Assembly (NCBI GenBank): GCA_002271215.1
Contig: CP018628.1
Coordinates: 3,038,001-3,102,000 of the forward strand
Reading direction: 5' to 3'
Length of the DNA: 64,000 bases
From: Lelliottia jeotgali
Lineage (GTDB): Bacteria > Pseudomonadota > Gammaproteobacteria > Enterobacterales > Enterobacteriaceae
Positions 1 through 64,000 of the stretch are shown here, in pieces. How positions within the stretch are numbered: position 1 is the stretch's first letter; the number at the start of each line of letters is the position of its first letter. Under the pieces are notes generated by a model. The model had not been told where the DNA came from, ran no database searches, and saw only the letters and a list, made by a program, of their open reading frames with translations. The translations under genes and the position numbers were made by a program.

Positions 1-1553
1 TGCTGATTCTGTTCCCTCTGACGTTTATTGTGATGTCGCAGCGGCTGATGCGGTTCTTATCCGCCATCCTCGCCACTGTCGGCATGACCCTGTTGCTGAT
101 CGACAGTGAAGTTTTCACCCGTTTTCATCTCCATCTCAATCCGATCGTCTGGGAACTGGTGATCAATCCCGACCAGAACGAAACCGCACGTGACTGGCAG
201 CTCATGTTTATCAGCGTGCCGATTATCCTGCTGATTGAGATGCTGTTTGCCACCTGGAGCTGGCAAAAACTGCGTAGCCTGACCCGACGTCGTCACTACG
301 CGCAGCCGATTGCCGCCCTGTTTTTTGTGGCGTTTATCAGCTCACACATTATGTACATCTGGGCAGATGCGAACTTCTATCGCCCGATTACCATGCAGCG
401 CGCCAACCTGCCGCTCTCTTATCCAATGACGGCCCGTCGTTTCCTTGAGAAACACGGTCTACTGGATGCCCAGGAATACCAGCGTCGTCTGGTAGAACAA
501 GGCAATCCGGAAGCGGTGTCGGTTCAGTATCCGCTGAGTGAATTGCGCTATCGCGATATGGGCCAGGGCCAGAACGTTCTGCTCATTACCGTCGATGGAT
601 TGAACTATTCTCGCTACGAGAAGCAGATGCCTGCGCTGGCACAATTCGCTGAACAAAACATCAATTTCACGCAGCATATGAGTTCGGGTAATAACACCGA
701 TGCCGGGATTTTTGGTCTGTTCTACGGTATTTCCGCAGGCTATATGGACGGCGTACTTTCCTCGCGTACCCCTGCGGCGCTGATTACGTCTCTGAACCAA
801 CAGGGTTATCAGCTTGGGCTGTTCTCATCTGACGGTTTCAGTAGCCCGCTCTATCGCCAGGCACTGCTGTCTGATTTCTCTCTGCCTGCGGCAAAAAATC
901 AGTCCGACGAACAAACCGCCGGTCAGTGGGTTAACTGGCTTAACCGTTATGCGCAGGAAGATAACCGCTGGTTCTCATGGGTAGCATTCAACGGCACCAC
1001 GCTTAATGACAGCAATCAAAAAGGCTTTGTTCGCCGCTACGCCCGCGCAGCTGGCGATGTCGACACTCAGATTGCACGGGTCATTACGGCATTGCGCGAA
1101 TCCGGCAAACTGGACAATACGGTAGTCATTATTACCGCGGGCCACGGCGTACCGCTGGGTGATGAAGCGAATGACATGAACTGGACTCGCCCTAACCTGC
1201 ACGTGCCACTCGTGGTTCACTGGCCGGGCACGCCCGCGCAGCGCATCAATATGCTGACGGAACACAAAGATGTAATGACCACGCTGATGCAACGTTTGCT
1301 GCATGTCAGCACCCCGGCTAATGAATACTCACAGGGGCAAGACCTGTTTAGCGCCACACGTCGCCATAACTGGGTAACGGCAGCCAGCGGAAATACTCTG
1401 GCGGTAACAACGCCTATGCTGACTCTGGTGCTGAACAGCAACGGGAATTACCAGACATACAACCTGCAGGGTGAGAAGATACACGACCAAAAACCACAGC
1501 TTAGTCTGCTGTTGCAAGTACTAACCGATGAGAAACGGTTTATCGCTAACTGA
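1..1553 (+). CDS. yejM: Inner-membrane cardiolipin/LPS-sensing protein YejM (PbgA, LapC), 5' truncated by the window edge
   Basis: The frame is open from base 3 and ends with TAA at 1551-1553, giving the C-terminal ~516 residues of a protein that is 586 residues long in E. coli. Three hydrophobic helices are visible (from LILFPLTF at the edge, around WQLMFISVPIILL, and PIAALFFVAFISSH), followed by a large periplasmic domain of the alkaline-phosphatase/sulfatase fold starting near ITVDGLNYSR and ending RFIAN. In E. coli this essential protein senses periplasmic LPS and controls LpxC proteolysis through LapB; that role is family knowledge. The sequence is close to E. coli YejM throughout, and position next to the proL tRNA gene is also conserved. 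The start codon and first two membrane helices lie outside the window. Confidence 0.95.
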   Translation, partial: LILFPLTFIVMSQRLMRFLSAILATVGMTLLLIDSEVFTRFHLHLNPIVWELVINPDQNETARDWQLMFISVPIILLIEMLFATWSWQKLRSLTRRRHYAQPIAALFFVAFISSHIMYIWADANFYRPITMQRANLPLSYPMTARRFLEKHGLLDAQEYQRRLVEQGNPEAVSVQYPLSELRYRDMGQGQNVLLITVDGLNYSRYEKQMPALAQFAEQNINFTQHMSSGNNTDAGIFGLFYGISAGYMDGVLSSRTPAALITSLNQQGYQLGLFSSDGFSSPLYRQALLSDFSLPAAKNQSDEQTAGQWVNWLNRYAQEDNRWFSWVAFNGTTLNDSNQKGFVRRYARAAGDVDTQIARVITALRESGKLDNTVVIITAGHGVPLGDEANDMNWTRPNLHVPLVVHWPGTPAQRINMLTEHKDVMTTLMQRLLHVSTPANEYSQGQDLFSATRRHNWVTAASGNTLAVTTPMLTLVLNSNGNYQTYNLQGEKIHDQKPQLSLLLQVLTDEKRFIAN

Positions 1554-1574
1554 TTAATTTTAAATCAGTTAGCG
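1544..1574 (+). other. Perfect hairpin overlapping the yejM stop codon
   Basis: CGCTAACTGAT (1544-1554) is exactly complementary to ATCAGTTAGCG (1564-1574) with a 9-base A/T loop. The arm includes the yejM stop codon. No T-tract follows, so it is not a classical intrinsic terminator. It may act in mRNA 3' end protection or weak termination before the proline tRNA promoter. Confidence 0.6.
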
Positions 1575-1584
1575 CTGTACGGAC

Positions 1585-1612
1585 TTGCAATCAATTAGCA
1601 AACAGGTAGTAT
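1585..1612 (+). promoter_or_regulatory. Candidate sigma-70 promoter of the tRNA-Pro gene
   Basis: A -35-like TTGCAA (1585-1590) and a -10-like TAGTAT (1607-1612) are separated by 16 bases and end 13 bases before the mature tRNA 5' end at 1626. Assigned by motif and position only. Confidence 0.55.
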
Positions 1613-1625
1613 CTTTTTCATACGT

Positions 1626-1702
1626 CGGCACGTAGCGCAGCCTGGTAGCGCATCGTCATGGGGTGGCGAGGGTCGAGAGTTCAAATCTCTCCGTGCCGAC
1701 CA
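1626..1702 (+). tRNA. proL: tRNA-Pro (anticodon GGG)
   Basis: A 77-nt tRNA. The acceptor stem CGGCACG pairs with CGTGCCG and is followed by ACCA, so the CCA end is encoded. The D arm contains AGCGCAGCCTGGTAGCGC, the anticodon loop reads ATGGGGT giving anticodon GGG (decodes CCC/CCU), and the T arm is GAGAG-TTCAAAT-CTCTC. It is in the same place as proL of E. coli, just after yejM. Its last 46 nt are repeated exactly at 1839-1884, so this gene is an integration target: the 3' part here was probably supplied by an incoming element while the original 3' end was displaced downstream. Confidence 0.97.
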
Positions 1703-1838
1703 CCATCAAGCTGCAACTATCTCTATTTCAGTGAGTTACATTAAACCTTATTTTTTTCTATATCACTGCACTCTCTAAAATTGTGACACGTGACACTCGA
1801 ATTAGTGCAACTCATTATTTTACATTGATTGAGACAAA

Positions 1839-1884
1839 CATGGGGTGGCGAGGGTCGAGAGTTCAAATCTCTCCGTGCCGACCA
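1839..1884 (+). repeat. 46-bp exact duplicate of the tRNA-Pro 3' end (attachment-site remnant, tRNA pseudogene)
   Basis: Bases 1839-1884 repeat 1657-1702 without mismatch, from the C before the anticodon through the terminal CCA; identity stops immediately on both sides. The copy lacks the acceptor 5' strand and D arm so it cannot be a tRNA. An intrinsic terminator follows only this distal copy, which is the arrangement expected if the distal copy is the original chromosomal end (att site) and 1703-1838 is what remains of an integrated element. The 136 bases between the copies contain no gene. Confidence 0.85.
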
Positions 1885-1892
1885 AAACATAT

Positions 1893-1926
1893 AAAAAAAC
1901 CAACCTTTTACGGTTGGTTTTTTTAT
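1893..1926 (+). terminator. Intrinsic terminator after the displaced tRNA-Pro 3' end
   Basis: AAAAACCAACC and GGTTGGTTTTT form an 11-bp stem around a short loop and end in a run of T. Probably the ancestral proL terminator, now read after the intact tRNA, the 136-base spacer and the tRNA 3' copy. Confidence 0.85.
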
Positions 1927-1973
1927 ACCTGCATATCCACGCCTCTTGACTCTCACCCATTTTACAGTGAAAA

Positions 1974-1993
1974 TACTGTACATAAAAACAGTT
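1974..1993 (+). promoter_or_regulatory. LexA (SOS) box
   Basis: CTGT (1976-1979), eight A/T-rich bases, then ACAG (1988-1991): an exact match to the CTGT-N8-ACAG LexA core. It ends 17 bases before the ATG of the dinI-like gene and lies downstream of a -35-like TTGACT (1946-1951), a position suited to repression. The SOS link of the DinI family supports the assignment. Confidence 0.85.
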
Positions 1994-2007
1994 ATCATGA
2001 GGCAGTT

Positions 2008-2247
2008 ATGTTTGTTGAACTGGTGTATGACAAGCGCAACGTTGCAGGTTTACCCGGCGCGAGTGACATTATTCTGAATGAATTAACAAAGCGTGTGCAT
2101 CGGATTTTCCCGGATGCCGTCGTGAAGGTTAAACCCATGCAAGCTAACGGATTAAACAGCGATGCCAGCAAAAGCGATCGTGAAAAGCTCAACCGAATGC
2201 TCGAAGAAATGTTTGATGAAGCCGATATGTGGATGGTTTCTGAGTAA
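2008..2247 (+). CDS. DinI/MsgA-like SOS-regulated small protein
   Basis: A 79-residue protein that starts MFVELVYDKRN and ends DEADMWMVSE. Length, the acidic C-terminal helix and the ending match the DinI family (E. coli DinI ends ESADDWFVSE) and particularly the Salmonella MsgA branch. DinI binds RecA filaments and modulates LexA and UmuD cleavage; DinI-like copies are common on prophages and other mobile DNA. The start at 2008 is chosen because TGAGG precedes it at good distance and the homologous N-terminus begins there; a longer in-frame extension upstream runs through the tRNA-derived repeat and is not real. A LexA box lies directly upstream. Its position beside tRNA attachment repeats suggests it arrived with the integrated element. 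Whether it acts on RecA as DinI does cannot be told from the sequence. Confidence 0.85.
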   Translation: MFVELVYDKRNVAGLPGASDIILNELTKRVHRIFPDAVVKVKPMQANGLNSDASKSDREKLNRMLEEMFDEADMWMVSE

Positions 2248-2314
2248 TTCTTAGTGCAGATTTAGCGCGTGATTGCGCGCTTTATAACTTCTGCAATAAT
2301 GATGTAAACAGCTG

Positions 2315-2986
2315 ATGGGCAACATCATGAATCCCAAAGTCGTCATGCCGCTCCACACTCTGACACGTTTTAAGCCTTTCGCTCAGATTGACAGCCTGAT
2401 TCACCACTTCCTTCCGCATGCAGAAATTGAACACTTTTCCGCTAATCGTCTCCTTCATCTTGATCGCAAGGGAGAACGGGCATGCTTAATACTGCTCGAG
2501 GGTCTGGTCGATATTTCCCGCATCGATGACGGCATTCTAAAAGGAACATTGAAAGCGCCATTTGTGGCGGGGATATCACATCCAGACTATATGGGAAACG
2601 CATTCCATTTAATGAGTGCAACGGCGGTCAAAGTCGCTATCCTGCCATATAAAAGTGCGATGACGATAATCAGAGAGCAGAAGTTATGGGAGGACTACAG
2701 TAATTATCTTCTTTATATTATGGGATTACATTCCACTCTGAGTAATCATAGTATCGGGCTTCGTTCACGCGATATCATTCGTGACTGTCTGTTTGATTTG
2801 ATGAACGAGAATGAACAATATCGCCTGAAAACGAATGCCTGCAAATATATTATTGAAAAAACGGCACTGTCACGCAGCGGCGTGATGGGGATTCTGGCAG
2901 ACATGAAAAAAGAAAACATCATTGGGATCCAGAGAGGGGTGCTTATTTTTATTAATGATGAGCAGAACTCACATCGCAACGATTAA
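2315..2986 (+). CDS. Crp-like / IprA-type winged-helix transcriptional regulator
   Basis: A 223-residue protein with two parts. Residues ~20-125 are compatible with a cupin/cNMP-binding-like beta fold (LLEGLVDISRIDDGIL...). Residues ~150-215 resemble a helix-turn-helix with a wing (RSRDIIRDCLFDLM, then ALSRSGVMGILADMKKENI and a beta wing IIGIQRGVLIFIN). This resembles the IprA/YaiV group of enterobacterial regulators more than classical Crp, and residues for cAMP binding are not evident. The start could be 2315 or ATG 2327; neither has a strong ribosome-binding site. It faces a secreted repeat protein convergently and shares its terminator; regulation of that gene is possible but unproven. 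Not recognised as a named gene. Confidence 0.65.
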   Translation: MGNIMNPKVVMPLHTLTRFKPFAQIDSLIHHFLPHAEIEHFSANRLLHLDRKGERACLILLEGLVDISRIDDGILKGTLKAPFVAGISHPDYMGNAFHLMSATAVKVAILPYKSAMTIIREQKLWEDYSNYLLYIMGLHSTLSNHSIGLRSRDIIRDCLFDLMNENEQYRLKTNACKYIIEKTALSRSGVMGILADMKKENIIGIQRGVLIFINDEQNSHRND

Positions 2987-3012
2987 AAAGGCCATCAACT
3001 GATGGCCTTTTT
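2985..3012. terminator. Bidirectional intrinsic terminator between the regulator and the secreted repeat protein
   Basis: AAAAAGGCCATC (2985-2996) pairs with GATGGCCTTTTT (3001-3012) around AACT. A/T tracts on both sides let it serve both convergent genes. Confidence 0.9.
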
Positions 3013-3031
3013 AATTTTACTAACGCGGCAA

Positions 3032-4297
3032 TTACATATGGAATCCACCACCGGCACCGTCATGTCCACCAAAAGCGTGGTCATGCGCATTGTCAGCACC
3101 CGTACCCGTGCCGTGATCACCGTGAGAAACGGCGTTCTCATGGCTGTTACCACCTTTTACGGAATGCTGGAAAACGTCGTGGAACGGCACGCTAATCTGA
3201 GTAGACGGCGTCAGAGTTGATGCTTTTACCACGCTTTTGCGACCAGTTGCGCGATCGGTAACCTGAATGCGGGTGTCAGGTTTAAGAGTATTGGCGGCAA
3301 CGTTGATTGTCGCGCCGGTGTTTGGGCGCGTCGTGATACCACTGTAAGTCATCGCGTGAGGCTGTTCATTGTAAGTTGCTGTGCCCGTGCGTTTGACACC
3401 GTAGTTAGCGATGTCTTTTGCATGCTCTTTAACCTGACTATCTGCTTCAGCCTGGCGCGCATCAGCAAGGGCTACGGCTTGTTGCTCTGTTCGGGCAATA
3501 TTCGCTTGTGTCAGGCTTTTGCCCATATCGGGAGATTGCTGATGTGTCGGCGTACCTGTTGGGTCATTTTTAATTCCGGACAACATCGTATTCGTCGCCC
3601 CGGTATTTGGACGAGAAGAGGTGCCTGAATAGCTAACCGCATGAGCAGGCTCTGAATACGTCGCGGTGCCAGACTGTTTTATTCCGTATTGAGACAACTC
3701 AGCCTTATGTTGGGCCATTGCTGCTTTCGCCGCAGCTTTAGCTGCCTGATGATCCGCAGTACTACTATCAAGACGAGTCGCTGGCCCAATTTGATGGGTT
3801 GGATGCCCCGCCGGATTACTCTCTTTCACAACGCCTGGCGTTTGCGTCCAGTGGTGAGGGTCCATCGGGTCAACCTGATGAGTGGGATGCCCTTCAGGGT
3901 TGGATTCTTTGATGATACCCGGCGCCATCGTCCAGCCAAGGCTTCGGCTGGCCGTTGCAGACGGCGTATTTAAACGAGCTGCAGCCGTTCTGGCATCTCG
4001 CTCTGCAATCATCTCAGCTTTATCAGCGGTGTCTTGTTTATTCTGCGCTTCTTGTACTGCCGCACGCTGGTCAGCATACGCCTGAGCACGCATTTCACCT
4101 GCAGCATTCATTAAATCGCGATCGTCTTGCATCGTCGTATGAGAGACACTGTGTATATTGTGAATAACTTGCTCATGGGCAGATTCTACGGCTCGCTCAG
4201 AGCGAGCGACTTCTGCATCAGCATCCGCAATAGACATTGCATGCGCAGACATCGATAAAGCAGAAAGTACCACCAGAGAAATAATTGTTTTATTCAT
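3032..4297 (-). CDS. Secreted protein of unknown function with internal repeats and a His/Gly-rich tail
   Basis: Not recognised as a named family. From ATG 4297 the protein has 421 residues and a clear signal peptide (MNKTIISLVVLSALSMSAHA, cleavage after AHA); two in-frame upstream starts (TTG 4312, ATG 4309) have no ribosome-binding site. The mature part begins with an Ala/Glu/Arg-rich helical stretch (~20-110). Two short repeats follow (KESNPEGHPTHQVDP, KESNPAGHPTHQIGP). Then two longer repeats of about 40 residues begin YGIKQSGTATYSEPAHAV and YGVKRTGTATYNEQPHAM and both contain RPNTGAT. A segment with TRIQVTDRATGRKSV and a C-terminal tail rich in His, Gly and Asp (HGDHGTGTGADNAHDHAFGG) end it. 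The tail could bind metal ions. It has no lipobox or evident membrane anchor, so it is probably periplasmic or secreted. The gene lies in the accessory patch after the tRNA. Confidence 0.75.
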   Translation of the reverse strand: MNKTIISLVVLSALSMSAHAMSIADADAEVARSERAVESAHEQVIHNIHSVSHTTMQDDRDLMNAAGEMRAQAYADQRAAVQEAQNKQDTADKAEMIAERDARTAAARLNTPSATASRSLGWTMAPGIIKESNPEGHPTHQVDPMDPHHWTQTPGVVKESNPAGHPTHQIGPATRLDSSTADHQAAKAAAKAAMAQHKAELSQYGIKQSGTATYSEPAHAVSYSGTSSRPNTGATNTMLSGIKNDPTGTPTHQQSPDMGKSLTQANIARTEQQAVALADARQAEADSQVKEHAKDIANYGVKRTGTATYNEQPHAMTYSGITTRPNTGATINVAANTLKPDTRIQVTDRATGRKSVVKASTLTPSTQISVPFHDVFQHSVKGGNSHENAVSHGDHGTGTGADNAHDHAFGGHDGAGGGFHM

Positions 4298-4664
4298 TGC
4301 ATTACTCATCAAATTTATTTAATAGAAAATCCCGCATAGATTAAATGCGTTAAAAATTTCATCATTATTCGTGGGGCTGAAAATGTTTACATTAAATCTA
4401 TTACTGTGTGAATTAGATTTGTATGACAAAGAATAGAGTTATTACAAAATGAAAGCAATCATCTCAACGAATACAATAAATGAAAGTTTTTTATAGGATG
4501 ACCATTATTTAATGTATACATAATAGGTGTTAATTAAATATATTTCTGACATTAAACAACTTAACGCACGAGTAACTTTTTAACGATGATAAAACGATAT
4601 TAGCTAACAATCAGGCATAAAAAAGCCAACTCACAGGCTGGCTTCTTCTATCAGGTATTCGTGT
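4298..4664. other. A/T-rich intergenic region with a dyad upstream of the secreted repeat protein
   Basis: About 370 bases without a gene, distinctly richer in A and T than the surroundings. It should contain the promoter of the leftward secreted-protein gene. The clearest structure is AAATCTA (4394-4400) and TAGATTT (4414-4420), perfect 7-bp inverted arms 13 bases apart, a spacing usual for a dimeric regulator site. No other element is recognised here. Confidence 0.45.
4617..4643 (-). terminator. Intrinsic terminator of the small membrane-protein gene
   Basis: Read on the minus strand, AAGCCAG, a loop, TGGCTT and then a T run ending TTTTTTATG form a stem with a U tract 22 bases after the stop codon at 4665. 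Confidence 0.7.
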
Positions 4665-4925
4665 TTAGCGCTTATCGGGGCCGCCGAGGAAAAAGATCCC
4701 AAGGGGAATAGCCAGAAGAACCGTGAATACCAGACTGTAAACAAAGATCATCGCAGACTGCAGCACATACATGCTGGTGGTCCACTGCGAGAGCGGAATG
4801 TTGTACTGCTCAATCACGCCGACAATTGTCGCTCGCCCAACGCCAGCTGCGGCAATCAAAAACACCACAAACAGCGCCAGTAAAAACTTCCTGCCTTGCG
4901 GAGTGTTAAGTTTTTCGCGGACCAT
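4665..4925 (-). CDS. Small two-helix inner-membrane protein of unknown function
   Basis: An 86-residue protein from ATG 4925, chosen because AAAGGAAAGAGAG precedes it at good distance; a longer frame to 4955 has no such site. After a short basic N-terminus (MVREKLNTPQGRK) there are two hydrophobic segments (FLLALFVVFLIAAAGVGRA and MYVLQSAMIFVYSLVFTVLL) joined by IVGVIEQYNIPLSQWTTS, and a charged tail ending GGPDKR. It looks like a conserved enterobacterial DUF2534-type protein, but that label is from memory and uncertain. No function can be inferred. Confidence 0.7.
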   Translation of the reverse strand: MVREKLNTPQGRKFLLALFVVFLIAAAGVGRATIVGVIEQYNIPLSQWTTSMYVLQSAMIFVYSLVFTVLLAIPLGIFFLGGPDKR

Positions 4926-5134
4926 GTCTCTCTTTCCTTTACAGATGAATAACATTATTTCCGCTTACCCTAACACGATCGTCCTTTTCATTCCATATCA
5001 GCATTTAAATCTGCACCATCGCCACCAAAGCAGTTCAATCCACCTTATGAAATCAAAATATAAGTAAATCAAACCAAACACTGGCCTGCGCTATGCTAAT
5101 CTTGCATCGATTGTTTGACATAAAAGGAATGAAT

Positions 5135-5638
5135 GTGAAAAACACACCTAAATTTGCCATTGCCCTTCTGACCGCTGCCTGCATGAGCACCAGCGCTTTC
5201 GCAAGCGAAACGCAGAAGCCACAGCCTCTTGAAAAGACTGCGCCGTATCCACAGGCGGAAAAAGGCATGAAGCGCCAGGTCATCCAGCTCCCGGTTCAGG
5301 AAGATGAATCGGCGTTTAAAGTCGAGCTGTTGATTGGGCAAAACCTGGAAGTGGACTGTAACCGTCATCGCCTGGGTGGCAAACTGGAGAGCAAAACCCT
5401 CGAAGGCTGGGGCTATGACTACTACGTGTTTGATAACGTGACGTCACCGGTTTCAACCATGATGGCCTGCCCGGATGGCAAGAAAACTCAGCAGTTCGTG
5501 ACGGCCTATCTGGGTGATAACAGCCTGCTGCGCTACAACAGTAAATTACCGATTGTGGTCTACACGCCTGAGAATATCGACGTGAAATACCGCGTCTGGA
5601 AAGCAGACGAAAAAGTCGAAAACGCCGTCGTGCGCTAA
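5135..5638 (+). CDS. eco: Ecotin, periplasmic serine protease inhibitor
   Basis: 167 residues if translation begins at GTG 5135 ([12 protein letters not shown]...), which lies 6 bases after AAGGA; ATG 5129 in the same frame sits against the AAGGA and is the less likely start. A signal peptide ends at AFA. The mature protein matches E. coli ecotin closely, including [17 protein letters not shown], the disulfide cysteines of [11 protein letters not shown] and MMACPDGK, and the reactive loop [10 protein letters not shown] with Met at P1. Ecotin homodimers inhibit trypsin-fold proteases such as elastase, trypsin and chymotrypsin, protecting periplasmic proteins. It converges on mqo with a shared terminator, as in E. 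coli. Confidence 0.97.
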
Positions 5639-5671
5639 AAAAAGGCCGGGTAGCGATACCCGGCCTTTTTG
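5638..5671. terminator. Bidirectional terminator between eco and mqo
   Basis: AAAGGCCGGGTA and TACCCGGCCTTT form a perfect 12-bp stem with loop GCGA, flanked by A and T tracts; it begins at the eco stop codon and ends 13 bases before the mqo stop. Confidence 0.95.
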
Positions 5672-5683
5672 TATTGCGTTAAC

Positions 5684-7342
5684 TCAGAGGGCAATATCCG
5701 CGACCGGTTTAGATTCCGGCTGAGGTTTTGCCTGCGGTTGCGCCTGTGGAGCCGCATCCGCTCTCTGCGGTTTTTCGTATTTAAGCTGCAGAACGCCGCT
5801 GGTGTATTCCAGCTCTTGTTCCGTCGCGGCAACATTCCCGTTCAGCTTAGTGCCATAAGAAGGAATAATCGTTTTCAGCTTCGCCTGCCATTCCGGGCTG
5901 GCGACTTTGTCTTTAAACACTTTTTCCATCAGATGCAGCATGATCGGTGCGGCAGTTGATGCACCAGGCGATGCGCCAAGCAGCGCCGCAATGGTGCCGT
6001 CTTTGTCGCTCACCACTTCAGTACCGAGGCGCAGTACACCACCCTCTTTCGGATCGCGTTTAATAATCTGCACGCGCTGGCCCGCCTGCCACAAGCGCCA
6101 GTCGGCTTTCTTAGCCTGCGGGTAATACTCTTGCAGGGCAGCGAAGCGGTCATCATCGGACAGCATCACCTGGCTAATCAGGTATTTCACCAGATCGAAG
6201 TTATCCAGGCCCACGTCCACCATCGGCATAAAGTTAGAGGTGGTCGTGGAGCTGAGCAGATCCCACAGGGAACCATTTTTCAGGAATTTAGTGGAGAAGG
6301 TCGCGAACGGCCCAAACAACACCACGCGTTTACCGTCCAGAATACGGGTATCGATGTGCGGAACAGACATTGGCGGTGCGCCAACAGAGGCCTGACCGTA
6401 CACTTTCGCCAGATGGCGATTCACCACTTCCGGGTTATCAGATACCAGGAACTGGCCGCCAACCGGGAAGCCTGCATAATCGTCCGCTTCAGGAATACCA
6501 GACTCCTGCAGCAGTTTCAGCGCTGCGCCACCGGCACCGATAAAGACAAACTTCGCCTTGATCACGTGCTCGGCTTCGTTGTTTTTCAGATCGGCGACTG
6601 TCACGCTCCAGCTGTTATCCGCATTGCGCTTGAAACCGCGCACTTCGGTGCTGACCTGCAGTTTGAAGTTGTCTTTTTTCTGCAGAGCGCCCACCAGCTG
6701 ACGGGTGATTTCGCCGTAGTTCACGTCCGTACCGATCTCAGTGCGCGTGGCGGCCACTTTCTGATTCGGGTCGCGACCTTCCATCACCAGCGGCGCCCAC
6801 TCTTTGATCTGAGCATGATCTTCAGAATATTTCATGCCGCGGAACAGGCTGCTCTGCTGGAGTGCCGCATAGCGCGCGCGCAGGAAATTGACGTTATCGT
6901 CGCCCCAGACAAAGCTCATGTGCGGAACGGTGTTAATGAACGAGTGCGGATCGTGCATCACGCCGCTGTTGACCTGATGCGACCAGAACTGGCGGGAGAT
7001 CTGGAATGCTTCATTGATCTCCACCGCCTTCTCGATACTAATGGAACCGTCCTTTTTCTGCGGGGTATAGTTCAGTTCCATGAGTGCCGAGTGGCCCGTA
7101 CCGGCGTTATTCCAGCCGTTCGAACTCTCTTTCGCGACGCCGTCGAGGCGCTCAACCATGGTCATCGACCAGTCTGGCTGCAATTCTTGTAAGTAGGTGC
7201 CCAGAGTGGCGCTCATAATGCCGCCGCCAATTAAAAGGACGTCCGTTTCCTGCTCTTTCGGGGTATCAGCTTTCGCCGCCATCGAGATGGCGCTCAGCCC
7301 TACAGCCATAGAAAAGAGCATGGCAGTCATTTTTTTCATCAT
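5684..7342 (-). CDS. mqo: Malate:quinone oxidoreductase
   Basis: 552 residues. This FAD enzyme oxidises malate to oxaloacetate at the inner membrane and passes electrons to quinone, replacing or supplementing soluble malate dehydrogenase. The FAD-binding motif [15 protein letters not shown] follows a hydrophobic N-terminus ([21 protein letters not shown]). The conserved blocks [22 protein letters not shown] and the C-terminal [14 protein letters not shown] are present. The tail is a Pro/Gln-rich run ([14 protein letters not shown]) ending VADIAL as in E. coli, where the protein has 548 residues. Two adjacent ATGs (7342, 7339) follow AAGG; either may be used. Stand-alone gene. Confidence 0.97.
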
Positions 7343-7577
7343 TTATGCCTTACTTGTAGTCGTGCTTTTTAGGTGGAAATTGCAGGTGAAATAAACTGCG
7401 GGGCAAACTTAACAATTTTTAAACATTGTTTAAAGGTTAAGAAATTATTGTAATTGTGAAATTAAATGTTGGAATTATTGTAGGGATACCCACAGAGGCG
7501 GCTGGCAAGGCGAGGTTTTTGTGGCTACTATGCTGCACTTTGTGATCGCGCGCACGGAAGCCTGCCCTAACCAGTGA

Positions 7578-8831
7578 ATGCCTATGTCATTACCCCACTC
7601 TCCTGCCCTGACGCCTGACGATGGCCGTGTGGCGAGCGTTTTGCGCTCCCCCAAATTGTTTATGCGAGAAACATTAGCGGGTGTGATTACCGCACTGGCG
7701 CTGATCCCCGAGGTGATTTCGTTTTCTGTGGTCGCCGGGGTTGATCCGAAGGTGAGCCTGATTGCGTCAGTGGTGCTGTGTCTGGCGATGTCCGTTTTCG
7801 GCGGCCGCCCGGCGATGGTTACGGCTGCTGCGGGTTCCGTCGCGCTGGTGATCGGCCCGATGGTGCATCAGCATGGCGTGCAGTACATTCTGCCTGCGGT
7901 GATCCTCGCCGGACTCATTCAAATCCTGTTTGGCGCACTGGGCATGGCGCGTCTGATGCGCTTTATTCCGCAAGCGGTCATGACCGGATTTGTTAACGCC
8001 CTTGGCGTTTTAATTTTCTTTGCTCAGGTTCCCCATTTCTGGAGCAAAAGCCCGCTGATCGTCGGCCTGTTTGTGCTCACATTGCTGATTGTTATCTGGG
8101 CACCACGCTTTATCAAAAGTATTCCCTCGCCGCTGATCGCCATTGTGATATTAACGATATTCACTGTGACCAGCGGGCAAATTCTGCCGACCGTCGGCGA
8201 TGAAGGTTCCATGAGCGGCGGTTTGCCAGGCCTGACGCAGCTGCTGGTGCCGTTGAATATGCAAACCCTGAGCATTATCTGGCCCTGCGCATTGAGTATC
8301 GCGTTTGTCGGTCTGATGGAATCGCTACTGACCGCGAAACTGGTTGATGAACTGACCTTGACGCCGTCCAGCAAGCGCCGGGAGAGCATCGGGCTGGGCG
8401 TGGCGAACATTATGTCGGGTTTTTATGGCGGTATCGCCGGGTGCGCGATGATCGGGCAAACCATCGTCAATGTGGAGATGGGGAAAGGTCGCAGCCGTAT
8501 CTCTACGCTGGCTGCGGGGGTTATTTTGCTGCTTCTGGTGACGGCACTGAGTGAAGTGATGGCCAAAATCCCGATGGCGGTGCTGGCCGGTATCATGGCT
8601 ATTGTGGCGTTCAAAACCTTCAACTGGCACAGCGTTCAGCCAGCAGCCGTTAAGGCTGTACCAGTCGCGGAAACGGCGGTGATGCTAGTAACCGTTGCAG
8701 CCACCGTATTCACCGGCAATCTGGCGATTGGCGTAGTGGGCGGAATTATCGTGATGGCGATAATCCCTGCCCGCCTAAAACACAAACACAGGGTTAAAGC
8801 AGGAAAATCGTCGCCAGACCAAGGAAAATAA
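7578..8831 (+). CDS. SulP-family anion transporter lacking the STAS domain
   Basis: 417 residues, ten or more hydrophobic segments. The SulP signature region is visible early (ETLAGVITALALIPEVISFSVVAGVDPKVSL) and the second conserved part near GLMESLLTAKLVDELT and ANIMSGFYGGIAGCAMIGQT. SulP carriers move sulfate, bicarbonate or dicarboxylates. Typical members are 500-570 residues with a cytoplasmic C-terminal STAS domain; this one ends about 20 residues after the last membrane helix, so the STAS domain is absent. The end runs 38 bases into the 3' end of the convergent mgtE gene, so it is not a recent truncation by a visible frameshift. Short STAS-less SulP homologues exist, so it may be functional. 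Substrate unknown. No equivalent lies here in E. coli K-12. Confidence 0.85.
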   Translation: MPMSLPHSPALTPDDGRVASVLRSPKLFMRETLAGVITALALIPEVISFSVVAGVDPKVSLIASVVLCLAMSVFGGRPAMVTAAAGSVALVIGPMVHQHGVQYILPAVILAGLIQILFGALGMARLMRFIPQAVMTGFVNALGVLIFFAQVPHFWSKSPLIVGLFVLTLLIVIWAPRFIKSIPSPLIAIVILTIFTVTSGQILPTVGDEGSMSGGLPGLTQLLVPLNMQTLSIIWPCALSIAFVGLMESLLTAKLVDELTLTPSSKRRESIGLGVANIMSGFYGGIAGCAMIGQTIVNVEMGKGRSRISTLAAGVILLLLVTALSEVMAKIPMAVLAGIMAIVAFKTFNWHSVQPAAVKAVPVAETAVMLVTVAATVFTGNLAIGVVGGIIVMAIIPARLKHKHRVKAGKSSPDQGK

Positions 8832-10230
8832 AGAAGCCGCCGGTATCGGTAATTGCGGTGATCATCACGCTCGACCCCACTGCGGGGTCGCGCCCAAAGC
8901 GGGTCATAGCCAGTGGGATAATGACTCCCATCATCGACGCCACCAACAGGTTTAGCACCATTGCCAGCATCATCACCCCGCCCAGCGCCATATCGTCGTA
9001 AAGCCACCAGGTGATGCCGCCCATGATTCCGCCCCAGACCAGGCCGTTAATCAGCGCTACGCCCATCTCTCTGAAGATCAGAAACGTGAAGTTACCGGGC
9101 TGGATTTTCTCCAGCGCCAGAGCACGTACAATCATAGTAATGGTTTGATTACCGGTGTTACCGCCAATCCCCGCCACAATGGGCATCAGCGAGGCCAGCG
9201 CCACCAGCTGTGAAATGGTATGTTCGAAGCCGTCGATCACACGAGAAGCAATAAAAGCGGTGCAAAGGTTAATGGCCAGCCACGCCCAGCGCGTTTTAAC
9301 CGCCTTACCAACGGAGGCGTGAACGTCATCCTCGGCGCTTAAACCGCCTAACGCACGTAAATCGTTGTCGGTTTCTTCGTACACCACGTCAACGATCTCA
9401 TCGATCGTCACACGGCCCATCAGTTTGCCGACAGAATCGACCACGGCGGCACTGATCAGGTTGTCACGTTCGAAGGTACGCGCGGCTTTTTCGGCATCGT
9501 CTTCGGGTGAGAAAACCATCGGCTGGGTTTCCATAACCTCACTCACCCGGCACTGCGTACCTTTGAGCAGGATGGTTTGCAGCGTTAACTCACCGAGCAA
9601 CGTTTTGTCGCGCGCCGTGACAAACAATTTATCGGTGTTCTCAGGCATTTTCCCCAGTCGGCGCAGATAGCGCTGCACGGTCGCCAGCGTGACATCCGGG
9701 CGCACCATGATCACTTCGAATTCCATGATCGCGCCGACGCTGTCCTTATCGAAATTCATCACCTGCCGCACGCGGGCACGTTCTTCGGCTGGCAGCGACG
9801 CTAGCAACCGGCCAGTCAGATTTCGCGGCAGGTGTTGGACCAGGTAGATCTGCTCGTCGATATCCAGGGTCTGTACGGCATCAAGAAGTTCCCGGTCGCT
9901 CATCTCATCAATGAGATCGTCCCAGACGTTTTCAGAAGCTTCCAGAAGTACCTGACCACGTTCATGATCCTGCACCAGTCGCCATAGGGCATGACGCTCT
10001 TCAGAGGGAAGAGATTCGAGGGTATCCGCCAGATCCGGCGGCGGCAAATGGGCTACCAGCGCCCCTACCTCAGCAATATCGTCGGACAAGGTACCGACGT
10101 CATATTGCTCAGCCAGGGTTAATTTACCTAATAACGCCGACGTGACTGCTTTATCAGTAGTGAGAAGCCAGATAAGTCGGGCACGCTCCTGATCGCGCAG
10201 CCTTGCGCTGTTTTTGTTTATCAACGACAT
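8794..10230 (-). CDS. mgtE: MgtE-family magnesium transporter
   Basis: 478 residues from ATG 10230 (an in-frame TTG directly upstream is not needed). Domain order is typical: N-terminal helical MgtE_N domain (to ~130), a CBS pair (~135-260, with AAVVDSVGKLMGRVTIDEIVDVV), then five membrane helices from WAWLAINLCTAF. The pore signature GIGGNTGNQTITMIVRALAL is intact. MgtE forms a dimeric Mg2+ channel gated by Mg2+ binding to the N and CBS domains. It converges on and overlaps the SulP gene by 38 bases. E. coli K-12 has no MgtE at this locus; sporadic presence in enterobacteria is known. Confidence 0.93.
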   Translation of the reverse strand: MSLINKNSARLRDQERARLIWLLTTDKAVTSALLGKLTLAEQYDVGTLSDDIAEVGALVAHLPPPDLADTLESLPSEERHALWRLVQDHERGQVLLEASENVWDDLIDEMSDRELLDAVQTLDIDEQIYLVQHLPRNLTGRLLASLPAEERARVRQVMNFDKDSVGAIMEFEVIMVRPDVTLATVQRYLRRLGKMPENTDKLFVTARDKTLLGELTLQTILLKGTQCRVSEVMETQPMVFSPEDDAEKAARTFERDNLISAAVVDSVGKLMGRVTIDEIVDVVYEETDNDLRALGGLSAEDDVHASVGKAVKTRWAWLAINLCTAFIASRVIDGFEHTISQLVALASLMPIVAGIGGNTGNQTITMIVRALALEKIQPGNFTFLIFREMGVALINGLVWGGIMGGITWWLYDDMALGGVMMLAMVLNLLVASMMGVIIPLAMTRFGRDPAVGSSVMITAITDTGGFFIFLGLATIFLL

Positions 10231-10342
10231 CAATCATAAATCCATGAAATAAGGTGATATCAAGCATAGCGCGGGGGAATGTAAATGATAATAAACAAAT
10301 AGCCGGAATGGATAAAAAAGCGGCGGATAGTGAGAGGTTTTG

Positions 10343-10412
10343 TGCCGGGTGGCGGCTACGCCTTAGCCGGCCTACGGTTTTGTAGGCCCGGCAAACGCAG
10401 TGCCGCCGGGCA
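10343..10412. repeat. REP/BIME palindromic unit between mgtE and yojI
   Basis: Two inverted REP-like units, TGCCGGGTGGCGGC...GCCGGCCTAC and GTAGGCCCGGCAAACGC...GCCGCCGGGCA, facing each other across GGTTTT. It lies just after the yojI stop codon and may stabilise that mRNA 3' end. Confidence 0.9.
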
Positions 10413-10419
10413 AAACAGT

Positions 10420-12063
10420 TTATGCGGTTCGCGCCACCGCATCCCGCGACGCCGCATCGCGCTCGTCGCCGGTCAGTTCACTGAGCTGACCGTCACGCAT
10501 CTCCAGCAAGCGGTCGGCGTGAATGAAGTAGTGATCGTCATGGCTGATGGCGAAAATAGTCTTACCCATTTCCTGCATCAATGGCAGCAACACCTGATAA
10601 AACTCGCGGCGGAAGTGCGGGTCCTGATCGGCTGCCCATTCGTCCAGCAAAATGATGTCACGCTCTTCCGCTAACGCCAGCAGCAGCGCCACGCGTTTTT
10701 TCTGCCCTTTCGACAGCTTGAGATTGAGGATTTTCCCGTCCTGTAGCTCCAGTTTATGGGACATCTTCAGCTGTTCAAGCCATTTTGCCACCAGCTCAGG
10801 ATCGGCCTGTTTGCCTTCGGAACCTAACAGCTGGTCGAATAGCCACACGTCGGTAAAGACGGCAGAAAAGAGTTTGCGATAATCCTCCGGCTTCTCGACC
10901 GACACGGCTTGACCATCCAGCAAAATTTCGCCCGACTGCGGTTGATACAGCCCGGTCAGGAGCATCGCCAGAGTCGATTTCCCGCTACCGTTACCGCCAA
11001 TCAGGAACAGCAGTTCACCACGGTGGATGGTCAGGTTGACCGGCCCGACGGCAAAGTTATGGTCCTGATAATGGAAAGTGACGTTACGCAGTTCCAGCGT
11101 TTTCCAGTTCGGAAAGGCTTGTGGGCGCGGGAATTCTGCGCGGAACGGCGCCAGCGCAAACTGATTGAGCTTTCTGAACGCCACCTGCGCACTAAGCAGC
11201 GTCGGCAGTGCGCCAACGGCAGAAAGCAGCGGCGTGCGCAGGAACAGCAGCGTCAGCGAGTAGGTCGCCGCCACGTTGGTATCGGCCCAACCGAGGCTGT
11301 TCGCCATCCAGAACACCAGACCAATTGCGCCCAGCATCATGATATTCGACCAGTTCACCGCGCTCAGGTGGAAAGTATCGGCGCGGATAATGTGATGCCG
11401 ATATTCGCGCGCATCCGGGATATAGAGATTATTGAAAATGTGCTCGGCGCGTTCGCGGTTCAGCGTCAACTCTTTACGCCCTTCCAGCACCGTCTGATAA
11501 TCGTTATAGAGCTTATCTTCTGTTTCGCGCAGCACCGCCATGTGTTTGTACACACGCGACACCAGCAGATAACCGCCCCAGATAGTGACTACGATCCAGA
11601 TTGTGGTCACGGCCAGCATTTTGGTCGACAGCCAGGCCAGATAAGCCGCTGACCCGAAAGTCAGAATGATGCCCTGTACCAGCTCCGGCAAGCGCACGAA
11701 CGCGATGGTAATGGCACGCACATCGCTGGTCAGCCCCGCGAGCAATGACGCACTGCCCAGCTGTTCGATACGCTCAACCTGGGTGTCGAGGATCCGTTTG
11801 ATAAATTCGCCACGCAGGCGATAAACAAAATGGTGCCCCAACGCCGTCAGCGCCAGCTGTGAGGCCAGGGTGACTGCCATTAATAGCAGCAGCAGGCCGA
11901 GAAACTCCGGCAAAACCGACAATTGGGTATCGACCATTTCAATCAAACGCACGTTTATAAAGGCGATAAGCCCAATGCCCAGCGCGGCGCTGGCAAGGCT
12001 GAGCGCCATGACCGCGACAAACGGCCAGCGGTACTGACGCCAGACAAGGAGAAGTAGTTGCAT
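10420..12063 (-). CDS. yojI: ABC transporter YojI (microcin J25 efflux type), fused membrane and ATPase domains
   Basis: 547 residues from ATG 12063, the same length as E. coli YojI; a longer frame starting at a TTG is unlikely. The N-terminal ~310 residues carry six membrane helices. The ATPase half has Walker A (GGNGSGKST), a signature-like LSKGQKKR and Walker B (DIILLDEWA), followed by SHDDHYF. In E. coli YojI exports microcin J25 through TolC and can export L-cysteine; the high similarity supports the same capability. It lies downstream of alkB with a 76-base gap on the same strand, as in E. coli. Confidence 0.95.
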
Positions 12064-12139
12064 GCAAAGCAATCCGGACAAGAAAAAACAGCCAGCAGTG
12101 TAAACTGCCCAACGGTTACATCAAGAATAATTCTTATTT

Positions 12140-12790
12140 TTATTCGCTATCAGCCGCCTGACGGAAAGTCAGATTATAGCGATACTCCCCCGCCAGCGGA
12201 TGCACACCGGGTTTAAGGGGTTGAATCCCGTGATAAAACAGCCGTGACTCTCCGCCCCACACCACCACATCGCCGTGTTCAAGCATCAGGCGTTTAAGCG
12301 GATCGCTGCGACGTAAACCGCCAAACTGAAAGATAGCGGGCAGGCCCAACGAAACAGATACAATCGGCGCGCGCAGGTCGGGCTCGTCTTTATCCTGATG
12401 CAGCGACAGTTTCGCCCCTGGCGCGTAGCGGTTGACCAGGCAGGCGTCGGGCCGAAAATGCGGATAGCCTGCTGCAACCGCTGCGTCATGGCACAGCGAA
12501 CTGAAAACCTCAGGTATTTTCGGCCACTGATGACCCGTTTTGGGATCGACGGGCGAATAGAGATATCCTCTTTCGTTCGTCGCCCAGCCCAGATTGCCAC
12601 AGTTGGTCATCGCCACCGACATCGTGTAGCCGCCCGGCGTGACCATGTGGCGGAACGGCGAAATAGCAGCTACGGCTTCAATGCCCTGAAATAAGGTCTC
12701 TGCGCGTGCTAAAGCAAAGCGGCGCAAAATCACCGCGCCGGGCGCTAAAGGCTCTTCCCAGGGATCGCTATCCGCAAACAGATCCAGCAT
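12140..12790 (-). CDS. alkB: Alpha-ketoglutarate-dependent DNA/RNA dealkylase AlkB
   Basis: 216 residues. AlkB removes methyl groups from 1-methyladenine and 3-methylcytosine by oxidative demethylation. The Fe(II) ligands are present at the E. coli positions: His131 and Asp133 in HQDKDEPDLR, and His187 in RLFYHGIQP. The 2-oxoglutarate arginines Arg204 and Arg210 lie in RYNLTFR. The ATG at 12790 shares its A with the TGA of ada (TGATG), and the ribosome-binding site AGGAGGAG lies inside the end of ada, so the genes are translationally coupled and co-transcribed in the adaptive response. Confidence 0.98.
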   Translation of the reverse strand: MLDLFADSDPWEEPLAPGAVILRRFALARAETLFQGIEAVAAISPFRHMVTPGGYTMSVAMTNCGNLGWATNERGYLYSPVDPKTGHQWPKIPEVFSSLCHDAAVAAGYPHFRPDACLVNRYAPGAKLSLHQDKDEPDLRAPIVSVSLGLPAIFQFGGLRRSDPLKRLMLEHGDVVVWGGESRLFYHGIQPLKPGVHPLAGEYRYNLTFRQAADSE

Positions 12791-13854
12791 CACTCCTCCT
12801 GGTTTTTTGCTTCACGTTGCAACAACTGCGCTTTTCGCGCCGTTCCCCAGCGATAGCCGGACAGAGCGCCGTCGTTTCGCACCACGCGGTGACAGGGGAT
12901 GACGATTGCCAGTTTATTTGCGGCACAGGCGCTCGCGACTGCCCGCACGGCTTTCGGTTTACCGATAGCGCTGGCGATCTGCTGATAGCTGGCCGTTTCA
13001 CCGCAAGGTATAGAGCGCAGGGTTTGCCAGACCTGCTGCTGAAACGCAGTCCCGCGAATATCCAGCGGGAGTGCCAAAGTATTACTGCTGTTATCCAGGC
13101 TGTTAATGACCTGGTGGAGCCTTTTTGCAAATTCACCCTCTGGCGATTCTGAGTGCGCCAGAGGAAAGAGCGTGTGGATTTCTTCGATCAAAGAATCATC
13201 ATTATCGCCCAGCAGAATTGCGCAGATCCCACGCTGGCTTTCTGCGACCAGACAACGGCCCAGATCGCAGTCGCTGATGGCGTAGCGCACGGTCACGTCG
13301 CTTCCGCCGCTGCGATACTGTTTCGCCGTCATACCCAGCGCGTCATCGGCTTTTCGATAATAGCTGCTGCTGTCGGGGAATCCGGCGGCTAATACTGAGT
13401 CAGTAATTTTTTCTCCCGCCGTGAGAGACGTGCGCAAACGTCGGGCTCGTGCCGCCTGTTGCCAGGCTTTGGGCGTCATGCCCGTCACCGATTTAAACAG
13501 ACGGTGAAAATGAAACGGACTCATCGCCACCTGATCGGCAAGTGCATTCAGGGTTAGCGTCGAATCACTTTCCAGCAGGCGGCAGGCCCTTTCGATTTTG
13601 GCCATTTTTTGCGCCAGTGGATCAGCTTTATCCGGCGCACAGCGTTTGCAGGGGCGAAACCCTGCCTGTTCGGCATGAAAAGAATCGGGATAGAAATGAA
13701 CATTCTTACGCAGCGCGTGACGCGCCCGACAGGAGGGACGGCAATAGATGCCGGTTGTCTGGACGGCAAAGACAAACTGATTATCGGCATTAACATCGCG
13801 GGCCAGCACAGCCAGCCAGCGTTGTTCATCTGTATTCAGGGTCAGGTTTTTCAT
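12790..13854 (-). CDS. ada: Bifunctional Ada: transcription activator and DNA methyltransferase
   Basis: 354 residues from ATG 13854, which is 6 bases after AGGAG and restores E. coli numbering; the adjacent ATG 13857 is too close. The N-terminal zinc site is Cys38, Cys42, Cys69 and Cys72 (GIYCRPSCRAR, RPCKRCAP); Cys38 takes methyl groups from phosphotriesters. An AraC-type helix-turn-helix follows (~85-175). The C-terminal O6-methylguanine methyltransferase part has the acceptor motif IPCHRVV (Cys ~321). Methylated Ada activates ada-alkB. No convincing Ada box could be picked out upstream by eye. Confidence 0.98.
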   Translation of the reverse strand: MKNLTLNTDEQRWLAVLARDVNADNQFVFAVQTTGIYCRPSCRARHALRKNVHFYPDSFHAEQAGFRPCKRCAPDKADPLAQKMAKIERACRLLESDSTLTLNALADQVAMSPFHFHRLFKSVTGMTPKAWQQAARARRLRTSLTAGEKITDSVLAAGFPDSSSYYRKADDALGMTAKQYRSGGSDVTVRYAISDCDLGRCLVAESQRGICAILLGDNDDSLIEEIHTLFPLAHSESPEGEFAKRLHQVINSLDNSSNTLALPLDIRGTAFQQQVWQTLRSIPCGETASYQQIASAIGKPKAVRAVASACAANKLAIVIPCHRVVRNDGALSGYRWGTARKAQLLQREAKNQEE

Positions 13855-13926
13855 CATCGGCTCCTCTTACAAGCATACTCATACAATGCCTGAGCGCCAC
13901 TGAACAAAAACCCGCAACCTTGCTTT

Positions 13927-14982
13927 TTAATTTTGTTCGCTGACGAGGAAGCCCTGGAACTGTGGCGACATCCAGGTTTTAAAACTCTCGCCCTCTTTGG
14001 TTATCATATACACCGCCAGCCCTTCTTGTCGCACCACCTGTTTGGCTTTCTCCGGGCCGAGGACCATCAGCCCCGTATCCCAGGTATCGGCCTCCAGCGC
14101 AGTTGGCGCGATGACGGTGACGGAAACCAGATTGTGTTCGATCGGACGACCGGTATTTGGATCGATAACGTGCGAAACTCGCTTTCCATCCAGCTCGTAA
14201 TAGTTGCGGTAGCTGCCAGACGTGCTGATACCGTGGCCGTTAATGTCCACCACCGCCTGGACCGCATTTTGGGTATCGGTCGGTTTTTGGATCGCTACAC
14301 GCCAGGGCTTATCGCTGGCGTTCAGGCCCCTACTCACCAGCGCACCGCCCACCGAGACCAGATAGCGTGAGATACCTTCCTGCGCCATTAGCGTAGCCAG
14401 ATGATCCGCAGCGTAGCCTTCTCCGACTGTCGACAGGTCAACAAACAGATCGGGAATGTCTTTTTGCAGGTACTGCTGCCCGTATTGATTGATCACCGTC
14501 AGATGCTGCAAACCGGTACGCGCGCGGGCATCGTCGATTTGTGCCTGATCGGGCACATGTTCAGGTTGTTTTGTTGGGCCAAAACCCCACAGATTGACCA
14601 ACGGCCCGACGGTAATATCCATTGCGCCATTGGTTTTATAGCCAATGTGCAGAGACTCGGTCACGATATCGGCCATCGCTTCGCTGACCGGCCACAGGGA
14701 AGTGCTGTTCGACAGGTTAAAGCGCATCAGCGCTGAGTCATTTTTATACGTAGAGAGCAGTTGATCGTCAGCGTCGAGCTGTGACTGAATTTTATCGCGT
14801 AGTTCGTCCGCGCGTTTGGTATCAACATTGATAATGCTGACACGCCAGAACGTCCCCATGGTCTTCCCTTCGAGCACGGTGGCCGCAGGGGTTTCGGTTT
14901 TTACCGCTGAGGTGGAAGAGTCGCATGCCGCCAGTAATAAAACGCTCGCCAGAAGTCCGGCGCGCCAAAAAGTCATGTCCAT
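13927..14982 (-). CDS. apbE: FAD:protein FMN transferase ApbE, lipoprotein
   Basis: 351 residues. A lipoprotein signal with lipobox LLAAC (Cys ~20) places it at the periplasmic face of the inner membrane. Family blocks GKTMGTFWRVSI, GAMDITVGPLVNLWGFGP, DLSTVGEGYAADHL, SVGGALVSRG and SHVIDPNTGRPI are intact. ApbE attaches FMN covalently to threonines of the Rnf/Nqr electron-transport subunits. GAGG precedes the ATG at 14982. Order ada-apbE-ompC matches E. coli. Confidence 0.96.
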   Translation of the reverse strand: MDMTFWRAGLLASVLLLAACDSSTSAVKTETPAATVLEGKTMGTFWRVSIINVDTKRADELRDKIQSQLDADDQLLSTYKNDSALMRFNLSNSTSLWPVSEAMADIVTESLHIGYKTNGAMDITVGPLVNLWGFGPTKQPEHVPDQAQIDDARARTGLQHLTVINQYGQQYLQKDIPDLFVDLSTVGEGYAADHLATLMAQEGISRYLVSVGGALVSRGLNASDKPWRVAIQKPTDTQNAVQAVVDINGHGISTSGSYRNYYELDGKRVSHVIDPNTGRPIEHNLVSVTVIAPTALEADTWDTGLMVLGPEKAKQVVRQEGLAVYMITKEGESFKTWMSPQFQGFLVSEQN

Positions 14983-15057
14983 TGGTTATTATCCTCATGC
15001 CTGGGCGGCAAGAGTATACCAAAACATGACGCAGGTAAGACCGCAAAAAGAGAAGAG

Positions 15058-15082
15058 AAAAAGGGGCCATTTGGCCCCTTTT
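15058..15082 (-). terminator. Intrinsic terminator of ompC
   Basis: On the minus strand AAAAGGGGCC, a loop, GGCCCC and TTTTT form a GC-rich stem with a U tract, 17 bases after the ompC stop. Confidence 0.9.
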
Positions 15083-15099
15083 GTGTTACTGAGCGTGTC

Positions 15100-16218
15100 T
15101 TAGAACTGGTAAACCAGACCCAGAGCGACGATATCATCAGTACCGATACCAGCCTGTTTGGTGAAGGTGTTTTCATCCAGCAGGTTGATTTTGTAATCCA
15201 CGTAGGTGGACATGTTTTTGTTGAAGTAGTAAGTCGCGCCAACATCAACATATTTCAGCAGATCCTGATCGCCGAAGTTGGTGGTGCTGTTGCTTACGTC
15301 CTTACCTTTAGACTGCAGGTAAGCCACGGATGGACGCAGACCGAAGTCGAACTGGTACTGAGCAACCACTTCGAAGTTCTGCGCTTTGTTCGCGAAGCCG
15401 TAAACAGTGCTGTTGTTCTGAGAGTTACCGAAACGCGTTGCGTTGTAAGTCTGAGAATACTGCGCTGCCAGGTAGATGTTGTTGGCATCGTATTTCAGAC
15501 CACCGCTGTAAACATCCGCGCGGTCACCCTGACCATACACAACCGCGCCATTCTGGTCAGCAGTACGTTTAGAGGAAGACGCTGCACCACCGATGCTGAA
15601 GCCTTCGCCCAGGTTGTAAGTCAGGGATCCACCGTAACCGTCACCATTCTGTTTCAGCGTGCTGCGACCGGTGTCGTTTTCGCCGCTTGCGCTGCCGTTT
15701 TTACCCTGATACTGCAGAGCGAAGTTCAGACCATCAACCAGACCGAAGAAGTCCTGGTTACGGTAAGTTGCTACGCCGTTAGCACGGGATTGCAGGAAGT
15801 TGTCAGAACCATAGGTGTCGCCGCCAAATTCTGGCAGAACGTCAGTCCAGGAGGTCACGTCATAGATCACGCCGTAGTTACGACCGTAATCGAAAGAACC
15901 CGCATCAGCGAATTTCAGACCCGCGAACGCAACACGCGTCCAGGACTGGTTGTCGCTTTCGGTGGTGTTGCCCTGAACCTGATATTCCCACTGGCCGTAA
16001 CCGGTCAGTTGATCGTTAACCTGAGTTTCGCCTTTGAAGCCGATACGCATGTAGGTCTGATCGCCGTCGTTACCTTTGTCGTCGGAGAAATAGTGCAGGC
16101 CGTCGACTTTACCGAACAGATCTAATTTGTTGCCGTCTTTGTTATAAATTTCAGCCGCATTTGCTGCGCCTGCTACCAGCAGAGCTGGTACCAGGAGGGA
16201 CAGTACTTTAACTTTCAT
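15100..16218 (-). CDS. ompC: Outer-membrane porin OmpC
   Basis: 372 residues with a signal peptide ending at ANA, then [23 protein letters not shown], the start of a mature classical porin. The barrel ends in an aromatic residue (GLVYQF) as needed for assembly. Loop 3, the pore constriction, contains [14 protein letters not shown], typical of OmpC rather than OmpF. The trimeric porin passes small hydrophilic solutes, with outflow and osmolarity response through EnvZ/OmpR. Upstream DNA contains the conserved OmpR-binding region and the divergent micF gene. Confidence 0.97.
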
Positions 16219-16329
16219 TTTATTAACCCTCTGTTATATGCCTTATTATTACCACTGCTTACTGATTAACCCTCTTAACCAGTCGGCAACTTCATTCTCC
16301 GCAAAAATACAGAATAATCCAATAAGATT

Positions 16330-16391
16330 ATGATACTAAAACTTTGAAGATGTTTCATTTATCTACGAACATGTTTCATTTTGTAAATAAG
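16330..16391 (-). promoter_or_regulatory. OmpR-binding region of the ompC promoter
   Basis: On the minus strand the region repeats the E. coli ompC upstream pattern: TTTACAAAATGAAACATG, then AAATGAAACATCTTC, then AGTTTTAGTATCATA, the stretch bound by phosphorylated OmpR. The GAAACAT direct repeats about 20 bases apart are visible. Position about 110-170 bases upstream of the ompC ATG agrees with E. coli. Confidence 0.8.
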
Positions 16392-16543
16392 AGGGAACTT
16401 TTCATTAGCACGAATAGCTAAAAAATATAGCACTTTAAAGCAACAACCCATTTAATCCATGTAATACCAAAGACTTAGCGAAAGAATACATTACCGCACT
16501 GATTGTCAAAACAAAATCCATCCAAATCACTAAAATAACTCCC

Positions 16544-16637
16544 GCTATCATCATTAACTTTATTTATTACCGTCATTCAGCTTTGAATGTCTGTTTATCC
16601 CTAATTCAACCGAGTGCACTGCATTCGGTTTTTTTTT
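16544..16637 (+). ncRNA. micF: MicF antisense small RNA
   Basis: A 94-nt segment beginning GCTATCATCATTAACTTTAT and ending CATTCGGTTTTTTTTT matches E. coli MicF over nearly its full length, including the 5' region that pairs with the ompF leader and the terminator hairpin (ACCGAGTGC...GCATTCGGT plus T run). It is transcribed divergently from ompC, as in E. coli, and represses ompF translation with Hfq; it shares OmpR control with ompC. Confidence 0.95.
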
Positions 16638-16960
16638 ACTCTTCTTTACGTAAAATGAATTGATTTGTGCTACCGCACTGAAATTATAACGACTATTAAT
16701 TAATCATTAATTGCCTTTCTGATTCTTTCCTGAAATTTAACAATCTTTAATTTCTTGTTAATTAGTGCTATTTTTCGAGCATCTTGCCAAATATTTGTAC
16801 AGTTCTATCACTCTTGTACACTTTCTGAATCACTCAGCCACGCGCAATTCAATGTACAAAAAGTCCCTCCTGCTCGGGCTACGATGCTGGAAATTCAGGT
16901 ATTACCCTTTATACTGCCCTATCCCCCTTTACGTGCGGCCAAATCGGGTTAAACATATCA
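16638..16960 (+). promoter_or_regulatory. Long A/T-rich leader upstream of rcsD
   Basis: About 320 bases without a credible gene separate micF from rcsD. Base composition is A/T-rich up to ~16860. A -10/-35 pair could not be chosen with confidence. The region should hold the rcsDB promoter. Small open frames here have no support. Confidence 0.5.
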
Positions 16961-19633
16961 ATGAGTCAGTCTGAAACCTCAGCGCCAGGTAAGTTCTCCC
17001 TCCTTCCTGGGAGCATCACCCGCTTCTTTCTTCTCTTGATCATTGTGCTGTTGGTGACGATGGGCGTTATGGTTCAAAGCGCGGTCAATACCTGGCTGAA
17101 GGACAGAAGCTACCAGATTGTTGACATCACCCACGCGGTGCATAAGCGTATTGATACCTGGCGCTATGCTACCTGGCAGATTTACGACAACATCGCTGCC
17201 GCACCGGGAGCATCATCAGGGGAAGGTTTGCAGGAAACGCGCCTGAAACAGGACGTTTACTACCTTGAAAAAACGCGCCGTAAGACCGAAGCGCTGATAT
17301 TTGGCTCGCACGATAGCGCAACGCTTGAGATGACGCAGCGGATCTCGACCTATCTCGATACCCTGTGGGGCGCAGAAACCGTGCCCTGGTCGATGTACTA
17401 TTTGAACGGTCAGGATAACAGCATGATCCTGATTTCCACGCTGCCTCTTAAAGATCTCTCTTCCGGGTTTAAAGAGTCCACTATCGGGTCGATTGTCGAT
17501 TCTCGCCGTGCGGAGATGCTCCAGCAGGCCAACGCCCTGGATGAGCGCGAAAGCTTCTCTTCCCTGCGCCGTCTGGCGTGGCAAAACGGGCATTACTTTA
17601 CGCTGCGTACCACTTTTAATCAGCCGGGGCATCTCGCCACCGTCGTCGCGTTCGATTTACCGATTAACGATCTGATTCCTCCTGATATGCAGCTGGATAG
17701 CTTCCGTCTGGAACCCGACAACTCCGCACAAAATCTGCGTACGCCACCGGATAAAAAAGAGAGCACCGAGAGCGCATCCATCACCTTTAATGGCTCGAAA
17801 ATTGAAATCGCCTCGCCGCTTAATTCGACAGGGATGCGCCTGGTCTGGCAAGTCCCGTTTGGCACGCTGCTGCTCGATACCCTACAAAATATTCTGTTGC
17901 CGCTGCTGTTGAATATTGGTCTGCTGGCGCTGGCATTGTTTGGCTACAGCACCTTCCGCTTCCAGCCTGGACGTCAAAGCGAAAGCGTATCGTCATCCGG
18001 TTCAAACAATGAATTACGTGTCTTGCGAGCGCTAAATGAAGAGATCGTCTCCATTCTGCCCCTCGGACTGCTGGTGCATGACCAGGAAGCCAATCGTACA
18101 ATCATGAGCAACAAGATTGCCGATCACCTGCTGCCGCACCTGAATTTACAGAACATCACTGCGATGGCCGATCAGCATCAGGGGGTGATTCAGGCCACCA
18201 TAAATAATGAATTGTACGAAATCCGTCAGTTCCGCAGTCAGGTCGCTTCTCGCACGCAGATCTTTATCATTCGTGACCAGGACCGTGAAGTTCTGGTGAA
18301 CAAAAAGCTGAAGCAGGCCCAGCGGTTGTACGAGAAAAACCAGCAGGGCCGCGCGGCGTTTATGCAAAACATCAGCGACGCGTTTAAACGCCCATTGAAA
18401 GAGCTTGCCAGCCAGGCGGCGATGGTCAGCCCCCCGGAAAACCATCAGCTCGCCAGCCAGGCGGATGCGCTGGTACACCTGGTAGATGAAATCCAGCTGG
18501 CCAATATGCTGGAAAATGACACCTGGAAAGGCAACGCCACCCTGTTTTCCATTCAGGATCTGATTAACGAAGTGGTGCCTGAAGTCCTGCCGGTTATCAA
18601 GCGCAAAGGGCTGCAGCTGCTGATTAACAACAACCTGCCTGCCAACGATAAGCGTCACGGCGATCGTGATGCGCTGCGCCGCATTGTGCTGATGCTTATC
18701 CAATATGCCGTCACCACCACGCAAATCGGTAAAATTACGCTGGAAGTGAGCACTGACGAATCCGCCGACGATCGTCTGACGTTCCGTATTCTGGACACCG
18801 GCGAAGGCGTTACGCTGAGCGAAGTCGACAATCTGCACTTCCCGTTCCTGAACGATACCCAGAGCGACAGTTACGGCAAAGCCAACGCCCTCACCTTCTG
18901 GCTGTGCGATCAACTGGCGCGCAAACTTGGCGGCCATCTGAACATTAAAGCCCGCGAGTCGCTTGGCACACGCTATTCACTGCACGTCAAAATGGCCGCC
19001 ACTCCGCAGGAAGAAGATGAAGAACGACTACTGGATGATGTGGTTATCATGGTGGATGTGACCTCGAGTGAGATCCGCAACATCGTGGTACGCCAGCTGG
19101 AAAACTGGGGCGCGTCCTGCATAACGCCGGATGAAAGGCTCACGAGTCAAGAATATGATCTGTTTTTAACTGATAATCCGTCTAATCTTACTGCCTCGGG
19201 CTTGCTTTTAAGCGATGATGAGTCAGGCGTGCGAAAAATCGGCCCTGGCCAGATGCGCGTCAACTTTAATATGAGCAATGCTATGCAGGAGGCTGTACTA
19301 CAACTAATAGAGGAGCAACTGGCACAAGAAGAGATCCTGGAGTCCCCGTTGGGTGGTGATGAAAATGCCGAACTCCATGCCAGTGGATATTATTCGCTCT
19401 TTGTAGATACAGTACCAGATGATGTTAAGCGGTTGTATACTGAGTCCGCGGCGAAGGATTTCGCTGCGCTGGCGCAGACAGCACACCGGCTTAAAGGGGT
19501 GTTTGCCATGCTTAATCTGGTTCCGGGCAAGCAGTTATGTGAAACGCTGGAACATCTTATTCGCGAGAAGGATGCTTCTGGCACAGAAAAATACATCAGC
19601 GACATTGACGCCTACGTCAAAAGCTTGCTGTAG
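16961..19633 (+). CDS. rcsD: Phosphotransfer protein RcsD
   Basis: 890 residues, equal to E. coli RcsD. Two membrane helices (FFLLLIIVLLVTMGVMV near 22-40 and LLPLLLNIGLLALALFGY near 307-325) flank a periplasmic domain. The cytoplasmic part holds a kinase-like region without the catalytic His (FMQNISDAFKRPL), a degenerate ATPase domain, the ABL domain, and a C-terminal HPt domain with His842 in TAHRLKGVF. RcsD relays phosphate from RcsC to RcsB and interacts with IgaA. It is followed after 16 bases by rcsB, so they form one operon. Confidence 0.97.
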   Translation: MSQSETSAPGKFSLLPGSITRFFLLLIIVLLVTMGVMVQSAVNTWLKDRSYQIVDITHAVHKRIDTWRYATWQIYDNIAAAPGASSGEGLQETRLKQDVYYLEKTRRKTEALIFGSHDSATLEMTQRISTYLDTLWGAETVPWSMYYLNGQDNSMILISTLPLKDLSSGFKESTIGSIVDSRRAEMLQQANALDERESFSSLRRLAWQNGHYFTLRTTFNQPGHLATVVAFDLPINDLIPPDMQLDSFRLEPDNSAQNLRTPPDKKESTESASITFNGSKIEIASPLNSTGMRLVWQVPFGTLLLDTLQNILLPLLLNIGLLALALFGYSTFRFQPGRQSESVSSSGSNNELRVLRALNEEIVSILPLGLLVHDQEANRTIMSNKIADHLLPHLNLQNITAMADQHQGVIQATINNELYEIRQFRSQVASRTQIFIIRDQDREVLVNKKLKQAQRLYEKNQQGRAAFMQNISDAFKRPLKELASQAAMVSPPENHQLASQADALVHLVDEIQLANMLENDTWKGNATLFSIQDLINEVVPEVLPVIKRKGLQLLINNNLPANDKRHGDRDALRRIVLMLIQYAVTTTQIGKITLEVSTDESADDRLTFRILDTGEGVTLSEVDNLHFPFLNDTQSDSYGKANALTFWLCDQLARKLGGHLNIKARESLGTRYSLHVKMAATPQEEDEERLLDDVVIMVDVTSSEIRNIVVRQLENWGASCITPDERLTSQEYDLFLTDNPSNLTASGLLLSDDESGVRKIGPGQMRVNFNMSNAMQEAVLQLIEEQLAQEEILESPLGGDENAELHASGYYSLFVDTVPDDVKRLYTESAAKDFAALAQTAHRLKGVFAMLNLVPGKQLCETLEHLIREKDASGTEKYISDIDAYVKSLL

Positions 19634-19649
19634 CAAGGTAGCCTTATAC

Positions 19650-20300
19650 ATGAACAATATGAACGTAATTATTGCCGATGACCACCCGATTGTACTGTTC
19701 GGTATTCGCAAATCACTTGAACAGATCGAGTGGGTGAATGTTGTCGGTGAATTTGAAGACTCTACAGCACTTATCAATAACCTCCCGAAACTTGATGCAC
19801 ATGTTCTCATTACCGATCTCTCCATGCCTGGAGACAAATACGGTGATGGGATTACGCTTATCAAATACATTAAGCGCCACTTCCCGAGCATTTCGATCAT
19901 CGTTCTGACGATGAACAACAACCCGGCGATTTTAAGCGCCGTGCTGGAACTCGATATTGAAGGGATTGTCCTGAAGCAAGGCGCGCCAACCGATCTGCCA
20001 AAAGCGCTGGCTGCGCTGCAGAAAGGTAAGAAATTCACGCCGGAAAGCGTCTCTCGTCTGCTCGAGAAAATTAGCGCCGGTGGATACGGTGACAAACGTC
20101 TGTCGCCGAAAGAGAGTGAAGTGCTGCGCCTGTTCGCCGAAGGTTTCCTGGTGACGGAGATCGCCAAGAAGCTGAACCGCAGTATTAAAACCATCAGTAG
20201 CCAGAAGAAATCGGCCATGATGAAGCTGGGTGTGGAAAACGATATCGCCCTGCTGAACTATCTCTCTTCGGTTACGCTGAGCGCGGTTGATAAAGACTGA
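19650..20300 (+). CDS. rcsB: Response regulator RcsB
   Basis: 216 residues starting MNNMNVIIADDHPIV. Asp10/Asp11 and the phosphoacceptor Asp56 (LITDLSMPGD) define the receiver; residues ~150-210 form the LuxR/FixJ helix-turn-helix (LSPKESEVLRLFAEGFLVTEIAKKL). RcsB alone controls genes such as osmB and rprA, and with RcsA controls capsule and flagellar genes. Start at 19650 is the E. coli start; a longer frame reaching into rcsD is spurious. Confidence 0.98.
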   Translation: MNNMNVIIADDHPIVLFGIRKSLEQIEWVNVVGEFEDSTALINNLPKLDAHVLITDLSMPGDKYGDGITLIKYIKRHFPSISIIVLTMNNNPAILSAVLELDIEGIVLKQGAPTDLPKALAALQKGKKFTPESVSRLLEKISAGGYGDKRLSPKESEVLRLFAEGFLVTEIAKKLNRSIKTISSQKKSAMMKLGVENDIALLNYLSSVTLSAVDKD

Positions 20301-20316
20301 TTCTGCGCCTCTCATA

Positions 20317-20354
20317 AAAAACCCGGCAGCGCTCGCGCTTACCGGGTTTTTTTA
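20317..20354. terminator. Terminator between convergent rcsB and rcsC
   Basis: AAAAACCCGGTAAGCG-type stem: forward AAAAACCCGGCAGCGC pairs with GCGCTTACCGGGTTTTT. The T run overlaps the rcsC stop codon (20352-20354), so it clearly serves rcsB; it may also work for rcsC. Confidence 0.85.
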
Positions 20355-23198
20355 TACCCTGGATTTCCTGACGCGATCGGCATACACCGTCAGCGTCTGT
20401 TTAATCACATCCAACGTCACCGGTTTCGACAGGCAGCTGTCCATGCCCGACTCCAGACAGCGCTGTTTCTCTTCCGCCAGCGCATTCGCCGTCACGCCGA
20501 CAACCGGCAGCGTCAGGCCCAACTGACGAATACGCTGCGTCAGACGATAGCCGTCCATATTCGGCATATTCACGTCGCTAAGCACAATATCGATGTGATT
20601 TTTGCTCAGCACATTGAGGGCGTCCACACCGTCATTGGCCGTCAGGCATTGATATCCCAGCGATCCGAGCTGATCGGCAAGCAGACGGCGGTTGATCGGG
20701 TGATCGTCCACAACCAGAATCATCATATCGTCATTCATTGCCACCGTTGAGTCCGGCGACGGTAGCGCGTTAACGCCGTCGTGCTCGTCCACTTCCACGC
20801 GATAAATATGCGCCAGCAGGTGCATCAGCTCATGCGGCGTTGCGACGCTATGCGTCCACTCTCCCGGCACACGCTCTTGCGGAATACCAATATGACGGCG
20901 ACAGAAGATGATGGCGGCTCTGCCCTGCCACGATGGGTCAACGTCCACATCCGTAATCAATGTATCGTCTGCATCCGTGCTTTGCCCTTCGTAGCGCACA
21001 ACGCGAAGACCCCTGTTCGTCAGCATTGATTCCAGGAAGGCATACAGCGAAGCGTTATGGACTGCCAGCCAGCAGGTTTTGCCGCTCAAGCCTTCCGCTG
21101 GTGCTTTCACTGGATATTTTGCCGAGTAGAGCGGTATACGAATCGTGAACTGACTGCCCATGCCCGGTTCGGTATCCACAGAAATATCGCCGTCCATCAT
21201 GCTGATCAACTGCTCGCAAATTGCCAGCCCCAGCCCCGTTCCCTGGAAGTTACGCTGAACGCCGGTCCCCACCTGGAAGAATGGATCGAACAGTTTTACC
21301 ACCTCTTTTGCCGGGATACCCGTTCCCGTATCACGGACACGAATGCTCAGATAATCTCCGGCGCGGGAAACGTGCAGTACGATACAACCCACATCGGTAA
21401 ATTTGATGGCGTTACTGAGCAGGTTCGAAATAACTTGCTGCAGGCGCATCGGGTCGCCAAGCAGCGTTACCGGCACATCAGGCTCGATAAAGCAGTAAAG
21501 GCCGAGCTGTTTACGCACCACCAGCGGCATATAGTTGGCGCTGATGTGGTTCATAACCTCACGCGGAGAAAATTCGCTCGGCTCGATTTTCAGCTGCTCA
21601 GATTCAATTTTAGAGAAGTCGAGAATGTCGCTAATGATTTTCAACAACAGGCTTGATGAGTTATTCATCGCGGTCACCAGGCGCTCAACGCCCTTCGGTA
21701 ACTCTTTGGTTTGCAGCAGATCGAGGTTGCCGATAATACCGTAAAGCGGTGTACGCAATTCATGGCTAACGGTCGCAAGGAACATCGACTTCGACTGGCT
21801 GGCCTGCTCCGCCGCCTGCGCCATCTCCTGCAACGACTCTTCCATTTTCACGCGCGAGGAGACATCCACCAGCACGCAAATCGCCACGTTTTCGTTGCGA
21901 TAGCGGGAATGTACAAAACTGATTTGCAGATTAGTGTGATTGCTGGTTAACACATCGACAAAATTCACCTGCTGACCGCAGATAATCTGCGTCAGCCGCT
22001 GCCTGTCCTCATGCGTCAGCATGTTCAGATAGTTATGCGCCAGCTCATTACTGAGGATATTTGTCCCGTCCTGAGTACGCAGGATACAGATACCGACAGG
22101 CGCAGAGGCCACAATTTTGCGGTTAAACTGTTCGTGCTCTTCCAGTCGCTGGGCGTCATTTTCCGCCGGAATGAAAATCTTACGCTCATACATTCGCGCC
22201 AGCGTAAACAACGCAATGCCCACCAGCACATTCAGTAAGATGGAATTGAGGATCAGCATCCGAATACGTTCCAGCACCATATCAACCGGTACGGAATAGA
22301 CGATGCTCAGGGAGGACGGTGGCAGGCTTTTCTTCAGCACCAAATCACGGAACCCTGAGGTGTAGCCAAACCAGGAGCGTTCCTGCATCCAGCGTGGATC
22401 GACCTTCAAACGATCTTCCGGTCCGGTCAGGGAAATCAGCTTATGACCATTTTCGTCGAGAATGGTCACGCCCATCGGTAAGCTGCCCGGCGTGAAAAAA
22501 TTCTCCATGCGGATCGTCTGCTCAGTGCCCAGCAGCGCCTGCAGGCGATTGGCCAGATACACCGGCGTCAGGGCATAGAAGTACCCCACTCCCGGACGCG
22601 GCCCCTGACTTATCCAGAAGATATTATTGCTGCGCTCATCCTGGGGCGCATTACGATATTTAAGAATACGCTCGTGCAGACTTTTCAGCGCATCTTCCCG
22701 CTCAACGGGCATATCCCGCAGGCCGAAATCAGCCATACACAGATTTTCGCTGCCGATGAGGAACACGCGGTTAAGGTCGTACGCAGCAGAAAAATTATCG
22801 CGCCAGTAGCGCATAAACCAGGACAGTGACTCAAGAGAGCCTCGCCACGCATTGCCCATCGCCGAGCAGTCTGAATCCGGGAACAAAGGCTCAAAGTCCG
22901 GAACTTCTGATTTGTCTTCCCGCCCACGCGTGGCAAGAATGCCGTTTTCCGCCGTCAGACGGTTTTCAGCAATGTACTTAAGCTCTTTCATCACATCAGA
23001 CGTTCGCTGAATATAGCGTTGGGCCTGATCGGAGCTTAAGTTAAACTCCTGGCGGATCTCGGACTCCTTCTGATGCAGCGCGTTAACGATATAGAACACC
23101 GAGAACAGCGCGACCAGCAACCAAAGCAATAACGCCAGCGCCCGAAACAGATAGCGAGAGACTTTAAGCGTGGTACGAAAGGAGACGAGGTATTTCAA
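20352..23198 (-). CDS. rcsC: Hybrid sensor kinase RcsC
   Basis: 948 residues (949 in E. coli). Two membrane helices (ALALLLWLLVALFSVFYIVNA near 20-40 and LILNSILLNVLVGIALFTLA near 315-333) bound a periplasmic domain. A PAS-like segment, the HisKA domain with SHELRTPLYGII (His ~478), the ATPase domain (NLLSNAIKF, DTGTGIP, GTGLGLAI), the ABL domain and a C-terminal receiver (VVDDHPINRR, Asp ~874 in LSDVNMPNMDGY) follow in order. It starts the phosphorelay to RcsD and RcsB when envelope stress is signalled through RcsF and IgaA. Confidence 0.97.
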   Translation of the reverse strand: MKYLVSFRTTLKVSRYLFRALALLLWLLVALFSVFYIVNALHQKESEIRQEFNLSSDQAQRYIQRTSDVMKELKYIAENRLTAENGILATRGREDKSEVPDFEPLFPDSDCSAMGNAWRGSLESLSWFMRYWRDNFSAAYDLNRVFLIGSENLCMADFGLRDMPVEREDALKSLHERILKYRNAPQDERSNNIFWISQGPRPGVGYFYALTPVYLANRLQALLGTEQTIRMENFFTPGSLPMGVTILDENGHKLISLTGPEDRLKVDPRWMQERSWFGYTSGFRDLVLKKSLPPSSLSIVYSVPVDMVLERIRMLILNSILLNVLVGIALFTLARMYERKIFIPAENDAQRLEEHEQFNRKIVASAPVGICILRTQDGTNILSNELAHNYLNMLTHEDRQRLTQIICGQQVNFVDVLTSNHTNLQISFVHSRYRNENVAICVLVDVSSRVKMEESLQEMAQAAEQASQSKSMFLATVSHELRTPLYGIIGNLDLLQTKELPKGVERLVTAMNNSSSLLLKIISDILDFSKIESEQLKIEPSEFSPREVMNHISANYMPLVVRKQLGLYCFIEPDVPVTLLGDPMRLQQVISNLLSNAIKFTDVGCIVLHVSRAGDYLSIRVRDTGTGIPAKEVVKLFDPFFQVGTGVQRNFQGTGLGLAICEQLISMMDGDISVDTEPGMGSQFTIRIPLYSAKYPVKAPAEGLSGKTCWLAVHNASLYAFLESMLTNRGLRVVRYEGQSTDADDTLITDVDVDPSWQGRAAIIFCRRHIGIPQERVPGEWTHSVATPHELMHLLAHIYRVEVDEHDGVNALPSPDSTVAMNDDMMILVVDDHPINRRLLADQLGSLGYQCLTANDGVDALNVLSKNHIDIVLSDVNMPNMDGYRLTQRIRQLGLTLPVVGVTANALAEEKQRCLESGMDSCLSKPVTLDVIKQTLTVYADRVRKSRV

Positions 23199-23290
23199 GG
23201 GGGCGAAGCTCCGCCAGCAGGGTCAAAAAGGAATGTGGTTAAGGTAGCGGTAAACGCGGCTTGCCGCAATGCTCGCTTGTCTGCAAAAAA

Positions 23291-23320
23291 GAAAGGGCCG
23301 GAAACCGGCCCTTTTTCTGT
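23291..23320 (-). terminator. Intrinsic terminator of gyrA
   Basis: AAAGGGCCGG and CCGGCCCTTT form a perfect stem with loop AAA; on the minus strand it follows the gyrA stop by 10 bases and ends in T's. It separates gyrA from rcsC on the same strand. Confidence 0.9.
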
Positions 23321-23329
23321 CAGGAGACA

Positions 23330-25972
23330 TTACTCTTCGGCATCATCTGCCGCTTCATCATCGGCATCGGTATCAGCTTCGGGCGCGATTTCATCATCGC
23401 CTTCTGCCACACTTCCGTCGATAGAATCGAGTTCTTCGTCATCCACTGGTTCAGCTACACGCTGCAGACCCACAACGTTTTCGTCTTCCGCAGTACGGAT
23501 GAGGATAACGCCCTGAGTATTACGACCGACGACGCTGATTTCAGAGACGCGTGTACGCACCAGCGTGCCCGCATCGGTGATCATCATGATCTGGTCACAA
23601 TCATCAACCTGCACTGCGCCGACCACGGAGCCGTTACGCTCGGTGACTTTGATCGAGATAACGCCCTGCGTGCCGCGAGACTTGGTTGGGTATTCCCCTT
23701 CCGCCGTACGTTTACCGTAACCATTCTGCGTCACGGTGAGGATTGCGCCTTCGCCACGTGGAATAATCAGGGAAACAACGCTGTCTTCGCCCGCCAGTTT
23801 GATGCCGCGCACGCCGGTCGCCGTACGACCCATTGCGCGCACCGCGCTCTCTTTAAAGCGCACCACTTTACCAGCGGCAGAGAACAGCATGACCTCGTCA
23901 GTACCGGATGTCAGATCGACGCCAATCAGCTCATCGCCTTCGTTCAGGTTGACGGCAATGATGCCGGCAGAACGTGGACGGCTAAACTCTTTCAGCGCGG
24001 TTTTCTTCACGGTACCGCTGGCGGTTGCCATGAAGACGTTGACACCTTCTGCGTACTCACGCACCGGCAGAATCGCAGTAATACGCTCATTCGGTTCAAG
24101 CGGCAGCAGGTTGACGATTGGACGACCACGTGCCCCACGGCTCGCTTCCGGCAGCTGATAAACCTTCATCCAGTACAGACGACCACGGCTGGAGAAGCAC
24201 AGGATCGTATCGTGGGTGTTGGCCACCAGCAGGCGGTCGATAAAGTCTTCTTCTTTGATACGTGCAGCAGATTTGCCTTTACCACCACGACGTTGAGCTT
24301 CGTAGTCGGTCAGAGGCTGATACTTCACGTAGCCCTGGTGAGACAGGGTTACAACCACATCTTCCTGGTTGATCAGATCTTCGATGTTGATATCAGCGGT
24401 GTTAGCGGTGATCTCAGTGCGACGCTCATCGCCAAACTGATCGCGGACCAGCTCCAGCTCTTCACGAATCACTTCCATCAGACGATCTGCGCTACCCAGG
24501 ATGTGCAGCAGTTCAGCGATCTGCTCCAGCAACTCTTTGTACTCGTCGAGCAGTTTTTCATGCTCAAGGCCAGTCAGTTTCTGCAGACGCAGATCCAGAA
24601 TCGCCTGTGCCTGCTGTTCAGTCAGGTAATACTGACCGTCACGCACACCGAACTCAGGTTCCAGCCACTCAGGACGCGCGGCGTCATCGCCCGCACGTTC
24701 CAGCATTGCAGAAACATTGCCCAGCTCCCACGAACGTGCAACCAGGCCCGCTTTTGCTTCTGCAGGCGTTGGCGCGCGACGGATCAGTTCGATGATCGGA
24801 TCAATGTTCGCCAGTGCAACAGCCAGTGCTTCGAGAATGTGCGCACGATCGCGCGCTTTACGCAGTTCGAAAATGGTACGGCGCGTCACCACTTCACGGC
24901 GGTGGCGCACGAACGCGCTCAGAATCTCTTTCAGGTTCATGATCTTCGGCTGACCATGGTGCAGAGCAACCATGTTGATACCGAAGGAAACCTGCAGCTG
25001 AGTCTGGGAGTAAAGGTTGTTCAGAACCACTTCACCCACGGCGTCGCGTTTGATTTCAATCACGATGCGCATACCGTCTTTATCAGACTCGTCACGCAGC
25101 GCGCTGATGCCTTCAACGCGTTTATCTTTTACCAGCTCCGCGATTTTCTCGATCAGGCGCGCTTTGTTCACCTGATACGGAATTTCGTGGACGATAATGG
25201 TTTCGCGGCCAGTCTTCGCGTCAGCTTCCACTTCCGCGCGGGCACGAATATAAATTTTGCCGCGACCGGTACGGTACGCTTCTTCGATACCACGACGGCC
25301 ATTGATGATCGCGGCAGTCGGGAAGTCCGGGCCAGGGATGTGTTCCATCAGACCTTCAATGCTGATGTCTTCATCTTCAATAAAGGCCAGACAACCGTTG
25401 ATCACTTCCGTGATGTTATGCGGCGGAATGTTGGTCGCCATACCCACGGCAATACCGGAAGAACCGTTCACCAGCAGGTTCGGGATCTTAGTTGGCATGA
25501 CGTCTGGGATGCGCTCGGTGCCGTCGTAGTTATCGACGAAATCTACCGTCTCTTTTTCCAGGTCGGCCATCAGCTCATGGGCGATTTTCGACATACGGAT
25601 TTCCGTATAACGCATCGCCGCAGCGGAGTCGCCATCGACAGAACCAAAGTTACCCTGGCCATCCACCAGCATGTAACGTAAGGAGAAAGGCTGCGCCATA
25701 CGCACGATAGTGTCATAAACGGCGGTATCACCATGAGGGTGGTATTTACCGATTACGTCACCAACGACACGGGCAGATTTTTTGTAGGCTTTATTCCAGT
25801 CATTGCCCAATACGTTCATGGCGTATAGTACGCGACGGTGTACCGGCTTCAGGCCATCTCGGACGTCTGGCAGCGCACGGCCAACAATGACCGACATCGC
25901 ATAGTCCAGATAGGAGCTCTTAAGCTCTTCCTCGATGTTAACCGGTGTAATTTCTCTCGCAAGGTCGCTCAT
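23330..25972 (-). CDS. gyrA: DNA gyrase subunit A
   Basis: 880 residues (875 in E. coli). The catalytic Tyr122 is in [10 protein letters not shown]. The quinolone-resistance region reads [17 protein letters not shown], so residue 83 is Thr and residue 87 Asp. The C-terminal beta-pinwheel carries the GyrA-box (QRRGGKGK) that wraps DNA. The end is a long acidic tail ([24 protein letters not shown]), slightly longer than in E. coli. GyrA with GyrB introduces negative supercoils. Divergent from ubiG with 146 bases between. Confidence 0.99.
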
Positions 25973-26118
25973 CTAACCGCTATCCCTCTACTGTGTCCCG
26001 GATTCAAAGGTCGCAAATTATAACACAACCGCTCTCAGACAGGTAAACCTGTATGCTTTATTCATGGGGAGAGCCTGATATACTCGATCCTCTTGCGAAA
26101 TAAGGAGTAAAAGCGCCC

Positions 26119-26847
26119 ATGAATGCCGAAAAATCCCCGGTAGCTCACAACGTTGACCACAACGAGATCGCCAAATTTGAAGCGGTGGCATCCCGCTGGT
26201 GGGATCTCGAAGGTGAGTTCAAACCTCTGCACCGTATTAACCCGCTGCGTCTGGGCTATATCGCGGAGCGTTCCGGCGGTCTGTTCGGTAAAAAAGTGCT
26301 CGATGTCGGCTGTGGTGGTGGCATCCTGGCAGAAAGCATGGCGCGCGAAGGCGCAACGGTCACCGGGCTGGATATGGGTTTTGAGCCGTTACAGGTGGCG
26401 CGTCTGCACGCTTTAGAAACCGGTATTCAGGTGGAATATGTGCAGGAGACTGTAGAAGAACACGCGGCGAAACATGCGCATCAGTATGACGTCGTCACCT
26501 GCATGGAAATGCTGGAACACGTTCCTGATCCACAGTCGGTTGTCAAAGCCTGTGCCGCACTGGTCAAACCCGGTGGACAGGTCTTCTTCTCGACCATTAA
26601 CCGCAACGGCAAGGCGTGGCTGATGGCAGTGGTCGGCGCGGAATATGTGCTGCGGATGGTGCCAAAAGGCACCCATGACGTGAAAAAATTCATTAAACCA
26701 GCAGAGTTGTTAGGCTGGGTCGATGGCACCTGGCTCAAAGAGCAGCACATCACCGGTCTGCATTACAATCCGTTAACGGATAAATTCAAGCTGGCGCCGG
26801 GTGTAGATGTTAATTATATGTTGCACACAACCGCAAAAAACGACTAA
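26119..26847 (+). CDS. ubiG: UbiG, ubiquinone-biosynthesis O-methyltransferase
   Basis: 242 residues (240 in E. coli). The class I SAM-binding motif [16 protein letters not shown] is at ~60-75, with LDMG further on and the post-motif MLEHVPDP. UbiG does both O-methylations of the ubiquinone ring. Adjacent to and divergent from gyrA, as in E. coli. Confidence 0.98.
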
Positions 26848-26870
26848 CGTCATTCGATAATCTTATAAAG

Positions 26871-26898
26871 ATTGCGCAGCATCATGTTGCGCAATTTT
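26871..26898 (+). terminator. Weak terminator-like hairpin after ubiG
   Basis: ATTGCGCA (26871-26878) pairs with TGCGCAAT (26888-26895) and is followed by only a few T's. Plausible ubiG terminator 23 bases after the stop. Confidence 0.45.
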
Positions 26899-27039
26899 GA
26901 CCTCTCGTTGAAGAAATCAGCACTCGATCAAATTTTGAATTTTTTTTCTTAAATATTGACATGTCGTCCAGGCCTTACAGTACGAGGACTTAGGCTTTTT
27001 TACCCTTTCACAACCTCAATTTAACGTCAAAATCAACCC

Positions 27040-27067
27040 TTGTACTGAAATGATTCGATACTAGAAT
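27040..27067 (+). promoter_or_regulatory. Candidate nrdA promoter
   Basis: TTGTAC (27040-27045), 16 bases, TAGAAT (27062-27067), about 140 bases upstream of the nrdA ATG. Directly followed by NrdR-like and DnaA boxes, an arrangement known for nrdAB in E. coli. The rest of 26848-27204 holds no gene; a second possible -35 TTGACA lies near 26957. Confidence 0.5.
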
Positions 27068-27068
27068 A

Positions 27069-27115
27069 CTCACCATATAGCGTTCTTCTAATCGCAAAAC
27101 CCCTACATGTAGTAT
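27069..27115 (+). promoter_or_regulatory. Two candidate NrdR boxes
   Basis: TCACCATATAGCGTTC (27069-27084) and CCCTACATGTAGTATT (roughly 27100-27115) resemble the 16-bp NrdR consensus acaCwATATaTwGtgt. Their centres are about three helical turns apart, the spacing typical of NrdR pairs at ribonucleotide reductase promoters. Confidence 0.6.
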
Positions 27116-27154
27116 TTATCCACAGACTTAGTCACAAGACCATTCTGTGGATAA
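27116..27154 (+). promoter_or_regulatory. Pair of DnaA boxes upstream of nrdA
   Basis: TTATCCACA (27116-27124) and its exact inverse TGTGGATAA (27146-27154) are perfect consensus DnaA boxes in opposite orientation. DnaA regulates nrdAB in E. coli through two such boxes, linking dNTP supply to replication initiation. Confidence 0.9.
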
Positions 27155-27204
27155 GCGGGGGATATTTCTATTTCACGGTAATTCACGGACAGGTAAAAAC
27201 CCAC

Positions 27205-29490
27205 ATGAATCAGAGTCTGCTGGTGACAAAGCGCGACGGTACCACTGAGCGTATCAATCTCGATAAACTTCATCGAGTTCTCGACTGGGCAGCAGAAGGA
27301 CTGAATAACGTATCTATCTCCCAGGTTGAGCTGCGTTCTCACATTCAGTTCTACGACGGCATCAAAACCTCTGACATCCACGAAACGATCATCAAGGCGG
27401 CGGCTGACCTCATCTCCCGCGAAGCGCCGGATTATCAGTATCTCGCGGCACGTCTGGCGATTTTCCACCTGCGTAAAAAAGCCTACGGCCAGTTTGAGCC
27501 GCCAAAGCTGTACGATCACGTGGTGAAAATGGTCGGACTGGGCAAATACGACACGCATCTGCTGGAAGACTACACGGAAGAAGAGTTCGAGCAGATGAAC
27601 GGGTTTATCGACCACTGGCGCGATATGAACTTCTCTTACGCAGCGGTTAAACAGCTCGAAGGGAAATACCTGGTTCAGAACCGCGTCACCGGCGAAATCT
27701 ACGAAAGCGCGCAGTTCCTGTACATTCTGGTTGCCGCATGCCTGTTCTCTGGCTATCCGCGTGAGACGCGTTTGAGCTACGTGAAGCGTTTTTATGATGC
27801 GGTTTCGACCTTCAAAATTTCTCTGCCTACGCCGATCATGTCTGGCGTGCGCACCCCGACTCGTCAGTTCAGCTCCTGCGTGCTGATCGAGTGCGGCGAC
27901 AGCCTGGATTCTATCAACGCCACCTCCAGCGCCATTGTGAAATACGTCTCCCAGCGTGCCGGAATCGGCATCAACGCCGGTCGTATTCGTGCCCTGGGTA
28001 GCCCGATTCGCGGCGGTGAAGCGTTCCATACCGGCTGTATTCCGTTCTATAAACACTTCCAGACTGCGGTGAAGTCCTGCTCTCAGGGCGGCGTTCGCGG
28101 CGGTGCGGCCACTCTGTTCTACCCGATGTGGCATCTGGAAGTTGAAAGCCTGCTGGTTCTGAAAAACAACCGTGGCGTCGAAGGCAACCGCGTTCGTCAC
28201 ATGGACTATGGCGTACAGATCAACAAACTGATGTACACCCGTCTGCTGAAAGGCCAGGACATCACCCTGTTCAGCCCGTCTGACGTCCCTGGCCTGTACG
28301 ATGCGTTCTTCGCCGATCAGGATGAGTTCGAGCGTCTGTACACCCAATACGAAAACGACGACAGCATCCGTAAACAGCGTGTGAAAGCCGTTGACCTGTT
28401 CTCTCTGATGATGCAGGAACGTGCCTCCACTGGCCGTATCTACATCCAGAACGTCGACCACTGCAACACCCACAGCCCGTTTGATCCAGCCATCGCGCCA
28501 GTGCGCCAGTCCAACCTGTGCCTGGAAATCGCCCTGCCGACCAAACCGCTGTACGACGTTAACGACGAAAACGGCGAAATCGCGCTGTGTACGTTGTCCG
28601 CCTTCAACCTTGGCGCAATCAAAAGCCTGTCCGAGCTGGAAGAACTGGCTGTGCTGGCGGTTCGTGCGCTGGATGCGTTGCTGGATTATCAGGATTACCC
28701 AATTCCTGCGGCAAAACGTGGCGCAATGGGCCGCCGTACGCTGGGTATTGGTGTGATCAACTTCGCTTACTGGCTGGCGAAAAACGGCAAGCGTTACTCC
28801 GATGGCAGCGCTAACAATCTGACGCACGAAACCTTCGAAGCGATTCAGTATTACCTGATGAAAGCCTCGAACGAGCTGGCGAAAGAGCAAGGCGCGTGCC
28901 CGTGGTTCAACGAAACCACTTACGCGAAAGGCATTCTGCCGATCGACACTTATAAGAAAGATCTGGATGCTATCGTTAACGAACCGCTGCATCTCGACTG
29001 GGAAGCGTTACGTGAGTCCATTAAAACTCACGGCCTGCGTAACTCCACGCTCTCCGCACTGATGCCGTCTGAGACCTCTTCGCAGATCTCCAACGCCACC
29101 AACGGCATTGAGCCGCCGCGCGGTCACGTGAGCATTAAAGCGTCGAAAGATGGCGTGCTGCGTCAGGTCGTGCCGGATTACGAACTGCTGAAAGACAACT
29201 ATGAATTGCTGTGGGAAATGCCGAATAACGACGGTTACCTGCAGCTGGTGGGCATCATGCAGAAATTTATCGACCAGTCGATCTCTGCGAACACCAACTA
29301 CGATCCGACGCGCTTCCCGTCTGGCAAAGTGCCGATGCAGCAGTTGCTCAAAGATCTGCTGACCGCCTACAAATTTGGCGTCAAAACCCTGTACTATCAC
29401 AACACCCGTGACGGTGCAGAAGATGCGCAGGATGATATGGCACCGTCCATTCAGGATGATGGCTGCGAAAGCGGCGCATGTAAGATCTAG
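27205..29490 (+). CDS. nrdA: Class Ia ribonucleoside-diphosphate reductase, alpha subunit
   Basis: 761 residues. The N-terminal ATP-cone (LLVTKRDGTTERINLDKLHRV) is the allosteric activity site. Redox and radical cysteines are all present: RQFSSCVLIECG (Cys225), SNLCLEI (Cys439, radical site), ALCTLSAFN (Cys462), and the C-terminal CESGACKI pair that shuttles electrons from thioredoxin/glutaredoxin. It converts NDPs to dNDPs with NrdB. First gene of nrdA-nrdB-yfaE. Confidence 0.99.
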   Translation: MNQSLLVTKRDGTTERINLDKLHRVLDWAAEGLNNVSISQVELRSHIQFYDGIKTSDIHETIIKAAADLISREAPDYQYLAARLAIFHLRKKAYGQFEPPKLYDHVVKMVGLGKYDTHLLEDYTEEEFEQMNGFIDHWRDMNFSYAAVKQLEGKYLVQNRVTGEIYESAQFLYILVAACLFSGYPRETRLSYVKRFYDAVSTFKISLPTPIMSGVRTPTRQFSSCVLIECGDSLDSINATSSAIVKYVSQRAGIGINAGRIRALGSPIRGGEAFHTGCIPFYKHFQTAVKSCSQGGVRGGAATLFYPMWHLEVESLLVLKNNRGVEGNRVRHMDYGVQINKLMYTRLLKGQDITLFSPSDVPGLYDAFFADQDEFERLYTQYENDDSIRKQRVKAVDLFSLMMQERASTGRIYIQNVDHCNTHSPFDPAIAPVRQSNLCLEIALPTKPLYDVNDENGEIALCTLSAFNLGAIKSLSELEELAVLAVRALDALLDYQDYPIPAAKRGAMGRRTLGIGVINFAYWLAKNGKRYSDGSANNLTHETFEAIQYYLMKASNELAKEQGACPWFNETTYAKGILPIDTYKKDLDAIVNEPLHLDWEALRESIKTHGLRNSTLSALMPSETSSQISNATNGIEPPRGHVSIKASKDGVLRQVVPDYELLKDNYELLWEMPNNDGYLQLVGIMQKFIDQSISANTNYDPTRFPSGKVPMQQLLKDLLTAYKFGVKTLYYHNTRDGAEDAQDDMAPSIQDDGCESGACKI

Positions 29491-29500
29491 TTTTGCCTTT

Positions 29501-29583
29501 TGCCGGATGGCGGCGTAAACGCCTTCTCCGGCCTACATAATTACGTGGTGTTGTAGGCCGGATAAGCGAAGCGCCATCCGGCA
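29501..29583. repeat. REP/BIME inside the nrdA-nrdB operon
   Basis: TGCCGGATGGCGGCG...CTCCGGCCTAC and GTAGGCCGGATAAGCG...GCGCCATCCGGCA are inverted REP units 20-odd bases apart, filling most of the 118-base nrdA-nrdB gap. Confidence 0.93.
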
Positions 29584-29608
29584 TTACACTCCTACAGGAC
29601 CCACATTA

Positions 29609-30739
29609 ATGGCATATACCACCTTTTCACAGACGAAAAACGATCAGCTCAAAGAGCCAATGTTCTTTGGCCAGTCGGTCAACGTGGCACGCTACGATCA
29701 GCAAAAATATGACATCTTCGAAAAGCTGATCGAAAAGCAACTCTCCTTCTTCTGGCGTCCGGAAGAAGTCGATGTCTCACGCGATCGCATCGATTTCCAG
29801 GCGCTGCCTGACCATGAAAAACACATCTTCCTCAGCAACCTGAAATACCAGACGCTGCTGGATTCTATTCAGGGTCGTAGCCCGAACGTGGCGCTGCTGC
29901 CGCTGATCTCGATTCCTGAGCTGGAAACCTGGGTCGAAACCTGGGCGTTTTCTGAGACGATCCACTCGCGCTCTTACACTCACATCATCCGTAACATCGT
30001 CAACGATCCGGCGGTGGTATTTGACGATATCGTCACCAACGAGCAGATCCAGAAACGCGCTGAGGGCATCGCCCATTACTACGATGAGCTGATCGAAATG
30101 ACCAGCTACTGGCACCTGCTCGGCGAAGGGACGCACAACGTGAACGGTAAAACCGTCACCGTGAATCTGCGCGCGCTGAAAAAACAGCTGTATCTGTGCC
30201 TGATGAGCGTCAACGCGCTGGAAGCGATCCGTTTCTACGTCAGCTTCGCCTGCTCATTTGCCTTTGCCGAGCGTAAGCTGATGGAAGGTAACGCCAAAAT
30301 TATCCGTCTAATCGCTCGCGACGAAGCCCTGCACCTGACCGGCACTCAGCACATGCTGAACCTACTGCGCAGCGGCATTGACGATCCGGAAATGGCAGAA
30401 ATTGCTGAAGAGAGCAAACAGGAGTGCTATGACCTGTTCGTGCTGGCGGCTCAGCAGGAAAAAGAGTGGGCAGATTACCTGTTCCGCGACGGTTCGATGA
30501 TCGGTCTGAATAAAGACATTCTGTGTCAGTACGTGGAATACATCACCAACATCCGCATGCAGGCGGTGGGCCTGGATCTGCCGTTCAAAACGCGTTCCAA
30601 CCCAATTCCGTGGATCAACACCTGGCTGGTGTCCGATAACGTCCAGGTTGCGCCGCAGGAAGTGGAAGTCAGTTCGTACCTGGTCGGTCAGATTGATTCC
30701 GAAGTGAACACTGACGACCTGAGCGATTTCCAGCTCTGA
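29609..30739 (+). CDS. nrdB: Class Ia ribonucleoside-diphosphate reductase, beta subunit
   Basis: 376 residues. Carries the diiron-tyrosyl radical site: Glu/His ligands in [14 protein letters not shown], with the radical Tyr (Tyr122 in E. coli numbering) in RSYTHI, further ligands in [11 protein letters not shown] and [13 protein letters not shown]. The C-terminus (DLSDFQL) docks to NrdA. Its TGA overlaps the yfaE ATG (TGATG), so translation is coupled. Confidence 0.99.
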
Positions 30740-30993
30740 TGAGTCGTGTCACGCTAAGCCTTTCCGGCACAGAAGTTCTGTGCCGCGAAGAGCACCCTTC
30801 TCTGTTGGTCGCGCTCGAATCGCACCAGGTCGAGGTCGAATACCAGTGTCGCGCCGGTTACTGTGGCTCCTGCCGCTGTCGTTTAGTGGCGGGCCAGGTG
30901 GACTGGTTGACGGAGCCGCTGGCGTTTATCAGCGAAGGGGAAATTTTGCCCTGCTGTTGCCGGGCAAAAGGCGATATCGAAATCGAGATGTAA
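30739..30993 (+). CDS. yfaE: YfaE, 2Fe-2S ferredoxin for diferric-tyrosyl cofactor maintenance
   Basis: 84 residues of plant-type ferredoxin fold. The cluster cysteines are in CRAGYCGSCRC with the fourth in LPCCCRAKG. In E. coli YfaE supplies electrons to reduce met-NrdB and regenerate the radical cofactor. Coupled to nrdB by a TGATG overlap. Confidence 0.96.
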   Translation: MSRVTLSLSGTEVLCREEHPSLLVALESHQVEVEYQCRAGYCGSCRCRLVAGQVDWLTEPLAFISEGEILPCCCRAKGDIEIEM

Positions 30994-31007
30994 TGCCTGA
31001 AAGACAC

Positions 31008-31076
31008 GCCCGGCGGCGCTTCGCTTGCACGGGCCTACGGGTTTTGTAGGCCGGGTAAGCGCAGCGCCACCCGGCA
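31008..31076. repeat. REP/BIME between yfaE and glpT
   Basis: GCCCGGCGGCGCTTCGC...GGGCCTAC and GTAGGCCGGGTAAGCGCAG...CACCCGGCA are inverted REP units separated by GGGTTTT; they lie between two convergent genes. Confidence 0.9.
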
Positions 31077-31090
31077 ATACATGCGTCTAA

Positions 31091-32443
31091 TTATCCGCGT
31101 TTCTGCATCATCTCGGCATGATGACGCTTCTCACCAATCATCACCACAATCAACAACAGCACCGCCATAATGCTGCCGCCAATCATCACCATAAAGCCAC
31201 CGTCCCAGCCGAAGAAATCGACCGTATAACCAACAATGGCGCTGGCCGCGACCGATCCCCCTAGATAACCAAAGAGCCCGGTAAAGCCCGCAGCGGTTCC
31301 TGCGGCTTTCTTCGGTGCCAGTTCAAGGGCGTGCAGGCCAATCAGCATTACCGGACCGTAAATCAGGAAGCCGATGACGATCATACAGGCCATATCTACG
31401 CCCGGATTGCCCGGCGGGTTGAGCCAGTAAACGATGGTCGCAATGGTCACCAGCGTCATAAAGAACACGCCCGTTGCACCGCGATTACCCCGGAACACTT
31501 TGTCCGACATCCAGCCACACAGCAGCGTGCCCGGAATCCCGGCGTATTCGTACAGGAAATAAGCCCAGGATGACTTATCCAGCGCGAAATGTTTCACCTC
31601 TTTCAGGTAGGTCGGAGACCAGTCGAGAATGCCGTAGCGCAGGAGATAGACAAACACGTTCGCCACCGCGATGTACCACAGCAGCTTGTTCGGCAACACG
31701 TATTTCATGAAGATCTGCTTTGCCGTCAGCTCTTCTTCGTGCTCTTTGCTGTAATCATCCGGGTAGTCGTTTTTATACTCTTCAATCGGCGGAAGGCCAC
31801 AGGACTGCGGCGTATCGCGCATTAGCGCAAAGGCAATTATCGCGACGACAATCGCGCCAAACGCCGGCATGTACAGCGCGGCTTTCCAGTCGTTAAACCA
31901 CGCCATCCCCAGCAGGAACAGCAGCGGAGGAATACCGCCGCCGACGTTATGCGCGCAGTTCCATACCGACACAATCCCGCCGCGTTCTTTCTGTGACCAC
32001 CAGTGAACCATGGTACGCCCGCACGGCGGCCACCCCATCCCCTGGAACCAGCCGCAGAGGAACAGCAGAACAAACATCACCGCGATGCTCGATGTCGCCC
32101 ACGGCACAAAGCCCATAAACAGCATCACCGCAGCGGCGAGAATCAACCCCGCGGGTAAGAAAACGCGCGGATTCGAACGATCCGAAACGGACCCCATAAT
32201 GAATTTGGAAAATCCATAGGCGATGGAAATACCCGACAGGGCAAAGCCTAAATCACCGCGCGAAAATCCCTGTTCGACCAGGTAAGGCATCGCCAGCGCG
32301 AAGTTTTTACGCACCAGATAGTAGGCGGCATAGCCGAAGAAAATCCCGAGGAAAATTTGCCAGCGCAGGCGGCGATAGAGCGGGTCAACTTCTGCGTCAG
32401 GCAGACGCGCCCGATGCGGGGCAGGTTTGAAGATACTGAGCAT
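31091..32443 (-). CDS. glpT: Glycerol-3-phosphate:phosphate antiporter GlpT
   Basis: 450 residues from ATG 32443, which follows GGAGG by 5 bases; the longer frame to 32461 is not needed. Twelve membrane helices of the major facilitator fold. It matches E. coli GlpT almost throughout (e.g. [37 protein letters not shown] with the substrate-binding Arg, and the second substrate Arg in [13 protein letters not shown]). It imports G3P in exchange for Pi and is the entry route of fosfomycin. glpQ, next to glpT in E. coli, is not present here: the gene is followed by a REP and yfaE. Divergent from glpABC. Confidence 0.98.
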
Positions 32444-32529
32444 AATAGCCTCCGTGGCCATATTTTGAATTGCCGGGGCGTATCACAGCACCCCAGCTCC
32501 AGAGAGGCGGCGATGTTAAATAATCACAA

Positions 32530-32700
32530 CGATTGTTACTGTGAATCAACGCACGAATTGTTACAGAAATATGACATAGTGCGCAAAAAGGCGCACGGAA
32601 TCACGTTTCAATTTCGTTTCATGCTCGAATGTGTTCGAAATCAAACAAACCACATTTTTTATGTGGCTAAATGGTAAAAAAACGAACATGAGGGAAGACA
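32530..32700 (+). promoter_or_regulatory. glpT-glpA divergent control region with GlpR operator-like and CRP-like sites
   Basis: GlpR-type half sites cluster at 32610-32645 (TTTCGTTTCATGCTCGAAT and ATGCTCGAATGTGTTCGAAA) with a further half site AACGAACAT near 32681. A CRP-like TGTGA-N6-GCACG lies at 32540-32555. This is as expected for an operon pair induced by G3P and subject to catabolite control; exact operator boundaries are inferred. Confidence 0.6.
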
Positions 32701-34329
32701 ATGACAATCCGCGATCCCCGTTATAGCGATGTGATTATCATTGGTGGCGGCGCAACGGGTGCCGGAATGGCGCGGGACTGCGCCCTGCGAGGATTAAGCG
32801 TTACGTTGCTGGAACGCCACGATATTGCCACTGGCGCCACCGGACGCAATCATGGCCTGCTTCACAGCGGCGCGCGCTATGCCGTCACCGATAACGAGTC
32901 GGCGCGCGAGTGCATTGCTGAAAACCAGATCCTCAAACGCATCGCCCGCCACTGCATCGAGCCGACCAGCGGCCTGTTTATCACCCTCCCCGAAGACGAT
33001 CTCGCCTTTCAGAAAACCTTTATCACCGCCTGTACCGAAGCGGGTATTACCGCCGAAGCGATCGCCCCTGAACTTGCGCGGCGTATCGAACCTGCCGTGA
33101 ACCCTGCCCTGCTCGGCGCGGTCCGCGTTCCCGATGGCACCGTTGACCCCTTCCGTCTGACGGCCGCTAATATGCTCGATGCCCGCGAGCACGGCGCGAC
33201 TATTCTAACAGCGCATGAAGTGACGGGGCTGATCCGCGAAGGCGACAGAGTGCGGGGCGTACGCGTCTACGACCACCTCTACGGCGAACACAGCGAGTTG
33301 TACGCCAGTGTGGTAGTGAACGCCGCGGGGATCTGGGGGCAGCGTATTGCCGAATATGCCGAGCTGTCCATTCGCATGTTCCCGGCCAAAGGCTCGCTGC
33401 TGATCCTCGATCACCGCATAAACAATCACGTCATCAACCGCTGCCGTAAGCCGTCCGACGCCGACATTCTGGTACCCGGCGATACCATTTCCCTGATTGG
33501 GACCACCTCGACGCACATTGATTACAAGGATATCGACAGCAACCGTGTCACCGCGGAAGAGGTGGACATCCTGCTGCGCGAAGGGGAAAAACTGGCGCCG
33601 ATCATGGCGCAAACCCGCATTCTGCGGGCTTATTCCGGTGTGCGTCCGCTGGTCGCCAGCGATGACGATCCAAGCGGGCGTAACGTCAGCCGTGGCATTG
33701 TCTTGCTGGATCACGCCGCCCGCGACGGGCTGGAAGGGTTCATTACCATTACCGGCGGCAAGCTGATGACCTACCGTTTAATGGCCCAATGGGCGACGGA
33801 CGCCGTGTGCCGCAAGCTTGGCAATACGCAGCCCTGCACCACCGCCGAACGCCCGCTGCCTGGCTCACAGGAGCCGACCGAAAAAACGCTGCAAAAAATC
33901 ATCTCACTGCCCGCCCCACTGCGCGGCTCAGCCATTTATCGACACGGCGATCGCACGCCCGTATGGCTTGGAGAGGGCCGTCTGAGCCGCAGCCTGGTGT
34001 GTGAGTGCGAGGCAGTGACGGCGGGCGAAGTGCAGTACGCGGTGGAAAATCTGACGGTCAACAATCTGCTCGATCTGCGCCGTCGCACCCGTGTAGGCAT
34101 GGGGACCTGTCAGGGCGAACTGTGCGCCTGCCGCGCGGCGGGTCTGTTGCAACGGTTTAATGTCACCACGTCAGCGCAATCTCTGACGCAGCTCAGCGAG
34201 TTCCTCAATGAGCGCTGGAAAGGGGTGCAGCCTATCGCCTGGGGCGACGCGCTGCGCGAAAGCGAATTTACCCGCTGGGTCTATCAGGGGCTGTGCGGGC
34301 TGGAAAAGGAGCAGCACGATGAAGTTTGA
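32701..34329 (+). CDS. glpA: Anaerobic glycerol-3-phosphate dehydrogenase subunit A
   Basis: 542 residues, as in E. coli. FAD motif [21 protein letters not shown] near the N-terminus, and a C-terminal BFD-like cysteine cluster ([21 protein letters not shown]). GlpA is the FAD catalytic subunit that oxidises G3P to DHAP in the anaerobic GlpABC complex. SD GAGGGA precedes ATG 32701. Its end overlaps glpB by 11 bases. Confidence 0.98.
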
Positions 34330-35578
34330 TACGGTGATTATCGGCGGCGGTCTGGCCGGACTGCTGTGTGGCCTGAAACTGACGCAAAATGGTCAGCGCT
34401 GCGCCATCATCACGCGCGGTCAAAGTGCGCTGCATTTTTCCTCCGGGTCACTGGACTTACTCGGCGCAATGGCCGACGGGTCCCCCGTGCAGAATCCACT
34501 CACCGCGCTGCAAAATCCACAGGCACTGCCGCCTGAACATCCTTATCGTCGGGTGGGTATCGACAAAATTTCCCGCCTGGCACTGGAAACCGAGGCGCTG
34601 CTCGCCCATTGCGGCACGCGCTTAAAGGGTCACGCCGGGAATAATCATCAGCGCGTCACACCGCTGGGCACATTGCGCAGTGCATGGCTCAGCCCGGAAG
34701 AGGTGCCTGTCGCACCCGCGCAAACTCAGCGCGTTCGTGTGGTCGGCATCAGCGGATTTCTCGATTTTCAGGCTCACCTCGCCGCTGCTTCTCTGAGGCA
34801 TCAGGGAATCGAGGCGGACACCGTAGAAATCGAGCTGCCGGAGCTGGATGTCCTGCGCGAAAACGCCAGCGAGTTTCGCGCGGTGAATATCGCCCGCTTG
34901 CTGGATAACGACGTTCACTGGACGATGCTGTTTGATGCCTTAAAACCGCTGGCTGCGGATGTCGATGCGCTGTATCTGCCCGCCTGCTTTGGCCTGACGG
35001 ATAACCGTTTGTGGCGCTGGCTCTCCGACCGACTACCCTGCCCGCTGCATCTGTTGCCCACGCTTCCGCCGTCGGTGCCCGGAATCCGTCTGCATAATCA
35101 GCTCCAGCGCCAGTTTGTCGCGCAGGGCGGCGTGTGGATGGCAGGTGATGAAGTTAAAAAAGTGTCTCTGGAGGAGGGAAAAGCCCGCGCCGTCTGGACA
35201 CGAAATCACGACGATATTCCGCTTCGCGCACGTTTCGTGGTGCTGGCGAGCGGCAGTTTCTTCAGCAACGGTTTGCTCAGCACCCGTGATGGGATTCGTG
35301 AGGCGGTGATGGGCCTCGACGTGCGCCAGAGCGCCTCCCGCGCCGACTGGTATCAGAGTGACTTCTTCACCCCGCAGCCGTGGCAACAGTTCGGCGTGAT
35401 CACCGACGATCATTTACGCCCGCAGCTTTCCGGGGTAGCGGTAGATAATCTTTATGCCATTGGCTCAGTACTCGGCGGTTTTGATCCGATAGCCCAGGGC
35501 TGCGGCGGCGGCGTCTGCGCCATCACCGCACTGGCGGTTGCCGAACAGATTTGCCAGCGTGCGGGAGAACACCCATGA
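34319..35578 (+). CDS. glpB: Anaerobic glycerol-3-phosphate dehydrogenase subunit B
   Basis: 419 residues from ATG 34319 (GGAGCAGCACG precedes), beginning [21 protein letters not shown] with an FAD motif; same length as E. coli GlpB. It forms the soluble core with GlpA. Overlaps glpA by 11 bases and glpC by 4 (ATGA). Confidence 0.97.
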
Positions 35579-36765
35579 ACGACACCCGATTTGAAAGCTG
35601 CATTAAGTGCACCGTTTGCACCACAGTCTGCCCGGTCAGCAGCGTGAATCCTCGCTATCCTGGCCCGAAACAGGCCGGGCCAGACGGGGAGCGCCTGCGC
35701 CTGAAAGATGGCGCGCTGTACGACGAAGCGCTCAAATACTGCATCAACTGCAAGCGCTGCGAAGTTGCCTGTCCGTCTGACGTGAAAATCGGCGACATTA
35801 TTCAGCGCGCGCGGGCGCAGTACAGCACACAAAAGCCGACCCTGCGCGACGCCATTTTGAGCCACACGGATCTGATGGGCAGCGTCTCAACGCCGTTCGC
35901 TCCGCTGGTCAACGCCGCCACGGCGTTAAAACCCGTGCGCAAATTGCTCGACGTAGCGCTTAAAATTGACCATCATCGCAGCCTGCCAAAATACTCCCAC
36001 GGCACCTTCCGCCGCTGGTTTCAATCTGTCGCCGCTGAACAGGCGCAATACACCGACCAGGCCGCGTTTTTCCACGGTTGTTACGTCAACTATAACCACC
36101 CGCAGTTGGGCAAAGATCTGCTCACGGTGCTGAATGCGATGGGAACCGGCGTGCAACTTCTGAATAAAGAGAAGTGCTGCGGGGTGCCGCTGATTGCCAA
36201 CGGCTTTACCGACAAAGCACGTAAACAGGCGCAGCATAACGTGACCTCCCTACGCGAAGCGATTGTCGACAAAGGCATTCCGGTGCTCGCCACCTCATCC
36301 ACCTGCACTTTTACCCTTCGCGATGAGTATCCGCACCTGCTGGATGTCGATAACAGCGGCCTGCGCGAGCACATCGAGCTGGCAACGCGCTTTATCTGGC
36401 GCAAGCTCGATAATGGCCAGACGTTGCCGCTCAAACCCTTGCCGCTAAAAGTGGTGTATCACACGCCCTGTCATATGGAGAAAATGGGCTGGGCGATCTA
36501 TACGCTGGAGCTGCTGCGCCTCATTCCGGGGCTGGAACTTACGGTGCTGGATTCGCGCTGCTGCGGGATTGCGGGAACCTACGGCTTTAAGAGCGAAAAC
36601 TACCCGACCTCGCAGGCCATCGGCGCACCGCTGTTCCGGCAAATTGAAGAAAGCGGCGCCGACCTGGTGGTGACCGACTGCGAAACCTGTAAATGGCAGA
36701 TTGAGATGTCCACCAGCAAGCGCTGCGAACATCCGATTTCGCTGCTGGCGAAGGCATTGCGGTAG
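35575..36765 (+). CDS. glpC: Anaerobic glycerol-3-phosphate dehydrogenase subunit C
   Basis: 396 residues, as in E. coli. Two [4Fe-4S] motifs near the N-terminus ([27 protein letters not shown]) and two CCG domains ([19 protein letters not shown]). Anchors GlpAB to the membrane and passes electrons to menaquinone. Last gene of the operon; no T-tailed terminator is obvious after it. Confidence 0.98.
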
Positions 36766-36793
36766 CAATTTGTTAAACACCTGAGGTTTTCCC

Positions 36794-36840
36794 GTTCACC
36801 TTATGTTCAGCAGAACATAATCACTCTCTAACCTGTGAAC
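36794..36840 (+). repeat. Hairpin after glpC
   Basis: TTATGTTC (36801-36808) and GAACATAA (36813-36820) form an 8-bp perfect stem with loop AGCA; an outer pair GTTCAC (36794-36799) and GTGAAC (36835-36840) encloses it. There is no T tract. It abuts the palindromic element that starts with the second GTGAAC. Confidence 0.6.
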
Positions 36841-37292
36841 GTGATAAGGGGGCTGCGCGGCCCCCTTATCAATCCCCGCGCCCCTCCATGAAATCGGTGC
36901 TTCGCACTGCGCTCACCTCCCGGCCTGCTGCCTGCGGTCGGCTCGACTCGACGTCCCTGTCTCGTTTCGCCTCTGGCCGCCATCCCTGGCGTCCAGCCCT
37001 TGTCATCCGGCCTCCGGTTCGCCGATTTCTGCGGGGACCCAACACCGGTGCCACATTCAAACAGTTGTGAAGGCTGAGGGATCGTGAGTCCGGCAGAAAA
37101 TCGCCGAAGCGTTTCCGTAAGGCCGGGGCGACGCGCAGGGATGCGCGGAGAGGGTGCGACCTGCATGGATGCAGGATCGCGCCCGACCCGAAAGTCTGAA
37201 GGAATAAGCTGAGGGCACCGCGAAGCGGCGATTTTCATTGCCGGGAGCCGGGATTGTTAAGGGGGCGGCGATAGCCCCCTTAACACGTTCAC
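36835..37292. repeat. Non-coding palindromic element with terminal inverted repeats, unknown family
   Basis: The ends GTGAACGTGATAAGGGGGC (36835-36853) and the complement of GCCCCCTTAACACGTTCAC (37274-37292) differ at one base. Each end is itself a perfect 11-bp hairpin: GATAAGGGGGC/GCCCCCTTATC (36843-36870) and GTTAAGGGGGC/GCCCCCTTAAC (37256-37284). Inside are a long-range pair GAAAATCGCCG (37098-37108) with CGGCGATTTTC (37225-37235), a 6-bp stem CGCGCA-GGGA-TGCGCG (37132-37147), and a 14-bp stem of GGGTGCGA+CCTGCA with TGCAGG+TCGCGCCC (37152-37183) with one G-T pair. Short open frames inside are not credible genes. Could be a MITE-like repeat or a structured RNA. Not recognised as REP, ERIC or a known insertion sequence. 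Confidence 0.75.
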
Positions 37293-37387
37293 CGCAGAGA
37301 AACAGACAAAAAGCAGCGAACTAAGAGTGAACGGAACGATTCCACTCATTTCCCAAAGCGCATCAAACAGCACGGCCCTACATAGCT

Positions 37388-38587
37388 CTACTCAATAAAC
37401 AGAGTATCCACCACATCAATCCAGCCGTGATCGCTCGCAACATCTTTGCCATTCAACCAGCGGCGCAGCATATTCAACGCCATCATCGCGCACACTTCCT
37501 GACGCACCGGCAGACTGTAGCGCGTCGCGCTCATTTTCACCCGCAGGGCATGAGTTCCCTGCGGCGTGGCGAGGGCAAAGTTGAGATGCTCGTCTTCAAG
37601 CCCACTGACCGACAGCGCCAGCCCGGCGAAATGATTCACCCGACGATCGGCTGCCCAGTGAGCGGTTTGTGCCAACGTCTCTTCCTGCGAGGGCACCACT
37701 TCGCTCGCCAGCAGCGACGCGTTTTCTCGCGAGAGTTGCAGCGCCAGTAAACCGCCAGTGAATTGCTCGCTTAAGGTCAGGCTTAGCTGACGCTCCTGCA
37801 AATGACGGGCAATTTGCGCCGGTAATCCTTCGGTGCCTTCGAAGATCAGGTTTTCACCTGCCACGCGCTGCACTTCAGGCCATGCCGCCAGCATGGCTGC
37901 CTTTTCGCTGGCCGGGCCGGTGAGTTTTAACTCAATGATTGGCATCGAAGAGCGATAACCCATAGACACGCTTTCCGGCAGCGCAAGATGGTCGAGGCTT
38001 TGCGCCAGATCGCTTTCCGAGCGGCCAAAAGTGGTCAGACGCAGGCAGATCGGCGGCTCAGGCAGCGTGAAACGCTCGCGCAGGCGCGGCATGATTTCTT
38101 GCTCGACCATCACTTTAAATTCAGAGGGAACGCCAGGCGTGAAGAACATCAGGCAGCGGTTCAGCTTAACGGCAAACCCGCAGGCCGTGCCGACCGGGTT
38201 ATTGATAAATTCGGCGCTGGCGGGGATTTCCGCCTGTTTGCGGTTGCTGGGAGCCATCACCCGACCACGATCGTTGAAGAAACGCTCTATTTCTGCCAGC
38301 CACGGCTCATGCAGCACCAGCCCCTCACCTTTTGCCGTCGCGGCAGCCAGTGCGCTGAGATCGTCGCTGGTCGGCCCAAGCCCACCGTTGACGATCAGCA
38401 CATCCGCATGTTCGCTGCGCTCGCGCAGAACGTTAACCAGCGATTCAAGACTGTCGCCAACGGTATTGCGGCGCGTTAACGGTAATCCCTGCTCAAAGAA
38501 AAAATTGGCCAGCCAGGCCGCATTGGTATCAGTAATTTGTCCATGCAGCACTTCGTCGCCAGTGGACAACATTTCCACGCTTATCAT
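37388..38587 (-). CDS. yfaY: CinA-like protein YfaY
   Basis: 399 residues from ATG 38587, preceded by GGGAG; E. coli YfaY has 400. The N-terminal molybdopterin-binding-like (CinA/COG1058) domain has VEMLSTGDEVLHGQI and VNGGLGPTSDD. The C-terminal PncC-like domain (~250-399) retains LTLSEQFTGGLLALQLS. In related CinA proteins the two domains are ADP-ribose pyrophosphatase and NMN deamidase; the enterobacterial YfaY is reported as poor or inactive as deamidase, so its role is unclear. Confidence 0.93.
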   Translation of the reverse strand: MISVEMLSTGDEVLHGQITDTNAAWLANFFFEQGLPLTRRNTVGDSLESLVNVLRERSEHADVLIVNGGLGPTSDDLSALAAATAKGEGLVLHEPWLAEIERFFNDRGRVMAPSNRKQAEIPASAEFINNPVGTACGFAVKLNRCLMFFTPGVPSEFKVMVEQEIMPRLRERFTLPEPPICLRLTTFGRSESDLAQSLDHLALPESVSMGYRSSMPIIELKLTGPASEKAAMLAAWPEVQRVAGENLIFEGTEGLPAQIARHLQERQLSLTLSEQFTGGLLALQLSRENASLLASEVVPSQEETLAQTAHWAADRRVNHFAGLALSVSGLEDEHLNFALATPQGTHALRVKMSATRYSLPVRQEVCAMMALNMLRRWLNGKDVASDHGWIDVVDTLFIE

Positions 38588-38680
38588 CGTGTTCTCCCAC
38601 TTATTTAGTGGAAACACTATAGCGCAAACGGATGTGGGGGGAAGAGAGAAACAGGCGCAGCAGAACGCCGCGCCCTAAAA

Positions 38681-39220
38681 TCAGAAACCTGCACTCACGC
38701 CAACGTACGGGCCATCGGCCAGCGCGTTGTCGCGGTTGCCGTCTTTACCGGCGAGGTTCAGGTAACGATAACCTGCTTCGATGGTGATTGGACGCATGAT
38801 GGTCCAGCGCGCACCGGCGTTGGCTTCTTCGTAGCTGTCGATACCGCTGGAGAGTGAATCCGGAGAGTAGTAGTACTCACCAAACAGACCGAAGCTGTCG
38901 CCGATTTTCCACTGTAAACCGCCGCCCACTGCCGCCGCGTAGCCTTCGTCGCCATCGTTCGGATTGGTATAAATACCTTTCCCGCCAACGGTCGCCAGGA
39001 AGGGTCCCAGCGGAACATTCAGGCCGAGGCCGAGGCTTGCCGCATCGCCGTCGTCATCGTTGTGCGTCCAGCCGCCGGTCATCGCCAGGCCGGAGGTTTC
39101 CGTGCCCATGCCAAAACCGAGGTGGGTGTAATCCTGACCCGCCTGGCCGCTCACTGAAATCGCGTTTGCCGCCGCAGATACAACCATCAGGCCGAAGCCC
39201 AGTAATGCCACTTTTTTCAT
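38681..39220 (-). CDS. yfaZ: YfaZ family predicted outer-membrane protein
   Basis: 179 residues from ATG 39220; a longer in-frame region to 39358 has no signal peptide and is not used. Signal peptide MKKVALLGFGLMVVSAAANA, then an amphipathic beta pattern with many Gly, Asn and Asp residues and a terminal Phe (YVGVSAGF), as in small eight-stranded outer-membrane barrels. Function unknown. It sits between yfaY and menE here; in E. coli nudI and the ais-arn-pmrD cluster intervene. Confidence 0.93.
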   Translation of the reverse strand: MKKVALLGFGLMVVSAAANAISVSGQAGQDYTHLGFGMGTETSGLAMTGGWTHNDDDGDAASLGLGLNVPLGPFLATVGGKGIYTNPNDGDEGYAAAVGGGLQWKIGDSFGLFGEYYYSPDSLSSGIDSYEEANAGARWTIMRPITIEAGYRYLNLAGKDGNRDNALADGPYVGVSAGF

Positions 39221-39382
39221 TGTCGTGATCCCGCACTTATTAAATATAGATGTCCCAAAACCGCGCGATTTTAACCCGAGCGTGCGTGGGATCAATGCGC
39301 TATCAGTGCGTATGACGTTTAGATTGTAACGATTTGAAACTTTCTGGCTTTTTTGCAAGCAGTGTTAAGGTCAGTTAACGGA

Positions 39383-40744
39383 CTACCCTTTCAGAAAAGC
39401 ATTAACCCACTGCTGCAACGCCCGACGGGAGATTTTGATCCCACCGCTTTTCAGCTCGGCGGGTAACACCAGCCAGTGTCGCGGCTGCTGAAATCGCGCC
39501 AGTTTGTCGCTCACCCACTCGGGGAACGTCGAGATGTCTGCATTTTCTGCACACTCTATCACCGCCACCGGGCGCTGACCGAATTCAATGTCATCCAGCG
39601 GAACAACAAACACCTGATGAATCAAAGGATGTGCGACGATTACGCGCTCCAGCTCTTCCGGTTGGATGCCCTCGCCACCGCTGAAAAACAGATTATCCAT
39701 CCGTCCAACAATCGTCAGACGGCCATCGTGCAATTCCCCACGATCGCGGGTAGCGAACCAGCCCTGCTCGTTGGCAAGCGGCGCTAATCCCCCGTTGCGC
39801 CAGTAACCACTGGCCATGCTTTTCGCTTTCAGCCAGACTTCCCCATCAACAATCCTGACTTCGCGTCCTGGTAGCGCATACCCGACATCAGGTTGGCCGT
39901 CGGCTTCTTTCGCACAGACAGTCGACGCAAATTCCGTCAGCCCGTAGCCGCACCAGGTTCTGATGCCTTGCTGTTGCGCGTTGAGCGTTAACTCCACCGG
40001 AATGGCGGCACCGCCCAGCAGTACGGCTTTGAGGGCGACAGGCTCGTGATTATTCAGTAAGCGCCAGAGCTGCGTCGGCACCAGAGACGCATGCGTGCAG
40101 CCCTGTAGCATCTGCTCCAGCGGCTGTTTTTCACATACGGTTAAACGGGCACCGGCCCGCAGCCAGCGCCAGAGAATTCCCTGCCCGGAAACGTGAAACA
40201 GCGGGAGCGAGAGCAGCCAGTCGTCGTCTTCGGCGTACGGCATCAGGGAAAGCACGCCCTGTGCGCTGGCAAGATGCGCCTCACAGGTGTGTACCGCCGC
40301 TTTTGGCAGGCCAGTGGAGCCAGAGGTTAACGTCATGGACGCCAGCCGCTCAGGCTGCCATTGGGCTGCGTATTGGCCTGCGGATTCTTGCATTGAGAGT
40401 GACGATAATCCGTCGAACCCGCCGTCCAGCGCCAGCGCAAAGCGCAGAGTCATCTGCGGAAGTAACACATCCAGCAGAGGACGCGGAAGCTGCGGGTTGA
40501 CGGGTAAAATCCGCGCGCCGCATTGCAGCAGCGCCAGCCAGGCGAGCAGCGTGCCGGGATGGTTTTGCGCCATCAGCATCACGCCGTTACCGTCCTGCAC
40601 ACCCTGCTGGTGGAAGCCGCTGGCCAGCGCATCGACGCGCTGACACAGCTGATGCCAGGTCAGGACTTCACTGTTCAGGCGCAACGCCGGTTTGTCGGCG
40701 TTTTGCCCGCGCCAGTGTCGCCACGGCCAGTCGGTAAAACTCAT
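39383..40744 (-). CDS. menE: o-Succinylbenzoate-CoA ligase
   Basis: 453 residues of the ANL adenylating family. The AMP-binding motif [15 protein letters not shown] (~140) and the GYGLTE and [16 protein letters not shown] blocks are visible. It activates OSB with ATP and CoA, the fifth step of menaquinone synthesis. Its ATG overlaps the menC stop by 4 bases; it is last in the men operon. Confidence 0.97.
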
Positions 40745-41706
40745 AGCAGCGGCTCCAGCACCTCAACGTCCACCAGTGGCAGCGAGTTGTCCGGCCAGCG
40801 ACGCACCAGTTGAGCCTGCATCAGGTTAAGTGTGTCCAGTCCCGGAATGGTGTCTGGGGTCAGCCACGCAGCAATCCGCGCCAGTTGCGTCAGGCCGAGG
40901 CTCGATTCGATGGACGAACTGATCACTGCAGTCAAGCCCAGCGCGTGGGCCGCCGTGACCTGCTCGCGCACCTTGTCCAGACTGCCCGTGAGCGTTGGTT
41001 TGATCACCACTGCACTCACACCAGGCTCGGCGATAAATTCGAAATCCGCCTCGCGCAGGCTTTCGTCCCAGGCAATCGCAATCCCGGTTTCGCGAGCGAA
41101 CGCCCGTGAGTCGTCACGGGTTTTGCACGGTTCTTCCATAAAGGCGATGCGGTCGCGGTAATCCGGATTGACGTATTTCGCGAACTGCTGCGCTTTGAGC
41201 GGCGTCCAGGCGCGGTTGGCGTCCAGTCGCAGACGCAAATCGGGAATCGCTTCGAGCAGCAGGTTGACGACCATGCCGTCGCGCACCGCTTCGTACAGGC
41301 CCACTTTGACCTTAGCGACTTTCTCGCCGGGCATGGCGGCAAGTGCGGCAAACAGCTCGTCCGGATCGCCGGAACAGAGCGGCGCGGCGCGATAATCTGC
41401 CGCCTCCGGCAGCGTGCCGTTAAGCTCCGCCAGCGCACAACTGATGCCGAACGCGGCAGACGGCACATCCGGCAGCGCCGGAGAAGCGCCGTCGCGCCAG
41501 GCGTTAACCCAGGTCAGCAGCGCCGCCTGGGCATCGTCCAGCGTTTCCAGGCTAAAGCCCGGCAGCGGCGAGACTTCGCCCCAGCCCTGCTTTTCGCCCT
41601 GCTGCAAATGGACGAACAGACCGTCACGGGTTTTTAACCGCCGTTCACGCAGCACCACGCCCGCGTCCATCGGTATCTGCCAGCGGTAAACCTGCGCGCG
41701 ACGCAT
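40741..41706 (-). CDS. menC: o-Succinylbenzoate synthase
   Basis: 321 residues of the enolase superfamily. The catalytic KxK is in [11 protein letters not shown], metal ligands in [18 protein letters not shown] and WDESLRE, and the second Lys in [10 protein letters not shown]. It dehydrates SHCHC to OSB. It starts on the last base region of menB (TAATG). Confidence 0.98.
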
Positions 41707-42563
41707 TACGGGTTCCGTTTGTATTTGCTGAAGTCTGGCTGGCGTTTTTCGTTAAACGCGTTGCGGCCTTCCTGCCCTTCTTCGGTCATGTAGAACAGCA
41801 TGGTGGCGTTACCCGCCAGCTCCTGCAGGCCGGCCTGACCGTCGCAGTCGGCGTTCAGTGCGGCTTTCAGGCAGCGCAGCGCCATCGGGCTGTTTTGCAG
41901 CATTTCGCGACACCAACGGACGGTCTCTTTTTCCAGATCGGCAATGGGCACCACGGTGTTAACAAGGCCCATATCCAGCGCCTCTTTGGCGTCGTACTGA
42001 CGGCACAGGAACCAGATTTCACGCGCTTTTTTCTGGCCAACAATACGCGCCATATAGGAGGCGCCCCAGCCGCCGTCGAAGGAGCCGACTTTCGGGCCGG
42101 TCTGGCCGAAAATGGCGTTTTCAGCGGCAATCGTAAGGTCACACATCATGTGCAGCACGTGACCGCCCCCGATGGAGTAACCCGCGACCATTGCGACAAC
42201 AGGTTTTGGACAGGTGCGGATCTGGCGCTGGAAATCGAGCACGTTCAGGTGATGCACGCCGGAGTCGTCCTGGTATCCGCCGTAGTCGCCACGCACTTTC
42301 TGATCGCCGCCCGCGCAGAAGGCTTTATCGCCTTCGCCGGTCAGAACGATCGCGCCGATGTTATCGTCGTAGCGCGCATCGGCCATTGCCTGCATCATCT
42401 CTTTGACGGTCAGAGGACGAAACGCGTTACGCACCTGCGGACGGTTAATGGTGATTTTGGCAATGCCGTCGGCAGATTTGTGGTAACGAATATCCGTGTA
42501 GCCTTCGGAGCAGTCTTGCCATTCAACGGGTGCATACAGCATTTGTTCATCAGGGTAGATCAT
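41706..42563 (-). CDS. menB: 1,4-Dihydroxy-2-naphthoyl-CoA synthase
   Basis: 285 residues from ATG 42563, preceded by AAAGGAC; the same length as in E. coli. Crotonase fold with oxyanion-hole motifs ([35 protein letters not shown]) and [13 protein letters not shown]. Cyclises OSB-CoA to DHNA-CoA. ATGA overlap with menH. Confidence 0.98.
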
Positions 42564-43336
42564 GGGATGTCCTTTATTCGAAGACGCAGTATCTGCGCCA
42601 GACACGCGGCAACCGCAGCGGGATTGTCCCGGTGGGCGTTGTGTCCGGCATTGGGAATCACATGGCGTTCGGCGTGAAGTTCAGCCGCGAGGGCTGCAAA
42701 CTTCTCGTCGCGCTCGCCATACACATAGTGAAAAGGAATTTTGCTGGCGCAGAGCGCCACACGTAAATCAGGCTGTACCGCCAGAGAGGTGGCTTCCAGC
42801 ATGGCCGCCAGGGTCGCGCCGTTGTTTTGGCTACGCAGGGCAACCAGTTCGTCGCACTGCGCGTCGGTCAGAGAGGCAAAGACCGGCTGCTGATACCAGT
42901 CCTTGAAGACTGATGCCAGGGGTTCATCGCGAAAACGCATCGCCCAGCGGGTGTCGGAATCGGCTCGCGCCTCTCGCTCTGTGGCGTCGCGCAGGCCAGG
43001 ATGCCCGCCCTCGACGATCAGCCCCGCCAATCCTTCCGGCTGCTGGCAGGCATGAAACATCGCCACGCGGCCGCCGAGGGAGTACCCCACCAGCCAGTAT
43101 TTAAGTATGTTGTAACTAAGCAGCGTTTTGCTCAGCAGCTGACTTACGTTGTTGAATCCTGTCACCGCGATATCCTGTGAACCGCCGTGGCCAGGGAGAT
43201 CGAGATACAGCTGCGGATAGTCCGGCAGTTTCTTGCCTATATTTTGCCATTCACGGTTATCGCCGGAAAAACCGTGCAGGAAAACCAGCCAGGGGAAACC
43301 TGGCTTTCCAGCGCGTGTTTCACCGGCGAGGATCAT
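42560..43336 (-). CDS. menH: SHCHC synthase MenH
   Basis: 258 residues (252 in E. coli) of the alpha/beta-hydrolase fold. Nucleophile motif [10 protein letters not shown] (Ser ~87), with the His near [11 protein letters not shown] and Asp in [10 protein letters not shown]. Eliminates pyruvate from SEPHCHC. Overlaps menD and menB by 4 bases each (ATGA). The C-terminus is a little longer than in E. coli (RIKDIP). Confidence 0.97.
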
Positions 43337-45003
43337 AGGTGGCTCAACTGGGCGAGAAGATTTTGCAGCTTCTGCGCGCCGTCAGAATCGTTCACCACCA
43401 GCTCAATCAGCGTGGCACCGGGCTGTTTCCAGGCGCGGTTCATGGCTTCATCCAGATCGGCCCAACTTTCCGGGCGGCGGTATTTGAGGCTAAACATTGC
43501 GGCGGCGTGCTCAAAATTCACGTTTTGCGGCATGAGGTAGAAACGCTCGCGCTCGCTTTGCGGCGTCGGCAGCAGGGAGAAAATCTGCCCGCCGTTATTG
43601 TTGACCACAATCAGCACGAACGGCGCGGAGACCTGGCGCAGCAGCGCCAGCGCGTTAAGGTCATACAGAGCCGATAAATCCCCGACAATCGCCAGTGTCG
43701 ATTTCGCGCTCGCGCGCTGTACGCCTGCCGCCGTAGAGATCAATCCGTCGATACCGCTGGCGCCCCGGTTACTGTAGACCGGATATCCGGCAGGTAACTT
43801 AGACAGGGCATCAATCAGACGCACCACCAGGCTATTACCGACAAACAGTTGGCCCTGCTCAGGCAGATACTGGCGGATACGGTGCGCCAGTTCGGCCTCG
43901 CCAAACCCTTCGCACTGCTGAGCGGTTAACTCCCAGGCCTGGCGCGACAGCATCGGGATATCTGTCGCCCACGGCTGGCGTTTTTCCGCCGGATGAGCAT
44001 CCAGCCAGTCGTCGATATTGCTGACCAGACGACGCCCGCGATGGTGCGCCGGATCGAGCCGACCTTCCAGCGGATCGACCAGCCAGTATTCTTCCGGCTC
44101 GCAGGTGGTTTGCCATTGCAGCACGCGCTTACCGGTGAGGCTCGATCCCAGTTGAACAACAATCTGCGCCTGCGCCAGTTCTGTCACTGCTTTGGCGTTA
44201 CTCAGCCAAAGGTCGGCGCACGGCAGCGGCTGCCCGGTTTGCGAGAGCGCGTCGCCAATCAGCGGCCAGCCCAGGGTTTGCGCCCACTCCGCCACCTGTT
44301 TACCTTCAGCGGCAGTCATCCGCCCGGCGAGTACCACGCCGCGCTTTTGCCGCCAGAAGAACCAGTCACGCTGTTTTGCGCTTTCGAGATGGGTTTGTGC
44401 GCGCAGCCAGGGTTTGTCGCTGCGCCACCAGTTGCCGAGGGTTTGCTGCCACTCCACGCCGGTGTTATCCATTTCGCCATACAACGGTTCAGCGAACGGG
44501 CAGTTGATGTGCAGCGCCCCGCTGTGCAGCGATCCCAGCGCGTTATCAATCGTTGAGACCAGCCAGCTGGCGGGGATGTCCTGGGTCGGGCGCGGTAACG
44601 CGATGGACTGAGACGGATGAGAGGCAAAAATGCCCGGCTGACGAATCGCCTGGTTGGCGCCGCAGTCGATCAGCTCAGGCGGACGGTCGGCGGTAAGCAG
44701 AATAAGCTTTTCGCCCGTCAACCCGGCTTCAATCAGCGCCGGATAGAGATTCGCGACCGCCGTACCGGACGTCACAATGACTGCCACGGGCGCCTGGCTG
44801 ACTTTTGCCAGCCCCAGCGCCAGATGGCCAAGACCGCGCTCATCAAAATGGGTGTGATGAATAAACGCACGGTTTTCTGCCGCTGCCAGCGTCAGCGGCG
44901 TAGAACGTGAGCCCGGCGCAATACACACATGCCTGACGCCATGGCGAGTCAGGGCTTCAAGGATCACCGTCGCCCAGCGTCGGTTAAAAGAACTTACTGA
45001 CAT
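43333..45003 (-). CDS. menD: SEPHCHC synthase MenD (ThDP-dependent)
   Basis: 556 residues from ATG 45003 as in E. coli; an in-frame extension to 45099 is not used. The ThDP-dependent fold is clear: the pyrimidine-domain catalytic Glu is in [12 protein letters not shown], and the pyrophosphate motif [12 protein letters not shown] is followed by VNNNGG. Joins isochorismate and 2-oxoglutarate, the first committed step. Separated from menF by 88 bases. Confidence 0.97.
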
Positions 45004-45091
45004 GAAATTGTCCGGTATCAATATTGAGACACAGTATAAATAATAGAGAGTGATTGAATTTTGATATGAATCGGGAATGCGCGACTCAGTC

Positions 45092-46387
45092 TTAATCATT
45101 AAGGAGCAGTGTCCTCAGCCCTGCGGCTTTGTTCTCTATCTCCTGCCACTCCTCCTCGGGCACGGAACCACTGACGATCCCCGCACCGGCGTAGAGTCTC
45201 ACTGCACAATCAGTGATGCGCGCGCTGCGAAGCGCAACGCAAAACTCGCTTTGTGCGGGGGAAAGATATCCGGCAGAACCGGCGTACCATTCCCGGTCGA
45301 AGGGTTCAAACGCCTGAATAAAATCGCGCGCAGGCAGACGCGGCAAACCTGCGACGGCGGCCGTCGGCTGTAACAACTGCAAACACTGTTCGTCGTTGGC
45401 GTCGTGTAATTCAGTCCAGATACAGCGACGCAGGTGTTGTACCTTTCTCAGGCGAACAATTTGCGCCGGAAGCACTTCCAGCGCCTGCGTGTGGTGTTGT
45501 AACCGCTGGCAGATATCTTCCACCACCAGCATGTTTTCACGCTGGTTTTTGTCGTCCGCCAGCAGCCAGTCGCCAAGACGCTGAGCCTGACCGTCATCAG
45601 GATGGCTGGCCACGGTACCGGCCAGCGCTTCAGTGCGCAAATGCTTGCCACGCCTGCGCCATAAGCGCTCCGGCGAGGAGCCCATAAACGCGCTGTGGGC
45701 GTCGAATACCATGCAGAAATGGTAGCAGTTGAGATTCAAACGGCGGCTGGCGGCCATCAGCGCGATGGCGTTCACGCCACGGTCGAAGTGCAGATCGGTC
45801 GCGCGGGCCAGCACCACTTTATCGAATGCGCCACGCTCGATGGTATCGGTGGCCTGTGAAACCAGACGTAGCCATTCCGTCTTCGCTGGCTGATGGGTTT
45901 CGCGCACCTTATTCAGCGAAAGAGATGCAATAGGTTTGAGATTGCAGAGCTGCTGCACGAAATCACGGGCCTGTTGCGCATCATCCTGTAGCGAATGGTC
46001 GCTTGCCAGATTCAGGCGCAACGTCGCCACCCCACCGAGGCGCAGCCATAGCAGGCGCGGCAGAAAAAGATGGCTTTTTTCCGGAGTAAACGCGTTCAAC
46101 CCGCAAATACGGGTATCGTCGGGAAGCGAAGGGTTCTGCAAGAACTGGCGAGCGAGAGAAAGTGAGGAGAAGTGCTGCACCGCGCCGAGGGCGGCAAGTT
46201 CTTCTTCACCGTTACGCTGCTGCCAGTAAAATTGGGGATAACACGCCTGAGCGCCCAGCCAGGCCAGCGGGTCGAAGGCATCGTTTAACGGGAAAGCAAT
46301 GTCGATATGGCGTACGCCGGGGGTTGCCGGAAAGTCTTGCGCCAGAAAGCTGCAAAGACGTTCCATCGCGACTGAAATCGAATGCAC
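45092..46387 (-). CDS. menF: Isochorismate synthase MenF
   Basis: 431 residues if started at GTG 46387, which lies 6 bases after AGAGG and gives the E. coli length; ATG 46366 is the next alternative. The chorismate-binding domain has [60 protein letters not shown] and LYAGAGIV. It forms isochorismate for menaquinone. First gene of menFDHBCE; a TATAAT lies upstream on the minus strand near 46412-46417 as a candidate -10. Confidence 0.97.
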
Positions 46388-46483
46388 GCTGACCTCTCCC
46401 TGTTAAAACCTCACATTATACGGGGTACTTAGCCTAAAAAGCAGTACCCACGTTTAGGGAGGGGTCACCGTTTGTGCGCAGAA

Positions 46484-46789
46484 TCAGCGGCGAGCGAGCA
46501 GAAGCCCTAACACTAAGCCTGCCGCAGCCCCAACACCAATGCCCTGCCACGGTTTTTCGTGTACATAATCATCGGCGCGATAGACTGCTTTTTTAGCCCG
46601 GTAATAGTAATTATCGGACGCATTGCTGACGCGGTTTTTCACCTCTTCCAGCGCCTGCTCCGCACGTGCTTTTAACTCAATGTACTTTTGGTCAGCCGGA
46701 TCGCCTGAAGAACGCAGCACTTCTTCCAGCGTTTCGCTAAGCAGCGCCAGGTCGTCGTCGATACGGGAATCCCAGGATTGAAATGACAT
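46484..46789 (-). CDS. elaB: ElaB, DUF883 ribosome/membrane-associated protein
   Basis: 101 residues from ATG 46789, 7 bases after GGAG; same length as in E. coli. Charged helical N-terminus (DDDLALLSETLEEVLRSSG) followed by a C-terminal Gly/Ala/Leu-rich membrane helix (GVGAAAGLVLGLLLARR). Related to the YgaM/YqjD group that tethers ribosomes to the membrane in stationary phase; ElaB is reported to help in stress tolerance. Confidence 0.95.
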   Translation of the reverse strand: MSFQSWDSRIDDDLALLSETLEEVLRSSGDPADQKYIELKARAEQALEEVKNRVSNASDNYYYRAKKAVYRADDYVHEKPWQGIGVGAAAGLVLGLLLARR

Positions 46790-46842
46790 ATTTTTCTCCA
46801 TGTGAGTGCTTCAGTCCGCTAACTATAGACAACGACCGCGCA

Positions 46843-47304
46843 TTACGCCTGTTTCGCTTCCCGCGCCATCCCGATGTGCGGAATGCCATCTTCGTCATAC
46901 ACTTCCGTGACGGGAGCGAAGCCAAAGTGAGCGTAGAACGGTTGCAGATGTGCCTGTGCGCCCAGATATAACGCCTTGTCTGGCCACTGATTTTCATAAG
47001 AGGCTAGCGTGTGCTCCATCAATGCATAACCGAGTTTTTCGCCGCGCGCGTTGCCGCTGATAATCACCCGGCCAATGACGACAGGGTCATAATCGTCTTC
47101 GCTTTTCAGAATCCTCGCATACGCTACCAGCTCGTCATCTTTCCAGCCGAGGATATGGCGGTTCTCACCCACCAGGTCATCACCGTCGATGTCCTGATAC
47201 GGGCAGGTTTGTTCCACGACGAATACTTCGCAGCGTAATTTGAGTAATGCGTACAGGGCAGAAACGGTCAGTTCACTATGATGTAAATCTTGCCACTGGA
47301 TCAT
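46843..47304 (-). CDS. elaA: ElaA, GNAT-family acetyltransferase
   Basis: 153 residues from ATG 47304, preceded by AAGGAG, equal to E. coli ElaA. GNAT pattern: [18 protein letters not shown], then the acetyl-CoA-binding region [18 protein letters not shown]. Substrate unknown. Divergent from rnz. Confidence 0.95.
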
Positions 47305-47375
47305 GTCAGTCTCCTTCTTGGGTTTCATCCCGTTATACTAAACACTTCTCGGGAGTCATAGAGTTTGATGATGTT

Positions 47376-48293
47376 ATGGAACTGATTTTTCTCGGTACGT
47401 CCGCGGGCGTGCCAACCCGATCACGAAATGTGACGGCGATTCTGCTCGATTTGCAGCACCCCACGCACGCCGGTTTATGGCTTTTCGACTGTGGTGAAGG
47501 GACGCAGCATCAGCTGTTACGCACCACCTATCACCCTGGCAAACTGGGTAAGATTTTTATTACCCACCTGCACGGCGACCATCTGTTTGGTTTGCCGGGG
47601 CTGCTGTGCAGCCGTTCGATGGCCGGAAATGCAAATCCTTTGACGATTTACGGCCCGGCAGGAATTAAAGAGTTTGTTGAAACCACCCTGCGCCTCAGCG
47701 GGTCGTGGACCGATTATCCGCTGGAAGTCATTGAAATCACCGAAGGCGTGGTTTTTGCAGACCCGCGTTATACGGTCACTGCACAATCGCTGAATCATCC
47801 GGTGGAGTGTTACGGCTATCGCGTTGATGAGCACGATAAACCTGGCGCACTCGATGCCGCAGCGCTTATCAGGGACGGCATCAAGCCGGGTCCACTGTTC
47901 CAGCAGTTGAAAAACGGTGAAACCGTGACGCTGGATGACGGGCGTGTCGTCAACGGACAGGACTATCTTGCGGCCCCTGTTGCTGGCAAAAAAGTGGCGA
48001 TTTTTGGCGATACGGCCCCTTGTCCGCAGGCGCTGATTCTGGCTCACGGCGTCGATGTTCTGGTCCACGAGGCGACGCTTGAGGCGGCAATGGAAGAGAA
48101 AGCCAACAGCCGGGGACATAGCTCAACGCGACAGGCCGCTGCACTCGCGCAGGAAGCCGGCGTGAAGAAACTGATCGTCACCCACTTAAGCTCACGCTAC
48201 GACGCGCAGGGCTGTGCCGCGCTACTGACTGAATGCCGGGATGTGTTCGCAGAGTGCGAGTTGGCCCACGATTTCTTGCAGGTTTGCGTTTAG
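47376..48293 (+). CDS. rnz: Ribonuclease BN/Z
   Basis: 305 residues from ATG 47376, as in E. coli; an upstream in-frame region is not real. Metallo-beta-lactamase fold with the zinc motif [23 protein letters not shown], and later His residues HEATLE and VTHLSSRY. It matures tRNA 3' ends as endo- and exoribonuclease. Confidence 0.97.
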
Positions 48294-48296
48294 CCC

Positions 48297-48323
48297 TTCA
48301 CTTTTCCCTCGGCGTGCCGATAA
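48297..48323 (+). promoter_or_regulatory. Candidate FliA (sigma-28) promoter of the cheV-like gene
   Basis: GCCGATAA (48316-48323) is a perfect sigma-28 -10. Eleven bases upstream TTCACTTT matches the -35 TAAAGTTT at five of eight positions. It lies 35 bases before the ATG, consistent with flagellar class 3 control of a chemotaxis coupling gene. Confidence 0.65.
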
Positions 48324-48357
48324 CGATTAAAAGGCAAGCATCTCACTTGAGGGTAAA

Positions 48358-49362
48358 ATGGATAATTTCCAGAAAGATATTGATGACAGGGCGAATCTGA
48401 CCCTGTCGAACCGGTTTGAGCTGTTGTTGTTCCGTCTCGGCACCTCGATGAATGAGAACAAGTCTGAGCTGTTTGGCATTAACGTCTTTAAGCTGCGCGA
48501 AATTGTTCCGATGCCGGAATTCACCAAACCCGCAGGCATGAAATCGCCACTCATGGGGATGGTGAATATCCGCGATCAGGTGATTCCGGTTATCGATCTG
48601 TCAGCGGTCGCGGGCTGTACACCCAAAACGGGTCTGAATATTTTGCTGATTACCGAATATGCCCGCAGCGTGCAGGCGTTTGCCGTGGAGTCGGTGGACA
48701 ATATCATGCGACTGGACTGGAAGCAGGTACATGCGGCCGAAACCGCCGTCAGCGGGCGTTATATCACCAGCATCGCCAGCCTGGATGAAGGCGCCGATTC
48801 TAACAATCTGGCGATGGTCCTCGACGTCGAGCAGATTTTGTATGACATCACCCCGGCCAACCACGATTTGCACGCCACCAATCTGAAAACCAACAAATTC
48901 AACATCAAGCCTGGCGCGGTGGCGATTGTGGCTGAAGATTCAAAAGTCGCCCGTTCAATGCTGGAAAAAGGGCTGGAGGCGATGAATATTCCGGCCCAGC
49001 TGCATATCACCGGCAAAGAAGCGTGGGAAAAAATCGGCGTTCTGGCTGCACAGGCACAGGCTGAAGGCGTGCCGATTACCGATAAAATCGCACTGGTATT
49101 GACCGACCTTGAAATGCCGGAGATGGACGGATTTACGCTGACGCGCAAAATCAAATCAGACGAAATCCTCAAGCACATTCCGGTTGTCATTCACTCCTCC
49201 CTTTCCGGGAACGCCAACGAAGATCATATCCGCAAGGTGAAGGCCGACGGTTATGTGGCAAAGTTTGAGCTTAACGAGCTGTCATCGGTGATTGAGGAAG
49301 TGCTGGATCGTTCGATGAAGAAGATTGATGGGCCGTTGATCAGTCGTAAACAGCTGGCGTGA
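48358..49362 (+). CDS. CheV-like chemotaxis coupling protein (CheW domain plus receiver)
   Basis: 334 residues. Residues ~15-170 form a CheW domain (LLLFRLGTSMNENKSELFGINVFKLREIV, NIRDQVIPVIDL). Residues ~185-325 form a response-regulator receiver with acidic VAEDSKVARSML, phosphoacceptor Asp in VLTDLEMPEMDGF and Lys in GYVAKFEL. CheV couples receptors to CheA and is tuned by phosphorylation. E. coli K-12 has no CheV; Salmonella has one at the same locus between rnz and nuoN. GAGGG precedes the ATG. Expected in cells that carry flagella. Confidence 0.93.
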   Translation: MDNFQKDIDDRANLTLSNRFELLLFRLGTSMNENKSELFGINVFKLREIVPMPEFTKPAGMKSPLMGMVNIRDQVIPVIDLSAVAGCTPKTGLNILLITEYARSVQAFAVESVDNIMRLDWKQVHAAETAVSGRYITSIASLDEGADSNNLAMVLDVEQILYDITPANHDLHATNLKTNKFNIKPGAVAIVAEDSKVARSMLEKGLEAMNIPAQLHITGKEAWEKIGVLAAQAQAEGVPITDKIALVLTDLEMPEMDGFTLTRKIKSDEILKHIPVVIHSSLSGNANEDHIRKVKADGYVAKFELNELSSVIEEVLDRSMKKIDGPLISRKQLA

Positions 49363-49374
49363 TTTGTGCCTGAT

Positions 49375-49453
49375 TGCCGGGTGGCGGCTTCGCCTTACCC
49401 GGCCTACAAAAGCGATAAGAACATAGGCCGGGTAAGCGAAGCGACACCCGGCA
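49375..49453. repeat. REP/BIME between the cheV-like gene and nuoN
   Basis: TGCCGGGTGGCGGCTTCGCC...CCGGCCTAC and TAGGCCGGGTAAGCG...GACACCCGGCA are facing REP units around ~20 bases. Confidence 0.92.
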
Positions 49454-49455
49454 AT

Positions 49456-49482
49456 AAAAAACCCGCCGAAGCGGGTTTTTTT
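49456..49482. terminator. Terminator at the end of the nuo operon
   Basis: AAAAAACCCGC, loop CGAA, GCGGGTTTTTTT: a strong stem with A and T tracts on both sides, 13 bases after the nuoN stop on the minus strand. It can also serve the cheV-like gene. Confidence 0.92.
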
Positions 49483-49495
49483 ACGTCTGTCACTC

Positions 49496-50953
49496 TTACA
49501 TCAGCGGCATCGCGTGCTGTACCAGGGTAATCAGCGGCTGCGGATAGATACCGAAGATCAGCACCAGCAGCGCGGAGATCAGCACCACAATACCGCCAGC
49601 GCTGTACTGCCAGTTGGTTGGCGCATCGCGGTTCAACTGCTGCGGCGCGTTCAGATACAGGCTCACAGCAACACGCAGATAGTAGTACAGACCGATTGCG
49701 GAACCGATAACCACCGCAGCGGTCAGCCACCACAGACCCGCCTGCACACCGACAGCCAGCACGTAGAACTTACCGATAAAGCCAAGCGTCATCGGGATAC
49801 CCGCCAGAGACAGCATCATCACGGTCATCACCGCAGACAGAATCGGACGGTGCCAGAACAGACCACGGTAAGAGTACAGTGAATCTGCATCCGGACCACG
49901 GTACGGGCTGGACATCAGACTCACCACGCCGAACGCGCCGAGACTGCTGAACAGATAACCTGCCAGGTAAACGCCGACGGCTTCCATCGACATTGAGCCA
50001 CTCTGTAGCGCAATCAGTGCCACCAGCAGATAGCCCAGATGAGAGATAGACGAGTAACCCAGCAGACGCTTGATATTGGTCTGGCTCAGCGCCATCAGGT
50101 TACCGAAGATGATCGAGGCGAAGGCAATAATGCCCAGCACTACGCGTACCGCTTCGCTGTCGCCGACTGGCGCGTACAGGAACAGACGCATCACCACGCC
50201 GAAGATAGCGATTTTGCTCGCCGTCGCCAGGAAAGTGGAAACAGGAGCCGGAGCGCCCTGATACACGTCTGGCGTCCACAGGTGGAACGGAACCAGAGAA
50301 AGTTTAAAGCCGAGGCCAACAATCATCAGGCCCAGACCCGCCAGCAGCAGCGGTTCATGCAGCATGGTGTCGCCGAGGCTCTTACCGAGCGCCACGAAAG
50401 AGAGGTTACCGGACTGTGCATACAGCAGCGCCATACCAAACAGCAGGAAGGACGATGCCGCAGCAGACAGAATCATGTATTTGATAGCGGCTTCCAGAGA
50501 ACGCTTCTGGCGGAATGCATAACCAATCAGGCCGAACAGCGGGAGAGAGATCAGCTCAATACCGAGGAACAGGGCCGCCAGATGGTTGGCATTCGCCAGC
50601 AGGATCCCACCGAGAGCGGCAATCAGAACCAGCAGGTAAAACTCTTCTTTGTTGTCGTTGTAGCCTTCGAGCCACGGGTACGCAAAGGTACAAGTCGCCA
50701 GACTCGCCAGCAGAACCAGCCCGGTATAAAGCATCGCAAAGCCGTCAACGCGCATCAGCGGGGTGACATCCATTGCGCCCGCCTGGCCAACAAACCAGAG
50801 GGAAACTAACGCAGCGTTCAGTCCCAGAACCGACAGCGTCGCATTCAGGAAATGATTGCGTCGCCACGCAATGGAGAGCATCACAACCACCACCGTCAAT
50901 CCGACGATCAGCAGCGGTAGCAGCGCAATCAGTTGTTGTGGAGTTATTGTCAT
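49496..50953 (-). CDS. nuoN: NADH-quinone oxidoreductase subunit N
   Basis: 485 residues, about 14 membrane helices, the antiporter-like proton-channel subunit closest to the quinone end. Family features include [37 protein letters not shown] and the TM7-8 region. Lies 6 bases after nuoM. Confidence 0.98.
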
Positions 50954-50959
50954 GGCGAT

Positions 50960-52489
50960 TTACGGCCTTGTAGTAGAAGCAGAATTAACAAACCACTGCT
51001 GGATGTTACCCATCGCGGAATGCGACGTATCCAGAATCGGCTGCGGATAGAAGCCCAGCAGCACCAGCAGTACAACAATCAGCAGAACGATGGACAGTTC
51101 GCGCGGTGACATCCCCGGCAGTTCCTGCGCCGCGATTTGGCTTTTCGCTTTACCGAAGTAAGCGCGATGCAGCATCGCCAGCGAGTAAACGGACGCGAAG
51201 ACCAGGCCGAAGGTGGAGACAACCGTAATCACCGGAACCACTTTGAAGCTGCCGAACAGAATCATAAATTCGCCGACAAAGTTACCGGTGCCCGGCATCC
51301 CCAGCGTCGCCACTGCGAAGAACATCGACAGGGCTGGCAGCCACTTAATTTTGCTCCACAGACCGCCCATCATGCGCATGTCACGGGTATGCAGACGTTC
51401 GTACAGCTGACCGCAGAGGATGAAGAGACCTGCCGCAGAGAGACCGTGCGCAATCATCTGAATCACCGCGCCCTGGTACGCCAGCTGGCTGCCGGTGTAG
51501 ATGGCAATCAGCACGAAGCCCATGTGGGAAACGGAGGTATACGCGATAAGACGTTTGATGTCGTACTGCGTGAATGCCATCCATGCGCCGTAGAAGATGC
51601 CAATAACACCGAGCCACATCGCAATCGGCGCAAATTCAGCGGAAGCATTCGGGAACAGCGGCAGCGCAAAGCGCAGCAGACCGTAAGCCGCGGTTTTCAG
51701 CAAGATCCCCGCCAGGTCGACAGAACCCGCCGTTGGTGCCTGGGAGTGCGCGTCTGGCAGCCAGCCGTGCAGCGGAACCACCGGCATTTTCACCGCAAAC
51801 GCGATGAAGAAGCCCAGCATCAACAGGTATTCCACGCCGTGAGACATTGGCGTTTTCAGCAGGTCTTCGTAGTTGAAGGTCCAGATACCGGTCGCGTTGT
51901 GGTGAACAAATACCAGCCCCAGGATCGCAATCAGCATCACCAGACCACTCGCCTGGGTGTAGATGAAGAACTTGGTCGCCGCCGTGATACGCGTTTTACC
52001 GTCGGATGCCTTGTGGCCCCACAGCGCGATCAGGAAGTACATCGGCACCAGCATCATTTCCCAGAAGAAGAAGAACAGGAACATGTCGATGGCAAGGAAC
52101 ACGCCGATCACGCCGCCCAGGATCCACATCAGGTTCAGGTGGAAGAATCCCTGGTATTTTTGAATCTCATTCCAGGAACACAGTACCGCCAGAACGCCGA
52201 GCAGGCCGGTCAGCACCACCATCAGCAGCGACAGTCCGTCGATGGCGAGGTGGATCGTGATACCAAAGCGCGGTATCCACGGCAGGATAAATTCAGACTG
52301 CCACTGCGGAATGCCCGCAGACTGGGTCAGTGAATAGCCGCCCTGCAACCAGAGTTGCAGACCAAGTGCAAGCGTCAATCCCATGGTGATCAGCGCAATC
52401 CAGCGCGGCATCTTCACGCCAAAGCGTTCGGTCTGCCAGCACAGGAACCCACCAATGAAGGGAATTAATATTAGCCAGGGTAGTAACAT
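50960..52489 (-). CDS. nuoM: NADH-quinone oxidoreductase subunit M
   Basis: 509 residues, as in E. coli; antiporter-like membrane subunit with the helix-5 glutamate (WEMMLVPMYFLI) and PVVPLHGWLPDAHSQAPTAGSV. Forms a proton channel between NuoL and NuoN. Confidence 0.98.
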   Translation of the reverse strand: MLLPWLILIPFIGGFLCWQTERFGVKMPRWIALITMGLTLALGLQLWLQGGYSLTQSAGIPQWQSEFILPWIPRFGITIHLAIDGLSLLMVVLTGLLGVLAVLCSWNEIQKYQGFFHLNLMWILGGVIGVFLAIDMFLFFFFWEMMLVPMYFLIALWGHKASDGKTRITAATKFFIYTQASGLVMLIAILGLVFVHHNATGIWTFNYEDLLKTPMSHGVEYLLMLGFFIAFAVKMPVVPLHGWLPDAHSQAPTAGSVDLAGILLKTAAYGLLRFALPLFPNASAEFAPIAMWLGVIGIFYGAWMAFTQYDIKRLIAYTSVSHMGFVLIAIYTGSQLAYQGAVIQMIAHGLSAAGLFILCGQLYERLHTRDMRMMGGLWSKIKWLPALSMFFAVATLGMPGTGNFVGEFMILFGSFKVVPVITVVSTFGLVFASVYSLAMLHRAYFGKAKSQIAAQELPGMSPRELSIVLLIVVLLVLLGFYPQPILDTSHSAMGNIQQWFVNSASTTRP

Positions 52490-52576
52490 GGCGATTTTTA
52501 TTCCTTTTTAAGGCCTCAGCAGAGGCCGATGTTCAACGAATTCTCACGGAAAATTCAGTTCGGATGGGGTTTGTTG

Positions 52577-52645
52577 TGTCGGGTGGCGCTTACGCTTACC
52601 CGACCTACGGTCTTGTAGGCCCGGTAAGCGCAGTGCCACCGGGCG
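52577..52645. repeat. REP/BIME between nuoM and nuoL
   Basis: TGTCGGGTGGCGCTTACGC...CCGACCTACGG and CTTGTAGGCCCGGTAAGCG...GCCACCGGGCGA are facing REP units in the 171-base gap, the largest gap in the nuo operon. Confidence 0.9.
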
Positions 52646-52660
52646 AAACCCCATCTCAAA

Positions 52661-54502
52661 TCAACGCAACACCATCAGCAGCGCCAGCACGACAACCGCA
52701 CCAATGCTCATCGAAGCCACATACCAGCGCAGATAACCGTTCTCGCTCAACAGCAGGCCTTTACCTGCGAAGCGGGACAGCACCGCCGGGATGTTCATCA
52801 TGGAGTTCATTGGATCGCGTTTCAGCAGCCACGCAATGCCGAGGAACGGCTTAACGAAGATCATGTCGTACAGCCAGTCGAAGCCCCACGCGTTGTACCA
52901 CCAGGTGCCCAGCAGACGGCCCGGCGCACTGTTAGCCACCGCAGTGACCAGAGTACGTTTGCCCAGCCACAGCCATGCAGCGATCAGGATGCCCGCGATA
53001 GCGACCACACCCGAGGTGATTTCAAGCGTCAGAACGCGACCGTGCTCAAGCTCGGTGGTGTCTGGCAGTACGCCCTGCAGCGGTGGCACAATCATCGCGC
53101 CAACGAAGGTAGACAGCACCAGTAGCACCAGCAGCGGCAGGTGGTGGGTAATCCCCTTCCCTGCGTGAGCGTGAATTTGTTCTTTACCGTGGAACACGAT
53201 GAAAATCATTCGGAAGGTATACAGGGAGGTCATGAATGCACCGACCAGACCTGCCACCATCAGATTGATATGACCATTTGCCATCGCACCCGCAAGGATT
53301 TCGTCCTTACTGAAGAAGCCCGCGGTGATGATCGGCAGAGCCGACAGCGCCGCGCCACCCACCAGGAAGCAGACATAAACCAGCGGAATAGATTTGCGCA
53401 GACCGCCCATCTTGAAGATGTTCTGCTCGTGGTGGCACGCCAGAATGACGGAGCCGGACGAGAGGAACAGCAGCGCTTTGAAGAACGCGTGCGTCATCAG
53501 GTGGAAAATCGCCGCGTCCCATGCCTGTACGCCGAGCGCCAGGAACATGTAGCCAATCTGGCTCATGGTGGAGTAAGCGAGAACGCGTTTGATGTCGGTC
53601 TGAACCAGCGCGGCAAAGCCCGCCAGCACCAGCGTTACCGCACCCACGATACCGACCAGGTGCAGAATTTCCGGGGTCATCAGGAACAGGCCATGAGTAC
53701 GCGCAATCAGATAAACACCGGCGGTCACCATGGTCGCGGCGTGGATCAGCGCGGAGACAGGCGTTGGGCCTGCCATCGCGTCCGCAAGCCAGGTCTGCAA
53801 CGGCAGCTGTGCAGATTTACCCACAGCACCACCGAGGAGCATCAGCGTTGCCCACGTCAGCATGTTGTTGCCTGCTTCGAAGTGAGCCGGTGCCAGTTCC
53901 ACCATTTCGCGGAAGTTCAGCGTGCCCAGTTCGTTGTAAAGAATGAACAGCGCGAAAGCGAGGAACACGTCACCCACACGGGTCACGATGAACGCTTTCA
54001 TGGCCGCTGCGCCATTCTTCGGATCGGTGTAGTAGAAACCGATCAGCAGGTAAGAACAGAGACCCACGCCTTCCCAGCCGAGATACATCAACAGCAGGTT
54101 ATCACCCAGCACCAGAACCACCATGCTGGCGATAAACAGGTTGGTGTAGGCGAAGAAGCGGGAGTAACCCTCTTCACCGCGCATATACCAGGAGGCGAAC
54201 ATGTGGATCAGGAAGCCAACGCCGGTCACCACGGAGAGCATGGTCAGAGACAGACCATCCAGCACCAGACTGAAACCGATGTTGAAATCACCGACCGACA
54301 TCCAGGTCCACAGCGGCAGGGTAAATGCCTGCTTGCCGTTGTTAAAGAAGTCGATACCCGCATACGCTGTCACCAACGCAGCCAGGCCGATTGAGCCAAT
54401 CCCCACGGTGGCGGACAGATTTTCTGACCAGCGACCGCGAGAAAACGCCAGCAGCATAAAGCCGATCAGCGGGAAAATAATGGTAAAGGCGAGCATGTTC
54501 AT
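52661..54502 (-). CDS. nuoL: NADH-quinone oxidoreductase subunit L
   Basis: 613 residues, the distal antiporter-like subunit with the long lateral helix at its C-terminal end. [15 protein letters not shown] carries the key Glu of helix 5, and [30 protein letters not shown] is intact. Overlaps nuoK by 4 bases. Confidence 0.98.
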
Positions 54503-54801
54503 CCACGCAACTCACTTACTGAATCGATGTTCAGGTTCTGGCGGCGACGATGGAGCTGCAGCAACAGCGCCAGGCCAATACTCGCTTCGGCAGCCGCAAG
54601 GCTGATGGCGAGAATGTACATTACCTGACCATCGGTCTGGCCCCAGTAGCTACCGGCGACCACAAAGGCCAGCGCGGAAGCGTTGATCATGATTTCCAGA
54701 CCGATCAGCATAAACAGCAGATTGCGGCGGATAACCAGACCGGTTAAGCCCAGAACGAACAAAATCGCGGCGAGGATCAGTCCATGTGTTAAGGGGATCA
54801 T
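54499..54801 (-). CDS. nuoK: NADH-quinone oxidoreductase subunit K
   Basis: 100 residues, three membrane helices. The two membrane glutamates needed for proton pumping are visible ([13 protein letters not shown] and [14 protein letters not shown]). Overlaps nuoJ and nuoL by 4 bases each. Confidence 0.98.
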
Positions 54802-55352
54802 GCGCGCTCCTCCGTTTTTCTTTTCGCGCTGTCATTCGCACGGTTGCTCAGCACTTCGCCAGCACGCTCTTCGCGACCGACGTGGAAGGCCACAACCAGG
54901 CCCGCCAGCAGCAGCATCGACGCCAGTTCAACGGCCAGTACGTATGGGCCAAACAGCGTGATACCGACCGCTTTCGCGCTAATCGGCGTACCGTCGATGC
55001 CCTGATCGTTAACGCCGAGAATCGCGTAAACGATAACCGCTAACATGATGGCCGACAGAATCGCCGGGCCAATCCACACCTGCGGTTTTAACCACTGACG
55101 TTCTTGTTCAATTTCAGAGCCGCCCAGGTTCAGCATCATCACCACGAAGACGAACAGAACCATAATGGCACCGGCGTAGACGATGATTTCCAGTGCGCCC
55201 GCAAAGTGGGCGCCCAGCGAGAAGAACACGCCGGAAATGGCCAGCAGCGAAATGATTAAATACAGCAGCGCATGCACCGGATTGGTGTGCGTAATCACTC
55301 GCAGCGTGGCCAGGATGGCGATAAGGCCACAGATATAAAAAGCGAATTCCAT
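54798..55352 (-). CDS. nuoJ: NADH-quinone oxidoreductase subunit J
   Basis: 184 residues, five membrane helices. Contains the conserved third helix with the pi-bulge region [21 protein letters not shown] that changes shape during turnover. Follows nuoI by 11 bases. Confidence 0.98.
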
Positions 55353-55363
55353 TGCCCCTCTCC

Positions 55364-55906
55364 TTACGGTAACAGGCTCTTGACGTCGATAGGCTTGGCT
55401 TCGTTCTCTGCTTCGCCCTTATCTTTGCCGTCGATTGCCATACCCGCCATCCGGTAGAAGTTATATTCCGGGTATTTGCCCGGACCGGAAATCAGCAGAT
55501 CCTCTTTCTCGTACACCAGGTCCTGACGCTTGTACTCACCCAGTTCGAAATCTGGAGTCAGCTGAATCGCCGTGGTTGGGCACGCTTCTTCGCACAGACC
55601 GCAGAAAATGCAGCGTGAGAAGTTAATGCGGAAGAACTCAGGGTACCAGCGGCCATCTTTGGTCTCTGCTTTCTGCAAAGAGATACAGCCGACCGGACAG
55701 GCTACCGCACACAGGTTACAGGCCACGCAGCGCTCTTCGCCGTCCGGATCGCGGGTCAGCACGATACGGCCACGGTAGCGCGGCGGCAGATATACCGGCT
55801 CTTCCGGATACATCTGGGTTTCGCGTTTTGCAAACGCGTGCAGGCCGATCATCCAGATACTGCGAAGCTGGGTGCCAGTGCCTACCAATAATTCTTTTAA
55901 GGTCAT
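55364..55906 (-). CDS. nuoI: NADH-quinone oxidoreductase subunit I
   Basis: 180 residues. Two ferredoxin motifs [15 protein letters not shown] and [16 protein letters not shown] hold clusters N6a and N6b, linking NuoG to NuoB. Thirteen bases after nuoH. Confidence 0.98.
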
Positions 55907-55919
55907 GTTCTATAGCCCC

Positions 55920-56897
55920 TTATGGCTGCTGCCAGAGAATGACAGCCGCCGTTACCAACAAGTTGACGAGCGTCAGCGGCAGGCACACTTTCCAGCCGAA
56001 GGACATTACCTGGTCATAACGCGGACGCGGTAAGGACGCACGAATCAAAATGAACATCATCATGAAGAACGCGGTTTTCAGCGCGAACCAGATGAACGGC
56101 GGTAAGAACGGGCCATGCCAGCCACCAAAGAACAGCGTTACCATCAACGCGGAAATGGTGACGATACCGATGTACTCGCCCACGAAGAACAGACCGAATT
56201 TCATGCCGGAATATTCAATGTGGTAACCGTCGGCCAGTTCCTGTTCGGCTTCTGGCTGGTCAAACGGGTGACGGTGACACACCGCCACGCCCGCGATGGC
56301 AAAGGTGACAAAACCAAAGAACTGCGGAATGACGTTCCAGATATCAGCCTGGTTATTGACGATGTCGGTCATGTTGAATGAACCGGCCTGCGCCACCACG
56401 CCCATCAGGGAAAGACCGAGGAACACTTCGTAGCTCAGGGTCTGCGCAGACGCACGCATCGCACCCAGCAGGGAGTATTTGTTGTTACTCGACCAGCCCG
56501 CGAACAGGACCGCGTAAACCGCCAGGCCTGCCATCATCAGGAAGAACAGGATCCCGATGTTCAGGTCCGCTACCACCCAGGTCGGACTGACCGGGACGAT
56601 GGCAAAGGCCAGCAGCAGCGAGGTAAAGGCGATCATCGGTGCCAGGGTAAAGATGACGCGATCCGAGAATTTCGGGATCCAGTCTTCTTTAAAGAACATC
56701 TTGATCATGTCCGCGACCAGCTGGAGTGAACCACCCCAGCCCACGCGGTTCGGTCCGTAACGGTTCTGGAACAGACCGAGCAGACGACGTTCACCAAAGC
56801 TCATGAACGCACCGCAGGTGACAACCACCAGCAGAATGACCACCGCCTTGAGAATGCTTAACAGAATTTCGATGAGATCCGGTGTTAACCAACTCAT
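55920..56897 (-). CDS. nuoH: NADH-quinone oxidoreductase subunit H
   Basis: 325 residues, eight membrane helices; forms the quinone chamber with NuoB and NuoD. The charged loop FAEGE-like region reads as [22 protein letters not shown], where the usual PFD.PEAE motif is intact. Overlaps nuoG by 4 bases (ATGA). Confidence 0.98.
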
Positions 56898-59620
56898 GCT
56901 TGTGCCTCCTGCAGATTATCAAGACGCGCGCCCGCCAGTACCGGAGCGATGCCCGGCAGACCCATCGGCAGACCGACCTGCCCTGCTGTCAGACCGTCCG
57001 CAATAATCAGCGGCAGGCTGATGGTCTGGCCTTCATAGCTAAAGGAGACCTGGCTGCCCGCATTGACGCCAAGCTTCGCGGCATCCGCCGGATTGAGCTT
57101 GATGTACGGCTGCGGCATACGCGTCTGGAACACCGGAGAACGCTGGGACATCTCGTCACTACCAAACAGATGGTAGTAAGGCGCGATACGCCAGTTGCCT
57201 TCCTGCGCTTCGAAGCTTGCCGGAACGGTCGTGAAGTACTCCAGACCCGTTTCGCTCGCTTCAATCAGACGCACACCTGGATCGCCGTGGCGCAGAGAAC
57301 CACCCACTTCGGCCTGGAACTTGTTCCATGCCTGCGGGGAGTTCCAGCCCGGTGCCCATGCGAACGGAATCTGAGAACGCGGTGCAGACGGCTGGTTGTT
57401 CCCTTCCATTGAGAAGGCGAACATGGTGTCTTTATCCTGCGGCTGACGCGGTTCGTGCACGCTGATATTTGCACGCATCGCCGTACGGCCACTGTAACGG
57501 TGCGGTTCACGCGCCAGTTTCTGGCCGCGAATGCGGAAGTTCGCATCCGGCGCAGCATCTTTAATGCCTGCCAGTTGTGGCAGTTTGGCCACCACTGCGT
57601 CGATAACATCATCGAGCTGCGTCCAGTCCACCTGACGGTTTTCCACGGTGCTGTGCAGAGAGTGCAGCCAGCGCCAGCTTTCCAGCATCACGTTGTTGCT
57701 GTCGTAGTAAGACGGGTCATAAACCTGGAAGAAACGCTGTGCGCGGCCTTCGTTGTTGATAACCGTACCGTCGCTTTCAGCAAAACTTGCTGCCGACAGC
57801 ACCAGATGCGCTTTGTCCATAATCGCCGTACGCTGATGGTCGATAACCATTACCAGCGGTGCTTTAGACAGGGCCGCATCTACGCGGGCCGCAGACGCAT
57901 GACGATGCAGGTCGTTCTCAAGGACGATAACGCCGTCAGCCGCACCCGATTCGAGTTCGCTTAATGCTTCTTCCAGAGAACCGCCGCCAATCAGACCCAG
58001 ACCGACGCTGTTCACGGCGCGTGCAATCATGGTCACGCCCACGTCCGCTCCGCGCCCTTTCAGCGCTTTCGCGACGTTTGCCGCAGCCTGAATCACGTCC
58101 GGGCTACCGGCGTTAGTGCCGGAAATAATCAGCGGTTTTTTCGCTCCGGCCAAAGCCTGAACGATCACGTCGATCTTGTTTTGCAGGTCACGATCCAGGC
58201 CTTCAACGGCCGGAGCACTGTTATCCAGCGCGTGAGCAATGGCAAAACCGAGACGCGCCTGATCTTCTACCGGTGCGCGATAGGTCCACGCCGCGATGTC
58301 GTCCAGACGGGTGTTGTCGACGTTAGTGACAAACAGCGGATGCTTGGCGCGCTGGCCGATATTCAGGATCGCCGCAATCTGCCAGTCAGCCACTTTCTGG
58401 GCCGCTGCCATTTCACGTGCTTTACCTTTCACCGCCTGACGAACCGCCAGCGCAACGCGTGCCCCGGTCTGCGTCAGATCTTCGCCCAACACCAGCACGG
58501 CGTCATAGGATTCGATTTCGCGCAGCGCAGGAGTACGAATACCGCCTTCGCGCAGCACTTTCAGCACCAGTTGCAGACGTTCCTGCTCGCCGTTGGCGAT
58601 CCCGGTGTAGAAGTTATCCGCACCCACCAGCTCACGCAGCGCAAAGTTGCTTTCGACGCTGGCACGCGGGGAGCCGATACCGATCACTTTCTTCGACTGG
58701 CGCAGAATATCTGCTGCGCCCTGCATCGCTTGCTCAGCGTTGAGGGTGATCAGGTCATCGCCACGGCGCTGAACCGGCTGACGCGGACGGTCTTTCAGGT
58801 TCACATAGCCATAGCCAAAACGACCACGGTCGCAGAGGAAGTAGTGGTTAACGGTACCGTTGTAGCGGTTTTCGATACGACGCAGTTCGCCGTAGCGCTC
58901 ACCCGGGCTGGTGTTACAGCCGAGGGAACATTGCTGGCAGATGCTTGGCGCAAACTGCATGTCCCACTTACGGTTATAACGCTCGGAGTGCGTTTTGTCG
59001 GTGAATACGCCGGTCGGGCAGATTTCTACCAGGTTGCCGGAGAATTCGCTTTCCAGCGTACCGTCTTCCGGACGACCAAAGTAGACGTTGTCATGTGCGC
59101 CATACACGCCCAGATCCTGACCGTCTGCATAATCTTTGTAGTAACGCACACAGCGGTAGCAGGCGATGCAGCGGTTCATTTCATGAGAGATGAACGGCCC
59201 CAGATCCTGATTGCGGTGGGTACGTTTGGTAAAGCGATAGCGACGGAAGCTGTGACCGGTCATGACGGTCATATCCTGAAGATGGCAGTTACCGCCCTCT
59301 TCGCAGACCGGACAGTCGTGCGGGTGGTTGGTCATCAACCATTCCACAACGCTCTCGCGGAACTGTTTCGCTTCTTCGTCTTCAATCGAAATAAAGGTGC
59401 CTTCGGTCGCTGGTGTCATACAGGACATGACCAGGCGTCCACGCGTGTCTTCCGCGTTTTGATATTGCTTCACCGCACACTGGCGGCAAGCACCGACGCT
59501 GCCCAGCGCCGGATGCCAGCAAAAATACGGAATATCAAGGCCGAGAGACAGACAAGCTTCTAGCAGGTTGTCGGCCCCGTTGACCTCGTATTCTTTGCCG
59601 TCTACATGAATCGTAGCCAT
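56894..59620 (-). CDS. nuoG: NADH-quinone oxidoreductase subunit G
   Basis: 908 residues from ATG 59620, the E. coli length (an upstream in-frame ATG at 59626 is possible). The N-terminal ferredoxin domain has Cys residues in [18 protein letters not shown]; a His-Cys [4Fe-4S] site is in [18 protein letters not shown]; further clusters use [11 protein letters not shown] and CPTGVF. The extra cluster N7 cysteines CQQCSLGCN are present. The molybdopterin-oxidoreductase-like remainder does not bind molybdenum in Complex I. Confidence 0.97.
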
Positions 59621-59677
59621 TAGCATGCTTCCAGTTGGCTCAGAATAAATCTGAGCGTTAATCAAAATTCAGTATCG

Positions 59678-61015
59678 CTACCAGCGCGCTTTCAGCAGGT
59701 TCGGCTGAATACCGTTAATCAAGTGGGTATTGCTGAACTGCTGCTTGATGCCCGCTTCGAATTCGTCGCGGAAATATTTAATCGCGCTTTGCAATGGCTC
59801 AACGGCACCTGGTGCGTGGGCACAGAAGGTTTTGCCCGGACCGAGGAATCGACACAGTTGCTCAAGTGTCTCGATGTCGCCAGGCTGGCCTTCGCCGCGC
59901 TCGATGGCGCGCAGGATCTTCACGCTCCACGGTAAACCGTCACGACATGGCGTACACCAGCCGCAGGATTCACGGGCGAAGAACTCTTCCAGGTTACGCA
60001 CCAGCGACACCATGCCAATTTCATGGTCAACGGCCATCGCCAGCGCCGTACCCAGACGGCTGCCTGCTTTACCAATGCTTTCGAATTCCATTGGCAGATC
60101 AAGGTGCGCTTCGGTCAGGAAATCTGTCCCTGCGCCGCCCGGCTGCCAGGCTTTGAATTTCAGGCCATCGCGCATACCGCCCGCGTAGTCTTCGAGAATT
60201 TCACGTGCGGTAGTCCCGAACGGCAGTTCCCACAGACCCGGATTTTTAACGCGACCGGAGAAGCCCATCAGCTTGGTGCCAGCATCTTTACTGGTCGAGA
60301 TGTTCTGATACCACTCCACGCCGTTGGCGAGGATAGCCGGAACGTTACACAGGGTTTCGACGTTGTTGACACAGGTCGGTTTACCCCACACGCCGGAGCT
60401 TGCCGGGAACGGAGGCTTGGAGCGCGGGTTCGCGCGGCGGCCTTCGAGGGAGTTGATCAGTGCGGTCTCTTCACCACAGATATAACGCCCTGCCCCGGTG
60501 TGCACGAACAGCTCAAAATCAAAACCGGTACCGAGAATATTTTTGCCCAGCAGGCCCGCTTCGGTCGCTTCCGCGATAGCACGACGCAGGTTTTCCGCTG
60601 CTTCAATGTATTCGCCGCGCAGGAAGATGTAGCCACGGTAGGCTTTCAGCGCGAACGCCGAGATCAGCATGCCTTCCACCAGCAGGTGCGGCAGCTGTTC
60701 CATCAGCAGACGGTCTTTATAGGTGCCGGGCTCCATTTCATCGGCGTTACACAGCAGGTAACGGATGTTCATGGATTCGTCTTTCGGCATCAGGCTCCAC
60801 TTAAGACCGGTGGAAAAACCTGCACCGCCGCGCCCTTTCAGGCCGGAATCTTTAACGGCATTAACGATTTCGTCCGGCGCCATGCCAGACAGCGCTTTAC
60901 GCGCACCTTCGTAACCGTTTTTGCTCTGGTATTCGTCGAGCCATACTGGCTGTTTGTCATCGCGCAGACGCCAGGTCAGCGGATGAGTCTCAGCAGTGCG
61001 AATGACAGTTTTCAT
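59678..61015 (-). CDS. nuoF: NADH-quinone oxidoreductase subunit F
   Basis: 445 residues. NADH/FMN site ([32 protein letters not shown]) and the N3 cluster motif [12 protein letters not shown] are intact. It is the NADH-oxidising subunit. Overlaps nuoE by 4 bases; 57 bases to nuoG. Confidence 0.98.
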
Positions 61016-61512
61016 TTGTACCGCTCCAGCAGGTCAGGAATTGCTTCCGGCGTCAGATGGCTGTGAGTGTCCTCATCAATCATCATGCTCGGCCCCTTGT
61101 CGCAGTTACCCAGGCAGCAGGTTGGCAGCAGCGTGAAACGACCGTCGAAAGTCGTCTGTCCTGGCTTGATGTCGAGTTTTTTCTCGAGCGCGGCCTGGAT
61201 GCCCTGATAACCGGTGATATGACACACCACGCTGTCGCAATAGCGGATCACATGACGGCCCACCGGCTGGCGGAAGATTTGGCTGTAGAATGTTGCCACC
61301 CCTTCCACGTCGCTTGCCGGGATACCCAGCACGTCGGCGATCGCGTAGATAGCGCCATCTGGAACCCAACCGCGCTGCTTCTGAACGATTTTCAGCGCTT
61401 CAATGGATGCCGCACGCGGGTCTTCGTAGTGATGCATTTCATGCTCAATTGCCGCACGTTCTGCCGCACTCAGCTCAAAAGCCTCGGTTTGTGGTTGTTG
61501 ATTCTCGTGCAT
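61012..61512 (-). CDS. nuoE: NADH-quinone oxidoreductase subunit E
   Basis: 166 residues, thioredoxin-like fold. Cluster N1a cysteines in [12 protein letters not shown] and [13 protein letters not shown]. Works with NuoF and NuoG as the electron-input module. Confidence 0.98.
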
Positions 61513-61514
61513 AA

Positions 61515-63317
61515 TTAGCGGTCCACATCTGACATAACAAAATCGATACTACCCAGATACACAATCAGGTCGGAGACCAGACTGCCGCGAATGGCGGACG
61601 GGATCTGCTGCAGGTGCGCAAAGCTCGGCGTACGGATACGCGTACGGTAGCTCATGGTACTGCCGTCACTGGTCAGGTAGTAACTGTTAATACCCTTGGT
61701 CGCTTCAATCATCTGGAAGGATTCCTGGGCTGGCATGACCGGGCCCCATGAAACTTGCAGGAAGTGAGTGATCAGGGTTTCGATATGTTGCAGCGTGCGC
61801 TCTTTCGGTGGCGGCGTCGTCAGCGGGTGATCCGCTTTGAACGGGCCTTCCGGCATGTTGTTGAGGCACTGCTCAAGGATGCGCAGACTCTGGCGCAGCT
61901 CTTCCACTTTCAGCATCACGCGGGTGTAGCAGTCGGATACACCGCCGCCAACCGGGATTTCAAAGTCGAAGTTTTCGTAGCCAGAATATGGACGGGCTTT
62001 ACGCACGTCGAAATCAATACCGGTCGCACGCAGGCCAGCACCGGTGGTGCCCCACTCCAGCGCTTCTTTCGCGCCGTAAGCCGCAACGCCTTTGGAACGG
62101 CCAATCAGAATGGTGTTGCGCAGCGCGGCTTTCTCGTAAGAAGCCAGACGCTTCGGCATCCAGTCGAGGAATTCACGCAGCAAGCGATCCCATCCGCGCG
62201 GCAGATCGTGTGCCACACCGCCGATACGGAACCAGGCCGGGTGCATACGGAAACCGGTAATCGCTTCAACCAGATCGTAGATTTTCTGACGGTCGGTAAA
62301 CGCGAAGAACACCGGCGTCATCGCCCCGACGTCCTGAATGAACGTGGAGATGTAGAGCAGATGGCTGTTGATACGGAACAGTTCAGAGAGCATGACGCGG
62401 ATAACATCAACGCGTTCAGGCACTTTGATACCGGCCAGTTTCTCTACGGCCAGCACGTAAGGCATTTCGTTCACGCAGCCGCCGAGGTACTCGATACGGT
62501 CGGTGTACGGAATGTAGCTGTGCCAGGACTGGCGCTCGCCCATCTTCTCAGCACCACGGTGGTGGTAACCGACGTCAGGAACGCAGTCGACAATCTCTTC
62601 GCCATCGAGCTGAAGAATAATACGGAATGCACCGTGCGCAGACGGGTGGTTTGGACCGAGGTTGAGGAACATGAAGTCCTCGTTTTCGGTGCCACGCTTC
62701 ATGCCCCAATCTTCCGGCTTGAAGGTCAGCGCTTCCATCTCCAGATCCTGTTTGGCTTTGGTCAGCTCAAACGGGTCGAATTCGGTGGCGCGTGCCGGGT
62801 AGTCTTTACGCAGCGGGTGGCCGGTCCAGGTCTGCGGCATCATGATGCGCGTCAGGTGCGGGTGGCCATCGAAGGTCATACCGAACATTTCCCAGGTTTC
62901 ACGCTCATACCAGTTGGCGTTCGGGAAAAGTTTGGTGATCGTCGGCAGATGCATGTCGTTTTCAGACAATGCCACCTTGAGCATGATATCCCGATTGCGG
63001 TCTATTGAGATCAGGTGGTAGAAAACGGAAAAATCCGCCGCGGGTAAACCGTGACGGTGGGTGCGTAGACGCTCATCCATGCCGTGTAAGTCAAACAGCA
63101 TGACGTAAGGTTTAGGCAGTTTCTTTAAGAACTCTACTGCTTCCAGCAATTGTTCACGCTTGACCCAAACAACGGGTACCCCGGTGCGGGTGGCCTGAAC
63201 AGTAAAGGCATCCGGCCCAAAACGGTTGCGCAGCTCGCCGATGACCGGGTCATCGAGATGATCCCTGGTCTGCCATGCGGCTTCTTGCGCGGTTAAGTCG
63301 GTCATATTGTTCACCAT
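61515..63317 (-). CDS. nuoC: NADH-quinone oxidoreductase fused subunit C/D
   Basis: 600 residues. NuoC (30-kDa) domain to ~190 is joined to the NuoD (49-kDa) domain from ~210 ([19 protein letters not shown]), the fusion typical of enterobacteria. The quinone-site residues in HPSAHG are retained. Start may be 63317 (MVNNM) or ATG 63305; both are found in annotations of relatives. Confidence 0.97.
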
Positions 63318-63407
63318 TGCAAATGGTCCGTGGTGACTGTTAAGCCTGGCTTCGCGCTATTTGTATAGTGATATGCGAAGGTTTTGCTCCAGGCCCACAG
63401 GCGCAAA

Positions 63408-64000
63408 TTAAATTTCGTCAGGCGTACGCAGATTGGTTACTGCAATACGTTCTCCGCGTTTACGCTCGCGCTCAGACTGCATATTGGCGCGATACACGCC
63501 CTGGTCGCCAACCACCCAGGAAAGCGGACGGCGCTCTTTACCGATCGACTCCTGCAGCAGCATCAGCGCCTGCATGTAAGCTTCCGGGCGCGGCGGGCAG
63601 CCAGGGATGTAAACATCCACCGGGATGAACTTATCAACGCCCTGTACGACGGAATAAATGTCGTACATACCGCCCGAGTTTGCACAAGCCCCCATGGAGA
63701 TTACCCATTTCGGCTCGAGCATCTGGTCGTAAAGACGCTGAATAACGGGCGCCATTTTGGTGAAGCAGGTTCCCGCAACCACCATTAGGTCAGCCTGACG
63801 AGGTGATGCACGCAGTACCTCGGCACCAAAACGCGCAACGTCATGCACCGCAGTGAATGACGTCACCATTTCAACGTAGCAGCAAGAAAGACCAAAGTTG
63901 TATGGCCAGATGGAGTTCTTACGACCCCAGTTGACCATATCGTGCATGGCATGTTCGAGCTTGCCCATGTACACGCTTTTGTTGACTTCTTGCTCCAGGG
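63408..64000 (-). CDS. nuoB: NADH-quinone oxidoreductase subunit B, 5' end outside the window
   Basis: The frame stays open to the window edge (the upstream codons read [13 protein letters not shown]), so only the N-terminal ~25 residues are missing. The N2 cluster ligands are visible: [16 protein letters not shown] and [10 protein letters not shown]. After MGK there is [11 protein letters not shown] where E. coli has LNDMVNW, giving a longer loop. NuoB delivers electrons to quinone. Confidence 0.97.

Follow-up and report, generated by a model that had tools for sequence, protein, structure and literature searches.

The interval between glpC and yfaY of Lelliottia jeotgali carries a long palindromic, non-coding sequence, and the question is what this sequence is and how it came to lie between two convergent genes. 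A preliminary description of the window (the whole stretch of 64 kb that was analyzed) had regarded it as a candidate for an undescribed element and as either a MITE-like mobile repeat or a structured RNA. We assign the identity and mobility class of the element with high confidence, and it is very probably an IS4-type MITE in a decayed state, with TRIP1/TwoAYGGAY units as an inverted pair inside it. Each of the two alternatives holds in part: the MITE part is supported by dispersed copies, unoccupied sites, and the IS4-type ends and target duplications of relatives, and the RNA part by structured, RNA-like units with covariation. The word "undescribed" was half right, as the right half of the element is published TRIP1 and the fold resembles TwoAYGGAY. 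The components themselves are known; searches of the open-licence literature found no published account of their union, of the inverted pair or of the targeting of terminator apices by a TRIP1-bearing element.

NCBIfam matches confirmed both neighboring genes as previously placed (Table 1). The element is thus intergenic and 3′ of a gene, as TRIP1 repeats are. Its internal 136-aa ORF matched no NCBIfam family, in keeping with a MITE, which has dispersed copies and no transposase. No Rfam family reached its own cut-off in the element, and a single weak promoter-like match was found inside it, on the minus strand. Known RNAs elsewhere in the 64-kb window were MicF (16543-16636), a tRNA (1626-1699) and nuoG RNA (59628-59670).

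The extent first proposed, 36835-37292, was too short and covers only the core of the repeat; the L. jeotgali genome has a second copy (G000:C1:2911752-2912325) that matched a larger span, outside which the flanks diverge. The inverted ends with one mismatch were recovered at 20 nt each. With up to one mismatch allowed and the arms confined to 600 nt, the window contained no other 20-nt inverted pair, and five shuffled windows yielded none. The hairpins at both ends were confirmed, and so were the CGCGCA stem with its GGGA loop and the 14-bp stem that includes one G-T pair. An 11-bp long-range pair, also proposed, was not recovered exactly; 8-bp pairs were found instead, namely AAAATCGC/GCGATTTT at 37097-37104/37228-37235 and a left-half pair at 36890-36897/37022-37029.

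Table 1. Features of the glpC-yfaY interval, in window positions (R1, covariance model built from the 34 rows of alignment A1)
Feature	Position	Strand	Evidence or remark
glpC	35551..36765	+	NCBIfam TIGR03379, 746.5 bits; upstream of element, convergent
Whole recognizable element, decayed copy	36773..37346		97% match of second copy in the same genome over exactly that span
TTAAACAC, apparently left over from an IS4-type end (inner tail)	36773..36780	+	Aligned copies of relatives; inferred
Outer inverted repeat, left, CCCGTTCAC	36791..36799	+	GTTCCGTTCAC-like motif, present beyond either end in full copies
Inner terminal inverted repeat, left	36835..36854	+	20 nt; complementarity to its right-hand counterpart 95%
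End hairpin of unit B	36843..36870		Confirmed as a hairpin
Unit B, divergent TRIP1/TwoAYGGAY-type	36877..37038	-	R1 full length 1-161, 69.2 bits, E 1.6e-12
Unit B hairpin 2, GACAGGGACGTC	36950..36961	-	One of the two hairpins of unit B
Unit B hairpin 1, CGCCA-GGGA-TGGCG	36973..36996	-	One of the two hairpins of unit B
Unit A, TRIP1-type	37088..37249	+	73% to TRIP1a/TRIP1c over 182 bp; R1 188.3 bits (sequence belongs to R1 training set)
Unit A hairpin 1, CGCGCA-GGGA-TGCGCG	37132..37147	+	Loop GGA in 34/34 rows; changes at both positions in 4/6 pairs
Unit A hairpin 2, 14 bp, loop TGGA	37152..37184	+	Loop GGA in 34/34 rows; changes at both positions in 9/14 pairs
End hairpin of unit A	37256..37284		Arms covary among copies
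Inner terminal inverted repeat, right	37273..37292	+	Pairs with 36835..36854
Outer inverted repeat, right, GTGAACGGAAC	37327..37337	+	Counterpart of 36791..36799 repeat
yfaY (CinA family)	37388..38617	-	NCBIfam NF002978, 761.3 bits; convergent

The element is built from two structured units, each some 160 nt long, in divergent orientation, A on the plus and B on the minus strand, with the 5′ end of unit B facing the middle. This arrangement recurred among 65 loci. After 5 duplicate rows of 108 had been dropped, neighboring units no more than 700 bp apart formed 30 divergent, 4 convergent and 3 tandem pairs, and all 4 convergent pairs sat between successive divergent pairs, in two loci. One unit alone was present in 37 of the 65 loci.

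Genome searches bore out the suggestion of a repeat. The L. jeotgali genome contains three copies of the whole 458 bp, with identities of 100 (the query itself), 99 and 88%, and partial ones besides. Matches were present in 24/24 same-genus genomes (its own included) and in 0/16 genomes of other families; the left half alone was found in 30 of 60 genus genomes. A scan with the unit-A pattern gave at least 120 stretches, of which 80 were used for later counts, and the matches listed came from Enterobacter, Leclercia, Lelliottia, Silvania, Kluyvera, Citrobacter, Klebsiella and Escherichia. In a plasmid collection, 29 of 72,556 records matched. A phage origin was rejected, with no match in phages. 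Part of the query matched in 5376 of 5426 E. coli genomes, at a median of 3 places, comparable to TRIP1, and no match in these 5426 genomes covered 80% of it.

TRIP1 repeats of E. coli reportedly go back to Rudd in 1999. They have been found in 6454 of 6725 E. coli genomes, and their role has been called unclear (PMC10888264). Using the MG1655 coordinates given in that paper, we found that unit A shares 133 of 182 positions (73%) with TRIP1a and with TRIP1c and 27 of 31 with the shortened TRIP1b, which identifies unit A as a TRIP1 homolog; the tie of unit B to TRIP1 runs through the R1 profile (Table 1). TRIP1 and the element share this homology, low copy number, intergenic positions 3′ of genes and a stable fold. 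The element differs in being an inverted pair: it has a divergent second unit and end hairpins of its own, and its outer parts apparently derive from IS4. Such an inverted-pair structure is not described for TRIP1 in the sections of PMC10888264 used here.

We compared the glpC-yfaY locus among relatives. The glpC probe matched in 55 of 60 genomes; 30 loci (the L. jeotgali locus and 29 relatives) were retrieved and 29 were resolved. In 27 of the 28 resolved relatives the gap was just 29-33 bp long, contained a GC-rich hairpin (identified by eye) and had no element; these are short unoccupied sites. The remaining relative, G074, carries a shorter insertion in the opposite orientation. Copies in G074, G071, G005 and other genomes have longer conserved ends, TAATGCYRGTCAGTTAAGC and its inverse, and lie within terminator-like hairpins.

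IS4 is a textbook transposon. With a criterion of at most 3 mismatches in 18, both IS4-type ends were present at 15 of 51 distinct loci, one end at 7 and none at 29 (the three L. jeotgali copies are among the 51), compared with both ends in 0 of 2000 random stretches of the window. Target duplications of 10-13 bp, with one mismatch allowed, flanked 13 of the 15 two-ended loci. The 13 best-preserved relatives are 494-732 bp long with IS4-type terminal repeats TAATGCYRGTCAGTTAAG. Once joined, their flanks form hairpins, and in 13/13 cases the duplication spans the apex; A and T tracts are present in most. The ends of these relatives are equal or nearly equal to the MG1655 IS4 ends TAATGCCAGTCAGTTAAGC and TAATGCCGATCAGTTAAGG, and duplications in the IS4 subgroup are 10-13 bp (PMC2266710). 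The better-preserved relatives therefore have in common with IS4 the ends, the duplication length and terminator-like hairpin targets, whereas the element has no transposase gene and the window copy has lost its ends.

In a wider set, from which edge matches and some weak matches had been left out beforehand, 4 of 122 clusters among the matches listed had both ends, 5 had one and 113 had none, and IS4-type ends were found at 0 of 133 random positions. These counts indicate that the IS4-ended form is one class among several. Since 29/51 loci and 113/122 clusters are without such ends, most TRIP1-type units travel otherwise or have lost them. Single-unit copies at four loci (L290, L289, L287 and L298) have different outer ends, approximately GAGGGATCCCCAGTAATTTTTT on the left and TTATTTTGTGGGGATCCCTC on the right, and some seemingly lie within CCCTCTCCC...GGGAGAGGG hairpins that have repeats of roughly 12 bp or longer at either side, as judged by eye. 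They may constitute a second class of mobile carrier of the TRIP1-type unit.

The IS4-type transposase family PF13006 had 10 matches in 4 of 60 genus genomes. Seven of the nine genus IS4-type loci examined had two recognizable ends, at similar hairpins, and 4 of these 7 had 10-13 bp duplications. PF13006 had no match in the L. jeotgali genome or in G074, so a transposase able to move the element by the IS4 route was not found there. None of the three full L. jeotgali copies, that in the window included, has an IS4 end (best matches 5-8 mismatches of 18); for the window copy the best matches to the full 18-nt end have 8 (left) and 7 mismatches, which amounts to absence, and no target duplication was seen by eye at the edges of the three copies. 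The aligned copies of relatives read TAATGCTGGTCAG-TTAAGCATCTGAGG, or nearly so, at the leftmost feature of Table 1. The left edge of the window copy, TTAAACACCTGAGG, corresponds to TTAAGCATCTGAGG of IS4-ended copies, with TTAAG as the inner tail of the end. The rest of its ends is gone, and we therefore infer that the window copy once had IS4-type ends.

These results suggest the following course of events. The element would be a non-autonomous MITE with IS4-type ends, whose relatives sit in the apex of intrinsic-terminator-like hairpins. An IS4-group transposase probably moved it in trans, as the ends, the duplications and the shared target indicate. One copy would have entered the terminator-like hairpin between glpC and yfaY, and its outer ends would have been lost since. 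To our knowledge, the ends of ERIC/RU, REP/BIME and other enterobacterial MITEs differ from those of the element. These repeats are likewise intergenic, palindromic and non-autonomous (PMC2759123, PMC10969869), and the available sections of PMC10969869 contain no mention of IS4, TRIP1 or CsrA.

To describe the fold, 34 rows under 95% identity were picked from 79 to form alignment A1, comprising 32 unit A and 2 unit B sequences (L131 and L077). The structure named for the window had 89.4% standard pairs, and 20 of its 40 pairs showed changes on both sides. None of 500 shuffles reached this value, and slid structures reached 10 at most, a comparison in which the tested structure is favored because it was derived from the window sequence. 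Covariation among the aligned copies is strong. The end hairpin, which lies outside the covariation model, covaries as well. The predicted fold of the whole element had a z-score of -9.0; in it, 90 of the 162 nt of unit A pair with unit B, so that hairpin 1 is lost and hairpin 2 stays intact.

R1 matched 39 of 119 genomes across the family and 10 of 148 across the order, L. jeotgali included. It is not blind to unit B because its training set holds the unit B of two relatives; the unit B of the window is absent from the set. The Rfam family TwoAYGGAY (RF01731) matched 21 of 99 genomes across the order, 14 of them above the cut-off. On unit B of the window it gave 30.9 bits at model positions 47-111 (E 0.0083), below the cut-off of 43, and on unit A no match at E up to 10. 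The best score among the element and its relatives aligned to the full model was 41.9 bits, for unit A of the third L. jeotgali copy (L003, E 0.0028), also below the gathering cut-off of 43. TRIP1a, TRIP1c and a TRIP1d-like locus each reached some 31 bits (E 0.85-0.99), which by itself is weak. R1 and RF01731 coincided at G270:C7:155975-156105 (50.6 and 64.8 bits) and at L221 in G241 (56.5 and 49.7 bits), the Rfam match covering part of the model in both, and at G222:C37 (51.9 and 39.1 bits, the latter under the Rfam cut-off). Ten loci were retrieved with RF01731; R1 recovered 3 of them, one at a weak E of 0.0088.

No function is known for the RNA family TwoAYGGAY (PMC4333381; the family appears also in PMC2864571). 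In common with it, the units have an outer stem and, inside it, two hairpins with GGA loops; in unit A the variable loop base differs between the two hairpins, G in the first and U in the second. The units differ in that their loops are ANGGAN, not strictly AYGGAY, in scoring below the cut-off, and in forming an inverted pair inside a mobile element. TwoAYGGAY itself is dispersed in multiple copies through genomes of another Enterobacterales family, with 7 to 22 matches per genome, mostly above the cut-off, in G250, G267, G231 and G034.

The fold could act as DNA or as RNA, and the strongest rival to the MITE with RNA-like units is a DNA-level element, in which single-stranded or cruciform signals serve transposition or chromosome organization as in REP/BIME and the likeness to RNA is incidental. 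The preliminary description had read the G-T pair as a sign of selection at the RNA level, and this argument fails. In the 34 aligned copies G-U and A-C deviations were about equally frequent (28 and 26 cells). Without loop-closing A-Y pairs, a choice made after the data had been seen, the counts were 27 and 14; a model-fitted alignment gave 64 and 48, and the 79 rows with the end hairpin gave 111 and 49 cells, yet 17 and 16 pair types. The test thus does not discriminate in favor of an RNA strand, and this near equality, the covariation of the end hairpins and the palindromes at several scales all agree with a DNA-level role. IS4 transposases work on double-stranded ends, which argues against such a role, as do the resemblance of the unit fold to an RNA family of other Enterobacterales families and a loop GGA conserved mostly on one strand. 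GGA occupied both hairpin loops in 72 of 79 nonredundant units, distant ones included, and in every row of A1; the fuller A(N)GGA was present in 63 and 54 of the 79 for the two loops. By strand, 222 of 856 sense hairpin loops contained GGA, compared with 21 of 863 antisense loops. On balance we consider the DNA-level reading unlikely. The conserved GGA loops support an RNA role for the units of the MITE and are not proof of it.

By sequence, these are ANGGAN-type hairpin loops of the kind bound by CsrA. CsrA/RsmE targets ANGGAN loops, with the SELEX consensus RUACARGGAUGU (PMC7652899, PMC5694010), and TwoAYGGAY has already been proposed to bind CsrA (PMC4333381). The main text of PMC5694010 does not mention aqpZ. 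Among the matches listed from the open-licence literature, none names TRIP1 together with TwoAYGGAY or CsrA. A CsrA-decoy function of the element is plausible. The cargo is an inverted pair of structured units, each with two hairpins bearing ANGGAN-like loops. On read-through from glpC or yfaY one unit would always be sense and would offer two putative CsrA-type sites; we put this function of the cargo forward tentatively, as less likely than not. Bolder, and in our judgment unlikely, is a mobile CsrA sponge, in which an IS4-type MITE hits terminator apices and bears an inverted pair of putative CsrA-decoy RNAs. Targeting of the intrinsic-terminator apex would land the element where transcripts end, and the inverted pair would yield one functional unit from either strand. 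If so, TRIP1 and enterobacterial TwoAYGGAY may be old or rehoused cargo that titrates a global regulator from 3′ UTRs. Several points count against RNA function: the G-U and A-C counts given above, the even split of single units between sense and antisense relative to the one gene that reads into them (13 each among the matches listed), and the loss of unit A hairpin 1 to A-B pairing in the whole-element fold.

Gene context bears on a further rival, in which the element replaces a terminator and is kept because its palindromes end transcription between convergent genes. For these counts 82 clusters in 80 named loci were used, of which 63 could be classed and 19 could not; genes were called with a crude ORF caller, and any ORF shorter than 300 aa that overlapped a unit was excluded. 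Among the matches listed, 29 of the 63 classed clusters lay in convergent gaps, 33 in tandem and 1 in divergent gaps, compared with 34, 111 and 72 of 217 control gaps in the same loci, and 62 of the 63 were 3′ of a gene. These positions agree with terminator targeting and also with mere tolerance. An orientation bias toward read-through was rejected, with 13 sense, 13 antisense, 22 read from both sides and 1 from neither among the matches listed.

In favor of terminator replacement, the element stands in place of a terminator-like hairpin, and convergent gaps are enriched. Against it, hairpins with a T-run showed no excess in 36600-37500 (1 found, 1.2 expected). The split terminator arms pair across the element in 13/13 occupied sites, but the arms also paired around shuffled interiors in 48 of 60 folds at 5 sites, so the pairing is no evidence that the fold of the element keeps the terminator working. 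Pairing with shuffled interiors occurred in 3 of 12 folds at L129 and in 10 to 12 of 12 at the other four sites, and because it occurred at four of five sites there is no sign of design. Terminator replacement is accordingly improbable. A stand-alone structured RNA (sRNA or 3′ UTR element) selected at this locus and repeated only by old duplications is the least probable reading and very doubtful, since the strong covariation, the one-stranded GGA loops, the z-score of the whole-element fold and the 3′ positions of units that speak for it are set against presence at the locus in 2 of 29 resolved genomes (L. jeotgali included) with opposite orientation in the other, no G-U excess, one weak promoter-like match on the minus strand, and target duplications in the better-preserved relatives.

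With the IS4-type MITE as the preferred reading, at least some TRIP1-like units would gain a mode of spread, by IS4-type ends and terminator targets, and the link of TRIP1, TwoAYGGAY and IS4 offers a biochemical role to test, with two CsrA-type loops per unit. The element matters because it joins things so far described separately and makes a function testable.

Several copies showed further features. An autonomous partner inside the element was considered and rejected; the longer spacings in G023 are due to a transposase inserted into copies (L015 and L036). The interrupting insertion (L015 245-1434, L036 759-1484) is presumably IS3-like, from the look of its sequence. In a long form of unit B (L015 1713-1804; L006 1417-1508), an extra hairpin block of about 80 bp replaces a short stretch and shows a likeness to Rfam AaHKsRNA22 that stays under the cut-off of that family (33.8 and 32.6 of 39.8 bits). 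A SymR-like sub-threshold match (45.6 of 61 bits) lies at L006 1824-1896, beside a broken unit-B copy in the L. jeotgali genome. In MG1655, a truncated unit-A relative is located between yegH and asmA (L041, NC_000913.3 2139485-2139759); it is not among the three TRIP1 copies given in PMC10888264. Two other E. coli strains carry a longer form of this relative at yegH-asmA, and in E. coli CFSAN061771 (L045 2301-2748) a RelE/ParE-type toxin fragment and a helix-turn-helix gene adjoin the TRIP1-like unit at yegH/asmA.
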